64,000 nucleotides of DNA, from positions 1 to 64,000 of the forward strand of contig CALXHI010000037.1 of NCBI GenBank assembly GCA_944388075.1. Reading direction: 5' to 3'. Made by a program: the position numbers and the translations under genes. Within the stretch, counting starts at the first letter, position 1, and every line of letters starts with the position of its first letter. This DNA is from an uncultured Clostridia bacterium. Lineage in GTDB: Bacteria > Bacillota > Clostridia > Oscillospirales > Ruminococcaceae. The notes below the pieces were generated by a model. The model was given only the letters and a program-made list of their open reading frames with translations. It made no database searches and was not told the origin of the DNA. Positions 1 through 64,000 of the stretch are shown here, piece by piece.

Positions 1-90
1 ATGAACATCGACCGCCTTGCGGCGATGCTTTTGCACCTCTTTGAATTTGTCTTGTCCTTTTTCTTTTTTGATGTTGAAAATAGGGACGTT

Positions 91-405
91 TTAAAAATGA
101 CTGGTTGTTGAGGATACACTATTTAGATTTAGCGCTATTGCTTTTCGTTGAGCATCTTTAATAAAGGTTTCGTCCTCAATCGGTACATCCGGCATTTTGA
201 GTTCCCAACCTTGTAAAATAATGCTTTGTTCCTTGTTACCATAGAGAACAACATCTGGGAACATGGTGTTGCCACGACCGGTCGAAATTGTACTTTCTCC
301 ACCGGCACGTTTGATAATCAGATCATTCGTCGTTGAGATCGCATTAATTTTAGAGATAAGATCGATTGCCCAACTACGTTCATTTCTGCGAATAATTGTT
401 GTCAC
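91..405 (-). pseudogene. truncated restriction endonuclease-like N-terminus
   Basis: A 104-residue frame that begins with GTG 8 nt after the methyltransferase stop, so it is probably the cognate restriction gene of that methyltransferase. Residues about 50-72 carry a PD-(D/E)xK nuclease pattern (FPDVVLYG followed by GWELKMPD). This resembles the N-terminal nuclease domain of large type II restriction proteins. The last residues (VSSTTSHF) do not look like a natural C-terminus. The full family is much longer, so I infer the gene is broken by a deletion or insertion near position 91-115. A small intact nuclease is possible but less likely. Confidence 0.5.
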
Positions 406-413
406 AATGATAC

Positions 414-1265
414 CTACCTTTCTGTGAAATCCTTTATAAGATTCGTCACGGCAATGTGTTGACGTGTTTTTTTATCCAAACTTTCCCATGCTAAGAATAA
501 GCGTCTTTTTGCCACATCTATATAGTTAATAGCGTCTTTTTTAAACAAGGCGACATCTTCGTTTTTTTCTATACCAATAAAATTACGCCCTTCCATAAGA
601 GCAGCTACTAAAAATGAGCCACTACCAAAAGTGTTGTCAAGAATTACATCACCTGGATTAGAATATGTACGAATAAAATATCGACCTAATTCAATGGGTT
701 TTTGAGTAGGATGAACGACCTCGCCTTCACATTCTGCAGTCTTAATATAAACAATATCGGTAGGATAGCGTTCTCCATCACTTGCAACATGAACTGGTTG
801 AAAATCTCCGTAACTTCCGCTTAACTGGTTTTTTCTCACACCCTTATCGTAAGGCTCACCCTTAGTCATTTGCGGATGATATGTTGGCTGTTTTTTATAG
901 AATACGCATACATCCTCATGTTTTCGTAAAGGTTGCTTCTTAGCGTTAAGGAAATTAGTCGGTTTAGATTTTTCCCAGATCCATTTATACTTATAATACT
1001 TTGGTTGGCTGAGAATAAGTTTTGCGGTAAATAGGCCTTGTGATGTAAGTACAATGGCACCATTAGGCTTAATAATTCGTAAATATTGTTCCCATAACAA
1101 ATCAAGGGGAATATAGCTATCCCATTGGTTCTGTGTCATTCCATATGGTAAATCGCAAAGAATCATATCGACAGAAGCGTCAGGAATACGTTTCATGCAC
1201 TCAAGACAATCTTCTTCAAAAAGGGAATTGACCATAGGAAAAAGTGGAGAGTTTATATCAATCAT
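414..1265 (-). CDS. DNA methyltransferase, beta class (N4-cytosine/N6-adenine)
   Basis: S-adenosylmethionine-dependent DNA methyltransferase of the N6_N4_Mtase family, 283 aa. The catalytic motif IV DLPYGM lies near residue 38 and the SAM-binding motif (DNTFGSGSFL) near residue 215, preceded by VHPTQKPIEL. This circularly permuted order defines the beta class. The start was chosen at MIDINSPL because GGAGG lies 9 nt upstream. An ATG directly abutting GGAGG (position 1274) and an in-frame upstream extension are less likely. The start overlaps the end of the upstream regulator by 8 nt and the truncated restriction-like gene follows, giving a regulator-MTase-nuclease order. The DNA is AT-richer than the rest of the window, which suggests horizontal acquisition. 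Recognition sequence unknown. Confidence 0.9.
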   Translation of the reverse strand: MIDINSPLFPMVNSLFEEDCLECMKRIPDASVDMILCDLPYGMTQNQWDSYIPLDLLWEQYLRIIKPNGAIVLTSQGLFTAKLILSQPKYYKYKWIWEKSKPTNFLNAKKQPLRKHEDVCVFYKKQPTYHPQMTKGEPYDKGVRKNQLSGSYGDFQPVHVASDGERYPTDIVYIKTAECEGEVVHPTQKPIELGRYFIRTYSNPGDVILDNTFGSGSFLVAALMEGRNFIGIEKNEDVALFKKDAINYIDVAKRRLFLAWESLDKKTRQHIAVTNLIKDFTER

Positions 1266-1485
1266 GTTTTCCATCCTCCTCTCCCGTTGAAATGAACTCC
1301 AAAATATCATCAACCCCACAGTGGAGAGTTTTGCAAATCTTCTCAATACTATCGAGAGAAATATAATTGTCACGCTTGATTCAGGTAATGATATTGGCAC
1401 TAAAGCCTGCTTTCTCCATCAGCTCAGCATTAGTCATCCCCTTGTCTATCGGCAAGTGAAATAACTTTTTATATGTCACGGCCAT
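1258..1485 (-). pseudogene. Cro/CI-type HTH regulator with in-frame stop
   Basis: Seventy-five codons reading as a small helix-turn-helix regulator (MAVTYKKLFHL start, NAELMEKAGFS helix, then IKRDNYISLDSIEKICKTL and GVDDILEF). A TGA at 1381-1383 sits exactly where the family has a positively charged residue after ANIIT, consistent with a CGA-to-TGA change. Downstream sequence stays in frame and conserved, so this looks like a recent nonsense mutation or a sequencing error. AGGAGG lies upstream of the ATG. The gene would autoregulate the methyltransferase operon through the palindrome at 1519-1532. Read-through is possible but not shown. Confidence 0.75.
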
Positions 1486-1512
1486 GGCAATCTACCTCCT
1501 AACATAATAATC

Positions 1513-1541
1513 ATTATATCACGAATTCGTGAATTTTTCAA
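1513..1541 (-). promoter_or_regulatory. promoter and operator of the regulator-methyltransferase operon
   Basis: On the minus strand TTGAAA (1536-1541) and TATAAT (1513-1518) are separated by 17 bp. The spacer contains the perfect 14-bp palindrome TCACGAATTCGTGA at 1519-1532. A dimeric HTH repressor bound there would block RNA polymerase. Confidence 0.7.
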
Positions 1542-1593
1542 TAGGTTTGCTTGAATTCCTGTACACAAAAGATTCTGCCCAATATATGCAAAA

Positions 1594-1622
1594 GGACTTG
1601 CACCCCTTTGGAGCGCAAGTCC
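1594..1622 (-). terminator. intrinsic terminator after DUF6809 gene
   Basis: Arms GGACTTGC/GCAAGTCC around an 11-13 nt loop, followed on the minus strand by TTTTG. It lies just downstream of the stop of the gene at 1639. Confidence 0.6.
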
Positions 1623-1638
1623 CTCTTAAAATATTCTA

Positions 1639-1902
1639 TTATTCTTCCATGACCTCTAACATCATTCGTGCGCCCAGCTTAAAGCCATTCTGAAAGATCA
1701 AACAGTCTGTATTGGTTTGATGCTCTCGCACACAATCGGTGTATTTCTCAAACAGTTCTTTCTGCTCATCTGTCATGGTGGCTTTGAGCTTTTCTTCGTG
1801 CCTGCAAATCAGCTCCAGTAGCTTCTTGTATTCTTTGCAAGAGGATGTGTCATACTCGGTAGGCTCGATGTTTCCGTACCAAAATTCTTCAAAGATTCTC
1901 AT
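1639..1902 (-). CDS. DUF6809 family protein
   Basis: An 87-aa acidic protein of unknown function. The N-terminal pattern EEFWYGNIEPTEY, the central DEQKELFEKYTDC and the C-terminal FQNGFKLGARMMLEVM match the small DUF6809 family, which is common as cargo of clostridial mobile elements. The start ATG overlaps the last codons of the TnpV gene by 4 nt, so the two are translationally coupled. Family assignment is from recall; no function is claimed. Confidence 0.7.
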   Translation of the reverse strand: MRIFEEFWYGNIEPTEYDTSSCKEYKKLLELICRHEEKLKATMTDEQKELFEKYTDCVREHQTNTDCLIFQNGFKLGARMMLEVMEE

Positions 1903-2264
1903 ACCGCATCCTCCTCGCAGATCACCTCACACAGTACAATTTCCTCGGCTCGGTTGCGGATGTTGTTCATAGCCCCAATCCATGCCATTTGGTTGGCTAC
2001 TTTCAGTTCCTCTGTCACGCCCTCAGCGGCTTTCATTTGCTCAATGATAAGTTCAAGGCGGCTCTGTGCCTGCTCGTTCAAGTCAGCCAGATAAGTCCAC
2101 AGTTCACCACTAAGGCACAGATCATTAAAGCGGATGGGGTTGTGCTCCTTGATATAATCTCTGTGCATACGCCCCCAACGACCAATAGGTCTGTTTTCCT
2201 CTGGCAAACGAATATCGGGAATATAGTAATCACCGCAACGGATATAGTTCAGTTCCTGCATCAT
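1899..2264 (-). CDS. tnpV: TnpV family transposon-encoded protein
   Basis: A protein of about 121 aa with the TnpV signature: a GDYYIPD motif near the N-terminus, then PIGRWGRMHRDYIKEH and a helical C-terminal half. TnpV proteins are accessory proteins of Tn4451/Tn1549-like clostridial elements. Their biochemical role is not established. GGAGG lies 5 nt before the first ATG and 8 nt before the next, so the start could be 2264 or 2261. An in-frame TTG further upstream overlaps the ribosome-binding site and was rejected. It marks 1-2440 as mobile-element DNA. Confidence 0.8.
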   Translation of the reverse strand: MMQELNYIRCGDYYIPDIRLPEENRPIGRWGRMHRDYIKEHNPIRFNDLCLSGELWTYLADLNEQAQSRLELIIEQMKAAEGVTEELKVANQMAWIGAMNNIRNRAEEIVLCEVICEEDAV

Positions 2265-2309
2265 ATGTACCTCCAATAAGATTCAAACATTCTGTTAAAG
2301 ACAGAAAAA

Positions 2310-2342
2310 GGCGATACCTGGTTGTGAAAACCAAGTATCGCC
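2310..2342. repeat. strong inverted repeat at the end of the accessory region
   Basis: Fourteen-base arms GGCGATACCTGGTT / AACCAAGTATCGCC with one mismatch and a 5-nt loop, followed on the plus strand by AATTTTTC. It could be a terminator or a structural element of the mobile-element end. It lies between tnpV and metY. The rest of 2343-2447 shows no gene. Confidence 0.6.
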
Positions 2343-2447
2343 AATTTTTCTTGTCGCACTCCTGTACGGCAGCTACCCTATGCCAGTAATGTTCTCATAC
2401 TGTCTTATCGAGGGTCACCCGAACGGCGCAGCCTTTGAATATTGAGA

Positions 2448-3713
2448 TTACTGAATGGCAGCAAATGCCTGATCAATATCGGCAATGATATCGTCAATAT
2501 GCTCCAAACCGCAGGAGAAGCGAATCATGCCGGCATTGATACCTGCTGCCACCAACTGCTCATCGCTCAGCTGACGGTGCGTCTCACTGGCAGGATGCAG
2601 GACACAGGTGCGGATATCCGCCACATGCACGACATTAGAAGCGAGTTTCAACGCATCCATGAAGTGCATTGCCTGTGTGCGACCGCCCTTGATGACAAAC
2701 GAGATAACACCGCTGCAACCATCGGGCAGATACTTCTGTGCCAACGCATGGTTCGGGTCGCTCTCAAGACCGGGATACGATACCGACTCAACCTCCGGAC
2801 GGCTTTGCAGATACTTTGCAACAGTCAGCGCATTGATGCAATACTGCTTCATGCGCAATGCAAGCGTTTCCAGACCCAGATTGAGATAGAACGCATTCGT
2901 GGCAGACGGATAACAGCCAAAATCACGCATCAGCTGCATTCTGCACTTGATGATATACGCCATGTTGCCGAAATCACGCACATAGCAGACACCGTGATAG
3001 CTTTCATCCGGCTCGGTAAACGCCGGAAACTTACCATTATCCCACGGGAACGTACCACCATCGACAATGACACCGCCACCTTGTACGGCATGACCGTCCA
3101 TATACTTCGTGGTCGAGTGGATGACGATATCCGCACCATGCGCAATCGGTCGGCAAAGAATCGGAGTTGGGAACGTGTTATCAATAATCAGCGGCAGACC
3201 ATTGTCATGCGCAAAATCTGCCATTTTCCGAATATCCAAAACGGTCAATGCCGGATTGGCAAGTGTTTCACCGAATACGCAACGTGTATTGGGCTTGATG
3301 GCTTTTTGCAATTCCTCACGGCTTGCGGTCTGATCGACAAAAATACACTCGATACCAAACCGTTTCAGCGTGACGGCGAACAGGTTGAATGTACCGCCGT
3401 AAATTGTACCGGTCGAGATAAAGCTGTCACCGGCAGAGCAAACATTCAAAATGGAAAGCAAATTGGCAGCCTGTCCACTGGTCGTACACATCGCCGCAAC
3501 ACCGCCTTCGAGTGCGGCTATCTTCTTCTCGACAGCATCCACGGTCGGGTTGGCAAAACGGGAATACATAGGTTCTGTCGGCATATCAAACAATGCGGCA
3601 ATATGCTCCGTCGAGTCAAAGGTGTAGGTCGTGCTCTGGACAATCGGCACAACTCTCGGGTCGCCGTTGCCGGGCGTATAGCCGGCGTGCAGGCATTGGG
3701 TTTCAGGTTTCAT
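2448..3713 (-). CDS. metY: O-acetylhomoserine sulfhydrylase (MetY)
   Basis: PLP-dependent Cys/Met metabolism enzyme, 421 aa, the usual length for O-acetylhomoserine aminocarboxypropyltransferase. It makes homocysteine from O-acetylhomoserine and sulfide in direct-sulfhydrylation methionine synthesis. The PLP lysine is K203 in HSTTKYMDGH. The N-terminal TQCLHAGY and SRFANPT motifs are present, and the C-terminal part has FSCGLEHIDDI. Start at MKPETQ has AAGGAGG six bases upstream; the longer frame has no site. Its leader is only a few tens of bases, so no SAM riboswitch or T-box fits. Cystathionine gamma-synthase is a related alternative, but the length and large inserts favour MetY. Confidence 0.93.
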   Translation of the reverse strand: MKPETQCLHAGYTPGNGDPRVVPIVQSTTYTFDSTEHIAALFDMPTEPMYSRFANPTVDAVEKKIAALEGGVAAMCTTSGQAANLLSILNVCSAGDSFISTGTIYGGTFNLFAVTLKRFGIECIFVDQTASREELQKAIKPNTRCVFGETLANPALTVLDIRKMADFAHDNGLPLIIDNTFPTPILCRPIAHGADIVIHSTTKYMDGHAVQGGGVIVDGGTFPWDNGKFPAFTEPDESYHGVCYVRDFGNMAYIIKCRMQLMRDFGCYPSATNAFYLNLGLETLALRMKQYCINALTVAKYLQSRPEVESVSYPGLESDPNHALAQKYLPDGCSGVISFVIKGGRTQAMHFMDALKLASNVVHVADIRTCVLHPASETHRQLSDEQLVAAGINAGMIRFSCGLEHIDDIIADIDQAFAAIQ

Positions 3714-3742
3714 AGTAATCCTCCTTATCACTGGATACTTGT

Positions 3743-3771
3743 ATTATATCCGATTTTGTTGGGCATATCAA
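3743..3771 (-). promoter_or_regulatory. metY promoter
   Basis: TTGATA (3766-3771), 17 bp, TATAAT (3743-3748) on the minus strand. The -35 box overlaps the last codons of the copper ATPase gene. Confidence 0.75.
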
Positions 3772-5981
3772 GACTTCGGATGAATCCTGACATGCCGCAG
3801 CCGCAGCGCATTAAGCAGCACCGATACCGAGCTGAAGCTCATACACGCCGCACCAATCATCGGGTTAAGCAATATGCCAAATTCCGGATACAGCACGCCC
3901 ATGGCAATCGGAATGCCAAGGCAATTGTAGCCGAATGCCCAGAACAGATTTTCCTTAATGTTGCGCACAGTCACACGGCTCAGCGAAATGGCATCCTCAA
4001 TCAGATACAGCTCCGACCGCATCAACACAATATCCGCACTTTCCATCGCCACATCCGTACCACTGCCCATGGCAATGCCGATATCCGCCTGTACGAGTGC
4101 CGGTGCATCATTCATGCCGTCACCAACCATGATCACACGCTTGCCTTCCGCTTGCAGCTTGGCAATGGCAGCGGTCTTACCCTCCGGCAATACTTCTGCA
4201 ATATAGGTATCGATGCCGGCTTGCTGTGCAATCGCAGCGGCGGTTTTGGCATGGTCGCCGGTCAGCATCACAACTTCAATGCCTGCCGCCTTGAGCCGTA
4301 CAACCGCCTCCTTGGCATCCGCACGCAGTGCATCGGCAATTGCCACACCGCCGCAGAATTGCCCGTCCGCCGCACAAAGCACCGGTGTTGCACCCTGCTC
4401 CACAATCGGCGCAATCCAATCGTTCGGCACGGCAATACCATGGGATTGCAGGTAACGCAAATTGCCAACCAAGATCTCCGTACCATCGAGCACAGCCTGT
4501 ACGCCCATACCGGTATCCGCTTGAAACGCATCACAGGCAGGAACAGCAATGCTTTGTTCGCTCACATATTGCATAATCGCCTTGGCAAGCGGATGCTCCG
4601 AACGGGATTCTGCCGCAGACAAGCGGGTCAGCAATGCGGTTTCCGTGCAAGCAATCGGGTACACGCCAATGACATGGGGCTGACCCTCGGTCAGCGTGCC
4701 GGTTTTGTCCAGCACAACGGTATCACAGTGATGGGTCTGTTCGAGCGTATCGCCGCCACGGAACAGAATACCCATCTGGGCACCACGTCCGGTGGCTGTC
4801 AAAATCGCCGTGGGCGTTGCTAAGCCCAGTGCACACGGACAGGCTATTACCAACACAGAGATAAAGATTTGCAGGATAAACTGCGCCTCTGCGCCTGCAA
4901 TCGCCCAAATGACCGCCGCTAAAATCGCAAGACCAATCACAATCGGTACAAAATACGCTGCCACATGGTCGGCAAGCCGTGCAATCGGCGCTTTGCGGCC
5001 CTGTGCATCCTCGACCAGCTTGACCATCTGCGCCAATGCCGTATCCGCACCGACACGGGATGCCGTCATGGTGAATGTACCATTACCGTTGACCGTTCCG
5101 CCAATGACGGTATCACCAACAGCTTTGTCGATAGGCAAACTCTCACCGGTCAGCATGGATTCATCGACGGTGGAATTGCCATCAGCGATTACACCGTCAG
5201 TCGGGATTTTCGCGCCGGGACGAACGATCAGCGTCATGCCGACCTGCACCATTTCGAGCTTCATTTGGATTTCCCTGCCATCCTGTATCACCGATGCCAA
5301 TCGGGGTGCTAAATCAGAAAGGGCACGAATCGCCGCTGCGGATTTGGATTTGGCACCGGATTCGAGCAGCTTGCCGAGCGTAATCAGCGTAAGAATCACA
5401 GCTGCCGATTCAAAGTACAGACTGTGCACATAGTCGGCATTGCCCAGCCCGATCTGTATCATCGCATATCCGCTGTACAGCAGTGCAGAGAGCGTACCAA
5501 CCGCAATCAGGCTGTCCATATTGGGACTGCGCGCCCAGAGATTGCGCAAGCCCGCACGGTAAAACGGAAAGCCCAGTACCACCGGCGGTATCGTCAGCAA
5601 CAACTGCAACACGGCATACCGCATCGGGTAGCGTTCCGGCGAAATCACGTCCGGCAAAGGCATACCCACCATATGCCCCATGCAAATCACAAGCAACGGT
5701 ATTGCAAACACGGCAGATCCAATCAAGCGCATCCGCAAAAGCTCCGCCGGTGTACGCTTGGGCTTTTCCTCAGACGGCAGCGGCAAGGAATAACCAATCG
5801 CCTCGACAGTTTTGCGGATATCGCTTTCCGAGAGCAGCTGTGCGTCATAACGCACGGTCAGCTGTTCGGTAGCGAAGTTGACATTGGCTTCCTCAATGCC
5901 GTCTAACTTGCGGAGTTTTCGCTCGATACGGGCGGCACATGCCGAGCAAGTCATGCCGCAAACCGGAAATTGTTGTTCCAT
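3768..5981 (-). CDS. copA: copper-translocating P1B-type ATPase
   Basis: Membrane ATPase of 737 aa that exports Cu(I). It has one N-terminal heavy-metal domain (GMTCSAC, C12/C15), membrane segments, LTGES, the CPC ion motif (about 381-383), the phosphorylated DKTGT (about 425) and GDGMNDAP. The last membrane segments contain the N-Y and MxxS residues typical of copper rather than zinc/cadmium pumps. The start at MEQQFPVC has AAGGAGC upstream; the longer frame adds an unrelated 63-residue tail. No copZ or csoR gene is adjacent in this window. Confidence 0.93.
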
Positions 5982-6012
5982 ACAAAAGCTCCTTTCGCAT
6001 TCAGTTACCCTT

Positions 6013-6041
6013 AGTATACCACATAATTCGCTTTTTCGCAA
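6013..6041 (-). promoter_or_regulatory. copA promoter
   Basis: TTGCGA (6036-6041), 17 bp, TATACT (6013-6018) on the minus strand, just upstream of copA. Confidence 0.65.
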
Positions 6042-6046
6042 GCAAA

Positions 6047-6074
6047 ACAGCCCCTCCACATGGGAGAAGGCTGT
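6047..6074 (-). terminator. terminator hairpin after the lipoprotein gene
   Basis: Arms ACAGCC/GGCTGT extended by CCTCC/GGAG around a short loop, in the 90 bp between copA and the lipoprotein stop. On the minus strand it is followed by a weak T-rich tract. Confidence 0.5.
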
Positions 6075-6087
6075 CTGAAGATACGAA

Positions 6088-7020
6088 TTAGTTTGCAGCC
6101 GTAGTCGTAGTCTCGGCAGCAGAAGTGGTGGTTTCGTCCGCAGCAGAGGAATCGCCGCCAGTCGGAGCATCGACCTTTGCGGTATCTTCCTTCACCTCAA
6201 CAGCATTAGCTGCTGCATCGTAGACGATCGGCATAGAGTTGCCATCCTTGTCATAGAAGGTGATGTTGTCCAAATAGAAATCAACCTGATTGGCCTGACC
6301 CCAGCGCATGATAACGAGTGTGCAGGCCTCATCGTTTGCGGCATAGCCGTTCTGCGGGAGCAGAGCCGGAATGTCGGTTTCGGCACGCCAAGTCTGAGTC
6401 GGATTCTCCCAGTCATTGAAGTTGAACTCCATGTGGTTTGCCCAGTCGTTCTGAACGAGGTTGCCCTCTGCATCCTTCTTCTTCTCCGAAGCAATGTTGC
6501 CGGCGATTGCACCGATGAAGTTACCGACAACCAAGGACTCCGATCCATCTTCGTTCTTCCAAGTCTCACGGGCAACACAGGTAAAGTCAATGGAGATGTG
6601 ACCGATGTTGCCAACGTTCTCCAGACCAAGTATTTCCGGCAGATTGAAGACAAGCTTCGGAACCTTGTAGTTATCGCCATCCTTGTCCAAAACCTGAACA
6701 CGAAGCTTTTTATCGCCATCGAGGTCTACAACATCGAGGTTGCAGTTGGACTCGTCGTTCTCGAAGTTCTTCTCTGCCATGCAGTGTGCAGTGTAGAGCG
6801 AAGCGGTATCGAAGGTGATCGCATTCGGGTCAACCTCGAGCTTCGGGGCTTCCGTTGTGGTTGTGGTGGTAGCGGGAGTTTCTGCGGTCGTAGTCGTCGA
6901 AGCAGCGGACGAGGAATCGTCTTTCTTGGACGAAGAATCCGTCGTAGAAGAATCGTCGCCGCAAGCGGTCATTGCGCCCATCATGCAAAGGACAGACAGC
7001 AAAGCAAGCATTTTTTTCAT
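6088..7020 (-). CDS. secreted lipoprotein with Thr/Ser linker and jelly-roll-like domain
   Basis: Predicted lipoprotein, 310 aa. A signal peptide ([11 protein letters not shown]...) ends in the lipobox MTAC at about residue 20. A low-complexity Ser/Asp/Thr linker follows, then a folded domain of about 190 residues with Trp/Asn-rich beta strands ending in [15 protein letters not shown]. This is reminiscent of carbohydrate-binding jelly rolls. The C-terminus is again Thr/Ala rich. The start at MKKML has GGAGG upstream. Together with the two following surface proteins it suggests an extracellular carbohydrate-interaction cluster (inference). No catalytic motif seen. Confidence 0.75.
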
Positions 7021-7062
7021 GGATATTTCCTCCTTATTGGATTGACAAAGCAATCATACGAA

Positions 7063-7089
7063 ATGCCCTCTACAATGTGCAGAGGGCAT
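7063..7089 (-). terminator. terminator after surface protein 1
   Basis: Perfect arms ATGCCCTCT/AGAGGGCAT with a 9-nt loop, 39 nt past the stop of the gene at 7128. Confidence 0.65.
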
Positions 7090-7127
7090 CCGAATACGAA
7101 CTCATGCCGTAAAACGGCTCACTGCTA

Positions 7128-7778
7128 TTAGTTCTTCTTGCGAGTCACAACAGCAGCAGCACCAGCCAGAGCCAGACCTGCAACTGCGAGACCAACACCG
7201 GCATCACCGGTCTGAGAGGCAGTGGGCGTGGTGGTCGTGGTCGTGGTGTTACCATCAGCCGGAGCATCCGTGCCGGCAACGGTCGTGGTGGTCTCAGCCG
7301 GAGTCGTCTCGCCGATCACGTTACCGGAAGCATCCAGAGCGTCCAGGGAAATAACAGTGGCAGCAGCACCCCACCAACCCTGGCAGAGGATCTGTACATA
7401 CTCATCGGTGCTAGCGAAAACAGCAGTATCGCTGAGCAGTGTGAACGTGATGGTATTGCCGTCAACAGTCAGAGGAACATCCTTTACATTTTCACCCTCA
7501 CCACTAACGCCCCACTCAGTCGAAGCCCAACCGGTAGAGTCGCTGTTGTAGATCAGACCGCCGCCTGCACCCTCCGTCTGCCAGCCTTCAGCCAACTCGA
7601 TCACCAACTGTGCACCGTACACATCGGTAGGTGTAATGCCTGCTGCCATAACATCAAGCACGTAGTTTTCATCAGCGTCAGCATTGGTCAGCGTGGTAGC
7701 TGCAGAAGCAGACATTGCCATTGCGGAGACTGCAATTGCGCAAGCGGAGAGGCTTGCCAGAATAGACTTCAGTTTCAT
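7128..7778 (-). CDS. secreted cell-surface protein with Thr-rich stalk (copy 1)
   Basis: A 216-aa exported protein: signal peptide (MKLKSILASLSACAIAV, cleavage near ASA), a globular domain of about 125 residues rich in Trp/Gly, a Thr-rich linker, and a C-terminal anchor made of a TGDAG motif, a hydrophobic Gly/Ala helix and RKKN. The tail resembles a sortase-type sorting signal without a canonical LPXTG. The start was placed at the ATG 9 nt after GGAGG; the earlier ATG abuts GGAGG. It is a close paralogue of the gene at 8077 and shares a 5'UTR hairpin with it. The globular part may bind carbohydrate (inference from the Trp-rich sequence only). Confidence 0.8.
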   Translation of the reverse strand: MKLKSILASLSACAIAVSAMAMSASAATTLTNADADENYVLDVMAAGITPTDVYGAQLVIELAEGWQTEGAGGGLIYNSDSTGWASTEWGVSGEGENVKDVPLTVDGNTITFTLLSDTAVFASTDEYVQILCQGWWGAAATVISLDALDASGNVIGETTPAETTTTVAGTDAPADGNTTTTTTTPTASQTGDAGVGLAVAGLALAGAAAVVTRKKN

Positions 7779-7797
7779 AATATTCATCCTCCATGAT

Positions 7798-7819
7798 GTG
7801 TTGCGTTGGTATACAACAC
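7798..7819 (-). promoter_or_regulatory. 5'UTR hairpin upstream of surface protein 1
   Basis: GTGTTG/CAACAC arms around a 10-nt loop, ending a few bases before the ribosome-binding site. A matching hairpin lies before the paralogue at 8834-8855. Confidence 0.55.
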
Positions 7820-8011
7820 GATATTATATGCTTATTATATCGCATAATCCAAAAAAAGTCCATCGGCCGATTCAACAAAGATAGCAAGAAAATAACAGCA
7901 ATTCACAAACAGATTACACAAATCTAAGCGAATAGATTTCATTTTTCCGGATTTTGCACAGCTTTCAAGTTTTGCCTCAGTTTCAGCGGCGGACAAATAC
8001 CCAAGAAAAAA

Positions 8012-8038
8012 ATGCCCTTTGCATGACACAAAGGGCAT
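8012..8038 (-). terminator. terminator after surface protein 2
   Basis: Perfect arms ATGCCCTTT/AAAGGGCAT with a 9-nt loop, just past the stop at 8077. Same design as 7063-7089 but with different stem bases. Confidence 0.65.
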
Positions 8039-8076
8039 TCCAATCCGAATCTGTTATGAGAAACCGTTCTCGGAAC

Positions 8077-8814
8077 TTAGTGCTTCTTGCGCAGCACAAC
8101 AGCAGCAGCACCTGCCAAAGTCAGTCCGGCAACCGCCAAACCAACACCGGCATCCCCCGCCTGAGGAGCAGTAGCTGTTGTGGTCGTGGTGGTCGTCTCG
8201 GGAGCGTGTGTTTCCTCTGTAACGATTGTTGTCTCGTCTGCTACGGTTGTAGTTTCCTCTCCTGCAGTGGTGGTTTCCTCTGCTGTCGTAGTGGTTTCTT
8301 CCGTCGTGGTGGTGGTTTCTTCGGTCGTCGTAGTGGTTTCTACCGGCACTTCACCAAGCACATTGCCGGCTGCATCCAGTGCATTCAGCGAGACAACCGT
8401 TGCATCAGCACCCCACCATGCCTGGCAGACGATCTGTGCATAAGTGTCACTGCTCACGAAAACGGCAGTGTCGCTGAGCAAAGTCAAGGTAATGGTGTTG
8501 CCGTCAACCGTCACCGGAACATCCTTCACGTTCTCACCCTCACCGGAAAAGCCCCACTCCGTAGAGGCCCAGTCGGTCGAATCGCTGTTGTAAATCAGAC
8601 CGCCGCCTGCACCATCCGTCTGCCAACCGTCAGCCATTTCAAACACCAGCTGTGCACCGTACACATCAGTCGGAGCAATACCGTTTGCCATAATGTCATA
8701 GACATAGTTGCCGTCCGCATCACCATTGGTCAGTGCGGCAGAAGCAGACAGTGCCATTGCGGATACTGCGATTGCGCAAGCAGAAACGCTTGCCAGAATA
8801 GACTTCAGTTTCAT
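8077..8814 (-). CDS. secreted cell-surface protein with Thr/Glu repeat stalk (copy 2)
   Basis: A 245-aa paralogue of the protein at 7128: the same signal peptide, a near-identical globular domain (shared DVYGAQLV, GGGLIYNSDST, VDGNTIT and LLSDTAVF) and the same Gly/Ala transmembrane tail with RKKH. It differs by a longer stalk made of repeated TTTEE-like units between about residues 150 and 210. Start chosen at the ATG 9 nt after GGAGG. The pair is a tandem duplication with stalk-length divergence. Confidence 0.8.
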   Translation of the reverse strand: MKLKSILASVSACAIAVSAMALSASAALTNGDADGNYVYDIMANGIAPTDVYGAQLVFEMADGWQTDGAGGGLIYNSDSTDWASTEWGFSGEGENVKDVPVTVDGNTITLTLLSDTAVFVSSDTYAQIVCQAWWGADATVVSLNALDAAGNVLGEVPVETTTTTEETTTTTEETTTTAEETTTAGEETTTVADETTIVTEETHAPETTTTTTTATAPQAGDAGVGLAVAGLTLAGAAAVVLRKKH

Positions 8815-8833
8815 AGCTTTCATCCTCCATGCT

Positions 8834-8855
8834 GTGTTGCTTTTTGATGCAACAC
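8834..8855 (-). promoter_or_regulatory. 5'UTR hairpin upstream of surface protein 2
   Basis: GTGTTGC/GCAACAC arms with an 8-nt loop directly before the ribosome-binding site. The stem is conserved relative to the copy-1 leader while the loop differs. Confidence 0.55.
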
Positions 8856-8978
8856 GATATTACTTATGGTTATACCATATTTTTTCCAAAAAGCACAGTG
8901 ACAAATTGCCCAAAGGTTTCTGTAAAATCGGGCAAACAGTCGGCATTGCATCCAAATTCCAAACGATTAGCATACGAT

Positions 8979-11900
8979 TCAAGCATTTCCTGCGTGTGCT
9001 GCTAGCAAATCCAGAACCTCTGTCAGCAAGGACTTGTTCGTTTCTCCCGGATACAGCCGAATTGCAATATAATATGGTATGGTTTTATCATTGCAGCCGA
9101 TACGGTCGAAATACCGCTGCATCAAAGCAGCAAGCTGTTCGCTGTTGAGGGCGTCTGTATAGAAAAACAGAGACTCTCGTTTCTGCACAACCTCGGTGAT
9201 GCCGAGTGTGGCTGCCGTATTGCGCAGTACGGCGATATCGATCAGGTTGACAAGACTTGTCGGCGGTTCGCCAAACCGGTCAATCAATTCGTCCACCATA
9301 TCCAATTTATCCGCCTCTGTCTTGACGAGTGCAATCCGACGGTAAATCTCCAGACGGGAGGTGATGCCGGAAATATACTCCGTCGGAATATGTGCTTCCA
9401 CCTGCATATCCAGCGTACAGCCCTGCTGTTCCTCGACCACCTCGCCCTTTTCCTCGGCAATCGCTTCGTTGAGCAGCTTCAGGTACATCTCATAGCCGAC
9501 CTGCTCCATCTGTCCATGCTGCTGTCCGCCCAACAGACTGCCTGCGCCTCGCAGTTCGAGGTCACGCATGGCAATCCGGAAGCCACTGCCAAACTGCGTA
9601 AATTCCCGCATGGCTTCGAGCCGTTTCTCGGCAATTTCCGTCAGCGAATGATTGGGCTGATACGTGAAATAGGCGTAGGCTCGGCGATTGCTCCGTCCGA
9701 CTCGCCCTCGCAGCTGGTGCAGCTGTGACAGGCCAAACCGGTCTGCCTGCTCGATAATCAGCGTATTGACATTCGGAATGTCCACACCGGTTTCGATGAT
9801 TGTTGTGCAGACCAGAATATCCAACTCCTGCTCGAGCAGCTGCTGCCAAACCGTGCTGATTTCCTGCTCGCTCATCTTGCCGTGTGCCACACCGATACGG
9901 GCTTCCGGCAGCAGCTCTTGCAGCTTTGCGGCACAGTGCAAAATCGATTCCACATGATTGTGCAGATAGTAAACCTGACCGCCACGGCGCAATTCCCGTT
10001 GAATCGCCTGCGCAATCAAGCCCTTGTCATATTCCAAAACATAGCTCTGCACCGGATATCGATCCTGTGGCGGATCCTCAATCACGCTCATATCCCGAAT
10101 GCCGGACAATGCCATATTTAAGGTACGGGGAATCGGCGTAGCGGAAAGCGTCAGCATATCCACCCCATGGAACACTTCCTTGAAGCGTTCCTTGTGTGCA
10201 ACGCCGAACCGCTGCTCCTCATCGATGATTACAAGCCCCAAATCCGCAAAGCGAATATCCTTCTGCAAAAGTCGATGCGTACCGATGATGATATCAATGC
10301 TGCCCTCGGAAAGCTTTTTGCAAATGGCGGCCTGCTGCTTTTTCGTGCGATGACGGGACAGCAGCTCAATGTTCAGCGGAATCGATTCAAAGCGGCGCAA
10401 TGCCGTTTCGTAATGCTGATTGGCAAGCACGGTGGTCGGCGCAAGCATCGCACATTGCTTGCCCGACAGCACACATTTCAGTGCCGCACGGAATGCCACC
10501 TCCGTTTTACCAAAGCCCACATCACCGCAAAGCAGGCGATCCATCGGTCGAGGACGCTCCATATCCTGCTTGATTTCCGCAATACATTTGAGCTGGTCGT
10601 CCGTTTCCACATACGGAAACCGACTCTCGAAGTCGTGCATCATGTCATCGTCCGGCTCGAACGAAAAGCCTTCTGCCTTTTCTCGCAACGCATACAGCCG
10701 TATCAACTCTGCAGCCATGTTTTTCACCGACTGCTTGACACGGGTACGGGTTTTCTCCCATTCCTTGCCGCTCAACCGATTCAGTTTGACGGTGTTGTCG
10801 TCCTTTGCTCCGATATAGCGAGATACCAAATCCAGCTGTGTAACTGGCACATAGAGCATATCTGTACCGGCATAGGCAATACAGATGTAGTCCTTAATGA
10901 TACCATCCAGTTCCAACTGCTGAATGCCTTCAAAGCGACCAATACCGTGGCTGATGTGTACCACCAAATCTCCGGGCGAGATCTCCGACAGTGCTCGAAT
11001 TTCCTGTCCCTTTTTGAAATTACGCTTATGTTTGGAACTGCCAACGATTTTCGTCTGTGCAATACATGCCGTCTGAATGGCAGGATAGGTAAAGCCGCTC
11101 GACAAGCCGCTTGTCATCAGCAGCACCTGACCCGGTTCACATTCGGAATCCGAATCGGCAATCGAACAGGAAATCCCACTTGCCTGCAAATCCGCCATCA
11201 GCAGCGGCAGTGTTTTGTCCGTGCCGCCGCAAACCATCACCCGATAGCCCTGCTTGCACAAATCCTGCAAATCTTCGGTCAGGATACGGGTACTGCCGCT
11301 CCATGGCGCACTCTGGGAAGCCTCCACAGAAAGCTGCTTGCGAAATTGGAAACGATGAGAGGCGTGTTGCAAAAAGTTGTTCATGCAGACCAACGAGCGT
11401 TGATTCATGCGTGTGATCACTGCCGATACCTCCAGATAGCCGCCTGCCAGCTGATGACAGACTGTGCCCTCGGTCAGCAGGAGCTTGAGATCCTCAAGAT
11501 GTCGATCCTGCACGCCCTTCATCGCATCGACTACTTGACTGCTGTCACAGAGCACTAGCGCATGGTCGGCATAGTCAAACAGCGTTGCCGGCTCCGGATA
11601 GATCAACGGGAAATATCTGTCTGCATTGTCGAGCCGTAAGCCACTGCGCAGTCGGTCAGCATCTCGCAGCATCAACTCTCGCTGCTTGGGTGCATGCTTG
11701 CCACGCAGCGATCCCGACAATTCCAGAATTGCATCTGCAAGTGTTGCATTGCCATAGAGCGACTCGACCGCCGGTGCAACCACCGCCGTTTCCAGTGCAT
11801 CGGTACGACGTTGTGTTTCCGGCTCGAACCATGCCATGGTATCGACCGTATCGCCCCAGAATTCCAGTCGCATCGGCAGCAATGCACCGACTGCATAGAT

Positions 11901-12440
11901 ATCGAGAATCGACCCTCGAATCGCATACTGCCCCTGTGCATCGACCTGTTCGCATCGCACATAGCCCAAATCAATCAGCTGCTGCGCCACCTCTGCCAAA
12001 TCATAATCCTCATTGACGGCAAAGTGCAGCGTGCGCTGTTCGAGCATTGCTTGGGGAATCGTATACTGCATCGCCGCCTCTGCCGATGCAATCAATACCC
12101 GACAGCTGCCGGTACACAGCGCAGAGAGTGCCGCAATCCGCAATTGCTCGTATTCACGAGAAATACCTGCCATATCTGCCAATTGCAATTCCTTTGCCGG
12201 ATACGGATAAGCAATGCGTTCTCCCTGCATGAAATTGATGTCATCGCAGAGCTGACGGGCAATTGCCTCAGACGCTGCCACAGCCAAAAGAGGCGCATCC
12301 TGTGACAATGTCAGCAGGATCTGCGCCTTGTGAATTTGTGATACACCGGTCAGAGAAACCGGACTTTGTTTTGCTTGCAGGCATTTGCGCAATTCCTGTA
12401 CTGCGGGAATGCGCAAGCCGCTATCGAGAAAGAACCGCAT
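8979..12440 (-). CDS. mfd: transcription-repair coupling factor
   Basis: Full-length Mfd, 1153 aa. It is a DNA translocase that removes RNA polymerase stalled at lesions and recruits UvrA. The N-terminal UvrB-like region is followed by the RNA-polymerase-interaction domain (SPGDLVVHISHGIGRF), the helicase core with GDVGFGKTE near 640 and DEEQRFGV near 738, the motif VI region QLRGRVGR and the C-terminal TRCF domain (VDELIDRFGEPP). GGAGGG lies 6 nt before the ATG. The gene sits 12 nt after pth, so they are likely co-transcribed, the usual Firmicutes pairing. Confidence 0.97.
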   Translation of the reverse strand: MRFFLDSGLRIPAVQELRKCLQAKQSPVSLTGVSQIHKAQILLTLSQDAPLLAVAASEAIARQLCDDINFMQGERIAYPYPAKELQLADMAGISREYEQLRIAALSALCTGSCRVLIASAEAAMQYTIPQAMLEQRTLHFAVNEDYDLAEVAQQLIDLGYVRCEQVDAQGQYAIRGSILDIYAVGALLPMRLEFWGDTVDTMAWFEPETQRRTDALETAVVAPAVESLYGNATLADAILELSGSLRGKHAPKQRELMLRDADRLRSGLRLDNADRYFPLIYPEPATLFDYADHALVLCDSSQVVDAMKGVQDRHLEDLKLLLTEGTVCHQLAGGYLEVSAVITRMNQRSLVCMNNFLQHASHRFQFRKQLSVEASQSAPWSGSTRILTEDLQDLCKQGYRVMVCGGTDKTLPLLMADLQASGISCSIADSDSECEPGQVLLMTSGLSSGFTYPAIQTACIAQTKIVGSSKHKRNFKKGQEIRALSEISPGDLVVHISHGIGRFEGIQQLELDGIIKDYICIAYAGTDMLYVPVTQLDLVSRYIGAKDDNTVKLNRLSGKEWEKTRTRVKQSVKNMAAELIRLYALREKAEGFSFEPDDDMMHDFESRFPYVETDDQLKCIAEIKQDMERPRPMDRLLCGDVGFGKTEVAFRAALKCVLSGKQCAMLAPTTVLANQHYETALRRFESIPLNIELLSRHRTKKQQAAICKKLSEGSIDIIIGTHRLLQKDIRFADLGLVIIDEEQRFGVAHKERFKEVFHGVDMLTLSATPIPRTLNMALSGIRDMSVIEDPPQDRYPVQSYVLEYDKGLIAQAIQRELRRGGQVYYLHNHVESILHCAAKLQELLPEARIGVAHGKMSEQEISTVWQQLLEQELDILVCTTIIETGVDIPNVNTLIIEQADRFGLSQLHQLRGRVGRSNRRAYAYFTYQPNHSLTEIAEKRLEAMREFTQFGSGFRIAMRDLELRGAGSLLGGQQHGQMEQVGYEMYLKLLNEAIAEEKGEVVEEQQGCTLDMQVEAHIPTEYISGITSRLEIYRRIALVKTEADKLDMVDELIDRFGEPPTSLVNLIDIAVLRNTAATLGITEVVQKRESLFFYTDALNSEQLAALMQRYFDRIGCNDKTIPYYIAIRLYPGETNKSLLTEVLDLLAAHAGNA

Positions 12441-12452
12441 GCGACTCCCTCC

Positions 12453-13124
12453 TTATTCGTTCGTCTGCGGCGAATCGGATGGCTTCGGTTTGGACTTCCC
12501 GGTATTGAAACGACTCATAGCAAGCTCGATTTTACCTTGCAAAATCATCGGCACTGCCTGACAGACGGTGTTTGCGGTTTCGAGCAGTACATCCTGTTCC
12601 TCCTTCGAGAACTGTGACAGTACCCAATCGGCAAGTGGGTAGTCCTTATGGGGCTTTTGTCCGATGCCGATTCGAATACGGGGGAAGGTATCAACTGCGG
12701 TCAGATAGATGATATTCTGCATACCCTTCTGACCGCCATCACTGCCCCTCTTGCGAATCCGAATGCCGCCGACATCCAAATTGATATCGTCGAACATCAC
12801 CAACACCTGCTCCGGCGGAATGCGATAAAAGTGCATCGCATCTCGTACCGCCTGCCCACTAAGGTTCATGAAGGTTTCGGGCTTCATCAGCAAACAGCGT
12901 ACACCGTCACAATCCGCAAACGCACAGATTGACTGAAACTGACGCTTGTTCCATGCGGCATGGTATTTGTCTGCGATGGCTTCTACCATGCGATAGCCGG
13001 CATTGTGACGGGTATTGGCATATTTGTCGCCGGGATTGCCCAAACCGACAATCAGCCATTGCGGCGGACCGCCGACACTCGACGTTTCAGTTTCGATTTT
13101 TTTGAACAGATCGAAAATGCTCAT
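12453..13124 (-). CDS. pth: peptidyl-tRNA hydrolase
   Basis: A 223-aa hydrolase that recycles peptidyl-tRNA. The family motifs LIVGLGNPGDKY and NTRHNAGY with its catalytic His, and the Asn-containing KPETFMNLSG and DDINLDVG, are present. About 20 residues at the N-terminus and a Pro/Ser-rich tail of about 15 residues go beyond the usual 185-190 aa. GGAAGG precedes the ATG. It is followed by mfd. Confidence 0.95.
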   Translation of the reverse strand: MSIFDLFKKIETETSSVGGPPQWLIVGLGNPGDKYANTRHNAGYRMVEAIADKYHAAWNKRQFQSICAFADCDGVRCLLMKPETFMNLSGQAVRDAMHFYRIPPEQVLVMFDDINLDVGGIRIRKRGSDGGQKGMQNIIYLTAVDTFPRIRIGIGQKPHKDYPLADWVLSQFSKEEQDVLLETANTVCQAVPMILQGKIELAMSRFNTGKSKPKPSDSPQTNE

Positions 13125-13145
13125 AGAATCCTTCCATTCGGGAGA

Positions 13146-14519
13146 TTATTTCTTTTTCTTGGCAAATTTGCGAAGCGTATAGCCCTCCTTGATGTGGAGC
13201 ACTCCTCGGTCAATCGCCAGCGCATAGTCCGGTACATCGGTTGTGATGGTCGAACCGGCAGCGGTATAGCACTCCTTGCCGAGCGTGACCGGTGCAATGA
13301 GATTGGTATTGCAGCCGACAAAGGCATGATCGCCAATCACACAGCGAGATTTCTTGATACCGTCAAAGTTGACCGTCACACAGCCACAGCCGATGTTGAC
13401 ACCCTTGCCGATATCGCTGTCGCCGAGATATGCTAGATGGGCAATGGCGGTTTTCGAGCCAACTGTGGTATTCTTAATCTCCACAAAGTCGCCGATGGTC
13501 GCACCCGAACAGATATGGCTGTTCGGGCGAATATGGACAAACGGTCCAACCGACACATCGCTGTCAATCTGCGAATCATATGCCTGCACAGTGTTCAGAC
13601 GCACACGGTCGCCTACGGTCGTATTCTCAATCACGCAGTTCGGACCGATGACGCAGTTCTCGCCGATGACGGTGTTGCCACGCAGAATCGTGCCCGGCAG
13701 AATCTCCGTACCGGCGTCAATCTGCACACTGCGCTCGATGATGATGCCATCGGTACAGGTAAAACCCACGCCATTGGTCATATGCTGATGGAGCACTGCC
13801 ATGCGTGCGGCGGTATTGAGCTTCAGCAGACCCTGACGGTCGTTCGCACCGAGTACCACATCCGGATTTTCCGAGCAGAATGCACCTGCCCGCAGACCGT
13901 TTTGCAGGGCAATGGCAATGGTATCAGTCAGGTAATATTCCTGCTGTGCATTGTTGTTGGTAATCTGACCGAGCAGATCGATCAAATCCTTCGTGCAGAA
14001 CCAATAGCAGCCGGAATTGATTTCGGTAATCTTGCGCTGCTCGTCCGTGGCATCCTTTTCCTCCACGATACCGGAAATACCCTTGTTGGTACGCAAAATT
14101 CTGCCATAGCCACAGGGCTGCTCGACAGAGGCAGTAATGACCGTGACAGCATTCTGTTCCGCCATATGACATGCCAAGGACTCTTCAATGGTCTGACTGT
14201 CAATGAACGGCGCATCGCCACAGAGAACCAGCGTATTGCCATCAAGATTCTTTTGCAAGAAAGGAATCGCACGGCGCACAGCATCACCCGTACCCAACCG
14301 TTCCGGCTGAAATGCAGTTTCGCAGCGACCGCCGAGGTAATCGGTGATCACCTGTGCCTCATAGCCAGTCACCACACAGATACGAGAAAGCTCTGCCTCC
14401 TCACAAGCCTTGATGACCCACTCGAGCATCGGCTCTCCCAATACACAAAACATCGGTTTTGGAATCGGCGCACGCATGCGCTTTCCCTGACCGCCTGCCA
14501 AAATGACTGCCTGATTCAT
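13146..14519 (-). CDS. glmU: bifunctional GlcN-1-P acetyltransferase / UTP-GlcNAc-1-P uridylyltransferase
   Basis: A 457-aa GlmU that makes UDP-GlcNAc for peptidoglycan. The N-terminal nucleotidyltransferase has the signature LAGGQGKRM with KP shortly after. The C-terminal half is a left-handed beta helix of hexapeptide repeats (about 255-440), followed by a basic tail. The usual second glycine-threonine of LAAGxGTRM is replaced by GK. Length is normal. AAAGGAG lies 11 nt before the ATG. It heads the glmU-pth-mfd cluster, with its own promoter at 14597-14625. Confidence 0.95.
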   Translation of the reverse strand: MNQAVILAGGQGKRMRAPIPKPMFCVLGEPMLEWVIKACEEAELSRICVVTGYEAQVITDYLGGRCETAFQPERLGTGDAVRRAIPFLQKNLDGNTLVLCGDAPFIDSQTIEESLACHMAEQNAVTVITASVEQPCGYGRILRTNKGISGIVEEKDATDEQRKITEINSGCYWFCTKDLIDLLGQITNNNAQQEYYLTDTIAIALQNGLRAGAFCSENPDVVLGANDRQGLLKLNTAARMAVLHQHMTNGVGFTCTDGIIIERSVQIDAGTEILPGTILRGNTVIGENCVIGPNCVIENTTVGDRVRLNTVQAYDSQIDSDVSVGPFVHIRPNSHICSGATIGDFVEIKNTTVGSKTAIAHLAYLGDSDIGKGVNIGCGCVTVNFDGIKKSRCVIGDHAFVGCNTNLIAPVTLGKECYTAAGSTITTDVPDYALAIDRGVLHIKEGYTLRKFAKKKK

Positions 14520-14596
14520 ATGCTGCTTCTCTCCTTTAATGACTTGACCGGGTATGATTCAGCATCCATGCGAAAAACCACCCCGAATATCATTCT

Positions 14597-14625
14597 ATTA
14601 TATCATAGCCGGAACGGAAAATCAA
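14597..14625 (-). promoter_or_regulatory. glmU promoter
   Basis: TTGATT (14620-14625), 17 bp, TATAAT (14597-14602) on the minus strand, about 80 bp before glmU. Confidence 0.75.
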
Positions 14626-14646
14626 GTATTTTTCTAAATTTTCACA

Positions 14647-15915
14647 TTAGGTATCAAACGGTAATCCGATGAGCTTGGTGTCCTGCTGTTCGAGCTTTTG
14701 GACATTCTCGAGCTGACGGCGCATCTGACGAGTCCGTGTCCCCACAAGATTTTCCAAATCCTTACCTGCCTGCTCAAGATGCGTCTGCGCCTTTTCCAGC
14801 ACACCTGCAAACTTATCGAATTCAGACTTGACCGCACCAAGCAGCTTCCAAACCTCATCGGAATGCTTCTGAATGGCAAGGGTCTGGAATCCCATTTGCA
14901 AGGCATTGAGCAATGCCGCCATGGTGGTCGGACCGGCAATGCTGATCTTGTAATCTCGCTGCAAAACCGATACCAGACCGGAATTGACAACCTCCGCATA
15001 CAATCCCTCAAACGGCAGGAACAGAATACCAAAGGCGGTCGTATAGGGCACTGATACGTATTTATCCCGAATATCCTTGGCACAACCCTTCAAACGGGTT
15101 TCCAATTCCTTGCGAGCTGCTTTGATCCGCTCCGGGTCACAGGAATCCTGTGCATCCTGCAAATGCTGATAGCAATCCGCCGGGAATTTGGAGTCAATCG
15201 GCAGATAAACCGTTTTACCATCGTCACCGGGCAAATGAATCGCAAACTCGACGCGCTTGCCACTGCCCGGAACCGTTTCCACATTGGTTTCATACTGTTC
15301 CGGTGCGAGAATCTCTTGCAAAATCGCAGCCAGCTGTACTTCGCCGAATGTCCCTCTCGTCTTGACATTACTCAGCACTCGCTTTAAGCCTCCGACATCC
15401 GCCGCCAGCGTTTTCATTTCACCAATGCCGCGATAAACCTGTTCGAGACTCTGTGTCACACGCTGAAAACTCTCATTCATCTTCGTTTCGATGCTCTCTT
15501 GCAGCTTCTCATCAACGGTCTTACGAATGGAGATCAGCTGCTCTTCATTTTGCTGCCGCAGCTGTGCCATTTGCTGATTCATGGTTTCCTGTACCAGCTG
15601 CAATTGCTGTGTGATCGTCTGCTGCAGCCCTTGCATCCGCTGCTCGAGCTGCTGCAATTGCGTACGGTTCGTTTCTGTTGCCTGCTGCTGACTTTGTGCC
15701 AAGGTGCTGCTGAGCAATTCCATGGTTTCCTTAACCGATTGGCGCAGCAAATCGGAATATTCCTGCTGCCGCTTGCGTTCCTCCTCAAATGCCGGCTTCA
15801 TTGCGGTTTCCATCTGCTTGGCAATATCCGTCTGTTCCGTCTTTGGTCTTGTGACAAGCTGCACGATTTGCAGCAATGCCACGACAGCCAACAAAATCAA
15901 AATCACCCAATCCAT
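14647..15915 (-). CDS. rmuC: DNA recombination protein RmuC homologue
   Basis: A 422-aa protein with an N-terminal membrane helix (VILILLAVVALLQIV), a long Gln-rich coiled coil (about 50-175) and a C-terminal RmuC domain (LPIDSKFP, GPTTMAALLNALQMGFQTLAI). RmuC proteins limit inversions and recombination; the domain is a predicted PD-(D/E)xK-like nuclease fold. The start at MDWVIL has GGAAGG 9 nt upstream; MEEMDW at 15924 is the alternative. Confidence 0.9.
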   Translation of the reverse strand: MDWVILILLAVVALLQIVQLVTRPKTEQTDIAKQMETAMKPAFEEERKRQQEYSDLLRQSVKETMELLSSTLAQSQQQATETNRTQLQQLEQRMQGLQQTITQQLQLVQETMNQQMAQLRQQNEEQLISIRKTVDEKLQESIETKMNESFQRVTQSLEQVYRGIGEMKTLAADVGGLKRVLSNVKTRGTFGEVQLAAILQEILAPEQYETNVETVPGSGKRVEFAIHLPGDDGKTVYLPIDSKFPADCYQHLQDAQDSCDPERIKAARKELETRLKGCAKDIRDKYVSVPYTTAFGILFLPFEGLYAEVVNSGLVSVLQRDYKISIAGPTTMAALLNALQMGFQTLAIQKHSDEVWKLLGAVKSEFDKFAGVLEKAQTHLEQAGKDLENLVGTRTRQMRRQLENVQKLEQQDTKLIGLPFDT

Positions 15916-15982
15916 CTCTTCCATCCTTCCTTTTATACAACAACACTGTATAAAATCGCAGTGATCTGTGCGAGGCATGGTA

Positions 15983-17140
15983 TCAGGCAGCCGCCCGATC
16001 GGTTCCCTTTGCAATTTCTCGATATGCGTTCAGCAATTCCTCATCGAGAAATGTCTGCGTTTCCCGCTGATACCAATCACCCTCACAGTCCCAAAGCACC
16101 GGACACATCCCCATGTCATATATCTTCTCGGCAACTGTAGTCAGATACAGATTGATCGTAGCGGCGGTTTTATTTTTTCGTGCGGCAACACCGTATTCGC
16201 CGACAATCACCGGTATGCCCTTGTCAAGAAATGTCGTTTTCAGCAAGTTCATTTGCTGCTCCAGCTCCTGCAAATCTCTCGGCGAACCCCATTCGGACTT
16301 TGCCTTACCCCAATCCGCATCCTTGTCCAGAATGCAGAAGGTCGAGGGCGTATAGTAATGCACCGAAACCGCACAACGGTTCTTCGGGTCATCGGGCATC
16401 TTGAATTCCGCATCGCAGGTTAACGTGATATCGGTCGCATAGCCGGCAATCAGCAAATGCCGCTTGGCATTGTTGCCGCCGGAATCCCGTACCAAATCGA
16501 CAAAGGTCTGGTTGATTTCGTTCAGCAGACCGAATGCCTCTGCCTTTCCCTCCGTCTGACCGCTGTAACGATTCCAAAGCGAATCCCAGCAGCCCTCCTC
16601 ATTGAGCGACTCGAACATCAGCTTCTCGCCGTAATCCTGGAACTGATCGGTGATTTGCTCCCAGATACGGGTATACTTCTTCATGCACTCGTCCTTCTTT
16701 TCCGGCACGGCAAAATCTGTCCACCAACCACTGTCATAGTGGATATTGAGAATGACATAGAGATCGGCGTCAATCGCCCAATCGACAATCTCCCTGACTC
16801 TCGCCATGTAATCGGGGTGAATGGTGTAGTCCACCTGCATCATATTTGACCAGGCAACCGGTACACGCAATACCCCAAAGCCTGCATCGGCATAGCCCTG
16901 AATCGTGGCTTTCGCAATCACCGGACTGCCCCAAGCGGTTTCATAATTTGTAACGCTGCTGCTATCGATCCAGTCGCCGCAAGCCTCGAACGTATTGCCA
17001 AGGTTAATGCCAAGCCCCATATCCTGCACAATCTCCATGGTTGTTTTCTCGGACATTGGCTCTGCATTGCCGCATCCTGCAACCGAAATACAGGTCAACA
17101 CGGCAGAAGTGAGCAAAGCCGTCAAGCGTGATATTTTCAT
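15983..17140 (-). CDS. GH5 family endoglucanase, lipoprotein
   Basis: A 385-aa glycoside hydrolase family 5 enzyme, probably a beta-1,4-glucanase. The lipobox is VAGC with Cys23, so the enzyme is tethered to the outer face of the membrane. The acid/base is E181 (ESLNEEG) and the nucleophile E315 (VIVGEYG). Other family residues are NLGNTFE, RVPVAW, NIHYDSGWW and VHYYTP. There is no dockerin or carbohydrate-binding module. AGAGAGG lies upstream of the ATG. It follows engB on the same strand with a hairpin between. Mannanase or xyloglucanase activity cannot be excluded. Confidence 0.9.
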   Translation of the reverse strand: MKISRLTALLTSAVLTCISVAGCGNAEPMSEKTTMEIVQDMGLGINLGNTFEACGDWIDSSSVTNYETAWGSPVIAKATIQGYADAGFGVLRVPVAWSNMMQVDYTIHPDYMARVREIVDWAIDADLYVILNIHYDSGWWTDFAVPEKKDECMKKYTRIWEQITDQFQDYGEKLMFESLNEEGCWDSLWNRYSGQTEGKAEAFGLLNEINQTFVDLVRDSGGNNAKRHLLIAGYATDITLTCDAEFKMPDDPKNRCAVSVHYYTPSTFCILDKDADWGKAKSEWGSPRDLQELEQQMNLLKTTFLDKGIPVIVGEYGVAARKNKTAATINLYLTTVAEKIYDMGMCPVLWDCEGDWYQRETQTFLDEELLNAYREIAKGTDRAAA

Positions 17141-17172
17141 ATGTAATCCTCTCTTTTTTCATATTGCAAGGA

Positions 17173-17202
17173 TACCGCATAAAGCCCCTGCCTTATGCGG
17201 TA
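17173..17202 (-). terminator. hairpin between engB and GH5
   Basis: Arms TACCGCATAA/TTATGCGGTA around a 10-nt loop. No clear T-run follows on the minus strand, so it may be a weak terminator or processing site. Confidence 0.5.
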
Positions 17203-17206
17203 TCGA

Positions 17207-17797
17207 TTATTCTACGGATACAGTGATTTCCTCGATCAACTGACGCAATTCCAAAATCCCTTCGCCAGTTTCCGCCGAGGTGATAAAGCAGGTCATGTCG
17301 GCAAACTGCGGTATCTCCTCCGGCAATGCCGCAAGCCGTGCGTTCCGCTGTGTCTTGTTGAGCTTGTCTGCCTTCGTCATGACAAGCGCAAACGGCATTT
17401 CCGTATCCATCAGGAAATCAATCATTTGCAGGTCGTTTTTCGTTGGCGGATGGCGAAAATCAATCAGCAGCAGCACCGCACGCAAATCCCGTTCAGATTG
17501 CAAATAGCCGTTGATCAAATCCTGCCAACGGCGCAGCTCGGACTTCGAGGTTTTCGCATAGCCATAGCCCGGCAGATCGACAAACATCACATCTTGACAG
17601 CGATAACTGTTGATCGTCGCTGTTTTTCCCGGCACGGCACTGACTCTCGCCAAATTTTTGCGCTGAAACAGCTTATTGATCAGCGTGGACTTTCCGACAT
17701 TGGAGCGACCTGCAAAGGCAATCTCCGGCAAAGTGCCCTCCGGCAGCTGAGAGGACAAACCGTATGCAGCAACAAATTCTGCAACATTCCAGTTCAT
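17207..17797 (-). CDS. engB: ribosome biogenesis GTP-binding protein EngB/YsxC
   Basis: A 196-aa TRAFAC GTPase for late 50S assembly. G1 is GRSNVGKS, G3 is DLPGYGYA, G4 is TKADKLNK, and SAETGEG supplies G5. Length is typical. GAGGGGAAG lies upstream of the ATG and only 10 nt separate it from lon, the canonical lon-engB pairing of Firmicutes. Confidence 0.97.
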   Translation of the reverse strand: MNWNVAEFVAAYGLSSQLPEGTLPEIAFAGRSNVGKSTLINKLFQRKNLARVSAVPGKTATINSYRCQDVMFVDLPGYGYAKTSKSELRRWQDLINGYLQSERDLRAVLLLIDFRHPPTKNDLQMIDFLMDTEMPFALVMTKADKLNKTQRNARLAALPEEIPQFADMTCFITSAETGEGILELRQLIEEITVSVE

Positions 17798-17807
17798 AGG
17801 CTTCCCC

Positions 17808-20282
17808 TCACTGCGTCACGACAGATGCCTGTGCCGGCTGTGTTGTATCTCTGCGTTTCTTGCTGGGCATCGCCAGTGTCTGCGTTTCTTCTTCCATTAA
17901 CGGTTCTAGGCGCATGTCATATTCCGGTATCACCGGTTTCACGAGTGCAAGCTCAAGAACCTCTTCAATATGCGCAACCGGCACAAACCGCATTGCATTT
18001 CGTACCGTCTCGTCCAATTCGACCAATTCCGGCTCATTTGCTGTTGGTATCACAAGCGTGTACACACCATTCTTGTAGGCAGCCATCGTCTTTTCGACCA
18101 ATCCGCCGATCGGCAGCACATTGCCGTGAAGCGTAATCTCACCGGTCATAGCAATGTCATGGCGCACAGGTCTGCCGGAAAAAGCCGAGATCAACGCCGT
18201 TGTCATCGTCACACCGGCACTCGGTCCGTCCTTCGGTACAGCACCCTCCGGCGCATGGATGTGGATATCCTTCTTCTGGAAGGCCTCCGGCAAAATATCA
18301 TAACGCTTTGCAACCGAGCGAGCATAGGAAATCGCAAGCTGAGCACTCTCCTTCATCACATCGCCAAGCGATCCGGTCAACTTCACCTCGCCCTTGCCAT
18401 CCATCAACAGCACTTCCAACGGCATCAGTACACCACCGACACTCGTCCAAGCAAGCCCGTTGACCAGACCAACTGTATCCGCATAGGAAAAGAAATCCCG
18501 TTGATATCGATGCGGTCCAAGCTCCCGTTCGAGCACTTCCGGTGTATACTGCACACGCTTCACCAACTGCGTCAGCAGAGATTTTGCGCATTTGCGGCAC
18601 AATGTCGCAATCTGCCGCTCAAGGGTACGCACGCCCGCTTCTTTGGTATAGTAGTCGATGAGGTCATAGATAGCGGCATCGGTAATGCGAATCTGCGTCC
18701 CTTTCAAGCCGTTCAGCTTGATTTGTTTTTTCACCAGATGCTCTCTTGCAATGTGGAACTTTTCCTCTCTGGTGTAGGAATTCAGTTCGATGATCTCCAT
18801 ACGGTCGAGCAGCGGTGCCGGAATGGTTTCGGTCGTATTGGCAGTCGTAATGAACATCACACGACTCAGATCAAACGGCAGCTCAAGAAAATGATCTCGG
18901 AATGTGCTGTTCTGCTCACTGTCGAGGGCTTCGAGCAAAGCAGATGCCGGATCACCCTTGAAATCCGACGACAGCTTGTCGATTTCATCCAGCAGAATCA
19001 GCGGATTCATAGTCTTTGCCTGTCGCATCGCTTCGAGGATACGACCGGGCATAGCGGCAACATAGGTCTTACGGTGACCCCGAATCTCAGCCTCATCTTT
19101 GACGCCACCGAGTGCGACACGGACATAGGATCTGCCCAAGGCTTTCGCCACCGACCGGACAATCGAGGTCTTACCGACACCGGGCGGTCCGACCAGACAG
19201 ATAATTTGTCCGGTGAGTTCCGGCTGCAGCGCATGGACGCTCATACTCTCAAGAACACGTGCTTTCACACGTTTCAAGCCATAATGTTCCTTGTCGAGCA
19301 GTTCCGCTGCCTTGGTGATATCGAGTTTTTCCTTAGAGTATACGCCCCACGGCAGGTCGAGCACAACGTCGAGATAGTTTGTAATGACATAGGCCTCCTG
19401 CGAACTCTGTGGCATCTTCGCCAGACGATCAACCTCTTTTTTGAGCTTCACCTTGACCTCATCCGAAGCCTTCAGCGCCTGAATCCGCTCGTAATAGACA
19501 CCGGTTTCCGAATCGCCTTCGCCCAAGGCCTCGGAAATGCAGTGCATTTGCTCTCGCAGAATGGCTTCCCGCTGGTATTGCTCCATGTTCATCTGCACCT
19601 TGGACTGCAGCTCAGCTTCCACCTGCAATACCTGATTGGTGCGCAGCAGTGCCGCATACAGCATCGTCAGGCGCAGGAACAAGCTATCCTCTTCGAGCAA
19701 CTTCTGACGATCTGTATAGTCCAGTTCGACATTTGACCAAATACCTTCAAAGAGAGTCTGCGGCTGATTGGTTTTGAGAATTGTATCGGCAAACTCGGCA
19801 GGAAATCGCTGCGTCATTTTGCTGTAAACATAAAATTCATCTTTAACGGAATTGATGATGGCTTGCATTTCCACGTCAGAAACAGTTTCATCCGAAACAA
19901 GTGGCATCGGTTCATAAGCCGCACGCCAATGCAAACAGGTATTGTCCTCTTCGACCGGTGCATAAAACTTGGTGATTTTCACCCGTTCCAAACCGATGGC
20001 CACCACACGCACCACATCTTGACGAGATATGACCTGCCGAATCTCCGCCAGGACACCAACCGAATACATATCGGATTCGACAATCCGAACCAAAGAGGCG
20101 TCCCGCTGGGTCACAAGCAACACACGGCGGTCTCTGCGCAAAGCATCGTCAACAGCCTTGCGAGATGGTACACGACCAACCTCAAATTCAACAATTACAT
20201 TTGGATGTGCCACCGTACTGCGCAACGGTACCAGAGGGCACACATTCCCCACAGATTGTTCTGTGATCATCTTCTCTTTCAT
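17808..20282 (-). CDS. lon: ATP-dependent protease La (Lon)
   Basis: LonA of 824 aa: an N-terminal substrate domain (LVPLRSTVAHPNV), a coiled-coil region, an AAA+ domain with Walker A GPPGVGKTS near 364 and LLDEIDKL, and a Ser-Lys protease domain with PKDGPSAG near 687 and a catalytic Lys about 40 residues later. The motif reads GGLVEK instead of the usual GGLKEK. The C-terminus carries an extension after the protease domain. The start at MKEKM has GGGAAG upstream. Transcribed with engB from the promoter at 20404-20432. Confidence 0.96.
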   Translation of the reverse strand: MKEKMITEQSVGNVCPLVPLRSTVAHPNVIVEFEVGRVPSRKAVDDALRRDRRVLLVTQRDASLVRIVESDMYSVGVLAEIRQVISRQDVVRVVAIGLERVKITKFYAPVEEDNTCLHWRAAYEPMPLVSDETVSDVEMQAIINSVKDEFYVYSKMTQRFPAEFADTILKTNQPQTLFEGIWSNVELDYTDRQKLLEEDSLFLRLTMLYAALLRTNQVLQVEAELQSKVQMNMEQYQREAILREQMHCISEALGEGDSETGVYYERIQALKASDEVKVKLKKEVDRLAKMPQSSQEAYVITNYLDVVLDLPWGVYSKEKLDITKAAELLDKEHYGLKRVKARVLESMSVHALQPELTGQIICLVGPPGVGKTSIVRSVAKALGRSYVRVALGGVKDEAEIRGHRKTYVAAMPGRILEAMRQAKTMNPLILLDEIDKLSSDFKGDPASALLEALDSEQNSTFRDHFLELPFDLSRVMFITTANTTETIPAPLLDRMEIIELNSYTREEKFHIAREHLVKKQIKLNGLKGTQIRITDAAIYDLIDYYTKEAGVRTLERQIATLCRKCAKSLLTQLVKRVQYTPEVLERELGPHRYQRDFFSYADTVGLVNGLAWTSVGGVLMPLEVLLMDGKGEVKLTGSLGDVMKESAQLAISYARSVAKRYDILPEAFQKKDIHIHAPEGAVPKDGPSAGVTMTTALISAFSGRPVRHDIAMTGEITLHGNVLPIGGLVEKTMAAYKNGVYTLVIPTANEPELVELDETVRNAMRFVPVAHIEEVLELALVKPVIPEYDMRLEPLMEEETQTLAMPSKKRRDTTQPAQASVVTQ

Positions 20283-20397
20283 AGATTCTTCCCATCTACC
20301 CTGCACGGTGAGTCAGGGGATATCGGCCATGTGTGCAGCCATGCCGATGTTCCAAGCACAAAACGAAAGGCCTATCGACTCTTCATCAGCCTTCTTC

Positions 20398-20418
20398 TAC
20401 ATCATTATACATGATGTA
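20398..20418 (-). promoter_or_regulatory. palindromic operator overlapping the lon -10 box
   Basis: A perfect inverted repeat TACATCAT-N5-ATGATGTA. The -10 hexamer lies inside it. It matches neither CIRCE nor the CtsR direct repeat. Confidence 0.6.
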
Positions 20419-20432
20419 TCGCAAAAAAGCAA
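20404..20432 (-). promoter_or_regulatory. lon promoter
   Basis: TTGCTT (20427-20432), 17 bp, TATAAT (20404-20409) on the minus strand. Confidence 0.7.
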
Positions 20433-20459
20433 GTGGGAATGTTCGGGATATTTGTAAAC

Positions 20460-20497
20460 AAAAACCTCTCGCTGAATAACAGTGCCGAGAGGTTTTT
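20460..20497 (-). terminator. clpX terminator
   Basis: Arms AAAAACCTCTCG/CGAGAGGTTTTT with a 14-nt loop, followed on the minus strand by TTTTTG. It lies 10 nt past the clpX stop and could act in both directions. Confidence 0.85.
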
Positions 20498-20506
20498 GCA
20501 ATTGCC

Positions 20507-21769
20507 TTATGCAACGGTAATCACTTCATTATTTGCCGTCAACAGCATCGGCGGTGTTTGGTGGCGCACGCATTCCGCCGTCACCAAAACCTTTGCCACA
20601 TCCGCATGCGATGGGGCTTCAAACATCGTCTGCATCAAAATACCCTCAAGAATGGCTCGCAGACCACGAGCACCAGTTTTCTGCTCAATGGCACGCTTTG
20701 CGATTTCCTTGAGTGCATCGCGCTCAATGTCCAGCTCAATGCTGTCGTAATGGAACAGCTTGGAATACTGCTTCAGCAAAGCATTTTTCGGCTCAGTCAG
20801 AATCCGGATCAAAGAGTCTTCGTCCATCTCATCGAGTGTTGTAATAATCGGCAGACGACCGACCAATTCCGGCACGATGCCAAATTTGACCAAATCCTGC
20901 GGAATCACCTTGCGGAAGATATTGGCTGTCTGTTCTTTCTTCGAGAGAATCGGCGCACCGAATCCCAATGCCGAGGACTGCGTGCGGTTCAGGATATGAC
21001 GCTCGAGTCCATCAAATGCACCGCCACAGATAAAGAGAATATCCTTCGTATTGATGTGGATGAACTCCTGATTGGGGTGTTTTCTACCACCCTGTGGCGG
21101 GACATTGGAAACCGTTCCCTCAATGATTTTCAGCAAGGATTGCTGCACGCCCTCACCGCTGACATCACGAGTTAAAGAAGTATTCTCGGATTTTCTCGCA
21201 ATCTTGTCGATTTCGTCAATGTAAATGATGCCGCGCTCTGCAGCTGCCACATCAAAGTTTGCCGCCTGAATCAGGCGCAACAGCACATTCTCCACATCGT
21301 CACCGACATAGCCGGCCTCCGTGATGGTGGTGGCATCTGCAATCGCAAATGGGACATCGAGAATTTTTGCCAGTGTCTGTGCAAGATAGGTTTTTCCGAC
21401 ACCGGTCGGTCCGAGCAGCAGCACATTACTCTTCTGCACCTCGACATCGTCCTCGTCCTCTCGGCTGAGGATACGCTTATAATGATTGTACACAGAAACG
21501 GAAAGCGAAATCTTGGCACTGTCCTGACCGATGACATATTCATCTAGCACAGCCTTGATCTCTGCGGGCTTGAGCAGCCGAATTTCATGCGGCGTTTCCG
21601 GTTTTGCCGTTTCTTTTTTCGCACCGGGCAGCTTGCCGCCGCTTAGCAGCTCATAGCAATAGCAAACACACTCATCGCAGATATTGGTATCGCCTGCCGA
21701 AAACAGATTTCTGACACGGTTTTCACCCTTGCCGCAGAAATTACATTTCCGAAAGCCTTTTTCTGACAT
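20507..21769 (-). CDS. clpX: ClpX, unfoldase subunit of ClpXP
   Basis: A 420-aa AAA+ unfoldase. An N-terminal zinc-binding domain (CNFCGK ... CDECV), Walker A GPTGVGKT near 120, and the ClpP-contact loop region (GFGAPI) are present. It feeds substrates to ClpP. AAAGGA lies 7 nt before the ATG. It follows clpP by 28 nt, forming the tig-clpP-clpX cluster. Confidence 0.97.
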
Positions 21770-21797
21770 ATTGCTGTCCTTTCTTTGGATTCAGGAA

Positions 21798-22388
21798 TTA
21801 GCGTTTTTCGACAACCTTGTCGATCAGACCGTAGGCCTGTGCTTCGGCAGCGGTCATGAAATAGTCACGCTCCACATCTTTTTGCAGTTCCTCAAGCGGT
21901 TTGCCGGTATTCTGTGCCAGCAGCTGATTGAGCTTGTCTTTCGTACGGAGCAGGTTGTCGGTGCGAATCTTGATATCGGTTGCCTGACCGGAAAGACCGC
22001 CGCCCATGATCAGAGGCTGATGGATCATGATCTCGCTGTTCGGCAGAGCCATACGCTTGCCTTTTGCACCGGCTGCCAGCAAGAATGCACCCATCGATGC
22101 AGCAAGACCAATACAAATGGTCGAAACATCGCACTTGATGTACTGCATGGTGTCATAAATTGCCATACCAGCTGTCACAGAGCCACCGGGGCTGTTGATA
22201 TACAGCGAAATATCCTTCTCTGCATCCTGACTCTCCAGGAAAAGCAGCTGTGCAACAACAAGGCTGGCAGTCGTGTCGTTGACCTCCTCGCACAGCATAA
22301 TAATACGGTCGTTGAGCAGCCGAGAGAAAATATCATAGGCACGCTCACCACGATTGGTTTGTTCGATTACGGTTGGCACAAGGCTCAT
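21798..22388 (-). CDS. clpP: ClpP, proteolytic subunit
   Basis: A 196-aa serine peptidase of the S14 family. The catalytic Ser is in GLAASMGA, the His in EIMIHQPL, and the Asp near [10 protein letters not shown]. The N-terminal [25 protein letters not shown] is typical, with a short pro-region. AAAGGATGAAGG precedes the ATG. Confidence 0.97.
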
Positions 22389-22475
22389 GTTCCTTCATCC
22401 TTTCTTTCTCGGATTATCAAAGATCCAAATATTGGATTTTGTCGAATTTTGCGGTTTTGCGTAGAAATGGCGAGT

Positions 22476-22505
22476 CCGGTCTTCATCACAAAGGACGAAA
22501 ACCGG
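22476..22505 (-). other. hairpin between tig and clpP
   Basis: As minus-strand RNA a 12-bp stem (CCGG end, two G-U pairs) closes a 6-nt loop. No T-run follows, so this may be an attenuator or a processing site lowering clpP transcription from tig. Confidence 0.45.
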
Positions 22506-22519
22506 TCTACCCGTACTGT

Positions 22520-23881
22520 TTATTCTTCGGTTGCAGTCTCCGTGGTTTCTGCCTCAGCGGTTTCATCCGCTGCAGTTTCCTCCTCAAGCAAGCTATTGTC
22601 GACAACGGCGTTGTTCTTCACCAGCTCAACAGCCTTGTTAACGCACATATCCATCCGATAATCCGCAACCGGAATGCGTGCCTTCACAGCCTCGAGCGGC
22701 ATTTGATACTGTGCACCCAGATCAGTCAAAGCCTCATCGAGTTCCTCATCAGAAACAGTGATCTGCTCAATCTCGACGATCTTCTCGAGTGCCAGTCGCA
22801 GCAGAACCTGCTTCTTGGCATCCTCCTCATAGGTATCACGCATCTGCTGAACCGTCATGCCGGTGAACTGCAGATACTCCTCCAAGCTCAGATCGCCGTA
22901 CTGGTGGCGGAGCTGATGCTCGAACTCGTGCATCATCTGATCAATGCGACGCTCGTTCATGACATTCGGAACAACTGCATCGGTGTTGGCAATCAGCTTG
23001 TCAAAGACGATATTCTCGAAGCCGTTCTGACCTGCCTGCTTGGCACGCTCGGTCAGCTTTTCACGGATATCCGCCTTCCACTCCTCAACGGTATCGAACG
23101 TCGAAACATCCTTTGCAAACTCATCATCAACCTCCGGCAGCTCCTGTGTGGAGATGGCAAGCAACTCGATTTTGAACACAGCCGGCTTTGCAGCATACCG
23201 CTCATCGCCGTAGTTCTCCGGGAAGGTGACATTGATATCAAATTTCTCGCCGATTTCATGACCGACAATCTGATCCTCGAAGCCGGGAATGAACTGACCG
23301 CTGCCCAGACGCAGCTGATAGTCCTCGCCCTTGCCGCCTTCAAATGCGACATCGTCAATGAAGCCCTCGAAGTTGATCTTGACCTCATCACCGAGCTGTG
23401 CAGGACGATCATCCACGTCAATCTGACGTGCCTGACGCTGACGGAACATCTCAACCTGCTGGTTGACATCCTCATCGGTAACTTCCTTGATCACCATGGG
23501 GGCACGGATGCCTTTATACTCGGAAACGGTGACCTCCGGCTTGGTGATCAGCACAGCCTTACAGACAGCACCCTCTTCCTTCGAGCAGGAAACCAACTCC
23601 ACGGAAGGACGATCCACAAGTGTAACACCCAAATCACTCACAATCTTGTCGAGTGTCTCAGGAAGCAGCTGATTGACAGCATCCTCATAGAACACATCTT
23701 CACCATAGGTGCGCTCCACCAGCTTACGGGGCGCCTTACCCTTACGGAAGCCTTTGATGGTGATGTTCTTCTTTGCGTGCTGATAGGCTTGATCACATGC
23801 CTTTTCAAACTCTTCTGCATCAAAAGAGAAGGTAACTTCTCTCATATTGATATCTGTTTTCACTTCGGATACCAGGTTCAT
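22520..23881 (-). CDS. tig: trigger factor chaperone
   Basis: A 453-aa ribosome-associated chaperone. The N-terminal ribosome-binding domain carries the signature GFRKGKAPR, the central FKBP-type PPIase domain has GDEVKINFEGF and GSGQFIPGFEDQ, and a helical C-terminal domain ends in a Glu/Thr-rich tail. The start at MNLVSEV has GGAGG 8 nt upstream; the longer frame adds 42 unsupported residues. An extended -10 promoter lies at 23948-23953. Confidence 0.96.
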   Translation of the reverse strand: MNLVSEVKTDINMREVTFSFDAEEFEKACDQAYQHAKKNITIKGFRKGKAPRKLVERTYGEDVFYEDAVNQLLPETLDKIVSDLGVTLVDRPSVELVSCSKEEGAVCKAVLITKPEVTVSEYKGIRAPMVIKEVTDEDVNQQVEMFRQRQARQIDVDDRPAQLGDEVKINFEGFIDDVAFEGGKGEDYQLRLGSGQFIPGFEDQIVGHEIGEKFDINVTFPENYGDERYAAKPAVFKIELLAISTQELPEVDDEFAKDVSTFDTVEEWKADIREKLTERAKQAGQNGFENIVFDKLIANTDAVVPNVMNERRIDQMMHEFEHQLRHQYGDLSLEEYLQFTGMTVQQMRDTYEEDAKKQVLLRLALEKIVEIEQITVSDEELDEALTDLGAQYQMPLEAVKARIPVADYRMDMCVNKAVELVKNNAVVDNSLLEEETAADETAEAETTETATEE

Positions 23882-23944
23882 AGCTTGTTCCTCCAAATTT
23901 CTTTTACGTTCATAATATCGCTGTCGATACAATGACAGATACAC

Positions 23945-23956
23945 TTTATTATAGCA
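23945..23956 (-). promoter_or_regulatory. tig promoter, extended -10
   Basis: TGC-TATAAT on the minus strand (TATAAT at 23948-23953), with no good -35 box. The TG motif makes it an extended -10 promoter. Confidence 0.55.
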
Positions 23957-24008
23957 CAAATGCAAGACTTTTTCCAGCACTTTTCCGCACTTCTTTGTTT
24001 TGCACAAA

Positions 24009-24704
24009 TTACAGAATCTGCACAGGCTTGAATTTCACGAAATCGCCGGAAATAAGCCGATATTGCACCCCATCTCGTTCGCCATTGATCGCATAGGCAT
24101 GACTGCTCATGCCATGCAGATGCCCGTAATAGCACTGCTGTACCTGATGTTTCCAGAGTACCTCCAGCAGCTCGAAATTACAGTGATTCGCAAAAATCGG
24201 CGGATAGTGCAAAAATGCAATCGGCGTCAAGCCCTCACGCTCTGCCGCACAAAGCGATACATCCAACCGCTGCGCTTCTCGGGCATTGACCTTCGCATTT
24301 GCCGGTTCATTCGGCTCCATATTCACCCAGCCTCGTGTACCGCAAATGCCGTAGTGTTCGTAGGCATAGTGGTTATTGTGGAGAAAGTGCACCGACTGCA
24401 GGTCGTGCGCATCGAGAAAGCTCTGCATTTTCGTCATGGTCGTCCACCAATAGTCGTGATTGCCCTTAAGCAAAATCTTCCGACCCGGCAGCCGATGAAC
24501 CCACTGAAAATCCGGCAAAGCATCCGCAAGCGTCATGCCCCAAGAAAAATCGCCTGCCAACACGATGGTATCGTCCGGCTTGACACACGCAAGCCAATGC
24601 TGTTCCAGCAGCTGTGTATGGTTTTGCCAACCGCAAAATATATCCATCGGCTTATTCTGTACGCCAAAGGACAAATGCAAATCTCCGATGACAAATAAGC
24701 TCAT
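24009..24704 (-). CDS. calcineurin-like metallophosphoesterase
   Basis: A 231-aa phosphoesterase. Metal ligands are in GDLHLS (residues 7-10), AGDFSWG, KGNHDYWW and a C-terminal GHLHG. The family includes protein phosphatases and nucleotide hydrolases; the substrate is unknown. The ATG overlaps the thrC stop by 4 nt, so it is coupled to threonine synthase without obvious functional linkage. Confidence 0.88.
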   Translation of the reverse strand: MSLFVIGDLHLSFGVQNKPMDIFCGWQNHTQLLEQHWLACVKPDDTIVLAGDFSWGMTLADALPDFQWVHRLPGRKILLKGNHDYWWTTMTKMQSFLDAHDLQSVHFLHNNHYAYEHYGICGTRGWVNMEPNEPANAKVNAREAQRLDVSLCAAEREGLTPIAFLHYPPIFANHCNFELLEVLWKHQVQQCYYGHLHGMSSHAYAINGERDGVQYRLISGDFVKFKPVQIL

Positions 24705-26197
24705 GCAATTCCCAGCTGTGCCTTCACATAGTCTACCATCGCATCCTGTGCAACGCTGTCGGTGAAACGAACCGTCTTGCTGCGCAGCTCTGCCAGAGCA
24801 GTCGGAATCTTCATGCCGGTTTTCTTCCGGAGCAAATCGAGGATCTCGTACTCATCGGCATCTGCCGGCACGCTGTCAACCGCATCGAGTACCGCTGCAC
24901 CGAATTTGTAGGGATTGGCAGTCGAGGCAATCAGCATCGGCAGCTTCTCATTGGTTTGTGCCAGATAATCTCTTGCCGCACAGATACCAACTGCCGTATG
25001 TGTATCGCTCAGATAGCCATTCTCACCAAAGACCTTACCGATAATGGCTTTGGTCTGGGTATCGTCCCAGAAGCTGCCCGAGAATTCCGCCTGAATGCGG
25101 TCACGCAGTGTACGGGGAATCGTATACGAACCGGTTTCCTTGAGTGCTGTAAACCACTCCCGAATCTGTGCATCGTCCTCATGAGTCATATGATAGAGCA
25201 AACGCTCGAGATTGCTGGAAATCAGGATATCCATCGACGGGGATACTGTTGCATGGAAGTCACGCTTGCGGTTGTACTCGCCGGTGCGGATGAAATCAGT
25301 CAGCACATTGTTGATGTTGGAGGCACAGACCAGATGCTGAATCGGGACACCCATCTGCTTTGCATACCATGCAGCCAGAATATTGCCGAAGTTACCGGTC
25401 GGCACGGTCAATGCAAACCGCTGACCGGGCTGCAAAATATCCCGCTCGAGCATCGTCACATAGGCAGAAACATAGTACACAATCTGCGGTACCAGACGCC
25501 CCCAGTTGATGCTGTTGGCACTGGAGAACTGCATGCCGTGATCGGCAAGTGCTTTCTGCATCGCCGGATCAGTGAAGATTGCCTTGACGCCGTTCTGGCA
25601 GTCATCAAAGTTACCCTTCACGGCACAGACACGGACATTCTCGCCCTCCTGCGTCTGCATCTGCCGTTTCTGCATCGAACTGACGCCGTCTTCCGGATAG
25701 AATACCATAATGCGAGTGCCGGGGACATCTTGGAAACCTGCCAAAGCTGCTTTGCCGGTATCGCCGGAGGTTGCCGTCAGAATGACAATTTCACGGTCAA
25801 CACCGCTCTTCTTTGCGGCACGGGTCAGGAAATGGGGCAGAATCTGCAATGCCATATCCTTAAAGGCACAGGTCGGACCATGCCACAGCTCCAGCAGCAT
25901 ACAGCCGTCCTTCAGCGTTGCAATTTCCTGCACGGCAGGCGTATCAAAATTGCCGCTCTCATAGGCTGCCTTGGTGCATTCTCTCAGTTCTTCCGGTGTG
26001 AAGTCGGTCAGATACAGTTCAAACAGTCTTGCCGCACGCTCTGCATAGGACAGGAACATCAACGAATTGAAATCCTCTGCGGTCAGCTCCGGAATCGATG
26101 CCGGTACAAACAGACCGCCATCATCCGCAATACCCTGTGCAATTGCCTGTGCACCGGTCACTTCCAATGCCTTATTTCTTGTACTGTGATAAACCAT
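24701..26197 (-). CDS. thrC: threonine synthase
   Basis: A 498-aa PLP enzyme converting O-phosphohomoserine to threonine. The N-terminal YHSTRNK and DDGGLFVP, the PLP lysine in AFKDMALQ, the TSGDTGKAAL phosphate-binding segment and the C-terminal KTGMKIPTAL fit the long (class I-like, bacterial/yeast) ThrC form. The start at MVYHST has GGAG 6-7 nt upstream. Preceded by yraN at a 48-nt gap. Confidence 0.95.
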   Translation of the reverse strand: MVYHSTRNKALEVTGAQAIAQGIADDGGLFVPASIPELTAEDFNSLMFLSYAERAARLFELYLTDFTPEELRECTKAAYESGNFDTPAVQEIATLKDGCMLLELWHGPTCAFKDMALQILPHFLTRAAKKSGVDREIVILTATSGDTGKAALAGFQDVPGTRIMVFYPEDGVSSMQKRQMQTQEGENVRVCAVKGNFDDCQNGVKAIFTDPAMQKALADHGMQFSSANSINWGRLVPQIVYYVSAYVTMLERDILQPGQRFALTVPTGNFGNILAAWYAKQMGVPIQHLVCASNINNVLTDFIRTGEYNRKRDFHATVSPSMDILISSNLERLLYHMTHEDDAQIREWFTALKETGSYTIPRTLRDRIQAEFSGSFWDDTQTKAIIGKVFGENGYLSDTHTAVGICAARDYLAQTNEKLPMLIASTANPYKFGAAVLDAVDSVPADADEYEILDLLRKKTGMKIPTALAELRSKTVRFTDSVAQDAMVDYVKAQLGIA

Positions 26198-26245
26198 AGA
26201 ACACTCCATTCCGCCGTCAACACGGCTTTCAGTTTCCGTTAATCT

Positions 26246-26647
26246 CTATGAAAAGGCGGCATCATATTGCGTTGGTGTACTCCCATCAAACGCATCGACA
26301 ACATAATGCACATCCAATACCGTCTGCCCCTGATAGACCACTTCTGCAACGTCAAAACGAGGCTGCAATTCTATGGGATGTTCGAGCAGATAACGTTCTG
26401 CTGCCTGCCAAATCCGTTTCTGTTTTCGGGCATCCACCGCTTCCATGCCGGATACTGCGGCATTCGCCCGTCGGGTTTTCACCTCGACAAATAAAATCCA
26501 TGTATCCAGCCTTGCAATGATGTCAATCTCGCCGCCCCGAATCGTATAGTTGCGGCAGAGAATCTCTGCACCCTGCTGCTTCAAATAGTTACAAACAGCC
26601 TGTTCCCCGAAATCACCGATGGCACGTTTACTTTGCACGCTGCTCAT
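26246..26647 (-). CDS. YraN family (UPF0102) nuclease-like protein
   Basis: A 133-aa protein with a Holliday-junction-resolvase-like PD-(D/E)xK fold: [18 protein letters not shown] and VEVKTRR are the conserved residues. Biochemical role not settled. It overlaps rnhB by 20 nt, the common rnhB-yraN arrangement. The ribosome-binding site is weak, consistent with coupling. Confidence 0.92.
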
Positions 26648-27260
26648 AATATTTCTTTAGGAACGAGGGGCGATGGACCGGCAATACACCATATACATCC
26701 AAAGCCGCATAGTGCGCCTTTGTGCCATAGCCCTTATGTTTGGCAAACCCATATTCGGGATATTGGGCATCCAATTCCCGCAATGCGGCATCTCTCGCTG
26801 TTTTCGCAAGCACGGATGCTGCCGCAATACTCGCCGAAATCGCATCGCCGTGAATGACCGGCTTCACACGCTGCTGCACCGGCGGCAGTTGGTTGCCATC
26901 TACCAAAACCAAATCCGGCGGGAGCTGTAAGCTCTCCACAGCACGTTTCATGGCAAGCAAAGCTGCATGGAGAATATTCAATTCTTCGATTTCCTCGACG
27001 GTTGCCGAGGCAATCCGCCACGCCAATGCCTTCTCCTTAATGAGTGGCACGAGCGATTCCCGCCGTTTTTCGCTCAGCTTTTTGCTGTCATTCAAACCGG
27101 GAATCCGTGCATCCGGCGGCAAAATCACCGCTGCCGCATACACATCTCCCGCCAAAGGACCTCGTCCTGCTTCATCCACACCGCAGAGCAGCGGATATTT
27201 CTGCCGCCACGCAGTATCATAGGCAAACAAGGACATCTGTACAGAAGGGGTTCGGCTCAT
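26628..27260 (-). CDS. rnhB: ribonuclease HII
   Basis: A 210-aa RNase HII that removes ribonucleotides from DNA. Acidic residues are in [20 protein letters not shown] and the H-containing [25 protein letters not shown] precedes the ATG inside the rbgA end (4-nt overlap). Confidence 0.96.
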
Positions 27261-28135
27261 GGTGTCGCCTCCTCTGCATATGGTCGCTCCAGCGTAATCC
27301 GTCCGAGCTTTGCCGCACGAAATTCATCGAGCAGCGTAATGGCGGCTCGTTCGATATTCGCCACACCGCCTGAGAGCAGCATACTGCGATTGCGCGCCAT
27401 CATCTCAAGCAGGTCAAAGCCGCTGCCCTCGGCATCGAGCGGAATTTTGTACCGTTCGAGCAATGCCTGCGGATACTCCTCATGCAGCAATCGCAGTAGC
27501 TTTGCCGCCAATGCCTCCTGATCGAGAATCGAATCCCGAATCGCACCGGTAAATGCCAATCGGCAAGCGACCTCCTGATCATCGAGCTTCGGCCACAGCA
27601 CACCGGGGGTATCGAGCAGTTCTACGCCATTCGCCACCCGAATCCATTGCTGTGTACGGGTGACGCCGGCACGATCCTCCGCCTTGGCACGCTTGCCGCC
27701 TGCCAAACGGTTGATTAGCGAGGATTTTCCAACATTCGGAATCCCCAGAATCATCACACGAATCGGTCTGCCCTTCATGCCCTTTGCGGCATAGGCAGCC
27801 AATTGCGGTTGCAGCAGCGTTCGCAATGCCGGTTCAAACTGCTTCAAGCCCTTGCCCGATTTGGAATCGGCAGTGATCACGGCAGCACCCTGCTTGCGAA
27901 AATACTGCAGCCACTGTGCAGTGAGATTGGGGTCAGCCATATCGGCTTTGTTGAGTATCACGAGCCGAGGTTTCCGACCGGTCATGCGGCCGAGTTCGGG
28001 ATTCCGACTGCTCAGCGGTACTCTTGCATCCAGCAGTTCCGCCACGGCATCCACCAGACTCAGACTTTTGGTAATCATGCGTCTGGTTTTCGCCATATGA
28101 CCGGGAAACCACTGTATATCCTTCATATCTTCCAT
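27257..28135 (-). CDS. rbgA: ribosome biogenesis GTPase YlqF/RbgA
   Basis: A circularly permuted GTPase of about 292 aa for 50S maturation. Motif order is G4 (LNKADMAD), G1 (GIPNVGKSS), G3 (DTPGVLWP). The N-terminal [13 protein letters not shown] is characteristic. The start is uncertain: the frame opens at 28147, with Met codons at 28135 and 28126 and only weak ribosome-binding sites. 28135 was chosen as a compromise. It is located between a signal peptidase and rnhB. Confidence 0.93.
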
Positions 28136-28162
28136 AGCACCATCCATTTCCGGTCGCCGGAT

Positions 28163-29011
28163 TTATTCAATCCGTTCAAACGCCGAGCCGAATGACGATA
28201 CGGTTCCGATACGCATCCAAACCTTCCCGATGATATCGGATTCCGGTACCAGACCCACATCCGGATGCCGGCTGTCCTTTGAAATATTGCGGTTGTCGCC
28301 GAGGACAAAGACATAGCCCTCCGGCACGGTAATCGGGTACTCGAATGCACCCTCATCCCGATGGGTAGGGGTATTGACATACGGCTCATCCAGTGCTTGA
28401 TCGTCTACATACACAATGCCGGACTCAAAATCAATGCGCACGGTCTGACCGCCGGTGGCAATCAGCCGTTTCACAATGCGTTTGTCCAAACCGTTCCCCT
28501 CGACAAGAGCACCGTTCTCATCCAATGTATAAGCCTCATCGCTTTCGAGAATCAGCACATCGCCATTCTCATAGTCCCGATCCATACGCAGGACAAGCAA
28601 ACGGTCGCCGTTATTGAGTGTCGGCACCATCGAATCGCCATCCACATTCGCAAAGCAGAACACAAATGTAAACAGCATCAGCACCACAAACACCGATACC
28701 GCCACCGATTCCAGTAAATCCAATACATCATCCAAAAAGCCGGATTTGTGCGTTGCTTCCTGCTTTGCCGATTCTTCCGGCTGTGCGGTTTCTTCTGCCT
28801 GTACGGATTCTTCCGGCTGTACGGTCTCCTCTGTCTGTGCGGATTCTTCCGGCTGTATGGTCTCCTCTGTCTGTACAGATTCCTCCGATTGTACGGGGTC
28901 AGCCGTCCGCATCATTTCCGTAACTTCCGCAGCCGGTACAGTTGATTCTGCCGTTGTCGGAGTTTGCGCCGGCACTTGCGGTTCTACCGGCTTATTCTCT
29001 TTCTTCTTCAT
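28163..29011 (-). CDS. lepB: signal peptidase I with acidic repeat N-terminus
   Basis: A 282-aa type I signal peptidase: catalytic Ser127 (GDSMVPT) and Lys181 (VKRLIA), with box E GDNRNISKDSR. One transmembrane helix (about 104-122) precedes the catalytic domain. The cytoplasmic N-terminus is unusual: about 88 residues, with a 12-residue Glu/Gln/Thr repeat (QPEESVQAEETA type) in about 3.5 copies at residues 41-82. AAGGAGGG precedes the ATG. Second of two adjacent lep genes; the pair is divergent in sequence. Confidence 0.94.
   Translation of the reverse strand: MKKKENKPVEPQVPAQTPTTAESTVPAAEVTEMMRTADPVQSEESVQTEETIQPEESAQTEETVQPEESVQAEETAQPEESAKQEATHKSGFLDDVLDLLESVAVSVFVVLMLFTFVFCFANVDGDSMVPTLNNGDRLLVLRMDRDYENGDVLILESDEAYTLDENGALVEGNGLDKRIVKRLIATGGQTVRIDFESGIVYVDDQALDEPYVNTPTHRDEGAFEYPITVPEGYVFVLGDNRNISKDSRHPDVGLVPESDIIGKVWMRIGTVSSFGSAFERIE
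28766..28891 (-). repeat. 36-bp tandem repeat inside the signal peptidase gene
   Basis: About 3.5 imperfect units of 36 bp (12 codons) encoding the acidic repeat. The units share about 85-95 percent of bases by eye. Copy-number change would keep the frame. Confidence 0.8.
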
Positions 29012-29020
29012 ATGCCCTCC

Positions 29021-29668
29021 TTACGACAGAACGCCAAACCGATCGCTCCAAGACATACACAGCTCTTCATTTCGACCGTAACGCAAAATTACCTGTCCCA
29101 TCACCTGTTCTTCCGGCACAAGTGCTACATTCGAGCTGCGGCTGTCGGTGCTGTTCTGGCGGTTGTCACCCATCACAAAGACATAACCCTCCGGCACGGT
29201 CAACGGATAGGTGAACGCCCCGTCATTTCGTGTGGTGGGAGCGGCAATATACGGCTCGTCCTGCAAGACACCGTCCACCGTCACCGCACCGGTATCGAAA
29301 TCAATATCGAGCATTTGCCCGCCCGTTGCAATCACACGCTTTACCAGTACAATTCCCATGCCTGCTTTGTGAGCAACCTGTGTCTGTGCGGCATCGGTGA
29401 AATAACCGGCTTCAATATCGTTAATGATGACAATATCGCCGGGCTGCGGTTCATAAAACAGGCTGACCATCAGCAATTTATCTCCATGGTAAAGCGTTGG
29501 TTTCATGGAAGAACCGTCAACCGTAGCCGGACGCAGCACAAAGGTGAACAGCATCAGAATGACAAATATCGTTGTCGCCGCCGTTTCGAGCAGATCAATG
29601 ATATCTCGCCACGAAAATCTTTCTGTATTCGCTTGTATTTTTTTGGATGTATGTTCGAGTGCAGCCAT
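29021..29668 (-). CDS. lepB: signal peptidase I (second copy)
   Basis: A 215-aa type I signal peptidase with catalytic Ser54 (GSSMKPT), Lys110 (VKRVIA) and box E GDNRQNSTDSR. One N-terminal helix (about 31-47). This is the normal-length version. GGGGAGC lies upstream of the ATG, and the paralogue starts 9 nt after its stop. Downstream of rplS, the usual Firmicutes rplS-lepB context. Confidence 0.95.
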   Translation of the reverse strand: MAALEHTSKKIQANTERFSWRDIIDLLETAATTIFVILMLFTFVLRPATVDGSSMKPTLYHGDKLLMVSLFYEPQPGDIVIINDIEAGYFTDAAQTQVAHKAGMGIVLVKRVIATGGQMLDIDFDTGAVTVDGVLQDEPYIAAPTTRNDGAFTYPLTVPEGYVFVMGDNRQNSTDSRSSNVALVPEEQVMGQVILRYGRNEELCMSWSDRFGVLS

Positions 29669-29744
29669 TTTACGCTCCCCTTTTCAGCACATTTCTGCCC
29701 ATATAAAACAAAAAGGGACATAGCGTCCCCCCTTGTTTTTTGCT

Positions 29745-30089
29745 TCAGCGAACCAGACCCTTGACCTTTGCAGCCTTACCGACTCTGTCACGCAGGTAGT
29801 AGAGCTTTGCTCTGCGAACAACGCCTCTGCGGACGATCTCGACCTTCTCCACTGCCGGAGAGTGAACCGGGAACACACGCTCAATACCGCAGCCATGTGC
29901 GACACGGCGAACGGTAAAGGTTTCATTGATGCCGCCGTGCTTCTTGGCGATGATCGTACCCTCAAAGACCTGGATACGGCTCTTGTCACCTTCCTTGATG
30001 TTGACATGCACCTTGACGGTGTCACCAACACACAGATCCGGGACATTTTCCTTCATGCTGGACTTGCTGATTTGCTCCAATGCGTTCAT
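29745..30089 (-). CDS. rplS: 50S ribosomal protein L19
   Basis: A 114-aa L19. Conserved segments are [30 protein letters not shown] and [29 protein letters not shown] precedes the ATG. A promoter at 30300-30328 leaves a leader of about 200 nt. Confidence 0.98.
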
Positions 30090-30293
30090 AGGGATAACCT
30101 CCTTGATTGTTTATGGATGTTCATATGCAGCGTCATAGTATGCGGCAATCGCATCAGACGAATGTCTGTGAGCAAACAGACCTGCCAGCGGACCATCCTT
30201 TGTCAGAATGTGTATTTTCGGCAAAAAAGCCACAGCTACGCCGAAAACCTGCATTTTGACCACGCCGATCAAGACCGGCGGATATTCAAATGC
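30090..30293 (-). ncRNA. candidate L19 leader RNA
   Basis: The 200-nt untranslated leader of rplS contains several stems: CGCCG/CGGCG, TTTTCGGC/GCCGAAAA, and GTCTGT/ACAGAC. Firmicutes carry a known autoregulatory L19 leader. I infer this is such a leader from position and structure only; the consensus was not checked. Confidence 0.4.
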
Positions 30294-30299
30294 TGTATC

Positions 30300-30328
30300 A
30301 TTATATCACATTTCCATCTAAAATGCAA
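30300..30328 (-). promoter_or_regulatory. rplS operon promoter
   Basis: TTGCAT (30323-30328), 17 bp, TATAAT (30300-30305) on the minus strand. The remaining 30329-30409 holds only the downstream end of the DUF6125 gene region. Confidence 0.75.
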
Positions 30329-30409
30329 GCTTTTTCCGAAATTTTTCTGTTTTTGCGAATCCAAGCCGTCTGTGCATATGCTTTCTGTACGCTTTGGCGA
30401 ATGCTGCAT

Positions 30410-30928
30410 TCATTCGTGCAGCGTAAACAGCCATTTGCAGCAGCAGCTTGCATCGGTGATATCGGGATAGCAACTGACGCATTCGCAGGTAAAGCGGTCA
30501 TCAATCGTCTGCGCAAAGCCTGTATACTCAACCAAGCCCACGGATTTACACGGATGCAGCGCCATGCCCTTTCGCTTACGAGCGGTCTGCACTCGGCAGT
30601 CAATCGCTGTATAGGTCAACGTATTGCCGACAATTTCAATATCGTCCCGATTGATATGCGCATAGAATCGCAATTGCAAGGCTTTCGCCAAGCCTTCCAA
30701 GCCGGCATGTTCGGGCAGCTTCAGAAATTCCTTGATGCGCTTTGCCTCAATGACCGTAAACCGCCGCCATGCCTCGGCATCATGCTGCATCGCCGCATCC
30801 ATGCCAAGTTCTCGCTCGACCGACTGAAACCATACGCCATCCATCGCCAACCAGTTTTTGGAATAGAGCGTGATCAGCTCGATCAGCTCTTCTTTTGAGT
30901 ATTGCGACAAATTCAATTTGGACTCCAT
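30410..30928 (-). CDS. DUF6125 family protein (L-2-amino-thiazoline-4-carboxylic acid hydrolase-like)
   Basis: A 172-aa cytosolic protein. It starts MESKLNLSQYSKEELIELI and carries WLAMDGVWFQSVE and FTVIEAKRIKEFL, which I recall as the DUF6125 signature, related to the ATC hydrolase family. The C-terminal half is Cys-rich (CECVSCYPD, DASCCCKW), perhaps metal-binding. GAGGTG precedes the ATG. It lies behind a tRNA with an intervening terminator. Function unknown. Confidence 0.7.
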   Translation of the reverse strand: MESKLNLSQYSKEELIELITLYSKNWLAMDGVWFQSVERELGMDAAMQHDAEAWRRFTVIEAKRIKEFLKLPEHAGLEGLAKALQLRFYAHINRDDIEIVGNTLTYTAIDCRVQTARKRKGMALHPCKSVGLVEYTGFAQTIDDRFTCECVSCYPDITDASCCCKWLFTLHE

Positions 30929-30955
30929 AATCCACACCTCTTTATATAAAATAAA

Positions 30956-30988
30956 AATCCGAATGATTCCGTCAGAACCACTCGGATT
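30956..30988 (-). terminator. tRNA-Val terminator
   Basis: Arms AATCCGA/TTCGGATT around an 18-nt loop, followed on the minus strand by TTTATTTT. Confidence 0.75.
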
Positions 30989-30991
30989 GGA

Positions 30992-31065
<74 letters not shown>

Positions 31066-31082
31066 GTAGCTGTTACCAGTAC

Positions 31083-31111
31083 AGTATACCACATCTTTAT
31101 CGATTTGTCAA
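31083..31111 (-). promoter_or_regulatory. tRNA-Val promoter
   Basis: TTGACA (31106-31111), 17 bp, TATACT (31083-31088) on the minus strand. Confidence 0.8.
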
Positions 31112-31138
31112 GACCTCGGTACAATTTTTTTCAAAGAA

Positions 31139-31170
31139 GCCCCATGAACAGAATCTGCCATCCATGGGGC
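31139..31170 (-). terminator. terminator of the dlt-like operon
   Basis: Arms GCCCCATG/CATGGGGC with a 16-nt loop, followed on the minus strand by TTCTTT. It lies 8 nt after the last gene of the operon. Confidence 0.6.
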
Positions 31171-31177
31171 GTGAACA

Positions 31178-32014
31178 TTAGCGATACAGGGCATTGATTT
31201 CCTCGCTCTGATGACCTGCCGCACCGGCACAGTCATAGTCCTCCTTGAACAACTGTGTCAGCGTGCCGAACGGAACCGTATGGCGGCCGCCTGCATAACG
31301 ATACTGCGAGATACGGAACATAATCTGCGAATCGTCACAGGCATCCAGCACAATCGACATGTCCCGATCGGTCTGCTCAATGCCGTAGTAACGGGGCGAA
31401 GTCGAGAACTGGAACAGCTCCTGCGTACCGAACGATGAGGTATGGACAATCGTCAGAATCGGCTTACGGTTTTTCCACATCTCCTCCTGCTTTGGGGTAT
31501 CCCAAAACGCATCGGCAGCAATCAGCTCCGGTGTCACAGGCATATCCAAGGTTTCGAGTCTGGCACAGCCGGAAAATGCACCCATATGAATGGCACGAAT
31601 GGTACGGGGCAGCTTCACAGATTCCAATGCAGCACAGTTACGGAACGCATTCGTCTCGATGGTCGAAATGCCCTCTGGAATGATAATGCGGCGCAGCAAG
31701 CCACAACCTTCAAAGCAGCCCCTGCCGATTTTACCATAGCTGCCATCGGGGTAGCGCATGGTATCGGGGAAATTGAATTCCTCCATGACGTCACAGTCCC
31801 GAAAGGCATAGTCTCCAATCTCACAAACCCGTTCGGGCAGCAGTACCCGCTTCAGACTGCGGCATTCCCGAAATGCGTTTGCGCCGATGACCAGCACCGT
31901 GGGTATCAGCTGTACCTCAACCACCGACTGACCCTGAAATTCGCCCATTTCCACACGGTCTTTGTTCTTTGTTTTCAGAACATCGCTATTGTTTTTCTTG
32001 GAAAACAGTCCCAT
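31178..32014 (-). CDS. leucine-rich-repeat (BspA/LRR_5-like) protein
   Basis: A 278-aa protein without signal peptide. From about residue 40 to 180 it has BspA-like repeats (IGANAFREC, IGDYAFRDC, IETNAFRNC, IHMGAFSGC), each about 23 residues. The remaining C-terminal third (about 185-278) is not repeat-like. Such LRRs bind proteins. GGAGG precedes the ATG. Last gene of the operon starting at 40482; a scaffold or regulatory role is possible. Function unknown. Confidence 0.75.
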   Translation of the reverse strand: MGLFSKKNNSDVLKTKNKDRVEMGEFQGQSVVEVQLIPTVLVIGANAFRECRSLKRVLLPERVCEIGDYAFRDCDVMEEFNFPDTMRYPDGSYGKIGRGCFEGCGLLRRIIIPEGISTIETNAFRNCAALESVKLPRTIRAIHMGAFSGCARLETLDMPVTPELIAADAFWDTPKQEEMWKNRKPILTIVHTSSFGTQELFQFSTSPRYYGIEQTDRDMSIVLDACDDSQIMFRISQYRYAGGRHTVPFGTLTQLFKEDYDCAGAAGHQSEEINALYR

Positions 32015-32069
32015 TGCAGTATCCTCCTTTGCAATATCGTTCAGCCGGTCTCGGCCACCGGCATAACGG

Positions 32070-33005
32070 TTACGAAAAATACTTCTGCTTTCTGGTCAAC
32101 CGCAGCAGCAGCTCCAGACGCATTTCATTTTGGTATTCGGGTTTCACCATATAGTAGATGTAGCTTTCCAGTACATTGATATCCGGCAGCGAACGTCCCT
32201 CCAGCTTGAAATTGCGATAGCCTGCCGGCACATACTGCTCATAGATGGCTTCCGGTGTCACATGCGTGCGGAAACCGGTTGTCGCATAGAGCGGCAGCTC
32301 CATGTACTTGCAGGTAAAGGATTGTACATCGAGTCTCGGCGGTGTTGCACCGGGCTTGGCGGTTTTCGCCCATTTGGCATATTGCAGCTGCGACTTACCG
32401 ATACAGCGATAATGATCGCCGCGGCGTGGGCAATCCGGATCGCAGCAGGCATCCACCAAAATCTCACAGCGTTCCGGTGCGGAAATCTTGGACAAAACCT
32501 CCCAATTGTTATTGTGCCGATAGTCCAGCACTACCAGCTGATAGGGCTTTGCCAATTCCGCCTCCAACGCCTGCGCATCGGTCAACTCCTTGCAGGTAGA
32601 CGAAATAATCGGAAAATTCGGGTAGTTTGTGCGGATATAGTCCTCCAGAATCGGCGATGCCACAATGACCTCATTCAGCCCATTGTCAGCAAGCTTCAGC
32701 AAGCGATTGCAAAAGCCGTCCTGCAAATGCTTCTCCTCAATCAAGGGATTGGTGAAGGTGTAGCGACAGGGAATGCCCTGGTCATTGAAGGACTTCAGCA
32801 CCGCCTTCATGACACGCTCATCGCACTGTCCCTGAAAGAATCTGCCGCCATTCCAAAGTGCCGTCGGGAACACACCGTAAACCGAGCCGATCGTGACATT
32901 GTCCCGAAACTTTTCCGGGTGGTTGTGCATCGCCTGCACCAACAGCATGTTCAGCGTAAAATGCTTGAGGAAATCCGGAATATGAAAACGAATCTGCTCG
33001 CTCAT
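32070..33005 (-). CDS. U32-like TIM-barrel Cys-rich protein
   Basis: A 311-aa protein I place only loosely with the U32 peptidase/UbiU-like family: the pattern of CRYTFTNP, NEVIVASP and FPIISST resembles successive barrel strands with substrate loops. Cysteines C187, C188, C192, C201 (ACCDPDCPRRGDHYRC) and C232 could bind a 4Fe-4S cluster, as in UbiU/UbiV. Start at MSEQIRF follows AAGGGTG; the preceding GTG is less likely. It starts 11 nt after the lipoprotein gene. Alternative: an uncharacterised family of its own. Confidence 0.5.
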   Translation of the reverse strand: MSEQIRFHIPDFLKHFTLNMLLVQAMHNHPEKFRDNVTIGSVYGVFPTALWNGGRFFQGQCDERVMKAVLKSFNDQGIPCRYTFTNPLIEEKHLQDGFCNRLLKLADNGLNEVIVASPILEDYIRTNYPNFPIISSTCKELTDAQALEAELAKPYQLVVLDYRHNNNWEVLSKISAPERCEILVDACCDPDCPRRGDHYRCIGKSQLQYAKWAKTAKPGATPPRLDVQSFTCKYMELPLYATTGFRTHVTPEAIYEQYVPAGYRNFKLEGRSLPDINVLESYIYYMVKPEYQNEMRLELLLRLTRKQKYFS

Positions 33006-33016
33006 CACAGTCACCC

Positions 33017-33586
33017 TTACATTTTATAGGTATAGACAATCGAAGTGACCTTGCCGCCCTCGAGGAAGAATTGCAGTGCCACGCCCTCACCGTTATAGGA
33101 AGCATAGGCAGCAGTCTGCTGAGACGGTTCGCCGCAGACAGCAGTCACGGCCTCAAGCGTATCACCGACCTTCACGCCCTCATTGGTTTGTACCGTCGCA
33201 TCGGTCAGCGTGACCGCATATACCTTATTGAGATTGTCCTGCGGATAGGTTTCGATGGTAAAGCCATCGTAGGTGTAGGTATAGCTTGTACCCTCAAACG
33301 CACAGGAGGGTGCGTCAAATGTCGATTTCGGCTCACCGAGTGCCTTGACGATGGCATCCGCATCGGCATTGATGGCAATTTCCGTGCCGTTTATCTTCCA
33401 AGCATAGCTGACCGTGCCGGGCTTCACGCTGCTCTGCTCTGCCATATAAGCCGGATCACTGGTTTCAATCGTGCCGGTCATGGGTGCTTTGGAATCGGTG
33501 CTTGTGACGGACTCTCCACAAGCGGTCAAGGCTGCCGTCAGGGTCAATGCCGTCAGGACAGCGGCAACTTTATGATTGCATTTCAT
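33017..33586 (-). CDS. lipoprotein with two GEP-type repeats
   Basis: A 189-aa lipoprotein: signal peptide ending in LTACG (Cys 23). Two similar halves each begin with a loop containing GEP (ALGEPKSTFD and VCGEPSQQT) followed by beta strands rich in Tyr, reminiscent of the BamE/BLIP-like fold. It sits between the SGNH protein and the U32-like protein in the operon, with 18 and 11 nt gaps. It may be the extracytoplasmic partner of the acylation machinery (inference). Confidence 0.75.
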   Translation of the reverse strand: MKCNHKVAAVLTALTLTAALTACGESVTSTDSKAPMTGTIETSDPAYMAEQSSVKPGTVSYAWKINGTEIAINADADAIVKALGEPKSTFDAPSCAFEGTSYTYTYDGFTIETYPQDNLNKVYAVTLTDATVQTNEGVKVGDTLEAVTAVCGEPSQQTAAYASYNGEGVALQFFLEGGKVTSIVYTYKM

Positions 33587-33604
33587 ATGCGTCTTCCTTT
33601 CTGT

Positions 33605-34678
33605 TTATGTGGTTTCGGGTTCGTGAATGCTGCCGTATTGCTCGAGGTTTTGCAATTGACGTGCCAGCTCCGCATCATAGCGTTCGGCAATCTCTGCCCA
33701 GTATGCGTCCAATGCCGCATCTCCACGGCGGTCAGACAAAGCATACTGTTCCTGCATATAAGCCCCGAGCCAATCGCTCAGCTTTTCCGCACCATAGACA
33801 TTCAGGTGCAAGCCTGCGTCATAGGTATCGGTTGCAAAATCAATACCGGTTTGCGCAAGCAGTTTTTCCTCAAGGAAATTGATGTATACCAAGCCGTGCT
33901 GCTCGGCATATGCAACGATTTGCTCGTTCCACTCGTCATACCAATACGGATAGAGCGACGGTGCTTTCATCAGCACCAACTTCACACCCTTTTCTTCACA
34001 GAGCATCCGCATTTTGTCAAGATATTCCCAACAGACATCGCCAAACCCGTAATCCTCGAGCGGCCGTCCGGTCGGAACATTCTCTGCCGACTTGACATCG
34101 GCACGCAGGTAATAGCCGCTGAAGAAGTTCGGTTCAACCCCAAAGTAATACCGAAAATCGTCTGCCGTCAATTCACTCCAACGGGAATGATAGCGCAAAA
34201 TCGGGAATACATACGAGGCAAAATTCTCCTCTTCGGTCATGGACGCTTGAATGGCATGGACTTTCGAGGGCGACCATTTCATGCCCTCAAGCGACATACG
34301 ATTATACGCCTCATTCTGCGGTGTATCGTACTTCATCGACAGCACATTGAAGAACACGACCTTTGGTGTTTCGTAACGCAGAGCATCTTCGAGCAGGTAA
34401 TAGGACTGCCAAATCAGCTGCTGCGCCGAGCCTCGAATATAGGAGGGAATGCCGTACTGCTCCCAGAGCCGCACCGGCGAGACATTTTCATACACCTCAC
34501 AGTCTCCGACAAAGAGTACATCGTGGGTATAGTTGCTTTCATAATAGTCCGCAATGAGATTGCCCTCGACCACATCGGACATATACTTTGGCTGCAAGAG
34601 CCGCTGTGCCGCAGCAGCCAAAACGATGGCGGAGATCAGCATCGCAGCACCCGAAAGCACAATTCGTTTGGTTGTCAT
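33605..34678 (-). CDS. SGNH/DltD-like envelope protein
   Basis: A 357-aa membrane-anchored (helix about 7-27) extracytoplasmic protein. The nucleophile loop reads VGDCE, so Cys60 replaces the usual Ser of the GDS/GSS motif, while the C-terminal D...H pair (DAGLHLNVYG, about 287-290) is intact. In dlt operons DltD occupies this place and hands off the acyl group to teichoic acid. AAAGGCGG precedes the ATG. It follows the MBOAT gene by 17 nt. Confidence 0.8.
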   Translation of the reverse strand: MTTKRIVLSGAAMLISAIVLAAAAQRLLQPKYMSDVVEGNLIADYYESNYTHDVLFVGDCEVYENVSPVRLWEQYGIPSYIRGSAQQLIWQSYYLLEDALRYETPKVVFFNVLSMKYDTPQNEAYNRMSLEGMKWSPSKVHAIQASMTEEENFASYVFPILRYHSRWSELTADDFRYYFGVEPNFFSGYYLRADVKSAENVPTGRPLEDYGFGDVCWEYLDKMRMLCEEKGVKLVLMKAPSLYPYWYDEWNEQIVAYAEQHGLVYINFLEEKLLAQTGIDFATDTYDAGLHLNVYGAEKLSDWLGAYMQEQYALSDRRGDAALDAYWAEIAERYDAELARQLQNLEQYGSIHEPETT

Positions 34679-34695
34679 GATATGCCGCCTTTCGC

Positions 34696-36288
34696 TCAGA
34701 ACTGGTTATAGATAAACTGACTGGAATCGTAGCCAATGCCGTATGCGCCGAAAATCAGCACAATCAAGAACAGTGCAACCGTCATGGCGCAGCTGAGCAC
34801 CGGCGACTTCTCGAGAATCCGCTGCCGCACACTGCCCTTGCGTCCGAGCATACTGGCAACGAACAGCAACACCATTCCCACAGCCAATACGATATAGTCC
34901 GATACGGACAAGGAAAGCTCGAGCAGACTGCCGTCCCACAGCACCGAAAAATTGCCTTTCGTAAACATACTGCCGAACATCCGAAAGGTCAGCGGTACAT
35001 CTCGATAGCAGTCAAACATACGCAGACAGCCCATCAGCAATGTAGTACGAAGTGCCTGAAAACCGCCATAGGCATGGGTATTGCTCCAGGCGAATCGTTT
35101 GTGGAAGCGATCATAGAGCGGCGTCAATCGCTCCGAAATGAGAATGATCACCGCATTCATCAAGCCCCAGACAATAAAATTCCATGCCGCACCATGCCAC
35201 AAGCCGGTCGTGAACCAGACGATCAGCGTGGCGGCATAGACCGGCACGTATTTGCCGATGGTCTTGCCCAAGGTCTTGCGGCTCCACTTCGAGAGATTGA
35301 GCATCGGGGCACAAACGCTGATGGGATAGAACAGATAGTCCTTGAACCATGTACCCAAGGTGATATGCCATCTGCGCCAGTATTCGGTGATATTCTTCGA
35401 GAAGAACGGCCGCTCAAAATTTTCTGCCATCGGTATGCCCAGCACCTGCCCGATACCAATCGTAATATCAATGCCACCGGTAAAATCGGCATAGAGATTG
35501 AGCGTGTAATAGAGAATGCCGATGAAGGCATACACGCCGTCATACTGTGCCGGATCGGAAATTAAGGTTGTGACGGCAGGCAGAATACGGTCAGCCAATA
35601 CCATCTTTTTCAGGTAGCCCCACAAAATCCGCTGTGTCCCGAACAGGACTCGTCCGGCCTGAAAGCCATTGCCGGCGAACAGTCCCTGTGCCAATTGATC
35701 ATAGCGGCTGATCGGACCTTGAATGAGCTGCGGAAAGAACGATACAAACAGTGCAAGCCTTGCCGGGTTCTTTTCGCAGGCATATTTCTCCCAGTATACG
35801 TCAATGGCATAGCCCATGGTCTGGAAAGTATAGAACGAAATGCCCATCGGCAGCAGCAGCTGTGGTACGGCGAACACATCGCCCTGCCCGAACCAGCCTG
35901 CGATACTATTGATGTTACGCAGCGTAAACGCACCGTATTTGAGTACCGCCAGAATGCCGAAATTCAGCAGCAAGCAACAGACAAGCAGCCAAAAGCGTTT
36001 CTTCTGCATCTGCTCCTTGTATGCCTTTTTCTCATCCCGGCTCCAGACGGATTTGTTTGCCGCCAAGGTTTCCTTGCGTTGGTCGGCAATCCGTTCCATG
36101 GCACAGGTCAACAGGTAGGTGCTGATGGTTGTTGTCAGGATAAAGAGCAGATTCTCAAGTCCCGAACAGGCATAAAAGCCATAGCTTGCCGCCAACAGCA
36201 GCATCCAGCGAAACCGCTGCGGTATCACGAAATAGACGATGCACAGGATCGGCAATCCAACTAAGAATGCGCCCGATGTAAACAGCAT
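34696..36288 (-). CDS. MBOAT family O-acyltransferase (DltB/AlgI-like)
   Basis: A 530-aa polytopic membrane enzyme. Family motifs are YWRRWHITLGTWFKDY and the catalytic His in LWHGAAWN (about 360). It moves an acyl or aminoacyl group from the carrier protein across the membrane. The N-terminal LFTSGAFLVGLPIL is typical. The ATG overlaps the carrier stop by one base (TGATG), so translation is coupled. AlgI-like acetyl transfer is the alternative, but the carrier and adenylation genes argue for aminoacyl transfer. Confidence 0.92.
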   Translation of the reverse strand: MLFTSGAFLVGLPILCIVYFVIPQRFRWMLLLAASYGFYACSGLENLLFILTTTISTYLLTCAMERIADQRKETLAANKSVWSRDEKKAYKEQMQKKRFWLLVCCLLLNFGILAVLKYGAFTLRNINSIAGWFGQGDVFAVPQLLLPMGISFYTFQTMGYAIDVYWEKYACEKNPARLALFVSFFPQLIQGPISRYDQLAQGLFAGNGFQAGRVLFGTQRILWGYLKKMVLADRILPAVTTLISDPAQYDGVYAFIGILYYTLNLYADFTGGIDITIGIGQVLGIPMAENFERPFFSKNITEYWRRWHITLGTWFKDYLFYPISVCAPMLNLSKWSRKTLGKTIGKYVPVYAATLIVWFTTGLWHGAAWNFIVWGLMNAVIILISERLTPLYDRFHKRFAWSNTHAYGGFQALRTTLLMGCLRMFDCYRDVPLTFRMFGSMFTKGNFSVLWDGSLLELSLSVSDYIVLAVGMVLLFVASMLGRKGSVRQRILEKSPVLSCAMTVALFLIVLIFGAYGIGYDSSQFIYNQF

Positions 36289-36527
36289 CAGTCTTCCTCA
36301 AGCGACTCGACGAGAGCCGCCAATGCCGCTGCGGAATTGAAGTTTTCCGGAACGATCCGGTCTGCCGGGATCTTGACATCAAATTCATTGCTGATTTCAG
36401 TAATGACCGTAATAATGTCAAACGAATCGAGAATTTCATCGTCAATCAGCGTCGTGCAGTTCTCAAAATCCACATCCTCATGCAAATCCTTGAGAATGCT
36501 CAAAATGGTTTCCATGGTTTCGCTCAT
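36288..36527 (-). CDS. acyl carrier protein (DltC-like)
   Basis: A 79-aa carrier with the phosphopantetheine Ser35 in DSFD. It is very acidic and helical (DEILDSFDIITVITEI). It receives an amino acid from the adenylation enzyme 20 nt upstream. AAAGGATG precedes the ATG. Confidence 0.92.
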   Translation of the reverse strand: MSETMETILSILKDLHEDVDFENCTTLIDDEILDSFDIITVITEISNEFDVKIPADRIVPENFNSAAALAALVESLEED

Positions 36528-36547
36528 GGGAATATCATCCTTTCACA

Positions 36548-38059
36548 TCATGCTTCTTCATAAATCGCTCGCAATGCGGTACGATTGAGTTTTCCGTTGG
36601 GGGTATGGGGCATCTCGTCCAGCTTGCGAATGAGATTGGGCTGCATATAGCGTGGCAGCCGCTGCTTGAGGTATGCCGCCAGCGCCGGTTTCTCTGCCGC
36701 TCCGGTATAGAACAGCACAATCTTGCCCTTTTGGTTGTCATAGATACAGCCAACTGTTTCCACGCCATCGAACAGACCGCAGTTGATCTCGATCTCGCCC
36801 AGCTCAATGCGATGTCCCATATGCTTGATCTGGTAGTCCTTTCGGGACACAAATACCAAATCACCGTCCTCATTATAGCGGCCGATATCACCGGTACGGT
36901 AAATCAGCTCCGGATATCGGGTTTGCAGGGGATTTTGCACGAATACCTCTGCGGTTTTCTCCGGCTGTCCGTAATAGCCCATCGTCAGGCAAGTGCCTCG
37001 AATGCAAATTTCACCGGGTTCACCGTCCTTGACCGGTCGGTTCTCCGCATCGAGCAGGAGAATGCCGGTATTGCGGAACGGCTTGCCAATCGGAATGGCA
37101 TCCGTATCGGCAAATTCCCGATTGACATGGTAATAGCAGCTCATGCCGGTCGCTTCAGTCGGACCATAAAGATTGGTAAATTTTGCATGCGGGAGCACCG
37201 ACTTCCAGATACGGAACTGCTTAACCGGAAAGACCTCGCTGCCAAAGGCAATCGTGTGCAGCGCTTCGGGCTTAACAGTATCGAATGTGCCGGTGGCAGA
37301 AATCATCGTCAATGCCGACACAACCCAGCAAATCGTGTTAATGCGGTGCGCATTGAGATACTCCACCAGCTTGATCGGGAACGAGAAGCAGGATTTCGGC
37401 ACAAGATAAGTCGTAGCACCAAATTTCAAAGTCGGGTACATCTCTTTCAGACAAGCATCGAAGTAAAGCGGTGCCTGATTGCCGAATACGGTTTCCTCAG
37501 AGAAATCCAAGGTTTCCGACAGCGTTTCGATATAGTCAATCACCGAACGGTGGCATGCCAGAATACCTTTCGGAATCCCGGTCGAGCCGGAGGTGAATAC
37601 AATATAAATCGGGTCGGTATCGATTTGGCGATTGCGAATCGCCTGCAAAGCAGCATCATCGGGTGTCGTCTTGATGATGGCATCAAAGCGCAGTACCGCA
37701 TCGGCATAGCCATATTGCACAAGCAAAGGCTCGGTCACGGCATCGCAAATCACCGCACGGGGTTTGAGCTGCTCGAGAATCCGCTCAATGCGAAATGCCG
37801 GCATCTCTACATCAAGCGGCACATAATAGCAGCCCGCATAGACAACACCGAAAAACGCATTGATTGCCGACGGTGATTTCTCCATAAACACCACAATCGG
37901 CTCACCGAAAAAGCCGCATTGACTGAGCTTTGTGCCAATGGCTCTGGCATTGCAATAGACCTCCGCAAAGGTCAAGGCTTCTGCGTCATTGGCAAAGGCA
38001 ATTTTATCGGGACAGCGTGGTGCAGTCTGCTCCAAATATTCGAGTACATTCGTTTGCAT
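36548..38059 (-). CDS. amino-acid adenylation enzyme (DltA-like)
   Basis: A 503-aa stand-alone adenylation enzyme. The phosphate-binding loop is FTSGSTGIPKG, A5 is NLYGPTEAT, A7 is YRTGDIGRY, and the final lysine is in NGKLNRTAL. No thiolation domain is fused; the carrier is the next gene. The A4 segment reads FDACLKE and the pocket is not obviously that of D-alanine DltA, so substrate is open. The start at MQTNVLEY has GAGG 8 nt upstream. Preceded by the MITE-like repeat at 38081-38251. Confidence 0.88.
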   Translation of the reverse strand: MQTNVLEYLEQTAPRCPDKIAFANDAEALTFAEVYCNARAIGTKLSQCGFFGEPIVVFMEKSPSAINAFFGVVYAGCYYVPLDVEMPAFRIERILEQLKPRAVICDAVTEPLLVQYGYADAVLRFDAIIKTTPDDAALQAIRNRQIDTDPIYIVFTSGSTGIPKGILACHRSVIDYIETLSETLDFSEETVFGNQAPLYFDACLKEMYPTLKFGATTYLVPKSCFSFPIKLVEYLNAHRINTICWVVSALTMISATGTFDTVKPEALHTIAFGSEVFPVKQFRIWKSVLPHAKFTNLYGPTEATGMSCYYHVNREFADTDAIPIGKPFRNTGILLLDAENRPVKDGEPGEICIRGTCLTMGYYGQPEKTAEVFVQNPLQTRYPELIYRTGDIGRYNEDGDLVFVSRKDYQIKHMGHRIELGEIEINCGLFDGVETVGCIYDNQKGKIVLFYTGAAEKPALAAYLKQRLPRYMQPNLIRKLDEMPHTPNGKLNRTALRAIYEEA

Positions 38060-38080
38060 GCTCTCATCCTCTTTATTTAT

Positions 38081-38251
38081 GGCGACACCGCACAAAGATT
38101 GTGCGTCAGATGCGCAGTCGATTTTTTCGTCAGATGAAACAAAAGGCGCAGGAAATACTCTGTGTATTTTCGAGCATTTTTGTGAAATACGACGAAAAAG
38201 CGCAAGCAGATGGCGTACAAAACCGTCAGGCGGGCTTTGTGCGGTGTTGCC
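38081..38251. repeat. MITE-like repeat element with 17-bp terminal inverted repeats
   Basis: The ends GGCGACACCGCACAAAG and CTTTGTGCGGTGTTGCC are inverted repeats with one mismatch. The 171-bp element contains an internal palindrome (AAATAC/GTATTT) and no gene. TTAT flanks both ends and may be a target duplication. It lies between the racemase and the adenylation gene. Confidence 0.65.
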
Positions 38252-38264
38252 TTATATGTAACGC

Positions 38265-38978
38265 TCACAGCAGCCGATAATCCGGACGCACCGAATAGCC
38301 GCACGCCCGAATGGCAGAGGTTGCCAGTACCGCCATCGCATCGAGATAGCCCTCGCCAATGGCTTGCTGCTGCTGTACCACGGACAATTCCGTACAGCCC
38401 AAAATCACACGTTCTGCGCCCTGCTGCCGCAGACCATTGGCAACCGCATGAAACGAACGCAGCGAAACAGGCTGTCCGCATTTGACCTGGTCATAAATCA
38501 TACGCATGACAATGCGCTGATGCTTTGGCATGGGCACAACACAGTGAATGCCCTCCGCTTCCAATGCCGCCTGAAACAAGCCGGCTTGCAGCGTACCATC
38601 CGTTGCCATGATGCCGGCAGTGCGGATACCATGAGCGGAAAGTACCCTTGCAGTTTCCCGAATCGGGTGCAGCAGTTCCGCCGAAAACGTCTCTGCCATG
38701 ACATCATAAAAGCCATATGCCGTCATACAGGGAATGGCAAGCACTTTAGCTCCCATCTGTTCCAGACATTTGCCCGTATCGAGCAGATTGGGCAATGGGC
38801 TTTCCGTGCTTTGCCCAAGCAAGCAGGCAGTGCGGTCGGGCGTATCCGGTCGGCTGTACAAAATCGCTTCGATATGCTCCTGATCACGCTTGGCATCGGT
38901 CAATGCCGTCAGCAGCGAGAGGAACTGTGCCGAAGCCATCGGACCCAAACCGCCGATGATGCCGAGTTTCTTTTTCAT
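38265..38978 (-). CDS. aspartate/glutamate racemase family protein
   Basis: A 237-aa racemase with both catalytic cysteines, C84 (IPCMTAYG) and C195 (LGCTELS). The usual IPCNTAH is changed to PCMTAY, so the substrate-binding residues differ from typical aspartate racemase. The nucleotide start at MKKKLGIIGGLGPM has GAGGGG 7 nt upstream. The gene begins 19 nt after the transglutaminase and precedes the adenylation enzyme, so it may supply a D-amino acid to it (inference). Confidence 0.88.
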   Translation of the reverse strand: MKKKLGIIGGLGPMASAQFLSLLTALTDAKRDQEHIEAILYSRPDTPDRTACLLGQSTESPLPNLLDTGKCLEQMGAKVLAIPCMTAYGFYDVMAETFSAELLHPIRETARVLSAHGIRTAGIMATDGTLQAGLFQAALEAEGIHCVVPMPKHQRIVMRMIYDQVKCGQPVSLRSFHAVANGLRQQGAERVILGCTELSVVQQQQAIGEGYLDAMAVLATSAIRACGYSVRPDYRLL

Positions 38979-38997
38979 AGGCATTCCCCTCGTATCC

Positions 38998-40482
38998 TCA
39001 GGGCGTTGCCGGATACAGGCTGGTATCCCGCTTGAAACAATTGCCGTTGCGTGCGGAGTAGGCATCCATCTCCGCATCGGTCAACAGGAAGAAGTCGGAT
39101 CGTCCCACACGGGGTGTTGTGTCAAAGTGATACCATTCTCCGTCCACCTTCACCAGATTCCAAAAATGCTTGGCTGAATTTTCTGTTGGCGGAATATGCT
39201 CGACCAGCATATTCTCCACACCGGCACATTCCAGCAGCAGCCATGCAAAACCATAATAGTTCCGGCAGTCGCCATAGCCGCGTTGAATGGCAACCGCAGC
39301 CGCATATTTCCAGTCGAGCACATCCTTGTTATCTTTGTAGAACATATGATCCTGCACATAGCGATAAAGCTTCCAAGCCCGTTCCCGTTCATCGAGATCC
39401 TCGGTAAGGATTTGTTCGGTAATCGCATAGCCCATGCGATAGATGGTATCGTCGGTCAGGGTGGTGACATCGGTATCAAACGGCAGCACCGTCAGTGTAA
39501 CCGGTACTTCTGCCGTATTGCCCGCCGCATCGGTTGCTACATAGGTCAGCGTATGCTCCCCTTCGTCATACTGTGCAGGCGTCATATCGTCCTGAAGCTT
39601 GACCGCAACCGCACCGTCATTCGTGTCCTTTGCCGTCACGCCGTGCAGATAGGAAATTTCCACGCCCTTGAGAGTCACCAAATCCACCGCACCGGTAATC
39701 ACCGGCGGCTCTGCATCGCCCACCACCGAATATGCCACCTCCACTGTTGTCTGATTGTCGGCTTCATCCGTCAGAAGAATCTGCACCGTCCGATCGCCCA
39801 AGCTGCTGACATCCGGTTCTGTGACAAATGTCATCGTCACGGCACTTGCATCCTCGCAGGACGCAAAGAAATCCTCACAGGTAATCGGCTGATTGACATA
39901 GAAACGGCATGGGTTTTTCGGCTCTGCCTGCGGCGGCAGCGTATCCGTAATCATCAGCGTAAAGGGATAGGTGCCGCTCGCCATCGTTACCGAAATATCA
40001 AACGATCCCAAGGTATCAAAGTCGGTCGGTGCTTCGGAAAATATCGCATCGGCATAGTTTTCTCCCAAAATGGCAGCTGCCGTAGCATCCGTTCCCTTTT
40101 CCCATTGCAGAACGGATTCCTGAATGGTCAGCGTTGCATTTTCCACCCGCAGTGTGCCATCTGTCATTTCCAGTTGAATGGCGATCGGCTGTGTGCCAAC
40201 TTCCGCTTTCGGGGCTGCGACATAAGATGCCTTTCGCACCAGACCGTTTGCCTGCTCCGTTAAATAGGCATTGGCATCGGGAATCGGTTCTACGCTCCAG
40301 AGCGTTTTTGCATCTGCCACATAATCCGGACCTTTGAGCAAAGACGGCGTTTCAGCCCCCCGTGGCACTAAGAGCCAAATCAGCAGCAAAATCAGCAGAG
40401 CACATCCCAGCAGCCCTGCCAGTCCATATACAACAGAAAGCAGTTTCTGACTATTGCGTTTCGGCGTTGCAGTTCGTTTCAT
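38998..40482 (-). CDS. membrane-anchored transglutaminase-like protein with Ig-like domains
   Basis: A 494-aa protein: N-terminal transmembrane helix (about 15-40), extracytoplasmic beta-sandwich repeats including DUF5011/HYR-like units (DTNDGAVAVKLQDD, VATDAAGNTAEVPV) at about 250-330, and a C-terminal transglutaminase core with Cys in GYGDCRNYYG (about 405), His in KHFWNL (about 437) and Asp in YHFDTT (about 451). Such enzymes act as cysteine peptidases or crosslink proteins. First gene of the operon with a perfect promoter. Confidence 0.88.
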   Translation of the reverse strand: MKRTATPKRNSQKLLSVVYGLAGLLGCALLILLLIWLLVPRGAETPSLLKGPDYVADAKTLWSVEPIPDANAYLTEQANGLVRKASYVAAPKAEVGTQPIAIQLEMTDGTLRVENATLTIQESVLQWEKGTDATAAAILGENYADAIFSEAPTDFDTLGSFDISVTMASGTYPFTLMITDTLPPQAEPKNPCRFYVNQPITCEDFFASCEDASAVTMTFVTEPDVSSLGDRTVQILLTDEADNQTTVEVAYSVVGDAEPPVITGAVDLVTLKGVEISYLHGVTAKDTNDGAVAVKLQDDMTPAQYDEGEHTLTYVATDAAGNTAEVPVTLTVLPFDTDVTTLTDDTIYRMGYAITEQILTEDLDERERAWKLYRYVQDHMFYKDNKDVLDWKYAAAVAIQRGYGDCRNYYGFAWLLLECAGVENMLVEHIPPTENSAKHFWNLVKVDGEWYHFDTTPRVGRSDFFLLTDAEMDAYSARNGNCFKRDTSLYPATP

Positions 40483-40553
40483 GACGAAAAGCGTCCTTTC
40501 TTTATGTGTAAGGGGACAGCATTCCCATCTGCGCCCCTGATGTCGTATCTTAC

Positions 40554-40582
40554 ATTATAACCCGTAACCGAATATCTGTCAA
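40554..40582 (-). promoter_or_regulatory. promoter of the transglutaminase-racemase-dlt-like operon
   Basis: Consensus TTGACA (40577-40582), 17 bp, TATAAT (40554-40559) on the minus strand. It is the only strong promoter I can see for the run of genes down to 31178. Confidence 0.8.
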
Positions 40583-40718
40583 GACATTTTGCACAGCCAA
40601 CCGCAAAAGATTCCGTTCTGCTTTATTTTTCTGTTGTATTCTCGGAAAATAAAGTGCAATTTGCTCATTGCCGCTGCGACCTTCAGCAAATCTTCATCTT
40701 TCCTTACAGGTTTTGCAC

Positions 40719-40747
40719 TTGCATCCCATGCACAAACTATGTATAAT
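40719..40747 (+). promoter_or_regulatory. promoter of the OmpR-type two-component operon
   Basis: TTGCAT (40719-40724), 17 bp, TATAAT (40742-40747), divergent from the dlt-like promoter 137 bp away. No other feature was seen in 40583-40718. Confidence 0.75.
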
Positions 40748-40798
40748 AAAATCATACCGAGCAGAAGCTCAGCCGTAAAACAAAAAGGATGTGATTGC

Positions 40799-41491
40799 AT
40801 GGAACGTATTTTGATTTGTGATGATGAGCGAGATATTGTTTCTGCCCTCAGCATTTACCTTGCCGCAGAGGGCTGGGAACCGGTCGCAGCCTATTCCGGT
40901 GCAGAAGCCGTCACATTGGCTCAGTCCGGCACAATTCAGCTGATTTTGATGGATATCATGATGCCCGAAATGGATGGCATTACCGCTATGGCAGAGATTC
41001 GCACATTCAGCAATGTGCCGATTATCCTGCTGACTGCCAAATCCGAGGACTCCGATAAAATTCTCGGACTGAATGTCGGTGCAGATGATTACATCACCAA
41101 GCCCTTCTCCCCTGCTGAGGTGGTCGCAAGGGTACGCTCGCAGCTGCGGCGGTATCTCAAGCTCGGCTCTGCTGCACCGAGCAGTGCCGATGTGCTGACC
41201 GTTGGCGACATCACGCTCGATTTGCAGGCGAAATCCGCAACCCTCAGCGGCGTACCGGTCAACCTAACCCCCATCGAATACCACATCCTCCTGCTCCTCA
41301 TGCAACATCCGGGCAAGGTGTTTCCACCCAAGGAAATCTACCAATCCGTCTGGAAAACCAATCCGGAAGGCTCGGAAAATACCGTTGCCGTCCACATTCG
41401 GCATCTGCGGGAAAAACTCGAAATCAATCCGCAAGAGCCAAGGCAAATCAAAGTAGTCTGGGGACAGGGCTACAAAATCGAAAAGGCTTAA
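40799..41491 (+). CDS. OmpR-family response regulator
   Basis: A 230-aa regulator: receiver with phosphoacceptor Asp52 (LMDIMMPEMDG) and Lys101 (DDYITKPF), followed by a winged-helix DNA-binding domain (HIRHLREKLE). The start at MERILICDD matches the receiver beginning. It precedes its kinase by 10 nt. Divergent from the dlt-like operon, resembling the DltRS/VirRS arrangement of streptococci, so it probably controls that operon (inference). Confidence 0.94.
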   Translation: MERILICDDERDIVSALSIYLAAEGWEPVAAYSGAEAVTLAQSGTIQLILMDIMMPEMDGITAMAEIRTFSNVPIILLTAKSEDSDKILGLNVGADDYITKPFSPAEVVARVRSQLRRYLKLGSAAPSSADVLTVGDITLDLQAKSATLSGVPVNLTPIEYHILLLLMQHPGKVFPPKEIYQSVWKTNPEGSENTVAVHIRHLREKLEINPQEPRQIKVVWGQGYKIEKA

Positions 41492-41501
41492 GGTGACGCA
41501 T

Positions 41502-43916
41502 ATGGCAAACGAACGCCGATACTCCCCCGCCTGCAAGTGGTTGGCGATTTTGATGACAGTCGTATGTCTTTGGGGTACTCTGCTGACAGCATTCGCTGCG
41601 GTCTTGGGGCTCATCTACGGCGTCTTTGATTCCAAAAGCACAGCGCAGCAGAGTAAAATGTTCTTTACGGAACATGTCAATTTCGATGATCTGTCACAAT
41701 ACATTGCAACCGTGCATAAGCAAGCCAATTCGCAAACCCTGAGCGACAGCGAACAAATCGCACTGTCACAATGGGAAGAACGTTACAGTCCACAAAACAC
41801 CAATCTGCGCTTCATTGGACAGGACAAAAACATGAACGAGATTCTCTCCAATGTGCCGGAAGGAGAATCTGCGGAGCATCCCCGGCTTTCCGCCTCTTTT
41901 CTCCGAAATATCACCGTACAGGGCGAGAGTTACTATGTCGATGCCCATTTTGACGACTACACCATATTGAAACACACGGACCTTTCTTCCCTGTTGAACG
42001 AACCCGATGACTACGATTTATGGTACTATAAAGATGATGCGCTGGCATTGGCGAATGAAAACGGATTTCCGGTTGTCGTGCGCTATGTCAACGACCGCTT
42101 TACCATAACCATGCCCTATGCCACTGCAAGCACCATCGACTTTACAACAAAATACGGCCGCTGCGAATGGAGCATCGAAGCCGATTCCAATACCGCCGCA
42201 CCCAACGATCCGGTAACAGTGCATATCCTCACCTATACAGAAGAAATTAGAACCATGGACATTTCGGAATACTATGTGCACAAAGCAGATGCGGCGTCCG
42301 AATTCTATTCCGATTGGACGAATGCCGAAACACTGCCCGATACCGATGTGCCCTACTATGTGACAGCGCAAACCCCTGCCATTGAATCCAAACTGCAAGA
42401 GGGCTTTGATATCCGAATTGTCGGCACGCCATCCACAACCAGTCTCTGCCACATCATCGTGTATCTGCCGGAAACTCTGACCGTTCAGGATACCTTAGCC
42501 GCTGACTGCCGACTGTATCAATGGCTGATTGCCTACAGCGACAGAATTCTGGTGGCTTTCTTTGTCTTCGTCGCTTTGACCGTTCTGTTCGCCATTCTCA
42601 TGGGTCGGTATGCCGGTCATACAGCCGATTCTGTTGCCATCACGCCGGGCAAGCTGCATACTCTGCCCTATGAATTATTTTGGCTTCTGCCGACGCTGCT
42701 GATGCTGCTGTTTTTCGCCATGTTTCTCGGTTTGTATGGCTATACATGGAATTTCATGTTCTCCGCATTCACCGGAACGATGCTCTTTTTCAGCGGGCTT
42801 CTGACGCTGTTGCTGTATACAAGTGTCGTGCGGATCAAGACCGGCACGCTTTGCAGCAGTTGTTTCATTCTGCAATGTTTCCGGCATCTATTTCACTTTA
42901 TGTTCCACACAAAATGGCGCAGTCTATTTCTCATTATCAGCTGTCTGCTGCTGTTTATACTCAATGTGGGACGGCTGCCGTACACCGCTGCATTCAATCG
43001 GTTTATCATCGTTCTGATTGATATTGCTGCACTGCTTTATCTGCTGTATAAACAGTATGCCTATGCCATGCTGCACAAGCGGGTACAACGCATGGAACAG
43101 GGCGATTTCCGGACCAAAGATACCCCCGTTCCCCTCTACGGCTTGGATCGGGATTTTGACAACCGTCTGGATCACATCACAGCATCGCTGCACCAAATCG
43201 TCGAGAACCAAACCAAAGCCGAACGCATGCGTGCCGAACTGATCACCAATGTCTCCCACGACCTCAAGACGCCGCTGACCTCCATCGTCAACTATGTCGA
43301 TTTGCTCAGCCGTGAGCCGCTTCCCACTGAGCAGTCCGTAGAATATGTCGAGGTGCTCAAGCGACAGTCCGCACGGCTCAAAAAGCTGACGATGGATTTG
43401 GTCGAAGCATCCAAGGCATCGTCCGGGTCGCTGCAATTGAATTTGCAGCCAACCGATATGCAGGTCTTGCTCACACAGCTGATCGGCGAATATTCCGATA
43501 AGCTTGAGAAAAGTCATTTAGCTTTAGTTGCCGATATTCCCGAAACGCCGATGACGATTCTGGCAGACGGCCGCTATCTCTGGCGCATCTTCGACAACCT
43601 GATGAACAACATCTACAAATATGCCATGCCCAATACCCGTGTTTATGCTGATGTAGCGGCGACGGATACGCAGGTGACCATCGTGCTGAAGAATGTTTCC
43701 AATCATGCCCTGAACATCTCACCCGATGAACTGACCGAACGATTTGTGCGTGGAGATGGCTCGCGTAATTCCGAGGGCAGTGGTTTGGGATTGTCCATTG
43801 CAAAAGATTTGACGCATCTGCAAAACGGCACCTTGCAGCTGGAAATCGACGGCGATTTGTTCAAGGCAGCACTGCAATTCCCACTTTACACACCGCCGCA
43901 ATCGGAATCCTCATAA
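41502..43916 (+). CDS. multi-pass sensor histidine kinase
   Basis: An 804-aa kinase. One N-terminal helix, an extracytoplasmic region (about 45-330), a cluster of about five to six membrane helices (about 340-530), then the HisKA phosphoacceptor His586 (VSHDLKTPLTS), N box (NLMNNIYKY) and G box (GSGLGLSIA). Much more membrane-embedded than usual for this type. AAGGTGA precedes the ATG; a GTG three codons earlier is less likely. Pairs with the upstream regulator. Confidence 0.92.
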   Translation: MANERRYSPACKWLAILMTVVCLWGTLLTAFAAVLGLIYGVFDSKSTAQQSKMFFTEHVNFDDLSQYIATVHKQANSQTLSDSEQIALSQWEERYSPQNTNLRFIGQDKNMNEILSNVPEGESAEHPRLSASFLRNITVQGESYYVDAHFDDYTILKHTDLSSLLNEPDDYDLWYYKDDALALANENGFPVVVRYVNDRFTITMPYATASTIDFTTKYGRCEWSIEADSNTAAPNDPVTVHILTYTEEIRTMDISEYYVHKADAASEFYSDWTNAETLPDTDVPYYVTAQTPAIESKLQEGFDIRIVGTPSTTSLCHIIVYLPETLTVQDTLAADCRLYQWLIAYSDRILVAFFVFVALTVLFAILMGRYAGHTADSVAITPGKLHTLPYELFWLLPTLLMLLFFAMFLGLYGYTWNFMFSAFTGTMLFFSGLLTLLLYTSVVRIKTGTLCSSCFILQCFRHLFHFMFHTKWRSLFLIISCLLLFILNVGRLPYTAAFNRFIIVLIDIAALLYLLYKQYAYAMLHKRVQRMEQGDFRTKDTPVPLYGLDRDFDNRLDHITASLHQIVENQTKAERMRAELITNVSHDLKTPLTSIVNYVDLLSREPLPTEQSVEYVEVLKRQSARLKKLTMDLVEASKASSGSLQLNLQPTDMQVLLTQLIGEYSDKLEKSHLALVADIPETPMTILADGRYLWRIFDNLMNNIYKYAMPNTRVYADVAATDTQVTIVLKNVSNHALNISPDELTERFVRGDGSRNSEGSGLGLSIAKDLTHLQNGTLQLEIDGDLFKAALQFPLYTPPQSESS

Positions 43917-43975
43917 CGCAATTGTTTCATCGCATTGGCTGCATTTTAGCGATATGTGAATTCCCCCGCAATCAA

Positions 43976-44007
43976 AAACGCTCGTGTACCAACATACACG
44001 AGCGTTT
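43976..44007. terminator. bidirectional terminator between kinase and glyS
   Basis: Perfect 13-bp arms AAACGCTCGTGTA/TACACGAGCGTTT with a 6-nt loop, flanked by A and T tracts. It separates the convergent genes. Confidence 0.85.
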
Positions 44008-44025
44008 GCGTTCTTTGATAGAATA

Positions 44026-45444
44026 TCAAGTCGAAATCTTGCCGAAGTTGACACGCTCCTGCAGGTAGGCAACAAGCGAATCAATCGGAATGCGCACCTG
44101 CCCCATCGTGTCACGATCACGCACGGTGACACAGTTGTCGCTCTCGGCACTCTCGAAGTCATAGGTAATGCAATAGGGCGTACCGATTTCGTCCTCACGG
44201 CGATACCGCTTGCCGATCGAACCGGTTTCGTCGAAGTCGACCATGAAGTACTGCGACAGCATATCGTATACCTCTCTTGCCTTGTCGGAGAGCTTTTTCG
44301 ACAACGGCAGGACCGCACACTTGAACGGTGCCAGTGCCGGATGCAACCGCAAGACGGTACGGCTTTCGGTTTTCTCCTTACCGTTGGCATCGGCAGAGGT
44401 CAGCGTTTCCTCATCATATGCCTCAACCAACACTGACAGAAACAGACGCTCTACACCCAAAGACGGCTCGATAACATACGGAATGTACTTCTCGTTGGTT
44501 TCCGGATCGAAATATTCGAGAGACTTGCCACTGGTCTTAATGTGCTGGGTCAGGTCATAGTCGGTACGGTCTGCCACGCCCCACAGCTCACCCCAGCCAA
44601 ACGGGAAGCGATACTCAAAGTCAGTCGTTGCTTTAGAATAGAAGCAAAGCTCCTCCGGTGAGTGGTCACGCAGACGCAGGTTCTCCTCCTTCAGGCCGAT
44701 GGTCAGCAGGAAATTCTTGCAATAGTTTCTCCAGTACCGGAACCATTCCAAATCCGTGCCGGGCTTGCAGAAAAATTCAAGCTCCATCTGCTCGAATTCA
44801 CGCACACGGAAAATGAAGTTTCCCGGTGTAATCTCATTACGGAAAGATTTCCCGATTTGACCCACGCCAAACGGCACTTTGCGGCGTGTTGTACGCTGGA
44901 TATTGGCGAAGTTGACGAAGATACCCTGTGCGGTTTCCGGACGCAGATACAGCTCGGACTTGCTGTCCTCGGTGACACCTTGGAAGGTCTTGAACATCAG
45001 GTTGAACTGACGAATGTCGGTAAAGTTTTCCTTCCCACAGTTCGGGCAGGGAATATGGTTTTCACGGATGTACGCCATCATCTGCTCATTGGTCCAGCCG
45101 GCAACATTTGTACCGTCAAATTCCTCAATGAGGTTATCGGCACGATGACGGGTCTGGCATTCCTTACAGTCCATCAGCGGATCGGCAAACCCGCCGATAT
45201 GACCGGAAGCAACCCAAGTCTGCGGATTCATCAGAATGGCACTGTCCAGACCGACGTTATAGGGATTGGCATGGACAAAGAAATGCCACCATGCCTTTTT
45301 GATATTATTCTTCAGCTCGACGCCCAAAGGACCGTAATCCCAAGTATTCGCCAGACCGCCGTAAATCTCGGAACCGGCATAGACAAAGCCTCTGCCTTGA
45401 CAGAGAGAAACCAATGTATCCATTGTTTTTTCGGTATTGTTCAT
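44026..45444 (-). CDS. glyS: glycyl-tRNA synthetase (alpha2 type)
   Basis: A 472-aa class II GlyRS of the single-chain bacterial/eukaryotic type. Class II motifs are [13 protein letters not shown] at the N-terminus, motif 2 ([25 protein letters not shown]) and motif 3 ([10 protein letters not shown]). Four Cys in DCKECQTRH and CPNCGKENF look like a zinc site. AAAGGCGG precedes the ATG. The leader is only about 50 nt, so no T-box is present. Confidence 0.96.
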
Positions 45445-45502
45445 AGCAAAACCGCCTTTCCATTCTGTTCTCCGTGCATGATTGGCACAGTATGACTTCT
45501 AT

Positions 45503-45531
45503 ATTATAATGCAGATTGGTGGAAATGTCAA
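45503..45531 (-). promoter_or_regulatory. glyS promoter
   Basis: Perfect TTGACA (45526-45531), 17 bp, TATAAT (45503-45508) on the minus strand. The rest of 45532-45710 shows a 7-bp-arm hairpin (TGTGTTG/CAACACA, 45626-45647) of unknown role and no gene. Confidence 0.85.
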
Positions 45532-45710
45532 GCGTATTTTATCATGGGTCGCCGCCCCAAGCCCTGCGAAGGGGACATTGAACCCTGCATCACCCATTTT
45601 ACAGTGCCATAGCCGATACAAGCGGTGTGTTGGCTTTCGTCAACACAGTCTTGCCAAGAAACACATCTGTCTCGATTTTCTTTCCCGATATACCATTTCG
45701 GCATAAACTG

Positions 45711-45719
45711 TGGTATAAT
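45711..45719 (+). promoter_or_regulatory. arsR promoter, extended -10
   Basis: TGG-TATAAT (TATAAT at 45714-45719) with a poor -35. It lies about 25 nt before the ribosome-binding site. Confidence 0.55.
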
Positions 45720-45757
45720 GGTTCTAAGATTTGAACCTATGAATGGAGGTGCTGTCC

Positions 45758-46165
45758 TTGGAACCCTGTATGACCAATCGAAACCATCTGGCACAAAGCT
45801 TTCAACGCTATCCGAAAGTATTCCTCGCCCTTGGCGATGAAACCCGACAGCAGATCATTCTCGCATTGCTCACGCATGAAACCATTGGCATGCGTGTCCC
45901 CGAATTGGCACAAAAGACGCGTTTATCCCGTCCTGCCGTTTCTCACCACTTGAAAATCCTGCGAGATGCAGGGCTCATTCAAATGCACAAGGTCGGCACG
46001 ATGCACTATTACTATCTCGATGCCAATGCAAGCTGCTGGTCGGGGCTGAAAGCTCTGGTTGACCACATCAACGAACTGGTGCTGAAAAGTGCCGAGGCCG
46101 GCTATCCCATTTGGGAACAGGAACTGTTTACCACGAAAGGAGAATTACAAGATGACCATTCATGA
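45758..46165 (+). CDS. ArsR-family HTH regulator
   Basis: A 135-aa winged-helix repressor: LGDETRQQIILAL, LSRPAVSHHLKILRDAGLI and a C-terminal helix. It lacks the classic metal-binding Cys of ArsR/SmtB, so ligand unknown. TTG start is favoured: GGAGG lies 8 nt upstream, while the in-frame ATG at 45743 overlaps the ribosome-binding site. ATG at 45770 is another possibility. The stop overlaps the nitroreductase start by 14 nt, so it probably regulates that gene and itself. Confidence 0.85.
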   Translation: MEPCMTNRNHLAQSFQRYPKVFLALGDETRQQIILALLTHETIGMRVPELAQKTRLSRPAVSHHLKILRDAGLIQMHKVGTMHYYYLDANASCWSGLKALVDHINELVLKSAEAGYPIWEQELFTTKGELQDDHS

Positions 46166-46823
46166 AGCAATCCAAGCCCGTCACAGTGTACGGCAATACC
46201 AAAGCAAGCCCATTCCCACCGAAGTCATGCAGGCACTCGATGCGGAAATCACCGCTTGCAATGCAGAAGGCAATCTGCATATCCAAGCGGTCTACAACGA
46301 ACCCAAAGCCTTCTCCGGCTTTTTGGCGCATTACGGCAAATTCACCGGTGTCACAAACTATATCGCCCTCATCGGCAAGAAAGCTCCGGATCTCGACGAA
46401 CGCATCGGCTACTACGGAGAACGCATTGTCCTCAAAGCACAGATGTTCGGACTCAACACCTGCTGGGTTGCCATGACCATGAAAAAGGGCGTGGTCAAAG
46501 CCAATTGCAAGTTCAATGCCGATGAAGCACTGGTCTGCGTCTTGACACTGGGCTACGGCACAACCCAAGGGACTGCACAGAAATCCAAGCCCATGGATGC
46601 ACTCTGTCAAGCTGCCGCAAAGCCCGATTGGTTTGTCAAGGGCATGGAGGCAGCCATGCTCGCACCCACTGCCATGCACCAGCAAAAATTCCGTATGACC
46701 TTAAACGGCGATTGCGTACATGCAGAGTCGCTCGGCGGTTTTTATTCCAAAGTCGATCTCGGCATTGTCAAGTATCACTTTGAAATCGGTGCGGATGGTC
46801 ATCCGTTCCGTTGGGCAAAGTGA
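46152..46823 (+). CDS. nitroreductase family protein
   Basis: A 223-aa flavin-dependent oxidoreductase. The N-terminal ARHSVRQYQ motif binds FMN, and GLNTCWVAM and MLAPTAMHQQ are typical. It may reduce nitro or quinone compounds. GGAG precedes the ATG. It overlaps the ArsR-type regulator by 14 nt. Confidence 0.88.
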   Translation: MTIHEAIQARHSVRQYQSKPIPTEVMQALDAEITACNAEGNLHIQAVYNEPKAFSGFLAHYGKFTGVTNYIALIGKKAPDLDERIGYYGERIVLKAQMFGLNTCWVAMTMKKGVVKANCKFNADEALVCVLTLGYGTTQGTAQKSKPMDALCQAAAKPDWFVKGMEAAMLAPTAMHQQKFRMTLNGDCVHAESLGGFYSKVDLGIVKYHFEIGADGHPFRWAK

Positions 46824-46839
46824 TATGCACAAATACCAG

Positions 46840-46871
46840 CACCCCTCTGTGACAGCAGCCACAGAGGGGTG
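46840..46871 (+). terminator. nitroreductase terminator
   Basis: Perfect 12-bp arms CACCCCTCTGTG/CACAGAGGGGTG with an 8-nt loop. T-rich tract is weak. Confidence 0.7.
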
Positions 46872-46902
46872 TTGCTTGTGCGGTATTGCCTTTCGTGTCG
46901 CC

Positions 46903-48069
46903 TTAGGCATTGGACTGCGTTTGCCGTTTGTTACGGGCAATCAGCAGCGTAATACAGAACAGGGCAATCGCAAAGCCCAGCTGCAAGCATACACACATGG
47001 CATAGTCGGTTGCGTTCCACGGCTCGCCGTTGTAGCCCGTGGCAAGATACAGCCCTCGTACATACCAGTAGGTCGGCAAGAACCGGCTGAACCGCAACAC
47101 CGTTTCGCTCAAAAATTCCTGCGGTACAAAAACACCGCCCAGAAAGCACAGCAACAGATTCGCAGTTGTGACAATCATGTTCAAGACAAGGGTATTCGGT
47201 GCGGTTTGCGACAGGAACATGGTCAATACCGTACAGAACAGCATGAATACCAAGCTGTTCAGGTTGACATACCAACTGTTCCACGTCCAAAAATCCGAAC
47301 CGAACAGCAATGCAGCAATGCCGGTCAGTAATGCGTAAACACCCAAAGATACCACAATGATACCAAGCGAAATTTGTGCGGTCTGGGACGAAGTGGAAAT
47401 CGCAGAGCAGTTCATGCGGTTGCGGATCTCCTTCGACATCAACACCAAAACGGTCGGTGATATGGCAGATACCAACACACCAATCAGAATATAAGGCAAG
47501 TAACGGAAATACCCGATCATACCATTGCCCACAGTTCCGGCAGTTGTTTTCTCATCTTGCAGCGTTTCGACGGCAATTTGCGGTTTTGCGGTTTCCAATG
47601 CCTTCTGCGCTGCGGCATTGATTTCCAAGCCGCTGACCAGATAACCCGATACGGCAGTCAGATAGCGTTCCAGCTGGGCATCGAAAAGAGCTGCCGAATA
47701 GCTGTCCGGCACACGATAATCTGTCAGCAGAGGCTCGGTTTCCCCTGCTGCCAACCGTTCGGCATAGCCCTCTTCAATCGTCAGCACAAGGTCAACGCTG
47801 CGGAAATACAGCTGATCGAGTACGGCATCCTTCCCTATGATCGGTGCGGCAATTTCGTTGTATGCACTGATATACGCAATCAACGCCTTGCTCGCTGCGG
47901 TTTGGTCAAGGTCTGAAACGCTGATGGTCAGGCGTTCCGCTTCAAATCCGGTGTCCTGCTTGTCAAACTTGATCAACCCGATGGAAAGCGATACGAAAAT
48001 TGCGATGTACATGAACATCACTATGCGGTATTTCTTCAATATCCGCAGAAACACCTTAAAGACTGGCAT
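46903..48069 (-). CDS. ABC-2 type transporter permease (distal)
   Basis: A 388-aa membrane protein: an N-terminal helix (about 16-32), a large extracytoplasmic loop, then about five C-terminal helices (YILIGVLVSAISPT onward). This ABC2_membrane_3 topology is typical of exporters. GGAGG precedes the ATG, which overlaps the upstream permease by 14 nt. Third gene of the ATPase-permease-permease operon. Confidence 0.88.
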   Translation of the reverse strand: MPVFKVFLRILKKYRIVMFMYIAIFVSLSIGLIKFDKQDTGFEAERLTISVSDLDQTAASKALIAYISAYNEIAAPIIGKDAVLDQLYFRSVDLVLTIEEGYAERLAAGETEPLLTDYRVPDSYSAALFDAQLERYLTAVSGYLVSGLEINAAAQKALETAKPQIAVETLQDEKTTAGTVGNGMIGYFRYLPYILIGVLVSAISPTVLVLMSKEIRNRMNCSAISTSSQTAQISLGIIVVSLGVYALLTGIAALLFGSDFWTWNSWYVNLNSLVFMLFCTVLTMFLSQTAPNTLVLNMIVTTANLLLCFLGGVFVPQEFLSETVLRFSRFLPTYWYVRGLYLATGYNGEPWNATDYAMCVCLQLGFAIALFCITLLIARNKRQTQSNA

Positions 48070-49183
48070 GTCGTTTCCTCCTTGTCATCAAAAATCCGGC
48101 AAACAGAAAGACCAATGTCATGATACCGAGAATCAGCAGCTTCTGCAAAAAGCGGTCATAGTCCTCATACATCGACAGACAGTAAAACAAATCGACAACG
48201 ACCGCTGTCGGATTGATATCATTGAGCAGCGGGCAGGATGTCATGATCGCAGCCTTGATTTCTGCCACATACAAACCGCTGAACAAGCTGCTGCCGAGCG
48301 TCACGCCAATCGAAATCCCCACCTTGACAGTCTCCGAGAGTCCCGGAATCGCACCAATACAATATCCCATCGCAACACCCGTGAGCGTGCCTGCCAGTCC
48401 AGCAACATAGAGCATCGCAATCCGCTCACCCATATCAACACGCAGCACAAACAAAATATAGCTGATGCACACGCACATACTGAGCGACTGCACCAGAAAG
48501 GAAGACAGCGTATGTGCCGCAACGCATTGAAATTTGTGAATGGGCGATACAGTTTTTCTTGCCCCAATCGGCGAAAGATTGGCTTGATTGCTGACCGATG
48601 CCTGCAAGCCTCTCGAGCTGCCCATCATGGCTACCATGGCAAGCAGCGCAAAGAAATAATGGGCATACGGATCCATACTGCCCTGTGTCAACGGCTCTGT
48701 TTTGAGACAGTTCAGATCCTGCGACATGGCAGCCATGACCACATCGAGCCGTTCGGGCTGCTGTGCGGCAATGTCCTTGATGACTGCCTCCTGTACAGCA
48801 TATTGCTCGAGAAAGGACTGAAGGATGGACGGTGCGACTCCACTGCCTCGAACCGTCAACGAAAGCGTTTTCCCCACAAAGACGATACCCTCAACCCGTT
48901 TGTCCTGCAAGAGCGTCTCAGCTTCGGCACGGTCGGCTTCCGTCACCGCAAACAGCGCATCCTCGCCCTCACTCACGGACTCCAATGCCATCGAAAACCA
49001 TTCGTTTTCTGTTTGCGCCACAACTGCAATCGGGATTGTTTGAAACACTTCATGATCTTCATAAAGATTCCCGAATGCGCTATAAAAGGCTGTACTCAGC
49101 AGCAGCGGAAAGCAGAACAGCCAAAACAAAGACTGCTTTTCCCGCAATTGCGTCAGCAGGGAATATTTGAATTCATGCAGCAT
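48056..49183 (-). CDS. ABC-2 type transporter permease (proximal)
   Basis: A 375-aa permease with the same layout as its neighbour: one N-terminal helix (FWLFCFPLLLSTAFYSAF), a loop, and about five C-terminal helices. The start at MLHEFKYS has AAGGAG 8 nt upstream. It lies 5 nt after the ATPase. Confidence 0.87.
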   Translation of the reverse strand: MLHEFKYSLLTQLREKQSLFWLFCFPLLLSTAFYSAFGNLYEDHEVFQTIPIAVVAQTENEWFSMALESVSEGEDALFAVTEADRAEAETLLQDKRVEGIVFVGKTLSLTVRGSGVAPSILQSFLEQYAVQEAVIKDIAAQQPERLDVVMAAMSQDLNCLKTEPLTQGSMDPYAHYFFALLAMVAMMGSSRGLQASVSNQANLSPIGARKTVSPIHKFQCVAAHTLSSFLVQSLSMCVCISYILFVLRVDMGERIAMLYVAGLAGTLTGVAMGYCIGAIPGLSETVKVGISIGVTLGSSLFSGLYVAEIKAAIMTSCPLLNDINPTAVVVDLFYCLSMYEDYDRFLQKLLILGIMTLVFLFAGFLMTRRKRHASL

Positions 49184-49188
49184 GGCGT

Positions 49189-50136
49189 TCACTCCTTATC
49201 CCGCAATTCTCGTCCGGTAATTTCCAGAAACACATCGTTCAGCGACGGCCGTTCGGAATAGACCCGTCCGAACGCAATATCCGCCTGTGCAAATATCTCC
49301 AGCAGCTTGACCAGATTGTGCTTGCCGCCGCTGCACAATACGGTCAGCGTATTATCTGCAAAGGCAGCCTCGTACACATATTCCAATGCACAAATCTGTT
49401 TCAGTACGGCATCGGGCAATTCTGCGGTTTCTACGGTAATGTTTTCGGTTCTGTGAATCATCCGGCGCAGTTCATCGCAGGTACCCATCGCAATGTTCTT
49501 GCCTTTGTCGATGATGGCGATGCGGGTACAAATCTGCTCGACCTCCTCCATATAGTGCGAGGTATAGATAATGGTTGCGCCCTGCCGATTGAGTTCCGTA
49601 ATGCCCTCAAGAATTTTGTTACGACTCTGCGGATCAACCGCTACGGTCGGCTCATCGAGGATAATCAGCTTCGGCTTATGCGCAATGCCACACGCAATAT
49701 TCAGTCGCCGCAGCAAACCGCCCGAGAGCTTTTTCGGATAGAATTTCTCAAACTCCTCCAGCCCGACAAACGCAATCGCTTCGTTGACATACTGCTTACG
49801 CTTTGCTTTATCGGTAATGTACAGACCGCAGAAATAGTCAATGTTCTCTCGCACGGTCAATTCCTGCAGCACGGCAACATTCTGCATGATGACACCGATC
49901 TGTGCCTTAATGGCATACTGCTCCGGATTCATCGGCTGCCCGAAGATCGCAATGCTGCCCTTGTCATAGCGCAGCAGCGACAGCAGGCAGTTAATTACCG
50001 TTGTCTTGCCCGAACCATTCGGACCGAGCAGACCGAATACCTCACCTTCTTGAATTTTCAGATTGAAATGATCCAGTGCAATCAGCTCCTGATACCGTTT
50101 GACCAAGTTTTCGATTTGGACTACGGTGTTTCCCAT
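49189..50136 (-). CDS. ABC transporter ATP-binding protein
   Basis: A 315-aa ATPase: Walker A GPNGSGKTT (39-46), signature LSGGLLRRLNIA, Walker B LIILDEPTVAVDP and an H-loop. It fits multidrug/bacitracin-type exporters with a C-terminal extension. The start at MGNTVVQ has AAAGGAG 6 nt upstream. Its two permeases follow. Divergent from a NarL-type two-component system that probably regulates it. Confidence 0.94.
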   Translation of the reverse strand: MGNTVVQIENLVKRYQELIALDHFNLKIQEGEVFGLLGPNGSGKTTVINCLLSLLRYDKGSIAIFGQPMNPEQYAIKAQIGVIMQNVAVLQELTVRENIDYFCGLYITDKAKRKQYVNEAIAFVGLEEFEKFYPKKLSGGLLRRLNIACGIAHKPKLIILDEPTVAVDPQSRNKILEGITELNRQGATIIYTSHYMEEVEQICTRIAIIDKGKNIAMGTCDELRRMIHRTENITVETAELPDAVLKQICALEYVYEAAFADNTLTVLCSGGKHNLVKLLEIFAQADIAFGRVYSERPSLNDVFLEITGRELRDKE

Positions 50137-50226
50137 AAGATACTCCTTTCGGCATAGCCATTGTTTTCTGATGATAGCATACCATATTCCGGGCAATTGC
50201 GGTAGTGTATCCTGTCATTAATCCCT

Positions 50227-50240
50227 ATGACATTTGTCAT
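50227..50240. promoter_or_regulatory. palindrome in the ABC/two-component divergent region
   Basis: ATGACA-TT-TGTCAT lies in the 175-bp region between the divergent operons, just upstream of the plus-strand -35 box. It may bind the NarL-type regulator. Confidence 0.4.
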
Positions 50241-50244
50241 ATGC

Positions 50245-50274
50245 TGGACAAATCTCCGATTTTGTGATATGATA
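50245..50274 (+). promoter_or_regulatory. promoter of the NarL-type two-component operon
   Basis: TGGACA (50245-50250), 18 bp, TATGAT (50269-50274), about 38 bp before the kinase start. Confidence 0.55.
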
Positions 50275-50311
50275 GAAGCAAACAATCCTACCTTCCGAAA
50301 AGGAGAATGCC

Positions 50312-51376
50312 ATGCCGCTCTTGCTCGACAAACTGATTTTGCTGCTAGGCTGTTTCGGGCTGATTGCCGGCGAATCCGATTGGCTTGCCGTTGGTCTGCC
50401 ATTGGTCGCTGTCACATCCTCTGCCATCGCACAGCTTGCCAACCGCAATCGCCTGTCATGGACCATCGAACTCGGCTTTCTGGCGACCTGTATTGCTGTG
50501 CCGGAACTTTGCTGTTTCCTGCCGCTGCTGCTTTACGATATGCGCAGCAACCGCCATACCGTTCTTTGCTATGCCGCAAGCCTGCCGCTCCTTTTTGCTG
50601 TATATTTAGAATATTGGGCTTACCTGCCGCAAATTGCCCTCTTGCTGCTGCTTGCGCTGCTGCTCCACTACAAAACCGCCCGTATTCGTCAGCTGACCGA
50701 AACGCTTGTGCAAACCCGTGACCAATACGCCGGTGACAATTTCCGTCTGGAACGGGAACGGCAACAGCTACGGGAGAATCAAGACAATGCCGTTTACCTT
50801 GCAACTTTGCAAGAACGAAGCCGAATTGCACGGGATATTCATGACAATGTCGGACACTTGCTGACCCGTTCCATTCTGCAAGTCGGAGCATTGCAAATGA
50901 TTTCCGATGAAACCCTCCGCACGCAAGGCTTGCAAGAGGTCGACAATACCCTCAATACCGCTATGACCACCATCCGCAACAGCGTCCATGATCTGCATAA
51001 CGATGCCATTGATCTGCAAGCCCTGTTGGAGGATGCTGTTCAGCCCTTGCGGGATCATGGCATACAATTGCGCTGCGAATGGGATTTCTCTCAGCATATC
51101 CCCGAACCGCTCAAGCTCTGCTGTATTGCGATTGTCAAAGAAGGCGTTTCCAATATCCTCAAATACAGCAACGCCGATCGGGTGACAGCCATTTTGCGAG
51201 AGCAGCCGGCATTCTATCAGCTGGTGCTTGAGGACAATGGATATGGTGCTGCCATCAGAGACAGCGGCATTGGGTTATCCAATATCAAACGCCGTGTCGA
51301 GGATCAAAACGGCATTCTCAATCTCACAGCCGGCGAAACCGGATTCCGAATCTTCATTACCATACCAAAGAGGTGA
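50312..51376 (+). CDS. NarL-type sensor histidine kinase
   Basis: A 354-aa kinase of the HisKA_3 type: about four to five N-terminal membrane helices (1-130), a coiled coil, His177 in ARDIHDNVGH, N box NILKYSNA and G box GIGLSNIKRR. No extracytoplasmic sensor domain, similar to LiaS/DesK intramembrane-sensing kinases. AAAGGAG precedes the ATG. It likely senses envelope damage or a drug and controls the divergent ABC exporter. Confidence 0.93.
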   Translation: MPLLLDKLILLLGCFGLIAGESDWLAVGLPLVAVTSSAIAQLANRNRLSWTIELGFLATCIAVPELCCFLPLLLYDMRSNRHTVLCYAASLPLLFAVYLEYWAYLPQIALLLLLALLLHYKTARIRQLTETLVQTRDQYAGDNFRLERERQQLRENQDNAVYLATLQERSRIARDIHDNVGHLLTRSILQVGALQMISDETLRTQGLQEVDNTLNTAMTTIRNSVHDLHNDAIDLQALLEDAVQPLRDHGIQLRCEWDFSQHIPEPLKLCCIAIVKEGVSNILKYSNADRVTAILREQPAFYQLVLEDNGYGAAIRDSGIGLSNIKRRVEDQNGILNLTAGETGFRIFITIPKR

Positions 51377-51379
51377 CCT

Positions 51380-52006
51380 ATGCGTATTCTGATTATTGAT
51401 GATGACAGCATCGTTGCCGCATCGCTCAAGACCATTCTCGAGGCAGGCGGCAGTATTACCGTTCTTGCAACCGGTCACAGCGGCACACAAGCCATTGAAC
51501 TGTATCGGCAGTACAAGCCCGATGTGTTGCTGATGGATATTCGCATGGAGGGCATGAGCGGACTGGAGGCAGGCGAACAAATCCTTGCGGAGGACAAGAA
51601 CGCCAAAATTCTCTACCTCACAACCTTTTCCGATGACGAATACATTGTCAAGGCTCTGCGAATCGGTGCAAAGGGCTATATCCTCAAGCAGGACTTTCAG
51701 AGCATTGCACCGGCACTGGAATCAGTTTGTGCCGGACAAAGTGTGTTCGGATCGGCGGTTCTGAAACGCCTGCCGGATCTGCTGCGGCAAGCACCTGTCC
51801 AAAACATGACAGAAACGGCGTTGACCGAAAAGGAAAAGAAGCTGACCGCCTTGATCGCACAGGGCATGAGCAATCGGGAAATTGCCGCCGCACTCTATTT
51901 GAGCGAGGGTACGGTGCGAAACTATATCAGCACGATTCTGGACAAGCTTGCCCTGCGAGATCGCACGCAATTGGCGGTGTACTATTACAATCATATAGCA
52001 GAATGA
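51380..52006 (+). CDS. NarL/LuxR-type response regulator
   Basis: A 208-aa regulator. The receiver has phosphoacceptor Asp53 (LLMDIRMEG) and Lys104-region AKGYILK. The LuxR-type HTH (TEKEKKLTALIAQGMSNREIA, GTVRNYIS) follows. GAGGTGACC precedes the ATG; the kinase stop is 3 nt upstream. Confidence 0.95.
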   Translation: MRILIIDDDSIVAASLKTILEAGGSITVLATGHSGTQAIELYRQYKPDVLLMDIRMEGMSGLEAGEQILAEDKNAKILYLTTFSDDEYIVKALRIGAKGYILKQDFQSIAPALESVCAGQSVFGSAVLKRLPDLLRQAPVQNMTETALTEKEKKLTALIAQGMSNREIAAALYLSEGTVRNYISTILDKLALRDRTQLAVYYYNHIAE

Positions 52007-52042
52007 GCCATGCCGTTGCAGGGTGCGTCCCATACAAGAAAC

Positions 52043-52070
52043 GCCCACCGTGTTTTCCTGCACGATGGGC
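52043..52070 (+). terminator. terminator after the response regulator
   Basis: Arms GCCCACCGTG/CACGATGGGC (one mismatch) with an 8-nt loop, followed by ATTTTG. Confidence 0.6.
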
Positions 52071-52197
52071 ATTTTGATATCACAGCTTGAATTCCTCTGC
52101 CGGATCGGCGAAAAATCCGAATCTCTCTTTACGGCAAGCACCAAATGCCGGTTGCTCCGCACTTCCACACCAATCTATCTGCGCCATAACAACACAA

Positions 52198-52225
52198 CCC
52201 CAAGCCTCGAAGGATTGGGGCTTTT
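52198..52225 (+). terminator. strong terminator before lipoprotein pair
   Basis: Arms CCCCAAGCC/GGATTGGGG with a 5-nt loop, followed by CTTTTT. It separates the two-component operon from the lipoproteins. Confidence 0.7.
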
Positions 52226-52239
52226 TCGGCAGAAACAGC

Positions 52240-52268
52240 TTGACAGAACCGTCATTTTGTGGTATGTT
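52240..52268 (+). promoter_or_regulatory. promoter of lipoprotein pair
   Basis: TTGACA (52240-52245), 17 bp, TATGTT (52263-52268). The rest of 52071-52197 shows no gene. Confidence 0.7.
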
Positions 52269-52306
52269 TAAAGTGATCCTGTATACAGGAAAGGAGCGAA
52301 TGCACT

Positions 52307-52945
52307 ATGAATACCAAAAAAAATGCCGCCTTGATGGCATGTGGTCTGATGCTGGCCGTCTGCACCGCATGCGGCGAAAGCAGCGGCATAACGATTGCCG
52401 AAAAGGATTTGCCCTATGGCGCAACCCTGACACGAAACGATAAGGACTATGCGATGGGTATCCAATATGACCATCGATTCATTCCGGAGGACTGTCTGCA
52501 CACGGTCATTGACTACTACACCGCCATCCAAACACAGGATGTGGAACTGTTTCTCTCGTTACAGCTGCCGCTGTATCACGATTATCAAATGAACGAGGTT
52601 CTGGGCGGAGAATATACTGATGAAGAACTGGTCAAAAACAGCTATGAAGCCATCAAGGCGTTCTATGGATCGGACTTCATATACTCGATGATCGACATCA
52701 CGGACGGTATTGCCGGAACGGAATACTCCACCAGTGCCAATCTGCTGGAGCTGCTCGATGATTTGGCGGAAGATGCGAACCAAGACAAAATTTCCGATGA
52801 CATTGACGCATTCTATGAGCTGACGATTGACCGCTATCTGACCGATGTCGGCTCGGATGTGCGCTCCGAAACCGATTCGGCATTGCTCGAAGAGAAGCTG
52901 TTTGTGTTCCATTACGCAGATGATTGGTATATCATCTACAATTGA
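52307..52945 (+). CDS. lipoprotein of unknown function (copy 1)
   Basis: A 212-aa lipoprotein with signal peptide and lipobox CTACG (Cys 22). The mature part is acidic, mainly helical, with repeated Tyr/Asp and an ending FHYADDWYIIYN. This ending resembles NTF2-like small-molecule-binding domains. AAAGGAG precedes the ATG. The paralogue follows 8 nt after its stop. Confidence 0.75.
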   Translation: MNTKKNAALMACGLMLAVCTACGESSGITIAEKDLPYGATLTRNDKDYAMGIQYDHRFIPEDCLHTVIDYYTAIQTQDVELFLSLQLPLYHDYQMNEVLGGEYTDEELVKNSYEAIKAFYGSDFIYSMIDITDGIAGTEYSTSANLLELLDDLAEDANQDKISDDIDAFYELTIDRYLTDVGSDVRSETDSALLEEKLFVFHYADDWYIIYN

Positions 52946-52953
52946 GGTGACCT

Positions 52954-53535
52954 ATGAAACGCATCTATGCCCTGCCCCTTGTGCTGCTGATGCTGACCGC
53001 CTGTGGCACATCGGCAACGGATTCCGAAAGCAACCGCAATATTTCCATGACATCCGAACTGGTAGTGTCGATTTCGGATGAGAATTTCTATGAGCCATAC
53101 GGTGACTGCATCAAGCGTTATTTTGAGGCGATTGAAGCAGGAGATTTCTCCGGCTATACCGAAACGGTCTACGCACCTTATCAGACCGCCTATGCCGAAT
53201 TTCTCCAATCGAAAGGTGATGCCACACTCGAATCGAACTTCAAGAGCCTGCAACAGCAATTCGATGAAGATGGCTATGCGGACTGGCATTTCACCAACCT
53301 CGAGCTGTCCTACCATGCCAACGAGGATATCGACGCCTTTTTCGATGATTATGTCGAGTTTGGCGTATTCGACGAAGCCTTCGTCACCGCCTGCAAAGAA
53401 GATGCCATCGAAATTCGAGACGTACAGTTTACGCTCTATGCGCTCTATACGGGCGATACCGAAGCCACGCCGGTTGTTCGAGATAGTGAAATGATTGTCA
53501 TTCGTACCGATGAGGGCTGCTATTTGTTCGGCTAA
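52954..53535 (+). CDS. lipoprotein of unknown function (copy 2)
   Basis: A 193-aa lipoprotein with signal peptide and lipobox LTACG (Cys 17). It resembles copy 1 in length, position and an alternating helix and Tyr/Phe pattern (YFEAIEAGDFSGYTE). GAGGTGACC precedes the ATG. A terminator follows. Confidence 0.75.
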   Translation: MKRIYALPLVLLMLTACGTSATDSESNRNISMTSELVVSISDENFYEPYGDCIKRYFEAIEAGDFSGYTETVYAPYQTAYAEFLQSKGDATLESNFKSLQQQFDEDGYADWHFTNLELSYHANEDIDAFFDDYVEFGVFDEAFVTACKEDAIEIRDVQFTLYALYTGDTEATPVVRDSEMIVIRTDEGCYLFG

Positions 53536-53553
53536 ACAGAATATCGGTAACAC

Positions 53554-53587
53554 AAAGCGGTTAGAGCCTCGCTATTCTAACCGCTTT
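53554..53587 (+). terminator. terminator of lipoprotein pair
   Basis: Perfect arms AAAGCGGTTAGA/TCTAACCGCTTT with a 10-nt loop, followed by TTG. It also ends the convergent operon at 53609. Confidence 0.8.
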
Positions 53588-53608
53588 TGCCGATATTGAA
53601 ATGGTATC

Positions 53609-53932
53609 TTATGGTGTATCCTTAGTATCCGATGGTGTATCTTCGGTATCGAAATCGGAGGCATCCGTATCCGGTGTTTTTGGTTGCTGCGCATCATAAA
53701 TGCCCTTGACCGCCTTGCAGCGTGGATCTTCCGGCGAAGTTTCCTTCTTGGGCAATTTCGCAAGAATCGCATCCACTTTCTTTGCAAGCCACGGTGTCAG
53801 AACCGTCACCAATGCGATCACGCCGAAAATCAGCAGAAACTTGACACAAAACCGTATCAGCGTTGGTGTGATGTTCACCATTTCTTCCTCTGTTTCCAAC
53901 AAGCATGTCAAGAACAACGGTACTATATTCAT
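53609..53932 (-). CDS. small membrane protein
   Basis: A 107-aa protein: two hydrophobic segments, at about residues 2-11 (weak) and a strong one at about 28-48 (FCVKFLLIFGVIALVTVLTPW), and an acidic Asp/Thr-rich tail. No family recognised. The ATG overlaps the mnmM stop (ATGA) and has GGAG 8 nt upstream, which supports expression. Confidence 0.6.
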   Translation of the reverse strand: MNIVPLFLTCLLETEEEMVNITPTLIRFCVKFLLIFGVIALVTVLTPWLAKKVDAILAKLPKKETSPEDPRCKAVKGIYDAQQPKTPDTDASDFDTEDTPSDTKDTP

Positions 53933-54537
53933 CTGGCACTCTCCTTTTCCGATATCGGCTCGGCATCCTTCGTGACAAATACCGCAAACGGCGGGCATCC
54001 GGTGCGGTTCGGGAACTGGCATTGCAAGACCGTATAATACCGACTGTCCAGACTGCGCAAAAATGCAAGCAGGGCATCTCGTTCCGTGAAGCCGTTTGCA
54101 CCGCCATAGTAGACACAGAGCGACAATGCCCCACCCACTTTCAGCAGCCGCAGACCGGCATCCAATGCCGCAATGCTCGATTCGGCAAGGGTAAAGATTT
54201 CGTGATTGCCCTTCGGCAGCCAACCGAAATTGAATACGATGCAGGAAACCGTTCCGGCTTCGGCATACTGTTCGAGATTGGCATGGCTGTCGAGATGCAG
54301 CTCGGCACGATAGCCTGCCTGTGCAAGCCGTTCAGCCGTGCTGTCAAGGGCTTCCTGCTGGATATCAAATGCCAAAACGTTGCCGCTTTCCCCAACCAAT
54401 TCGCAGAGCAAAACCGTATCGAACCCCCGTCCTGCCGTTGCATCGATGCAAAGATCGCCGGACTGTACATGCCGCCGCAGAAAATCATGCGACAAGTCCA
54501 ATACGCCCAGCTGCCGCTTTCCCTTTTGCTTTGTCAT
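53929..54537 (-). CDS. mnmM: MnmM-like (YtqB) tRNA methyltransferase
   Basis: A 202-aa class I SAM-dependent methyltransferase of the rRNA_methylase (PF06962) family. SAM loop CIDATAGRGFDT, NFGWLPKGNHEI (family NLGYLPGGD-like) and a central SAM-binding strand. The Bacillus homologue methylates the wobble uridine of tRNA. The ATG overlaps the phosphoesterase stop by 4 nt. Confidence 0.85.
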   Translation of the reverse strand: MTKQKGKRQLGVLDLSHDFLRRHVQSGDLCIDATAGRGFDTVLLCELVGESGNVLAFDIQQEALDSTAERLAQAGYRAELHLDSHANLEQYAEAGTVSCIVFNFGWLPKGNHEIFTLAESSIAALDAGLRLLKVGGALSLCVYYGGANGFTERDALLAFLRSLDSRYYTVLQCQFPNRTGCPPFAVFVTKDAEPISEKESAR

Positions 54538-55244
54538 ACATAAAACACCTTTCGATCATCGAGCCGCAAACAGGCAAGCCGACCTCCGGCTTCTGGAAAG
54601 ACTGCACCGCAGTCGATGTTGATATAGTCCTCGGAGAAAAACACCTCCGCACGTTCCGCATTCGGCGCATAGAACATCGTCGGCGTATGCCCGAATACCA
54701 TCTTGCGATCAGAATAGAACCGCTCATGGGGTTCCGGCCGTGCAAACAAAAACGCATCAAACGGATACTTCTCCAACGGACACTCGGGTACAAAATTCTC
54801 AATGCCGCTGTGCGTCAATACATAGCGTTCCCCGTTCACTTCCACCTCATCATAGAGCATGAATTCCCGCAAATAATCGAGCACCGCTTCCCGTTGCTCG
54901 GCAGACAATGCCAGATATTGCTTGATCGTTACCGTACCGCCATTGTGCATCCAGTCATGATAGATGGCACGGCCATCCTCTGTATAGAAAGACAGGATAT
55001 TCTCAAGCGTTGCCTCTGCCGGCAAGCCGTTAATGCAGGGCAGCATCATCGCCTCATGATTGCCCAATAACGGGTAAACATTAGAACGATACATGCAATC
55101 CTGCAACAGCGGAATCGGCTCATCGCCTCGATCGATCAAATCGCCGAGCAGGTAGAGGTCATCCGCATCCGTAAACGAAATCCGTTCGAGCATCTGCTTG
55201 AATTTTCGATAACATCCATGGAGGTCACTCATGACATAAATCAT
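54534..55244 (-). CDS. calcineurin-like metallophosphoesterase
   Basis: A 236-aa enzyme of the ApaH/PrpE-type phosphatases: SDLHGCYRKF, LGDLIDRGDEP, LLGNHEAM and VFGHTPTMF form the metal site. The substrate may be a dinucleoside polyphosphate or protein. It starts 12 nt after rsmE. Confidence 0.9.
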   Translation of the reverse strand: MIYVMSDLHGCYRKFKQMLERISFTDADDLYLLGDLIDRGDEPIPLLQDCMYRSNVYPLLGNHEAMMLPCINGLPAEATLENILSFYTEDGRAIYHDWMHNGGTVTIKQYLALSAEQREAVLDYLREFMLYDEVEVNGERYVLTHSGIENFVPECPLEKYPFDAFLFARPEPHERFYSDRKMVFGHTPTMFYAPNAERAEVFFSEDYINIDCGAVFPEAGGRLACLRLDDRKVFYV

Positions 55245-55256
55245 CGGTTTCTCCTT

Positions 55257-55985
55257 TCACGCATCGAAATTGCCCGTATGGAACATCAGAATCGACAATG
55301 CCGCAAGCGGTGCGGTTTCACAACGCAAAATCCGCTTACCCAGCCAAACGGGTTGTACCCCTTGTTCCCGCAGCTGTGCAATTTCCTCCGGATCAAAGCC
55401 ACCCTCGCTGCCAATCATCACCGCATAGGATTTGGCATCTCGGCGCACTGCCGAGAACGAGCATCCGCCACAGGATTCCTCATAGAGTACAATCGGTACC
55501 TCTGCCTCCTGCATCCGCTTTGCCGCATCGGCAAATTTCAGCAGCGGTGTGATCGTGGGAATGATACCCCGTCCGGACTGCTGTGCAGCAGCTTGCGCAA
55601 TCTTTTGCAGACGTGGCAGTTTTTTTTGAAATTCTGTTTGACTCATGCGGGCAATGCAGCGGCGTGTCAGAACCGGTACAATCTCCGTCACACCCAGCTC
55701 TATGCTTTTCTGGATAATTTGCTCGAGCTTATCCGATTTCGGCAATGCCTGATACAGCGTCACACGAATGCTCGGCTCGGTACAGCAGGGTGCAGAATCG
55801 AGAATGTTCAGCATGACCGTATCACTGCTGATGGACGCAATCTCGCATTCGTAATCCACACCGCAGGCACATATCGTCAGCACTTCCCCCGGCCGCATTC
55901 GCAGCGCATAGCCGATATGCCGGCAGTGTTCCCCCCTCAAATAGGGCTTATCCGGCGAAAACCCGTCATCAAAAAATCTTGGCAT
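55257..55985 (-). CDS. rsmE: 16S rRNA m3U1498 methyltransferase
   Basis: A 242-aa SPOUT methyltransferase. The PUA-like N-terminal part (MPRFF, RGEHCRHIGYALRM) and the knot (IGSEGGFDPEEI, LGKRILRCETAPLAAL) match RsmE. First gene of a four-gene operon with a promoter at 56040-56068. Confidence 0.95.
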   Translation of the reverse strand: MPRFFDDGFSPDKPYLRGEHCRHIGYALRMRPGEVLTICACGVDYECEIASISSDTVMLNILDSAPCCTEPSIRVTLYQALPKSDKLEQIIQKSIELGVTEIVPVLTRRCIARMSQTEFQKKLPRLQKIAQAAAQQSGRGIIPTITPLLKFADAAKRMQEAEVPIVLYEESCGGCSFSAVRRDAKSYAVMIGSEGGFDPEEIAQLREQGVQPVWLGKRILRCETAPLAALSILMFHTGNFDA

Positions 55986-56039
55986 ATTGGATTCTCCCCC
56001 TTTTTTTATGATTCGTCACAATGTCTGTTTTCCCCTATC

Positions 56040-56068
56040 AGTATAACACAATTCGCCGGGAATTGCAA
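56040..56068 (-). promoter_or_regulatory. rsmE operon promoter
   Basis: TTGCAA (56063-56068), 17 bp, TATACT (56040-56045) on the minus strand. Confidence 0.75.
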
Positions 56069-56173
56069 GACATATACCAGTATGCAGCAAGCAAACGATA
56101 TCCCATGCGACCGGCATACCGAAGCTTCGACAATCTTCTCATCCGTATCTGTGGAAAAATGCGGGTGAAACGA

Positions 56174-56202
56174 TTGACAAAACGAAGATTTTGAGGTATA
56201 CT
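56174..56202 (+). promoter_or_regulatory. alaS operon promoter
   Basis: TTGACA (56174-56179), 17 bp, TATACT (56197-56202). Confidence 0.8.
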
Positions 56203-56208
56203 ATAGGC

Positions 56209-56389
56209 GATACCGTGCCGTAAAAACGGCATTTTCGGGTGAAAACGCAAGATGAAACAAGAACTTTCTCTGTATGTTGAAAGCTTTGGCGATATCCATA
56301 CAAAGCACCCGTCAAACTGTCTGCGGCATACGGAACAATTGGGGGTCTTTATGACCCGGACTGTCAAAACGAAAGGAAACCTGATACCT
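56209..56389 (+). other. alaS leader with hairpins
   Basis: A 180-nt leader. It begins with a TGCCGT/ACGGCA hairpin followed by TTTTC (56217-56236, terminator-like) and later has GGGTC/GACCC. No T-box signature was seen. The in-frame ATG at 56252 lacks a ribosome-binding site. Possibly an attenuator. Confidence 0.4.
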
Positions 56390-59026
56390 ATGAAATGGAC
56401 CGGTTTGAATGACCTGCGTGAACAATATCTCGCTTTCTTTGAAAGCAAGCAGCATACCCGTATGGACAGCTCCTCTCTGATTCCGAAGGGCGATAACAGC
56501 TTGCTGCTGATCAACTCCGGCATGGCACCACTGAAGAAATACTTCCTCGGTCAGGCAGTTCCGCCGAATGTGCGTATGACCACCTGCCAGAAGTGCATCC
56601 GCACCCCCGACATCGAGCGTGTTGGTAAGACCTCCCGCCACGGGACTTTCTTCGAGATGCTTGGCAACTTCTCCTTCGGTGACTATTTCAAGCAGGAAGC
56701 GATTGCTTGGGCATGGGAGTTTTTGACGAAGGTGCTGGAAATTCCGGCAAGCCGCCTTTGGATCACCATCTTTGAAAGCGATGATGAAGCAGAGCAGATC
56801 TGGGAACAGGAAATCGGTATCCCCCATGATCGCATCATCCGTCTGGGCAAAGCCGATAACTTCTGGGAGCACGGCTCCGGTCCTTGCGGTCCTTGTTCGG
56901 AAATTCACTTTGACCGCGGCGACAGCTATGGCCCGTTCGTGAGCTTTGAGCAGGCAAGCGATAACGACCGCATCATCGAAATCTGGAATTTGGTGTTCTC
57001 CCAATTCGACAGCGACGGTAAGGGCAACTACACCGAGATGAAAAACAAGAACATCGATACCGGCATGGGTTTGGAGCGTTTGGCATGCGTCATGCAGGGC
57101 GTGGACAACCTTTTTGAGGTCGATACCATCCAGAATATCATGAAGCATATCAGCCGCATTGCCAATGTGCGCTACCACGACAACGAGAAAACCGATATCT
57201 CGCTCCGTGTCATCACCGACCATGTGCGTTCGACGGTCTTTATGGTCGGTGACGGCATTACCCCTGCCAACGAGGGCAGAGGCTATGTGCTGAAGCGTTT
57301 GCTGCGCCGTGCGGCTCGTCACGGCAGACTGCTCGGTATCCGTGAGCCGTTCCTGTATCAGGTTGCGGAAACCGTCATTCAGGAAAGCTGCGGCGCCTAT
57401 CCGGAACTCAAAGAAAAGCAGGATCTGATTACCCAAATCATCCGTCATGAGGAAGAGAGCTTTGCCCGTACCGTTGATCGTGGCACGGAAATGCTCAATG
57501 CCGCCATCGAAGCTTGCAAAAAGCACGGCGAAACCGTCCTGTCGGGCAAAGACGCATTCTTGCTGAGCGATACCTACGGTTTCCCGATTGACCTGACCAT
57601 CGAGATGGCAGGCGAGCAGGGCTTGACTGTCGATGAGGACGGATTCCATGCCTGCATGGACGAGCAGAAGAAGCGTGCCCGTGCCGACCGTCTGTCCAAG
57701 GTCAAGACCTCTTGGGGCGGCGAGCTGAATATCCCGAAGGGGACGGCACAGACCGTGTTCACCGGCTATACTACGCTTGAGGGCGATGCGGAAATCCTTG
57801 CCATTCTCGTAAACGGCGAACCCGTGCAGACCGTAGAAGCCGGACAGGATGCCATTATCGTACTGTCGGAAACCCCGTTCTATGCAGAGAGCGGCGGTCA
57901 GGTCGGCGATCAGGGTGAACTCCGTGGGGATGGCGTCTTTGCGGTTGCCGATACCCAAAAGGGCGGCGATGGCTGCTACATCCATGTCGGTACGCTCGAG
58001 GAAGGTGCGCTCAAGGTTGGCGATACCGTTACGGCGGCTGTTGACGCAGAACGCCGTCATGCGATTATGCGCAACCATACCGCAGCCCACCTGCTGCAAT
58101 CGGCACTGCGTAAGGTACTGGGTGACCATGTCCATCAGGCAGGTCAGCTGGTCAATGCCGAGCGTTGCCGGTTCGACTTCTCTCACTTCTCCGGCATGAG
58201 TGCCGAGGAATTGCAAACGGTCGAAGCTATCCTCAATGCGGAAATTCTCGCCGCATTGCCCGTCACCACCGAAGAAATGTCGATTGATGCGGCAAAGAAG
58301 ATCGGTGCGATGGCTCTGTTCGGCGAAAAATATGGTGATGTGGTGCGTGTTGTGCGATCCGGCAGCGATTCCATCGAGTTTTGCGGCGGTACGCATGTGT
58401 CCAATACCGCACAGCTCGGTCTGTGCAAGATTATCTCCGAAAGCTCCGTGGCAGCCGGTGTGCGCCGTATCGAATTGGCAACGGGTGCTCATGTCCTCGA
58501 ACTGCTCCATACGGCAGAGGATATGATTGCACGTTCCGCCAAGGCACTCAAGCTGAACAACATCACCGAACTGCCCGACCGCTGTGTGGCACTGTCCAAC
58601 GAATTGCGAGAGCAGGCAAAGGAAATCGAACGTCTGAACCAGAGGATGGCAGGTAGTCAGCTTGACACCATCTTTGCCGATGCACAGGAAATCGATGGCA
58701 TTAAGGTCGTATCGGCGATGTTCTCCGATGTCAAGCCCGATTCGCTGCGCGTGATGGGTGACAAGATTCGTGACCGGGAAGCCAATGTCATTGCCCTGCT
58801 CGCCGGCGTCAACGGCGAAAGCGGCAACTTCTACTGCATCTGCTCGAAGCAGGCCGTCGTACAGGGTGCCCATGCCGGACGCATTATTCAGCGCATTGCC
58901 CCGATTACCGGTGGCAAGGGCGGCGGCAGACCGGATTCTGCCATGGGCGGCATCGGCAAGAGTTATATGGTCGATGAGGCATTGGGTATGCTGCCAAGCG
59001 TCGTTGCCGAATTGCTGAATCCCTGA
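56390..59026 (+). CDS. alaS: alanyl-tRNA synthetase
   Basis: An 878-aa AlaRS. The class II core begins near the N-terminus (LINSGMAPLKKYF, FEMLGNFSFGDYF, GMGLERL), the editing domain has HTAAHLL and CGGTH, and the C-terminal part ends with KGGGRPDSAMGG. The start at MKWTGLND is typical; the upstream in-frame extension is rejected. AAAGGA lies about 12 nt before, somewhat far. Head of a six-gene plus-strand operon. Confidence 0.96.
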   Translation: MKWTGLNDLREQYLAFFESKQHTRMDSSSLIPKGDNSLLLINSGMAPLKKYFLGQAVPPNVRMTTCQKCIRTPDIERVGKTSRHGTFFEMLGNFSFGDYFKQEAIAWAWEFLTKVLEIPASRLWITIFESDDEAEQIWEQEIGIPHDRIIRLGKADNFWEHGSGPCGPCSEIHFDRGDSYGPFVSFEQASDNDRIIEIWNLVFSQFDSDGKGNYTEMKNKNIDTGMGLERLACVMQGVDNLFEVDTIQNIMKHISRIANVRYHDNEKTDISLRVITDHVRSTVFMVGDGITPANEGRGYVLKRLLRRAARHGRLLGIREPFLYQVAETVIQESCGAYPELKEKQDLITQIIRHEEESFARTVDRGTEMLNAAIEACKKHGETVLSGKDAFLLSDTYGFPIDLTIEMAGEQGLTVDEDGFHACMDEQKKRARADRLSKVKTSWGGELNIPKGTAQTVFTGYTTLEGDAEILAILVNGEPVQTVEAGQDAIIVLSETPFYAESGGQVGDQGELRGDGVFAVADTQKGGDGCYIHVGTLEEGALKVGDTVTAAVDAERRHAIMRNHTAAHLLQSALRKVLGDHVHQAGQLVNAERCRFDFSHFSGMSAEELQTVEAILNAEILAALPVTTEEMSIDAAKKIGAMALFGEKYGDVVRVVRSGSDSIEFCGGTHVSNTAQLGLCKIISESSVAAGVRRIELATGAHVLELLHTAEDMIARSAKALKLNNITELPDRCVALSNELREQAKEIERLNQRMAGSQLDTIFADAQEIDGIKVVSAMFSDVKPDSLRVMGDKIRDREANVIALLAGVNGESGNFYCICSKQAVVQGAHAGRIIQRIAPITGGKGGGRPDSAMGGIGKSYMVDEALGMLPSVVAELLNP

Positions 59027-59065
59027 GCGAACCCAAATATACAACAGCAAAGGAGGTCAAATGCC

Positions 59066-59509
59066 ATGCGTGTAAAAATTCGAGCGGCACAGCCGAGTGA
59101 TGCCAAAGCCATTTCCAAACTCATTCGAGAGGAACTCGCAACCCCCGTTTCCGCTTCGGATACCGCACAGAAACTGGCACAACTCTGTGTCAGTCCCCGA
59201 CACCGTATCTTTGTAGCGGATGTCGACACGGTTGTCGTCGGATTTCTGCACGCATGCGATTTTGACTCCATTTTGATGGTGCAGCAGATGAAATACATCA
59301 CCGCTATGGCGGTCGGCACATCCTATCGGCGCATCGGCATCGGTACGACACTCATGCACCGTGCGGAACGATGGGCTGCCGAGAGCGGTGCTGCCGGTGT
59401 GCGTCTGGACATCGAGCAGGATTCCGAGATCGCACACGCATTTCTGCGCAAATGCGGCTATACCGTTGACCAAAGCCAAATGCGATATCAAAAACAATTC
59501 AATGTGTAA
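59066..59509 (+). CDS. GNAT family N-acetyltransferase
   Basis: A 147-aa acetyltransferase. The acetyl-CoA motif A region is MAVGTSYRRIGIGTTLMHRAE, and motif B ends FLRKCGYTVD. Substrate unknown. GGAGG lies 9 nt before the ATG; another ATG lies 7 nt upstream out of frame. Confidence 0.88.
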   Translation: MRVKIRAAQPSDAKAISKLIREELATPVSASDTAQKLAQLCVSPRHRIFVADVDTVVVGFLHACDFDSILMVQQMKYITAMAVGTSYRRIGIGTTLMHRAERWAAESGAAGVRLDIEQDSEIAHAFLRKCGYTVDQSQMRYQKQFNV

Positions 59510-59522
59510 AGGAGCGTTCCCT

Positions 59523-59870
59523 ATGGACTGCCTGTTTTGCAAAATCATTGCCGGAGCAATTCCGAGCACAAAGATCTACGAAGACGAATTCGTGTATGCC
59601 TTTCAGGATATCAACCCAATTGCGCCGCTGCACTACCTCTTTATCCCGAAGCAGCATATTTCCGGCGCATCTGCCATTACTGCGGAAAATGCTGAGATTG
59701 TCGGCAAGATTTTCACAGCGATTGCCAAGGTCGCTGCCGAAGAGAAACTCGACAGCGGTTTCCGTGTCATCACGAATTGCGGTGCGGATGCCGGTCAAAC
59801 CGTTCCCCATCTGCACTTCCATCTGCTGGCAGGCATCGAAATGGGTTGGTCTGCAAACAGCGGTGTGTAA
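59523..59870 (+). CDS. HIT family nucleotide hydrolase
   Basis: A 115-aa histidine-triad protein (Hint/HinT-like). The triad reads VPHLHFHLLAG. The N-terminal DCLFCKIIAGAIPS is characteristic. AAAGGAG 8 nt before the ATG. Confidence 0.96.
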   Translation: MDCLFCKIIAGAIPSTKIYEDEFVYAFQDINPIAPLHYLFIPKQHISGASAITAENAEIVGKIFTAIAKVAAEEKLDSGFRVITNCGADAGQTVPHLHFHLLAGIEMGWSANSGV

Positions 59871-59888
59871 ATCGCTGCGTCATACGGC

Positions 59889-62015
59889 ATGAACGCCGAT
59901 CACGCAAAGCATTCAAACAAAGCCGACAGTGGTGTTTGTATCCGAGGCGTGGAATATTTCACGTTTGCGTGGATCGCGGGACTGCTGCTGGCTTTTGTTT
60001 CATCTGATTGGGCATTCCGGCTGCCGCTTTTGCTTGGCATTTGGGCAGGCGGTCTGACGGGCTTATGCCTGATGAAACTGCTGCACCGCAAGACGCTCTT
60101 GCTTTGTACGCTTGCAGCGATACTGGCAACCGGGGCATGGTTTGGCTATGAACGAAACATTCTGCGCCCGTTGGAAGCGTTGGATGGTCAGCGTTTGCTG
60201 TGCAGTGGGACGGTCAAGCAAATTCGTGTGCTGGACAACGACCGCATTCGCTATACGCTCTCCATGCGCATAAACGGCATTCCGACGACCGTCGATTGGT
60301 ATATCAGTGACATTGCCGGTATCGAGATTGGGGACGAAGTAACCCTTGATGCCGAATTTACTCGTATCGAATCCGACTATCGCTATCAATCGCTCAGCGG
60401 TTCGATTGGCAACGGCAAAATTCTGCGTATCTATGACAGCACGCTCTGCGACCATCGACCGGATACCGGCTTTTCGCTGCGGCGCACCTTGCACGACTAC
60501 CGCCAATCCATCACGCAAATCATTCGGGAGACATTGCCCGTAGAAGAAGCAGGTCTGTTGCTGGGGATGCTGTTCGGCGAAAAGCAGGCTCTCTCCGAAA
60601 CGGTGACAACCGCACTCTTTCACACCGGGATCGGGCATATCACATCGGTATCGGGTCTGCATTTGGTCTTTTTCTGCACCCTGCTCGGACTCATCCTCAA
60701 TCGCTTTCATCTACCGCCAAAAGCGATGTTTGCGGCGACATTCTGCAGCATTCTCATCTTTTCCCTGATGGTAGACAGCTCTGTTGCGGTCTATCGTTCC
60801 GGCTTAATGCTGCTGTTGGCAGCAGCCGCACCGCTGTTTGGTCGCTATCCGGATACCCTGCGTTCGCTTTGCTGGGCAATGCTGATCTGTACAGTCTTCA
60901 CGCCCTATGTCATCGTATCGGCATCGTTTTGGCTGTCGGTATCTGGTGTGTTCGGCATTGGCATTGCAGCACCTTGGATAACCCGGCATCTGCCCAAACG
61001 CCTGCGCTCGTTTGCCTCGCTCTGCTGCGTTTCCATCGCTGTATTTCCGGCATCGATCGTACTTTGCGGCGAATCCTCGCTCCTGTCGCCCATCGGCAAT
61101 TTGATCTTGCTGCCGTTGAGCGTTGGAGCATTGTATATCGGGCTGCTCGTGGTCTGCACCGGCGGATTGACCGCATTCCTGCTGCCGATTGCCGGCTTGC
61201 TCTGCCGCCTGACAACCGAACTTGCGGTATGGATGGCAAAGCTGCCCTTTGCGTTTTTGACGATCTCCTCCGCACAGATGCAGGCGTTTGTGGTATTGGC
61301 AGCAGGCTGTGTATTGCTGGTCGCATGGAAAACCAAACGCCAAGCCCCGACCGCTGTCATGGCTGCCGTCTTGACTGGTATGCTGGCAATCGGTCTGTTT
61401 CTCGAATCACGGCAGAATGCGTCAAGATTGCAGATTGCCGTTCTGGGTACAGAAACACAATCCACCGTTGTCCTCACCGCTGACCGTCACACTTGGGTCA
61501 TTGACCTGACCGATGCGGCAAAGAATGCGGAATATGTCAGCCAATATCTCGAAGACTACGGCATTCGTCACATCGATGGCTTGACGCTGTCCGGCGGCAG
61601 AGCAGCGGCAGCTTATCAGGAACTGCTGCAAACCGTCGAGGTGCAAGAGATTTGGATGCCGGAGGACGTAGTTTGGCGGGATGATATGCAGCTATTCGGG
61701 CAAACACCGCAGAAACTGACTGCGGAACAAACTGTCAGTGTCGGCAATGCCTTGCTGACCCTTGATATGGAGCGGCATCGGATTCAATGGCAGGGCTATG
61801 ATGTCATCTTGCTCGACCATGCCTGCGAAGCGTCTGTCGAAGCACTGATAGTTCTGCGATATGGCGGAGAACCTGCCGTGAGCGATACCTGTGGTATTTG
61901 GATTGTCCCTGCCGTAGATGCCGCAAAGCTCGATGCACAATCCTATGCCGGCAGCAATTACCTGCTGACCGTTTGGCCCGATGGTCGCATTCGGGTCACA
62001 GATTTGGAATCTTGA
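59889..62015 (+). CDS. comEC: ComEC/Rec2-like DNA channel protein with degenerate MBL domain
   Basis: A 708-aa membrane protein. A DUF4131 region (about 60-190) precedes the Competence domain with GIGHITSVSGLHL and about ten helices (about 220-500). The C-terminal part (about 515-708) aligns by position with the metallo-beta-lactamase domain, but the HxHxDH motif is absent (LTLSGGRAAAAY instead), so nuclease activity seems lost. No good ribosome-binding site is seen at the start. It normally translocates DNA in competence. Confidence 0.88.
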   Translation: MNADHAKHSNKADSGVCIRGVEYFTFAWIAGLLLAFVSSDWAFRLPLLLGIWAGGLTGLCLMKLLHRKTLLLCTLAAILATGAWFGYERNILRPLEALDGQRLLCSGTVKQIRVLDNDRIRYTLSMRINGIPTTVDWYISDIAGIEIGDEVTLDAEFTRIESDYRYQSLSGSIGNGKILRIYDSTLCDHRPDTGFSLRRTLHDYRQSITQIIRETLPVEEAGLLLGMLFGEKQALSETVTTALFHTGIGHITSVSGLHLVFFCTLLGLILNRFHLPPKAMFAATFCSILIFSLMVDSSVAVYRSGLMLLLAAAAPLFGRYPDTLRSLCWAMLICTVFTPYVIVSASFWLSVSGVFGIGIAAPWITRHLPKRLRSFASLCCVSIAVFPASIVLCGESSLLSPIGNLILLPLSVGALYIGLLVVCTGGLTAFLLPIAGLLCRLTTELAVWMAKLPFAFLTISSAQMQAFVVLAAGCVLLVAWKTKRQAPTAVMAAVLTGMLAIGLFLESRQNASRLQIAVLGTETQSTVVLTADRHTWVIDLTDAAKNAEYVSQYLEDYGIRHIDGLTLSGGRAAAAYQELLQTVEVQEIWMPEDVVWRDDMQLFGQTPQKLTAEQTVSVGNALLTLDMERHRIQWQGYDVILLDHACEASVEALIVLRYGGEPAVSDTCGIWIVPAVDAAKLDAQSYAGSNYLLTVWPDGRIRVTDLES

Positions 62016-62028
62016 AGGAGAGAGTCGA

Positions 62029-63111
62029 ATGCCAAAGCAAACATCCACCGAAACCTTTCGCATGCTGACGGGCGAACATCCGCCGAAATGCGCCTATCTC
62101 TGCGGTGAGGACGGTGCCGCTGTTGCACAGCTTGAGCAGCGCATCATCAAAAAGCTGACCGGCGGCGATGTGCTTGCCTATACCGTTTTTGATGGGCGTG
62201 ATTTGGATTTGGAACGTCTGGCAGAATCCAGTGCATTCTGTTCGATGTTCCAGCCTGTTAATCTGCTGATCATTCGAGATTTGGATGCCGATCTGCTCCC
62301 TCCATCCGCTATGAATACGCTGATGGAAATTCTCGAAGGGCTGGGCGATCGGGTACTGCTCCTGATCGTCATTCGCTCCTTGAACGACTATACCATCAAA
62401 CGAGGTGAGCCGGTATTCGCCCCGAAGGTGCAAACACTGGTGCGCTATATCGAGAAAAACGGAGTGCTGTGTATCTGCGAGAAAAAAAGCCCCCAGCAAA
62501 TCGGCAAGCAGATTCAAGAGCGTGCTAAACGCCATGGCTGTGAGATTGCACCGGCAGATGCAGAGGAGTTGGCAAACCGCTGTCTGTGTGATTCGATACT
62601 TGTCCATACGGAGCTGGACAAGCTGATGGCGTGTGCCGATGGTAGTACCATTACGCCGGACATGATCGATGCGCTCACCGCACCGCAGCTCGAAAGCGAT
62701 GCCTTTCAGCTGGCACGAGCGGTTGCCAACCGCAATCGCACCGGTGCGTTGCAAGCACTTGCTGTTCTGACAGCACGGAGTGAAGATTCCAAAACAATTT
62801 TGGGACTCCTCGCCATCCTCAGCGGCACATTCACCGATTTGTATCGTGCCAAAGCCGCACAGGAAGCAGCCAAACAGGCAAGCGATTTGATACTGGATTT
62901 TGGATATCCGAAAAATCGGGAGTTTGCTGTTCGCAATGCACTGCAAAGCTGCCGCAGTATAACCATGCCACAATTGCGTACCTGCATTCAGATTCTGAGA
63001 GAAACCGACCGTGCCTGTAAATCTAGCCGCACCCCACCGAAATTGCTGCTCGAACAGGCCATTGTGCGCATGCTCCATGTGCAGAAAGATGGCTCGGAGG
63101 TTTTGCGATGA
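62029..63111 (+). CDS. holA: DNA polymerase III delta subunit
   Basis: A 360-aa clamp-loader delta subunit: N-terminal YLCGEDGAAV (Walker-like without GKT), RLAESSAFCSMFQPVNLLIIRD, and the C-terminal DNA_pol3_delta helices (RTPPKLLLEQAIVRML). The start has AAGGAG 8 nt upstream, inside the 3' end of comEC's operon. comEC-holA is a common Firmicutes pairing. Confidence 0.93.
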   Translation: MPKQTSTETFRMLTGEHPPKCAYLCGEDGAAVAQLEQRIIKKLTGGDVLAYTVFDGRDLDLERLAESSAFCSMFQPVNLLIIRDLDADLLPPSAMNTLMEILEGLGDRVLLLIVIRSLNDYTIKRGEPVFAPKVQTLVRYIEKNGVLCICEKKSPQQIGKQIQERAKRHGCEIAPADAEELANRCLCDSILVHTELDKLMACADGSTITPDMIDALTAPQLESDAFQLARAVANRNRTGALQALAVLTARSEDSKTILGLLAILSGTFTDLYRAKAAQEAAKQASDLILDFGYPKNREFAVRNALQSCRSITMPQLRTCIQILRETDRACKSSRTPPKLLLEQAIVRMLHVQKDGSEVLR

Positions 63112-63734
63112 AGCAAAAGCGTACCGTTGTGCCTGCCATCGTTGTGGAAGGGAAGTATGACAAAATCCGTCTGGATTCGGTTGTCGATGCGGTGATTCTG
63201 GTGACAGACGGCTTTCGCATTTATCACCGCCCCGATCAGCTCGACCTGATGCGTCACTATGCCAAAACAACCGGACTGGTCATTTTAACTGATGCCGATG
63301 CCGCCGGATTCCAAATTCGTGGCTTTCTCAAAGGTGCAATCCCCGAAGGGAAGCTCTACCATGTCTACATTCCCGGCATTCACGGGAAGGAACGCCGCAA
63401 ACGGCAGCCCTCTGCGGAAGGGCTGCTCGGTGTGGAGGGCATGGACAATGCACAGCTGCTAGCTGCACTCGAACGAGCAGGCATTTTCGATTTAGAAGCA
63501 AAGGCTGCGCTGCCCCATGATATCACACCGGCAACGCTTTATGAACTCGGGCTGACCGGTCATCCCAATGCCAATGCCCGCCGACAAGAGCTGCTTGCCG
63601 CCATGCAGCTTCCAACGCATTTGTCGGTCAGCGGTCTGTGTGAAGTGTTATGCACCCTCACATCAGCGGCGAAGCTGCCCGATTATCTCGAACAAGTCCT
63701 CGCACAGGCAGGAGGTAACACCCCATGCCGATAG
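63108..63734 (+). CDS. rnmV: toprim protein, ribonuclease M5-like (DUF4093)
   Basis: A 208-aa protein with a TOPRIM domain: VEGKYD (E of motif 1) and LTDADAAG (DxD). The C-terminal DUF4093 region has ATLYELGLTGHPNANARR. RNase M5 matures 5S rRNA. Overlaps holA by 4 nt. A short toprim primase-like protein is the alternative. Confidence 0.85.
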   Translation: MKQKRTVVPAIVVEGKYDKIRLDSVVDAVILVTDGFRIYHRPDQLDLMRHYAKTTGLVILTDADAAGFQIRGFLKGAIPEGKLYHVYIPGIHGKERRKRQPSAEGLLGVEGMDNAQLLAALERAGIFDLEAKAALPHDITPATLYELGLTGHPNANARRQELLAAMQLPTHLSVSGLCEVLCTLTSAAKLPDYLEQVLAQAGGNTPCR

Positions 63735-64000
63735 ATTCCCTGTCATTTCTGCTGTTTGGACTGCCACTCTTGACAATTGCCGTTCTCGCAACACCGGCAA
63801 ACCATCGGTGCGTGACATGGGGCATTGGCGGCTTGGTGCTCTGTCTGTGCTGTGGTTGGCAGGTGCTTGCATGGACAGCGGCTGCGGTGTTACTGGCATG
63901 GGCGACTATGCGCTGTATGCCCGAAACACTTCGCTTAGCATTTACGGTGTCCGGAATCGGTATAGGCTTGCAAGCACTTTGCTTGCTGCTTGGCGTTTGG
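63725..64000 (+). CDS. probable MBOAT-family membrane protein, N-terminus only
   Basis: A start with AGGAGG 9 nt upstream opens a frame that runs off the window. The visible 92 residues are hydrophobic: IDSLSFLLFGLPLL resembles the N-terminus of MBOAT O-acyltransferases, with several Trp/Cys-rich helices after. The family call is tentative because the catalytic part is outside the window. Confidence 0.55.
   Translation, partial: MPIDSLSFLLFGLPLLTIAVLATPANHRCVTWGIGGLVLCLCCGWQVLAWTAAAVLLAWATMRCMPETLRLAFTVSGIGIGLQALCLLLGVW

Follow-up and report, generated by a model that had tools for sequence, protein, structure and literature searches.

The operon described here probably encodes a carrier-dependent system for aminoacyl export and transfer, Dlt-like in its working, different in build and likely to carry D-aspartate or D-asparagine. 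It lies in a window of 64,000 nucleotides, the whole stretch of DNA analysed, from an uncultured Clostridia bacterium of the Ruminococcaceae (GenBank: GCA_944388075.1, contig CALXHI010000037.1, positions 1 to 64,000). The system is not standard Dlt, as it differs in the acyl-shuttle peptide fused to its membrane-bound O-acyltransferase (MBOAT), in the cysteine of its SGNH transferase, in the pocket of its adenylation enzyme (A) and in its association with asparagine synthetase.

The operon and its conserved core

The operon consists of nine minus-strand open reading frames with a consensus promoter at the head and a hairpin at the end (Table 1). An earlier note on this DNA had listed these genes, and all nine were found exactly where it placed them, as were the perfect promoter and the terminal hairpin. 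Promoter-like sites as such occur across the region at chance level (10 observed against 10.2 expected). Beyond the hairpin lies a tRNA-Val gene (30992-31065). The MITE-like repeat between the racemase and A genes has 44 matches in its own genome and is not part of the system. Domains of the operon proteins were called by Pfam and NCBIfam profile searches.

Table 1. Features of the operon and its flanks, in the direction of transcription
Feature	Position	Strand	Remarks
Promoter TTGACA-N17-TATAAT	40554..40582	-	12/12 consensus match
Transglutaminase	38998-40482	-	19 nt gap to racemase
Racemase	38265-38978	-	205 nt gap to A, holding the repeat
MITE-like dispersed repeat	38075..38257		23-nt terminal inverted repeats
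Adenylation enzyme A	36548-38059	-	ATG start; 20 nt gap to carrier
Carrier (C)	36288-36527	-	1 nt overlap with MBOAT
MBOAT	34696-36288	-	17 nt gap to SGNH
SGNH	33605-34678	-	18 nt gap to lipoprotein
Lipoprotein	33017-33586	-	11 nt gap to U32-like
U32-like Cys-rich protein	32070-33005	-	55 nt gap to LRR; PF01136 below cut-off
LRR_5 (BspA-type) protein	31178-32014	-	PF13306 E 9e-30
Hairpin terminator	31139..31170	-	13 pairs, weak T tail

Domain calls and gene order confirm the Dlt-like set of A, carrier, MBOAT and SGNH in the order A-C-B-D. Together with the transglutaminase, the racemase and the lipoprotein these genes form a seven-gene core, which recurs jointly across many genera and whose order is often shuffled among Lachnospiraceae and Oscillospiraceae loci. 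One search returned at least 553 relatives of the SGNH protein, and the operon type is common to hundreds of gut and rumen bacteria. A cultured strain, Pseudobutyrivibrio ruminis DSM 9787 (L049), is among its carriers. In a second, MBOAT-led sample of 36 loci, drawn with no selection on the SGNH sequence, a racemase near the operon was not found in about 30% of cases.

The comparison of neighbourhoods that the earlier note had proposed thus divides its extra genes. The lipoprotein and transglutaminase belong to the conserved core as true partners, so the outcome under which the note would have seen an ordinary dlt operon beside unrelated genes did not arise. The LRR gene occurs at 12 loci, solely among close relatives of the window, and the U32-like gene at only one other locus (L047). 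Both are lineage-specific additions, and we dropped them as parts of the core. Likewise without comparative support is the resemblance of the divergent upstream two-component system to DltRS control; the system is absent from all eight close relatives with a readable flank (L023, L039, L040, L043-L046 and L067), and we rejected such control as a conserved feature.

A single locus from a scan of a viral collection (L038) has transglutaminase-A-carrier-MBOAT-SGNH-lipoprotein, which we do not take as a sign of phage carriage. A tblastn search of plasmid records with A gave only one distant Paenibacillus match (35.5%).

The transglutaminase (Pfam: PF01841, Transglut_core, E 4e-10) is membrane-anchored, has an Ig-like domain and keeps the triad C406/H439/D454 in 91 of 91 homologues. 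Neither it nor the U32-like protein had a usable sequence match in the PDB. The lipoprotein has a BLIP-like tandem fold, a lipobox cysteine (Cys23) and a second cysteine, Cys95, which is present in all 96 homologues.

The fused shuttle and the cysteine of the SGNH protein

The MBOAT protein matches PF03062 and falls below threshold for TIGR04091 (143.9 against a cut-off of 375). Fused to its C-terminus, as in nearly all members, is the acyl-shuttle hexapeptide FIYNQF with the shuttle residue Tyr527, found in 115 of 116 homologues; the catalytic His365 is invariant (116/116). The protein thus carries both hallmarks of MBOAT-SGNH acyl-Tyr shuttle acyltransferases, the C-terminal FXYXXF and the catalytic histidine. 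Among 12 canonical clostridial dlt loci, 9 encode a DltX-like microprotein with F-x-Y-x-x-F at its end, and at none of the 12 does DltB end in the motif. A separate DltX carrying FXYXXF is absent from the operon studied here, where the motif sits on the MBOAT instead. For DltX and PatA, acyl-Tyr chemistry at this motif has been established (PMC12148441). Despite the fused shuttle, the carrier protein is the presumed acyl donor to the MBOAT.

The SGNH protein matches Lipase_GDSL_2 weakly, and its profile had no match among PDB sequences; its relatives of known structure were found by fold search alone. The AlphaFold2 model (pLDDT 93.2) has a helix at residues 2-28 followed by an SGNH fold, with which Foldseek retrieved SGNH hydrolases, DltD, PatB and TesA. 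Judging by the N-terminal helix, the protein is predicted to be membrane-anchored and extracytoplasmic. Its predicted catalytic residues are Cys60 (in GDC), His291 and Asp287, so that a cysteine stands in place of the catalytic serine expected of DltD and of MBOAT-SGNH acyltransferases. This cysteine occupies the nucleophile position in 117 of 117 homologues; its invariance includes 30 SGNH proteins with a block I outside the search pattern and holds in the MBOAT-led sample. The more distant relatives examined have serine, and on the MBOAT tree the clade with a cysteine nucleophile has one origin (support 100/99).

Four features are absent from the earlier note: FIYNQF fused to the MBOAT, cysteine instead of serine in SGNH, a basic residue in the pocket of A and the link to asparagine synthetase.

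Amino acid activation and the probable cargo

A is a stand-alone amino-acid adenylation enzyme (TIGR01733, 330 bits). Against the DltA equivalog TIGR01734 it scores 256 bits, below the cut-off of 559.85, a threshold that just 3 of the 17 near-canonical DltA proteins from clostridia reach. The pocket, its register set by alignment to clostridial DltA-like enzymes, reads DAKCAGLGMK in 104 of 120 homologues and differs from DltA-like sequences at most positions. Lys or Arg at position 239 is present in all 120 homologues and in none of 12 DltA-like enzymes. The substrate is probably not D-alanine, as the earlier note had suspected. To our knowledge DAKCAGLGMK matches no characterised code; it shares D235, A236, K239 and G301 with the glutamate code DAKDLGVVDK. 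The carrier matches PP-binding (Pfam: PF00550), with the phosphopantetheine serine, Ser35, in 111 of 111 homologues, and scores 20.5 against the DltC equivalog TIGR01688 (cut-off 52.35).

The racemase scores 187 bits against TIGR00035 (cut-off 93.1) and 191.5 bits against the CuyB cysteate-racemase model (cut-off 190), and its nearest solved relative is the aspartate racemase 1JFL (E 7.5e-45). The catalytic C84 and C195 are kept in 81 of 81 homologues. The altered motif reported earlier was recovered: CNTAH, as in 1JFL, reads CMTAY in the window, and its Asn is replaced by Ile, Val or Met in 79 of the 81. Since this Asn has been lost, the substrate may not be aspartate.

In total 14 loci, 10 among the 80 of the first sample and 4 among the 36 of the second, have an asparagine synthetase within or adjoining the operon, in several placements; the four tested all exceed the TIGR01536 cut-off. 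The window operon itself contains none. In Lactococcus, racD shares one operon with aslA, and D-Asp is amidated by AsnH (PMC4155827). From these sequence relationships, the cargo is probably D-aspartate or D-asparagine.

Known systems, proposed mechanism and alternatives

The system shares with Dlt (DltA-DltC-DltB-DltX-DltD) a stand-alone A, a carrier, an MBOAT and an SGNH-fold transferase in one operon, as well as the FIYNxF hexapeptide, which also occurs in clostridial DltX. It differs in having the hexapeptide on the MBOAT and no DltX, a cysteine in SGNH, K239 in the A pocket, the racemase, transglutaminase and lipoprotein as core partners, and scores below the cut-offs of the Dlt family models. 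PatA/PatB and other fused-FXYXXF acyltransferases likewise combine an MBOAT C-terminal hexapeptide with a separate SGNH partner, but these are described without a carrier protein and evidently use acyl-CoA (PMC12148441), whereas here A and a carrier are encoded and cysteine replaces serine. Lactococcal RacD-AslA-AsnH, which makes the D-Asp/D-Asn cross-bridge, also joins an Asp racemase and an activating enzyme in one operon, and AsnH amidates D-Asp for the envelope there as asparagine synthetase is associated with the related loci here. Its activating enzyme, however, is an ATP-grasp ligase, of which there was no match among the nine operon proteins; activation here is by A and carrier and export by MBOAT-SGNH. 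A further comparison is with BtrI/BtrK (butirosin) and relatives of the type A-PLP-carrier-MBOAT-SGNH. In these related operons A and the carrier stand together with a BtrK-like PLP enzyme, and A likewise has a basic residue at 239; the window has a racemase in place of the PLP enzyme, and the SGNH proteins of these relatives have serine.

Sequence, conservation or fold establish which parts the system has, that they are linked, that the shuttle is fused to the MBOAT, that SGNH has Cys where the nucleophile belongs and that the pocket is conserved. We infer the order of steps, the amino acid and the thioester as follows. The racemase would make a D-amino acid, most likely D-aspartate, which A would adenylate and load on the carrier; in some species asparagine synthetase would amidate it before or after loading. 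The MBOAT would then take the aminoacyl group off the carrier thioester and transfer it, across the membrane, to its own Tyr527, from which the hexapeptide would hand it to Cys60 of SGNH, giving a thioester and not the usual serine ester. SGNH, with the lipoprotein and transglutaminase, may finally place it on an extracytoplasmic acceptor.

It is improbable that this is an ordinary dlt operon for D-alanylation of teichoic acid with accessory genes, in which A charges D-alanine and the racemase is incidental. The four functional classes are identical, the genome encodes an LtaS-like sulfatase-family protein (PF04464 was not found in it), and none of the 45 genomes with the system in a sample of 391 has a near-canonical DltA, so that the system could fill this niche. 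This lack of overlap is, however, not significant (P 0.12), and we do not claim mutual exclusion with canonical DltA. The DltA, DltB and DltC models all remain far below their cut-offs, the pocket with its charged residue is unlike DltA-like enzymes, the racemase is of the Asp/Glu family and not an alanine racemase, and neither the asparagine synthetase, the fused shuttle nor the cysteine nucleophile fits; on model scores, pocket and architecture we rejected the canonical reading. A chance neighbourhood of unrelated genes is scarcely conceivable: the LRR, U32-like and two-component genes do lack conservation as neighbours, but a core kept in many genera in shuffled orders is a gene set far beyond chance.

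In a somewhat unlikely variant the export machine is the same but the racemase provides or epimerises a different amino acid as cargo, for example D-Glu, D-cysteate, D-Ser or D-homoserine. The 1.5 bits by which the racemase clears the CuyB cut-off, the replaced Asn of CNTAH and the overlap of the A code with the glutamate code would fit this, but an operon-borne asparagine synthetase speaks for Asp/Asn and the closest solved racemases are aspartate racemases. Compatible with export of D-Asp or D-Asn, though in itself still less likely, is an amide as final product, which would form if the SGNH thioester, the transglutaminase or both passed the aminoacyl group on to an amine, either of a surface protein or of an amino sugar. 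Thioester chemistry favours amines, and the invariant cysteines at the active sites of SGNH (C60) and transglutaminase (C406) and in the lipoprotein (Cys95) agree with it. A flagellin-like ORF occurs at 7 loci and adjoins the operon in several Pseudobutyrivibrio, but this adjacency is mostly from one genus and at one of the seven loci (L050) is on the opposite strand. As a tentative wider proposal, an acidic D-amino acid, or the amide of one, may pass from the carrier via a self-acylating MBOAT to the Cys-nucleophile SGNH, whose extracytoplasmic thioester would make cell-surface amide bonds, possibly with the transglutaminase and the Cys-bearing lipoprotein, as a widespread undescribed envelope modification of gut Clostridia.

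Full-text literature searches, not extending to the survey of MBOAT operons in the DltX paper of 2023 (Nature Microbiology), gave by title and abstract no paper describing this combination, and the operon appears to stand for a type of surface modification not yet described. How gut bacteria meet host defence peptides, lysozyme, phages and the immune system depends on the charge and the amino acids of their surface, as is established for D-Ala on teichoic acids and for D-Asn in the walls of lactococci. The operon unites two schemes described as separate, the carrier-protein donor and the MBOAT-fused shuttle peptide, and its natural Cys-for-Ser SGNH transferases make acyl transfer by the SGNH fold directly testable. 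It points to hundreds of gut and rumen species decorating their surface in a way that has so far not been looked for.

Layout and conservation of the operon

Features of the nine-gene operon
Feature	Position	Strand	Description
Operon	promoter 40582-40554 to hairpin 31170-31139	minus	membrane transglutaminase, racemase, adenylation enzyme, carrier, MBOAT, SGNH, lipoprotein, U32-like and LRR genes, in this order
MITE-like repeat	38075-38257		183-bp, with 23-nt inverted ends, between the racemase and adenylation enzyme genes
Lipoprotein gene	33017-33586	minus	seventh gene

The promoter is a 12/12 match to the consensus and a tRNA-Val gene comes after the hairpin. Neighbouring genes are separated by 11 to 55 nt or overlap by 1 nt, with the exception of a 205-nt gap ahead of the adenylation enzyme gene, inside which the repeat lies. 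Since the repeat has 44 matches across the window's own genome, it is a dispersed MITE-like element outside the system.

An SGNH alignment, run against a genome collection, found no fewer than 553 relatives; 80 loci were retained. Around these, the transglutaminase, racemase, adenylation enzyme, carrier, MBOAT, SGNH and lipoprotein genes co-occur in the window order or shuffled, for example as racemase-transglutaminase-lipoprotein-adenylation enzyme-carrier-MBOAT-SGNH (loci L069 and L073) or as adenylation enzyme-carrier-MBOAT-SGNH-AsnB-transglutaminase-racemase-lipoprotein (L048). A second sample of 391 genomes of the class was led by the MBOAT instead, and 44 genomes beyond the window's own encode a near-full-length MBOAT with at least 46% identity. 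In 36 MBOAT-led loci with wider flanks we found the transglutaminase in 33, SGNH in 33, the lipoprotein in 26 and the racemase in 25, all lower bounds because contig ends cut some loci. The LRR gene is restricted to the window's close relatives (12 loci) and the U32-like gene to the window and L047. The two-component system, which the earlier note likened to DltRS control, is absent upstream in all eight close relatives with a readable flank and was dropped as a conserved partner.

A transglutaminase-adenylation enzyme-carrier-MBOAT-SGNH-lipoprotein operon is also found on a contig filed as viral (L038, IMG/VR: IMGVR_UViG_3300022753_002859), which is likely host sequence. Seven loci, mostly from Pseudobutyrivibrio, have a flagellin-like ORF near the operon (L049, L050, L051, L061, L065, L102, L104), typically right after the SGNH gene; the L050 copy lies on the opposite strand.

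Predicted acyl shuttle and outward-facing cysteines

The C-terminal residues of the window MBOAT are FIYNQF, an FXYXXF hexapeptide, whose tyrosine bears the acyl group in DltX and PatA (PMC12148441). Twelve canonical clostridial dlt loci served as a positive control: nine have a small ORF with the hexapeptide at its end, mostly as FIYN(Q/E/G)F and twice as FVYSQF, and the other three gave none within the stretch covered. None of the 12 canonical DltB proteins ends in the hexapeptide, whereas in the window it is fused to the MBOAT and the operon also encodes a carrier. The catalytic His365 of the MBOAT is invariant (116/116) and Tyr527 is found in 115 of 116 homologues. Carrier and fused shuttle also occur together in the wider family, so this arrangement is not unique to the window's clade.

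Block I of the SGNH protein is GDC instead of GDS. Its AF2 model (pLDDT 93.2) places a membrane helix at residues 2-28, followed by an SGNH fold in which Cys60 comes right behind the first core strand, and Foldseek matched it to GDSL hydrolases, DltD, TesA and PatB. Cys60 and His291 are present in all 117 homologues and Asp287 in 116. In 30 of the first 84 SGNH proteins the block reads GDCEL or GDCEC, a form not required by the search pattern. The MBOAT-led sample agrees, with Cys at block I; L154 and L204 are the same locus, with GDC as read in L204. In more distant operons the residue is Ser (GDS, GSS, GAS, GNS), barring a few that the motif script left unread. In the MBOAT tree the Cys group forms one clade (support 100/99) whose sister, L033, is Ser-type, consistent with a single change from Ser to Cys.

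The Cys-His-Asp triad of the transglutaminase is complete in 91/91 homologues. The lipoprotein has a BLIP-like fold, and its non-lipobox Cys95 is invariant (96/96). The three proteins SGNH, transglutaminase and lipoprotein, all predicted to be outward-facing, each carry an invariant cysteine; this suggests thioester chemistry, possibly leading to an amide product. As to the acceptor, the window's genome encodes one sulfatase-family LtaS-like protein and no PF04464 polymerase.

Candidate cargo and related operons

The adenylation pocket reads DAKCAGLGMK in 104 of 120 members, and position 239 is Lys or Arg in all 120, whereas none of 12 clostridial DltA-like enzymes has a basic residue there. 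The closest solved structure to the racemase is the aspartate racemase 1JFL; both cysteines are kept in 81/81 homologues, while the Asn of CNTAH is replaced by Ile, Val or Met in 79. An asparagine synthetase gene lies within the operon or adjacent to it at 10 of the 80 SGNH-led loci and at least 4 of the 36 MBOAT-led ones (L171, L172, L174, L197). Its position varies, and in L171 and L172 it adjoins the racemase gene. Four of the synthetases were scored against TIGR01536, and each exceeds the cut-off. A precedent is Lactococcus, where racD and aslA share one operon and D-Asp is amidated by AsnH (PMC4155827). Some other amino acid could be loaded, but pocket, racemase kinship, asparagine synthetase and the Lactococcus precedent together favour D-aspartate or its amide as the putative cargo.

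Related operons with the pocket code DVKILSLCNK carry a PLP enzyme instead, whose closest solved relative is BtrK, the glutamyl-[carrier] decarboxylase. K239 is present in these adenylation enzymes too, which would fit an acidic substrate class for both groups.

Sister operons combining adenylation enzyme, BtrK-like decarboxylase and carrier (L025, L026, L030, L031, L036, L160, L161, L163, L164, L165, L169, L170) mostly have this code. They also encode MBOAT and SGNH unless cut off, the latter mostly Ser-type, with Cys in L036. They may export a decarboxylated omega-amino acid, for example a GABA- or beta-Ala-like group. Their PLP enzymes score on TIGR03099, and the operon asparagine synthetases of L048, L053, L062 and L112 also score on the XrtA/PEP-CTERM amidotransferase model TIGR03108; these matches echo the ligase, decarboxylase and amidotransferase set of exosortase-A clusters. 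Adenylation enzymes of L028, L032, L158 and L162 lack Asp235 (SMxYxALDIK), so their substrate may not be an alpha-amino acid. L155 and L156 have the codes DSKDMCIVDK and DAKLFALVDK, near the glutamate code, and encode a protein of 264-271 aa between adenylation enzyme and carrier.

The window operon is a real, widespread and conserved system. It works like Dlt yet falls outside Dlt by the tests of membership, and it belongs with the MBOAT-SGNH acyl-shuttle systems as a variant of them.
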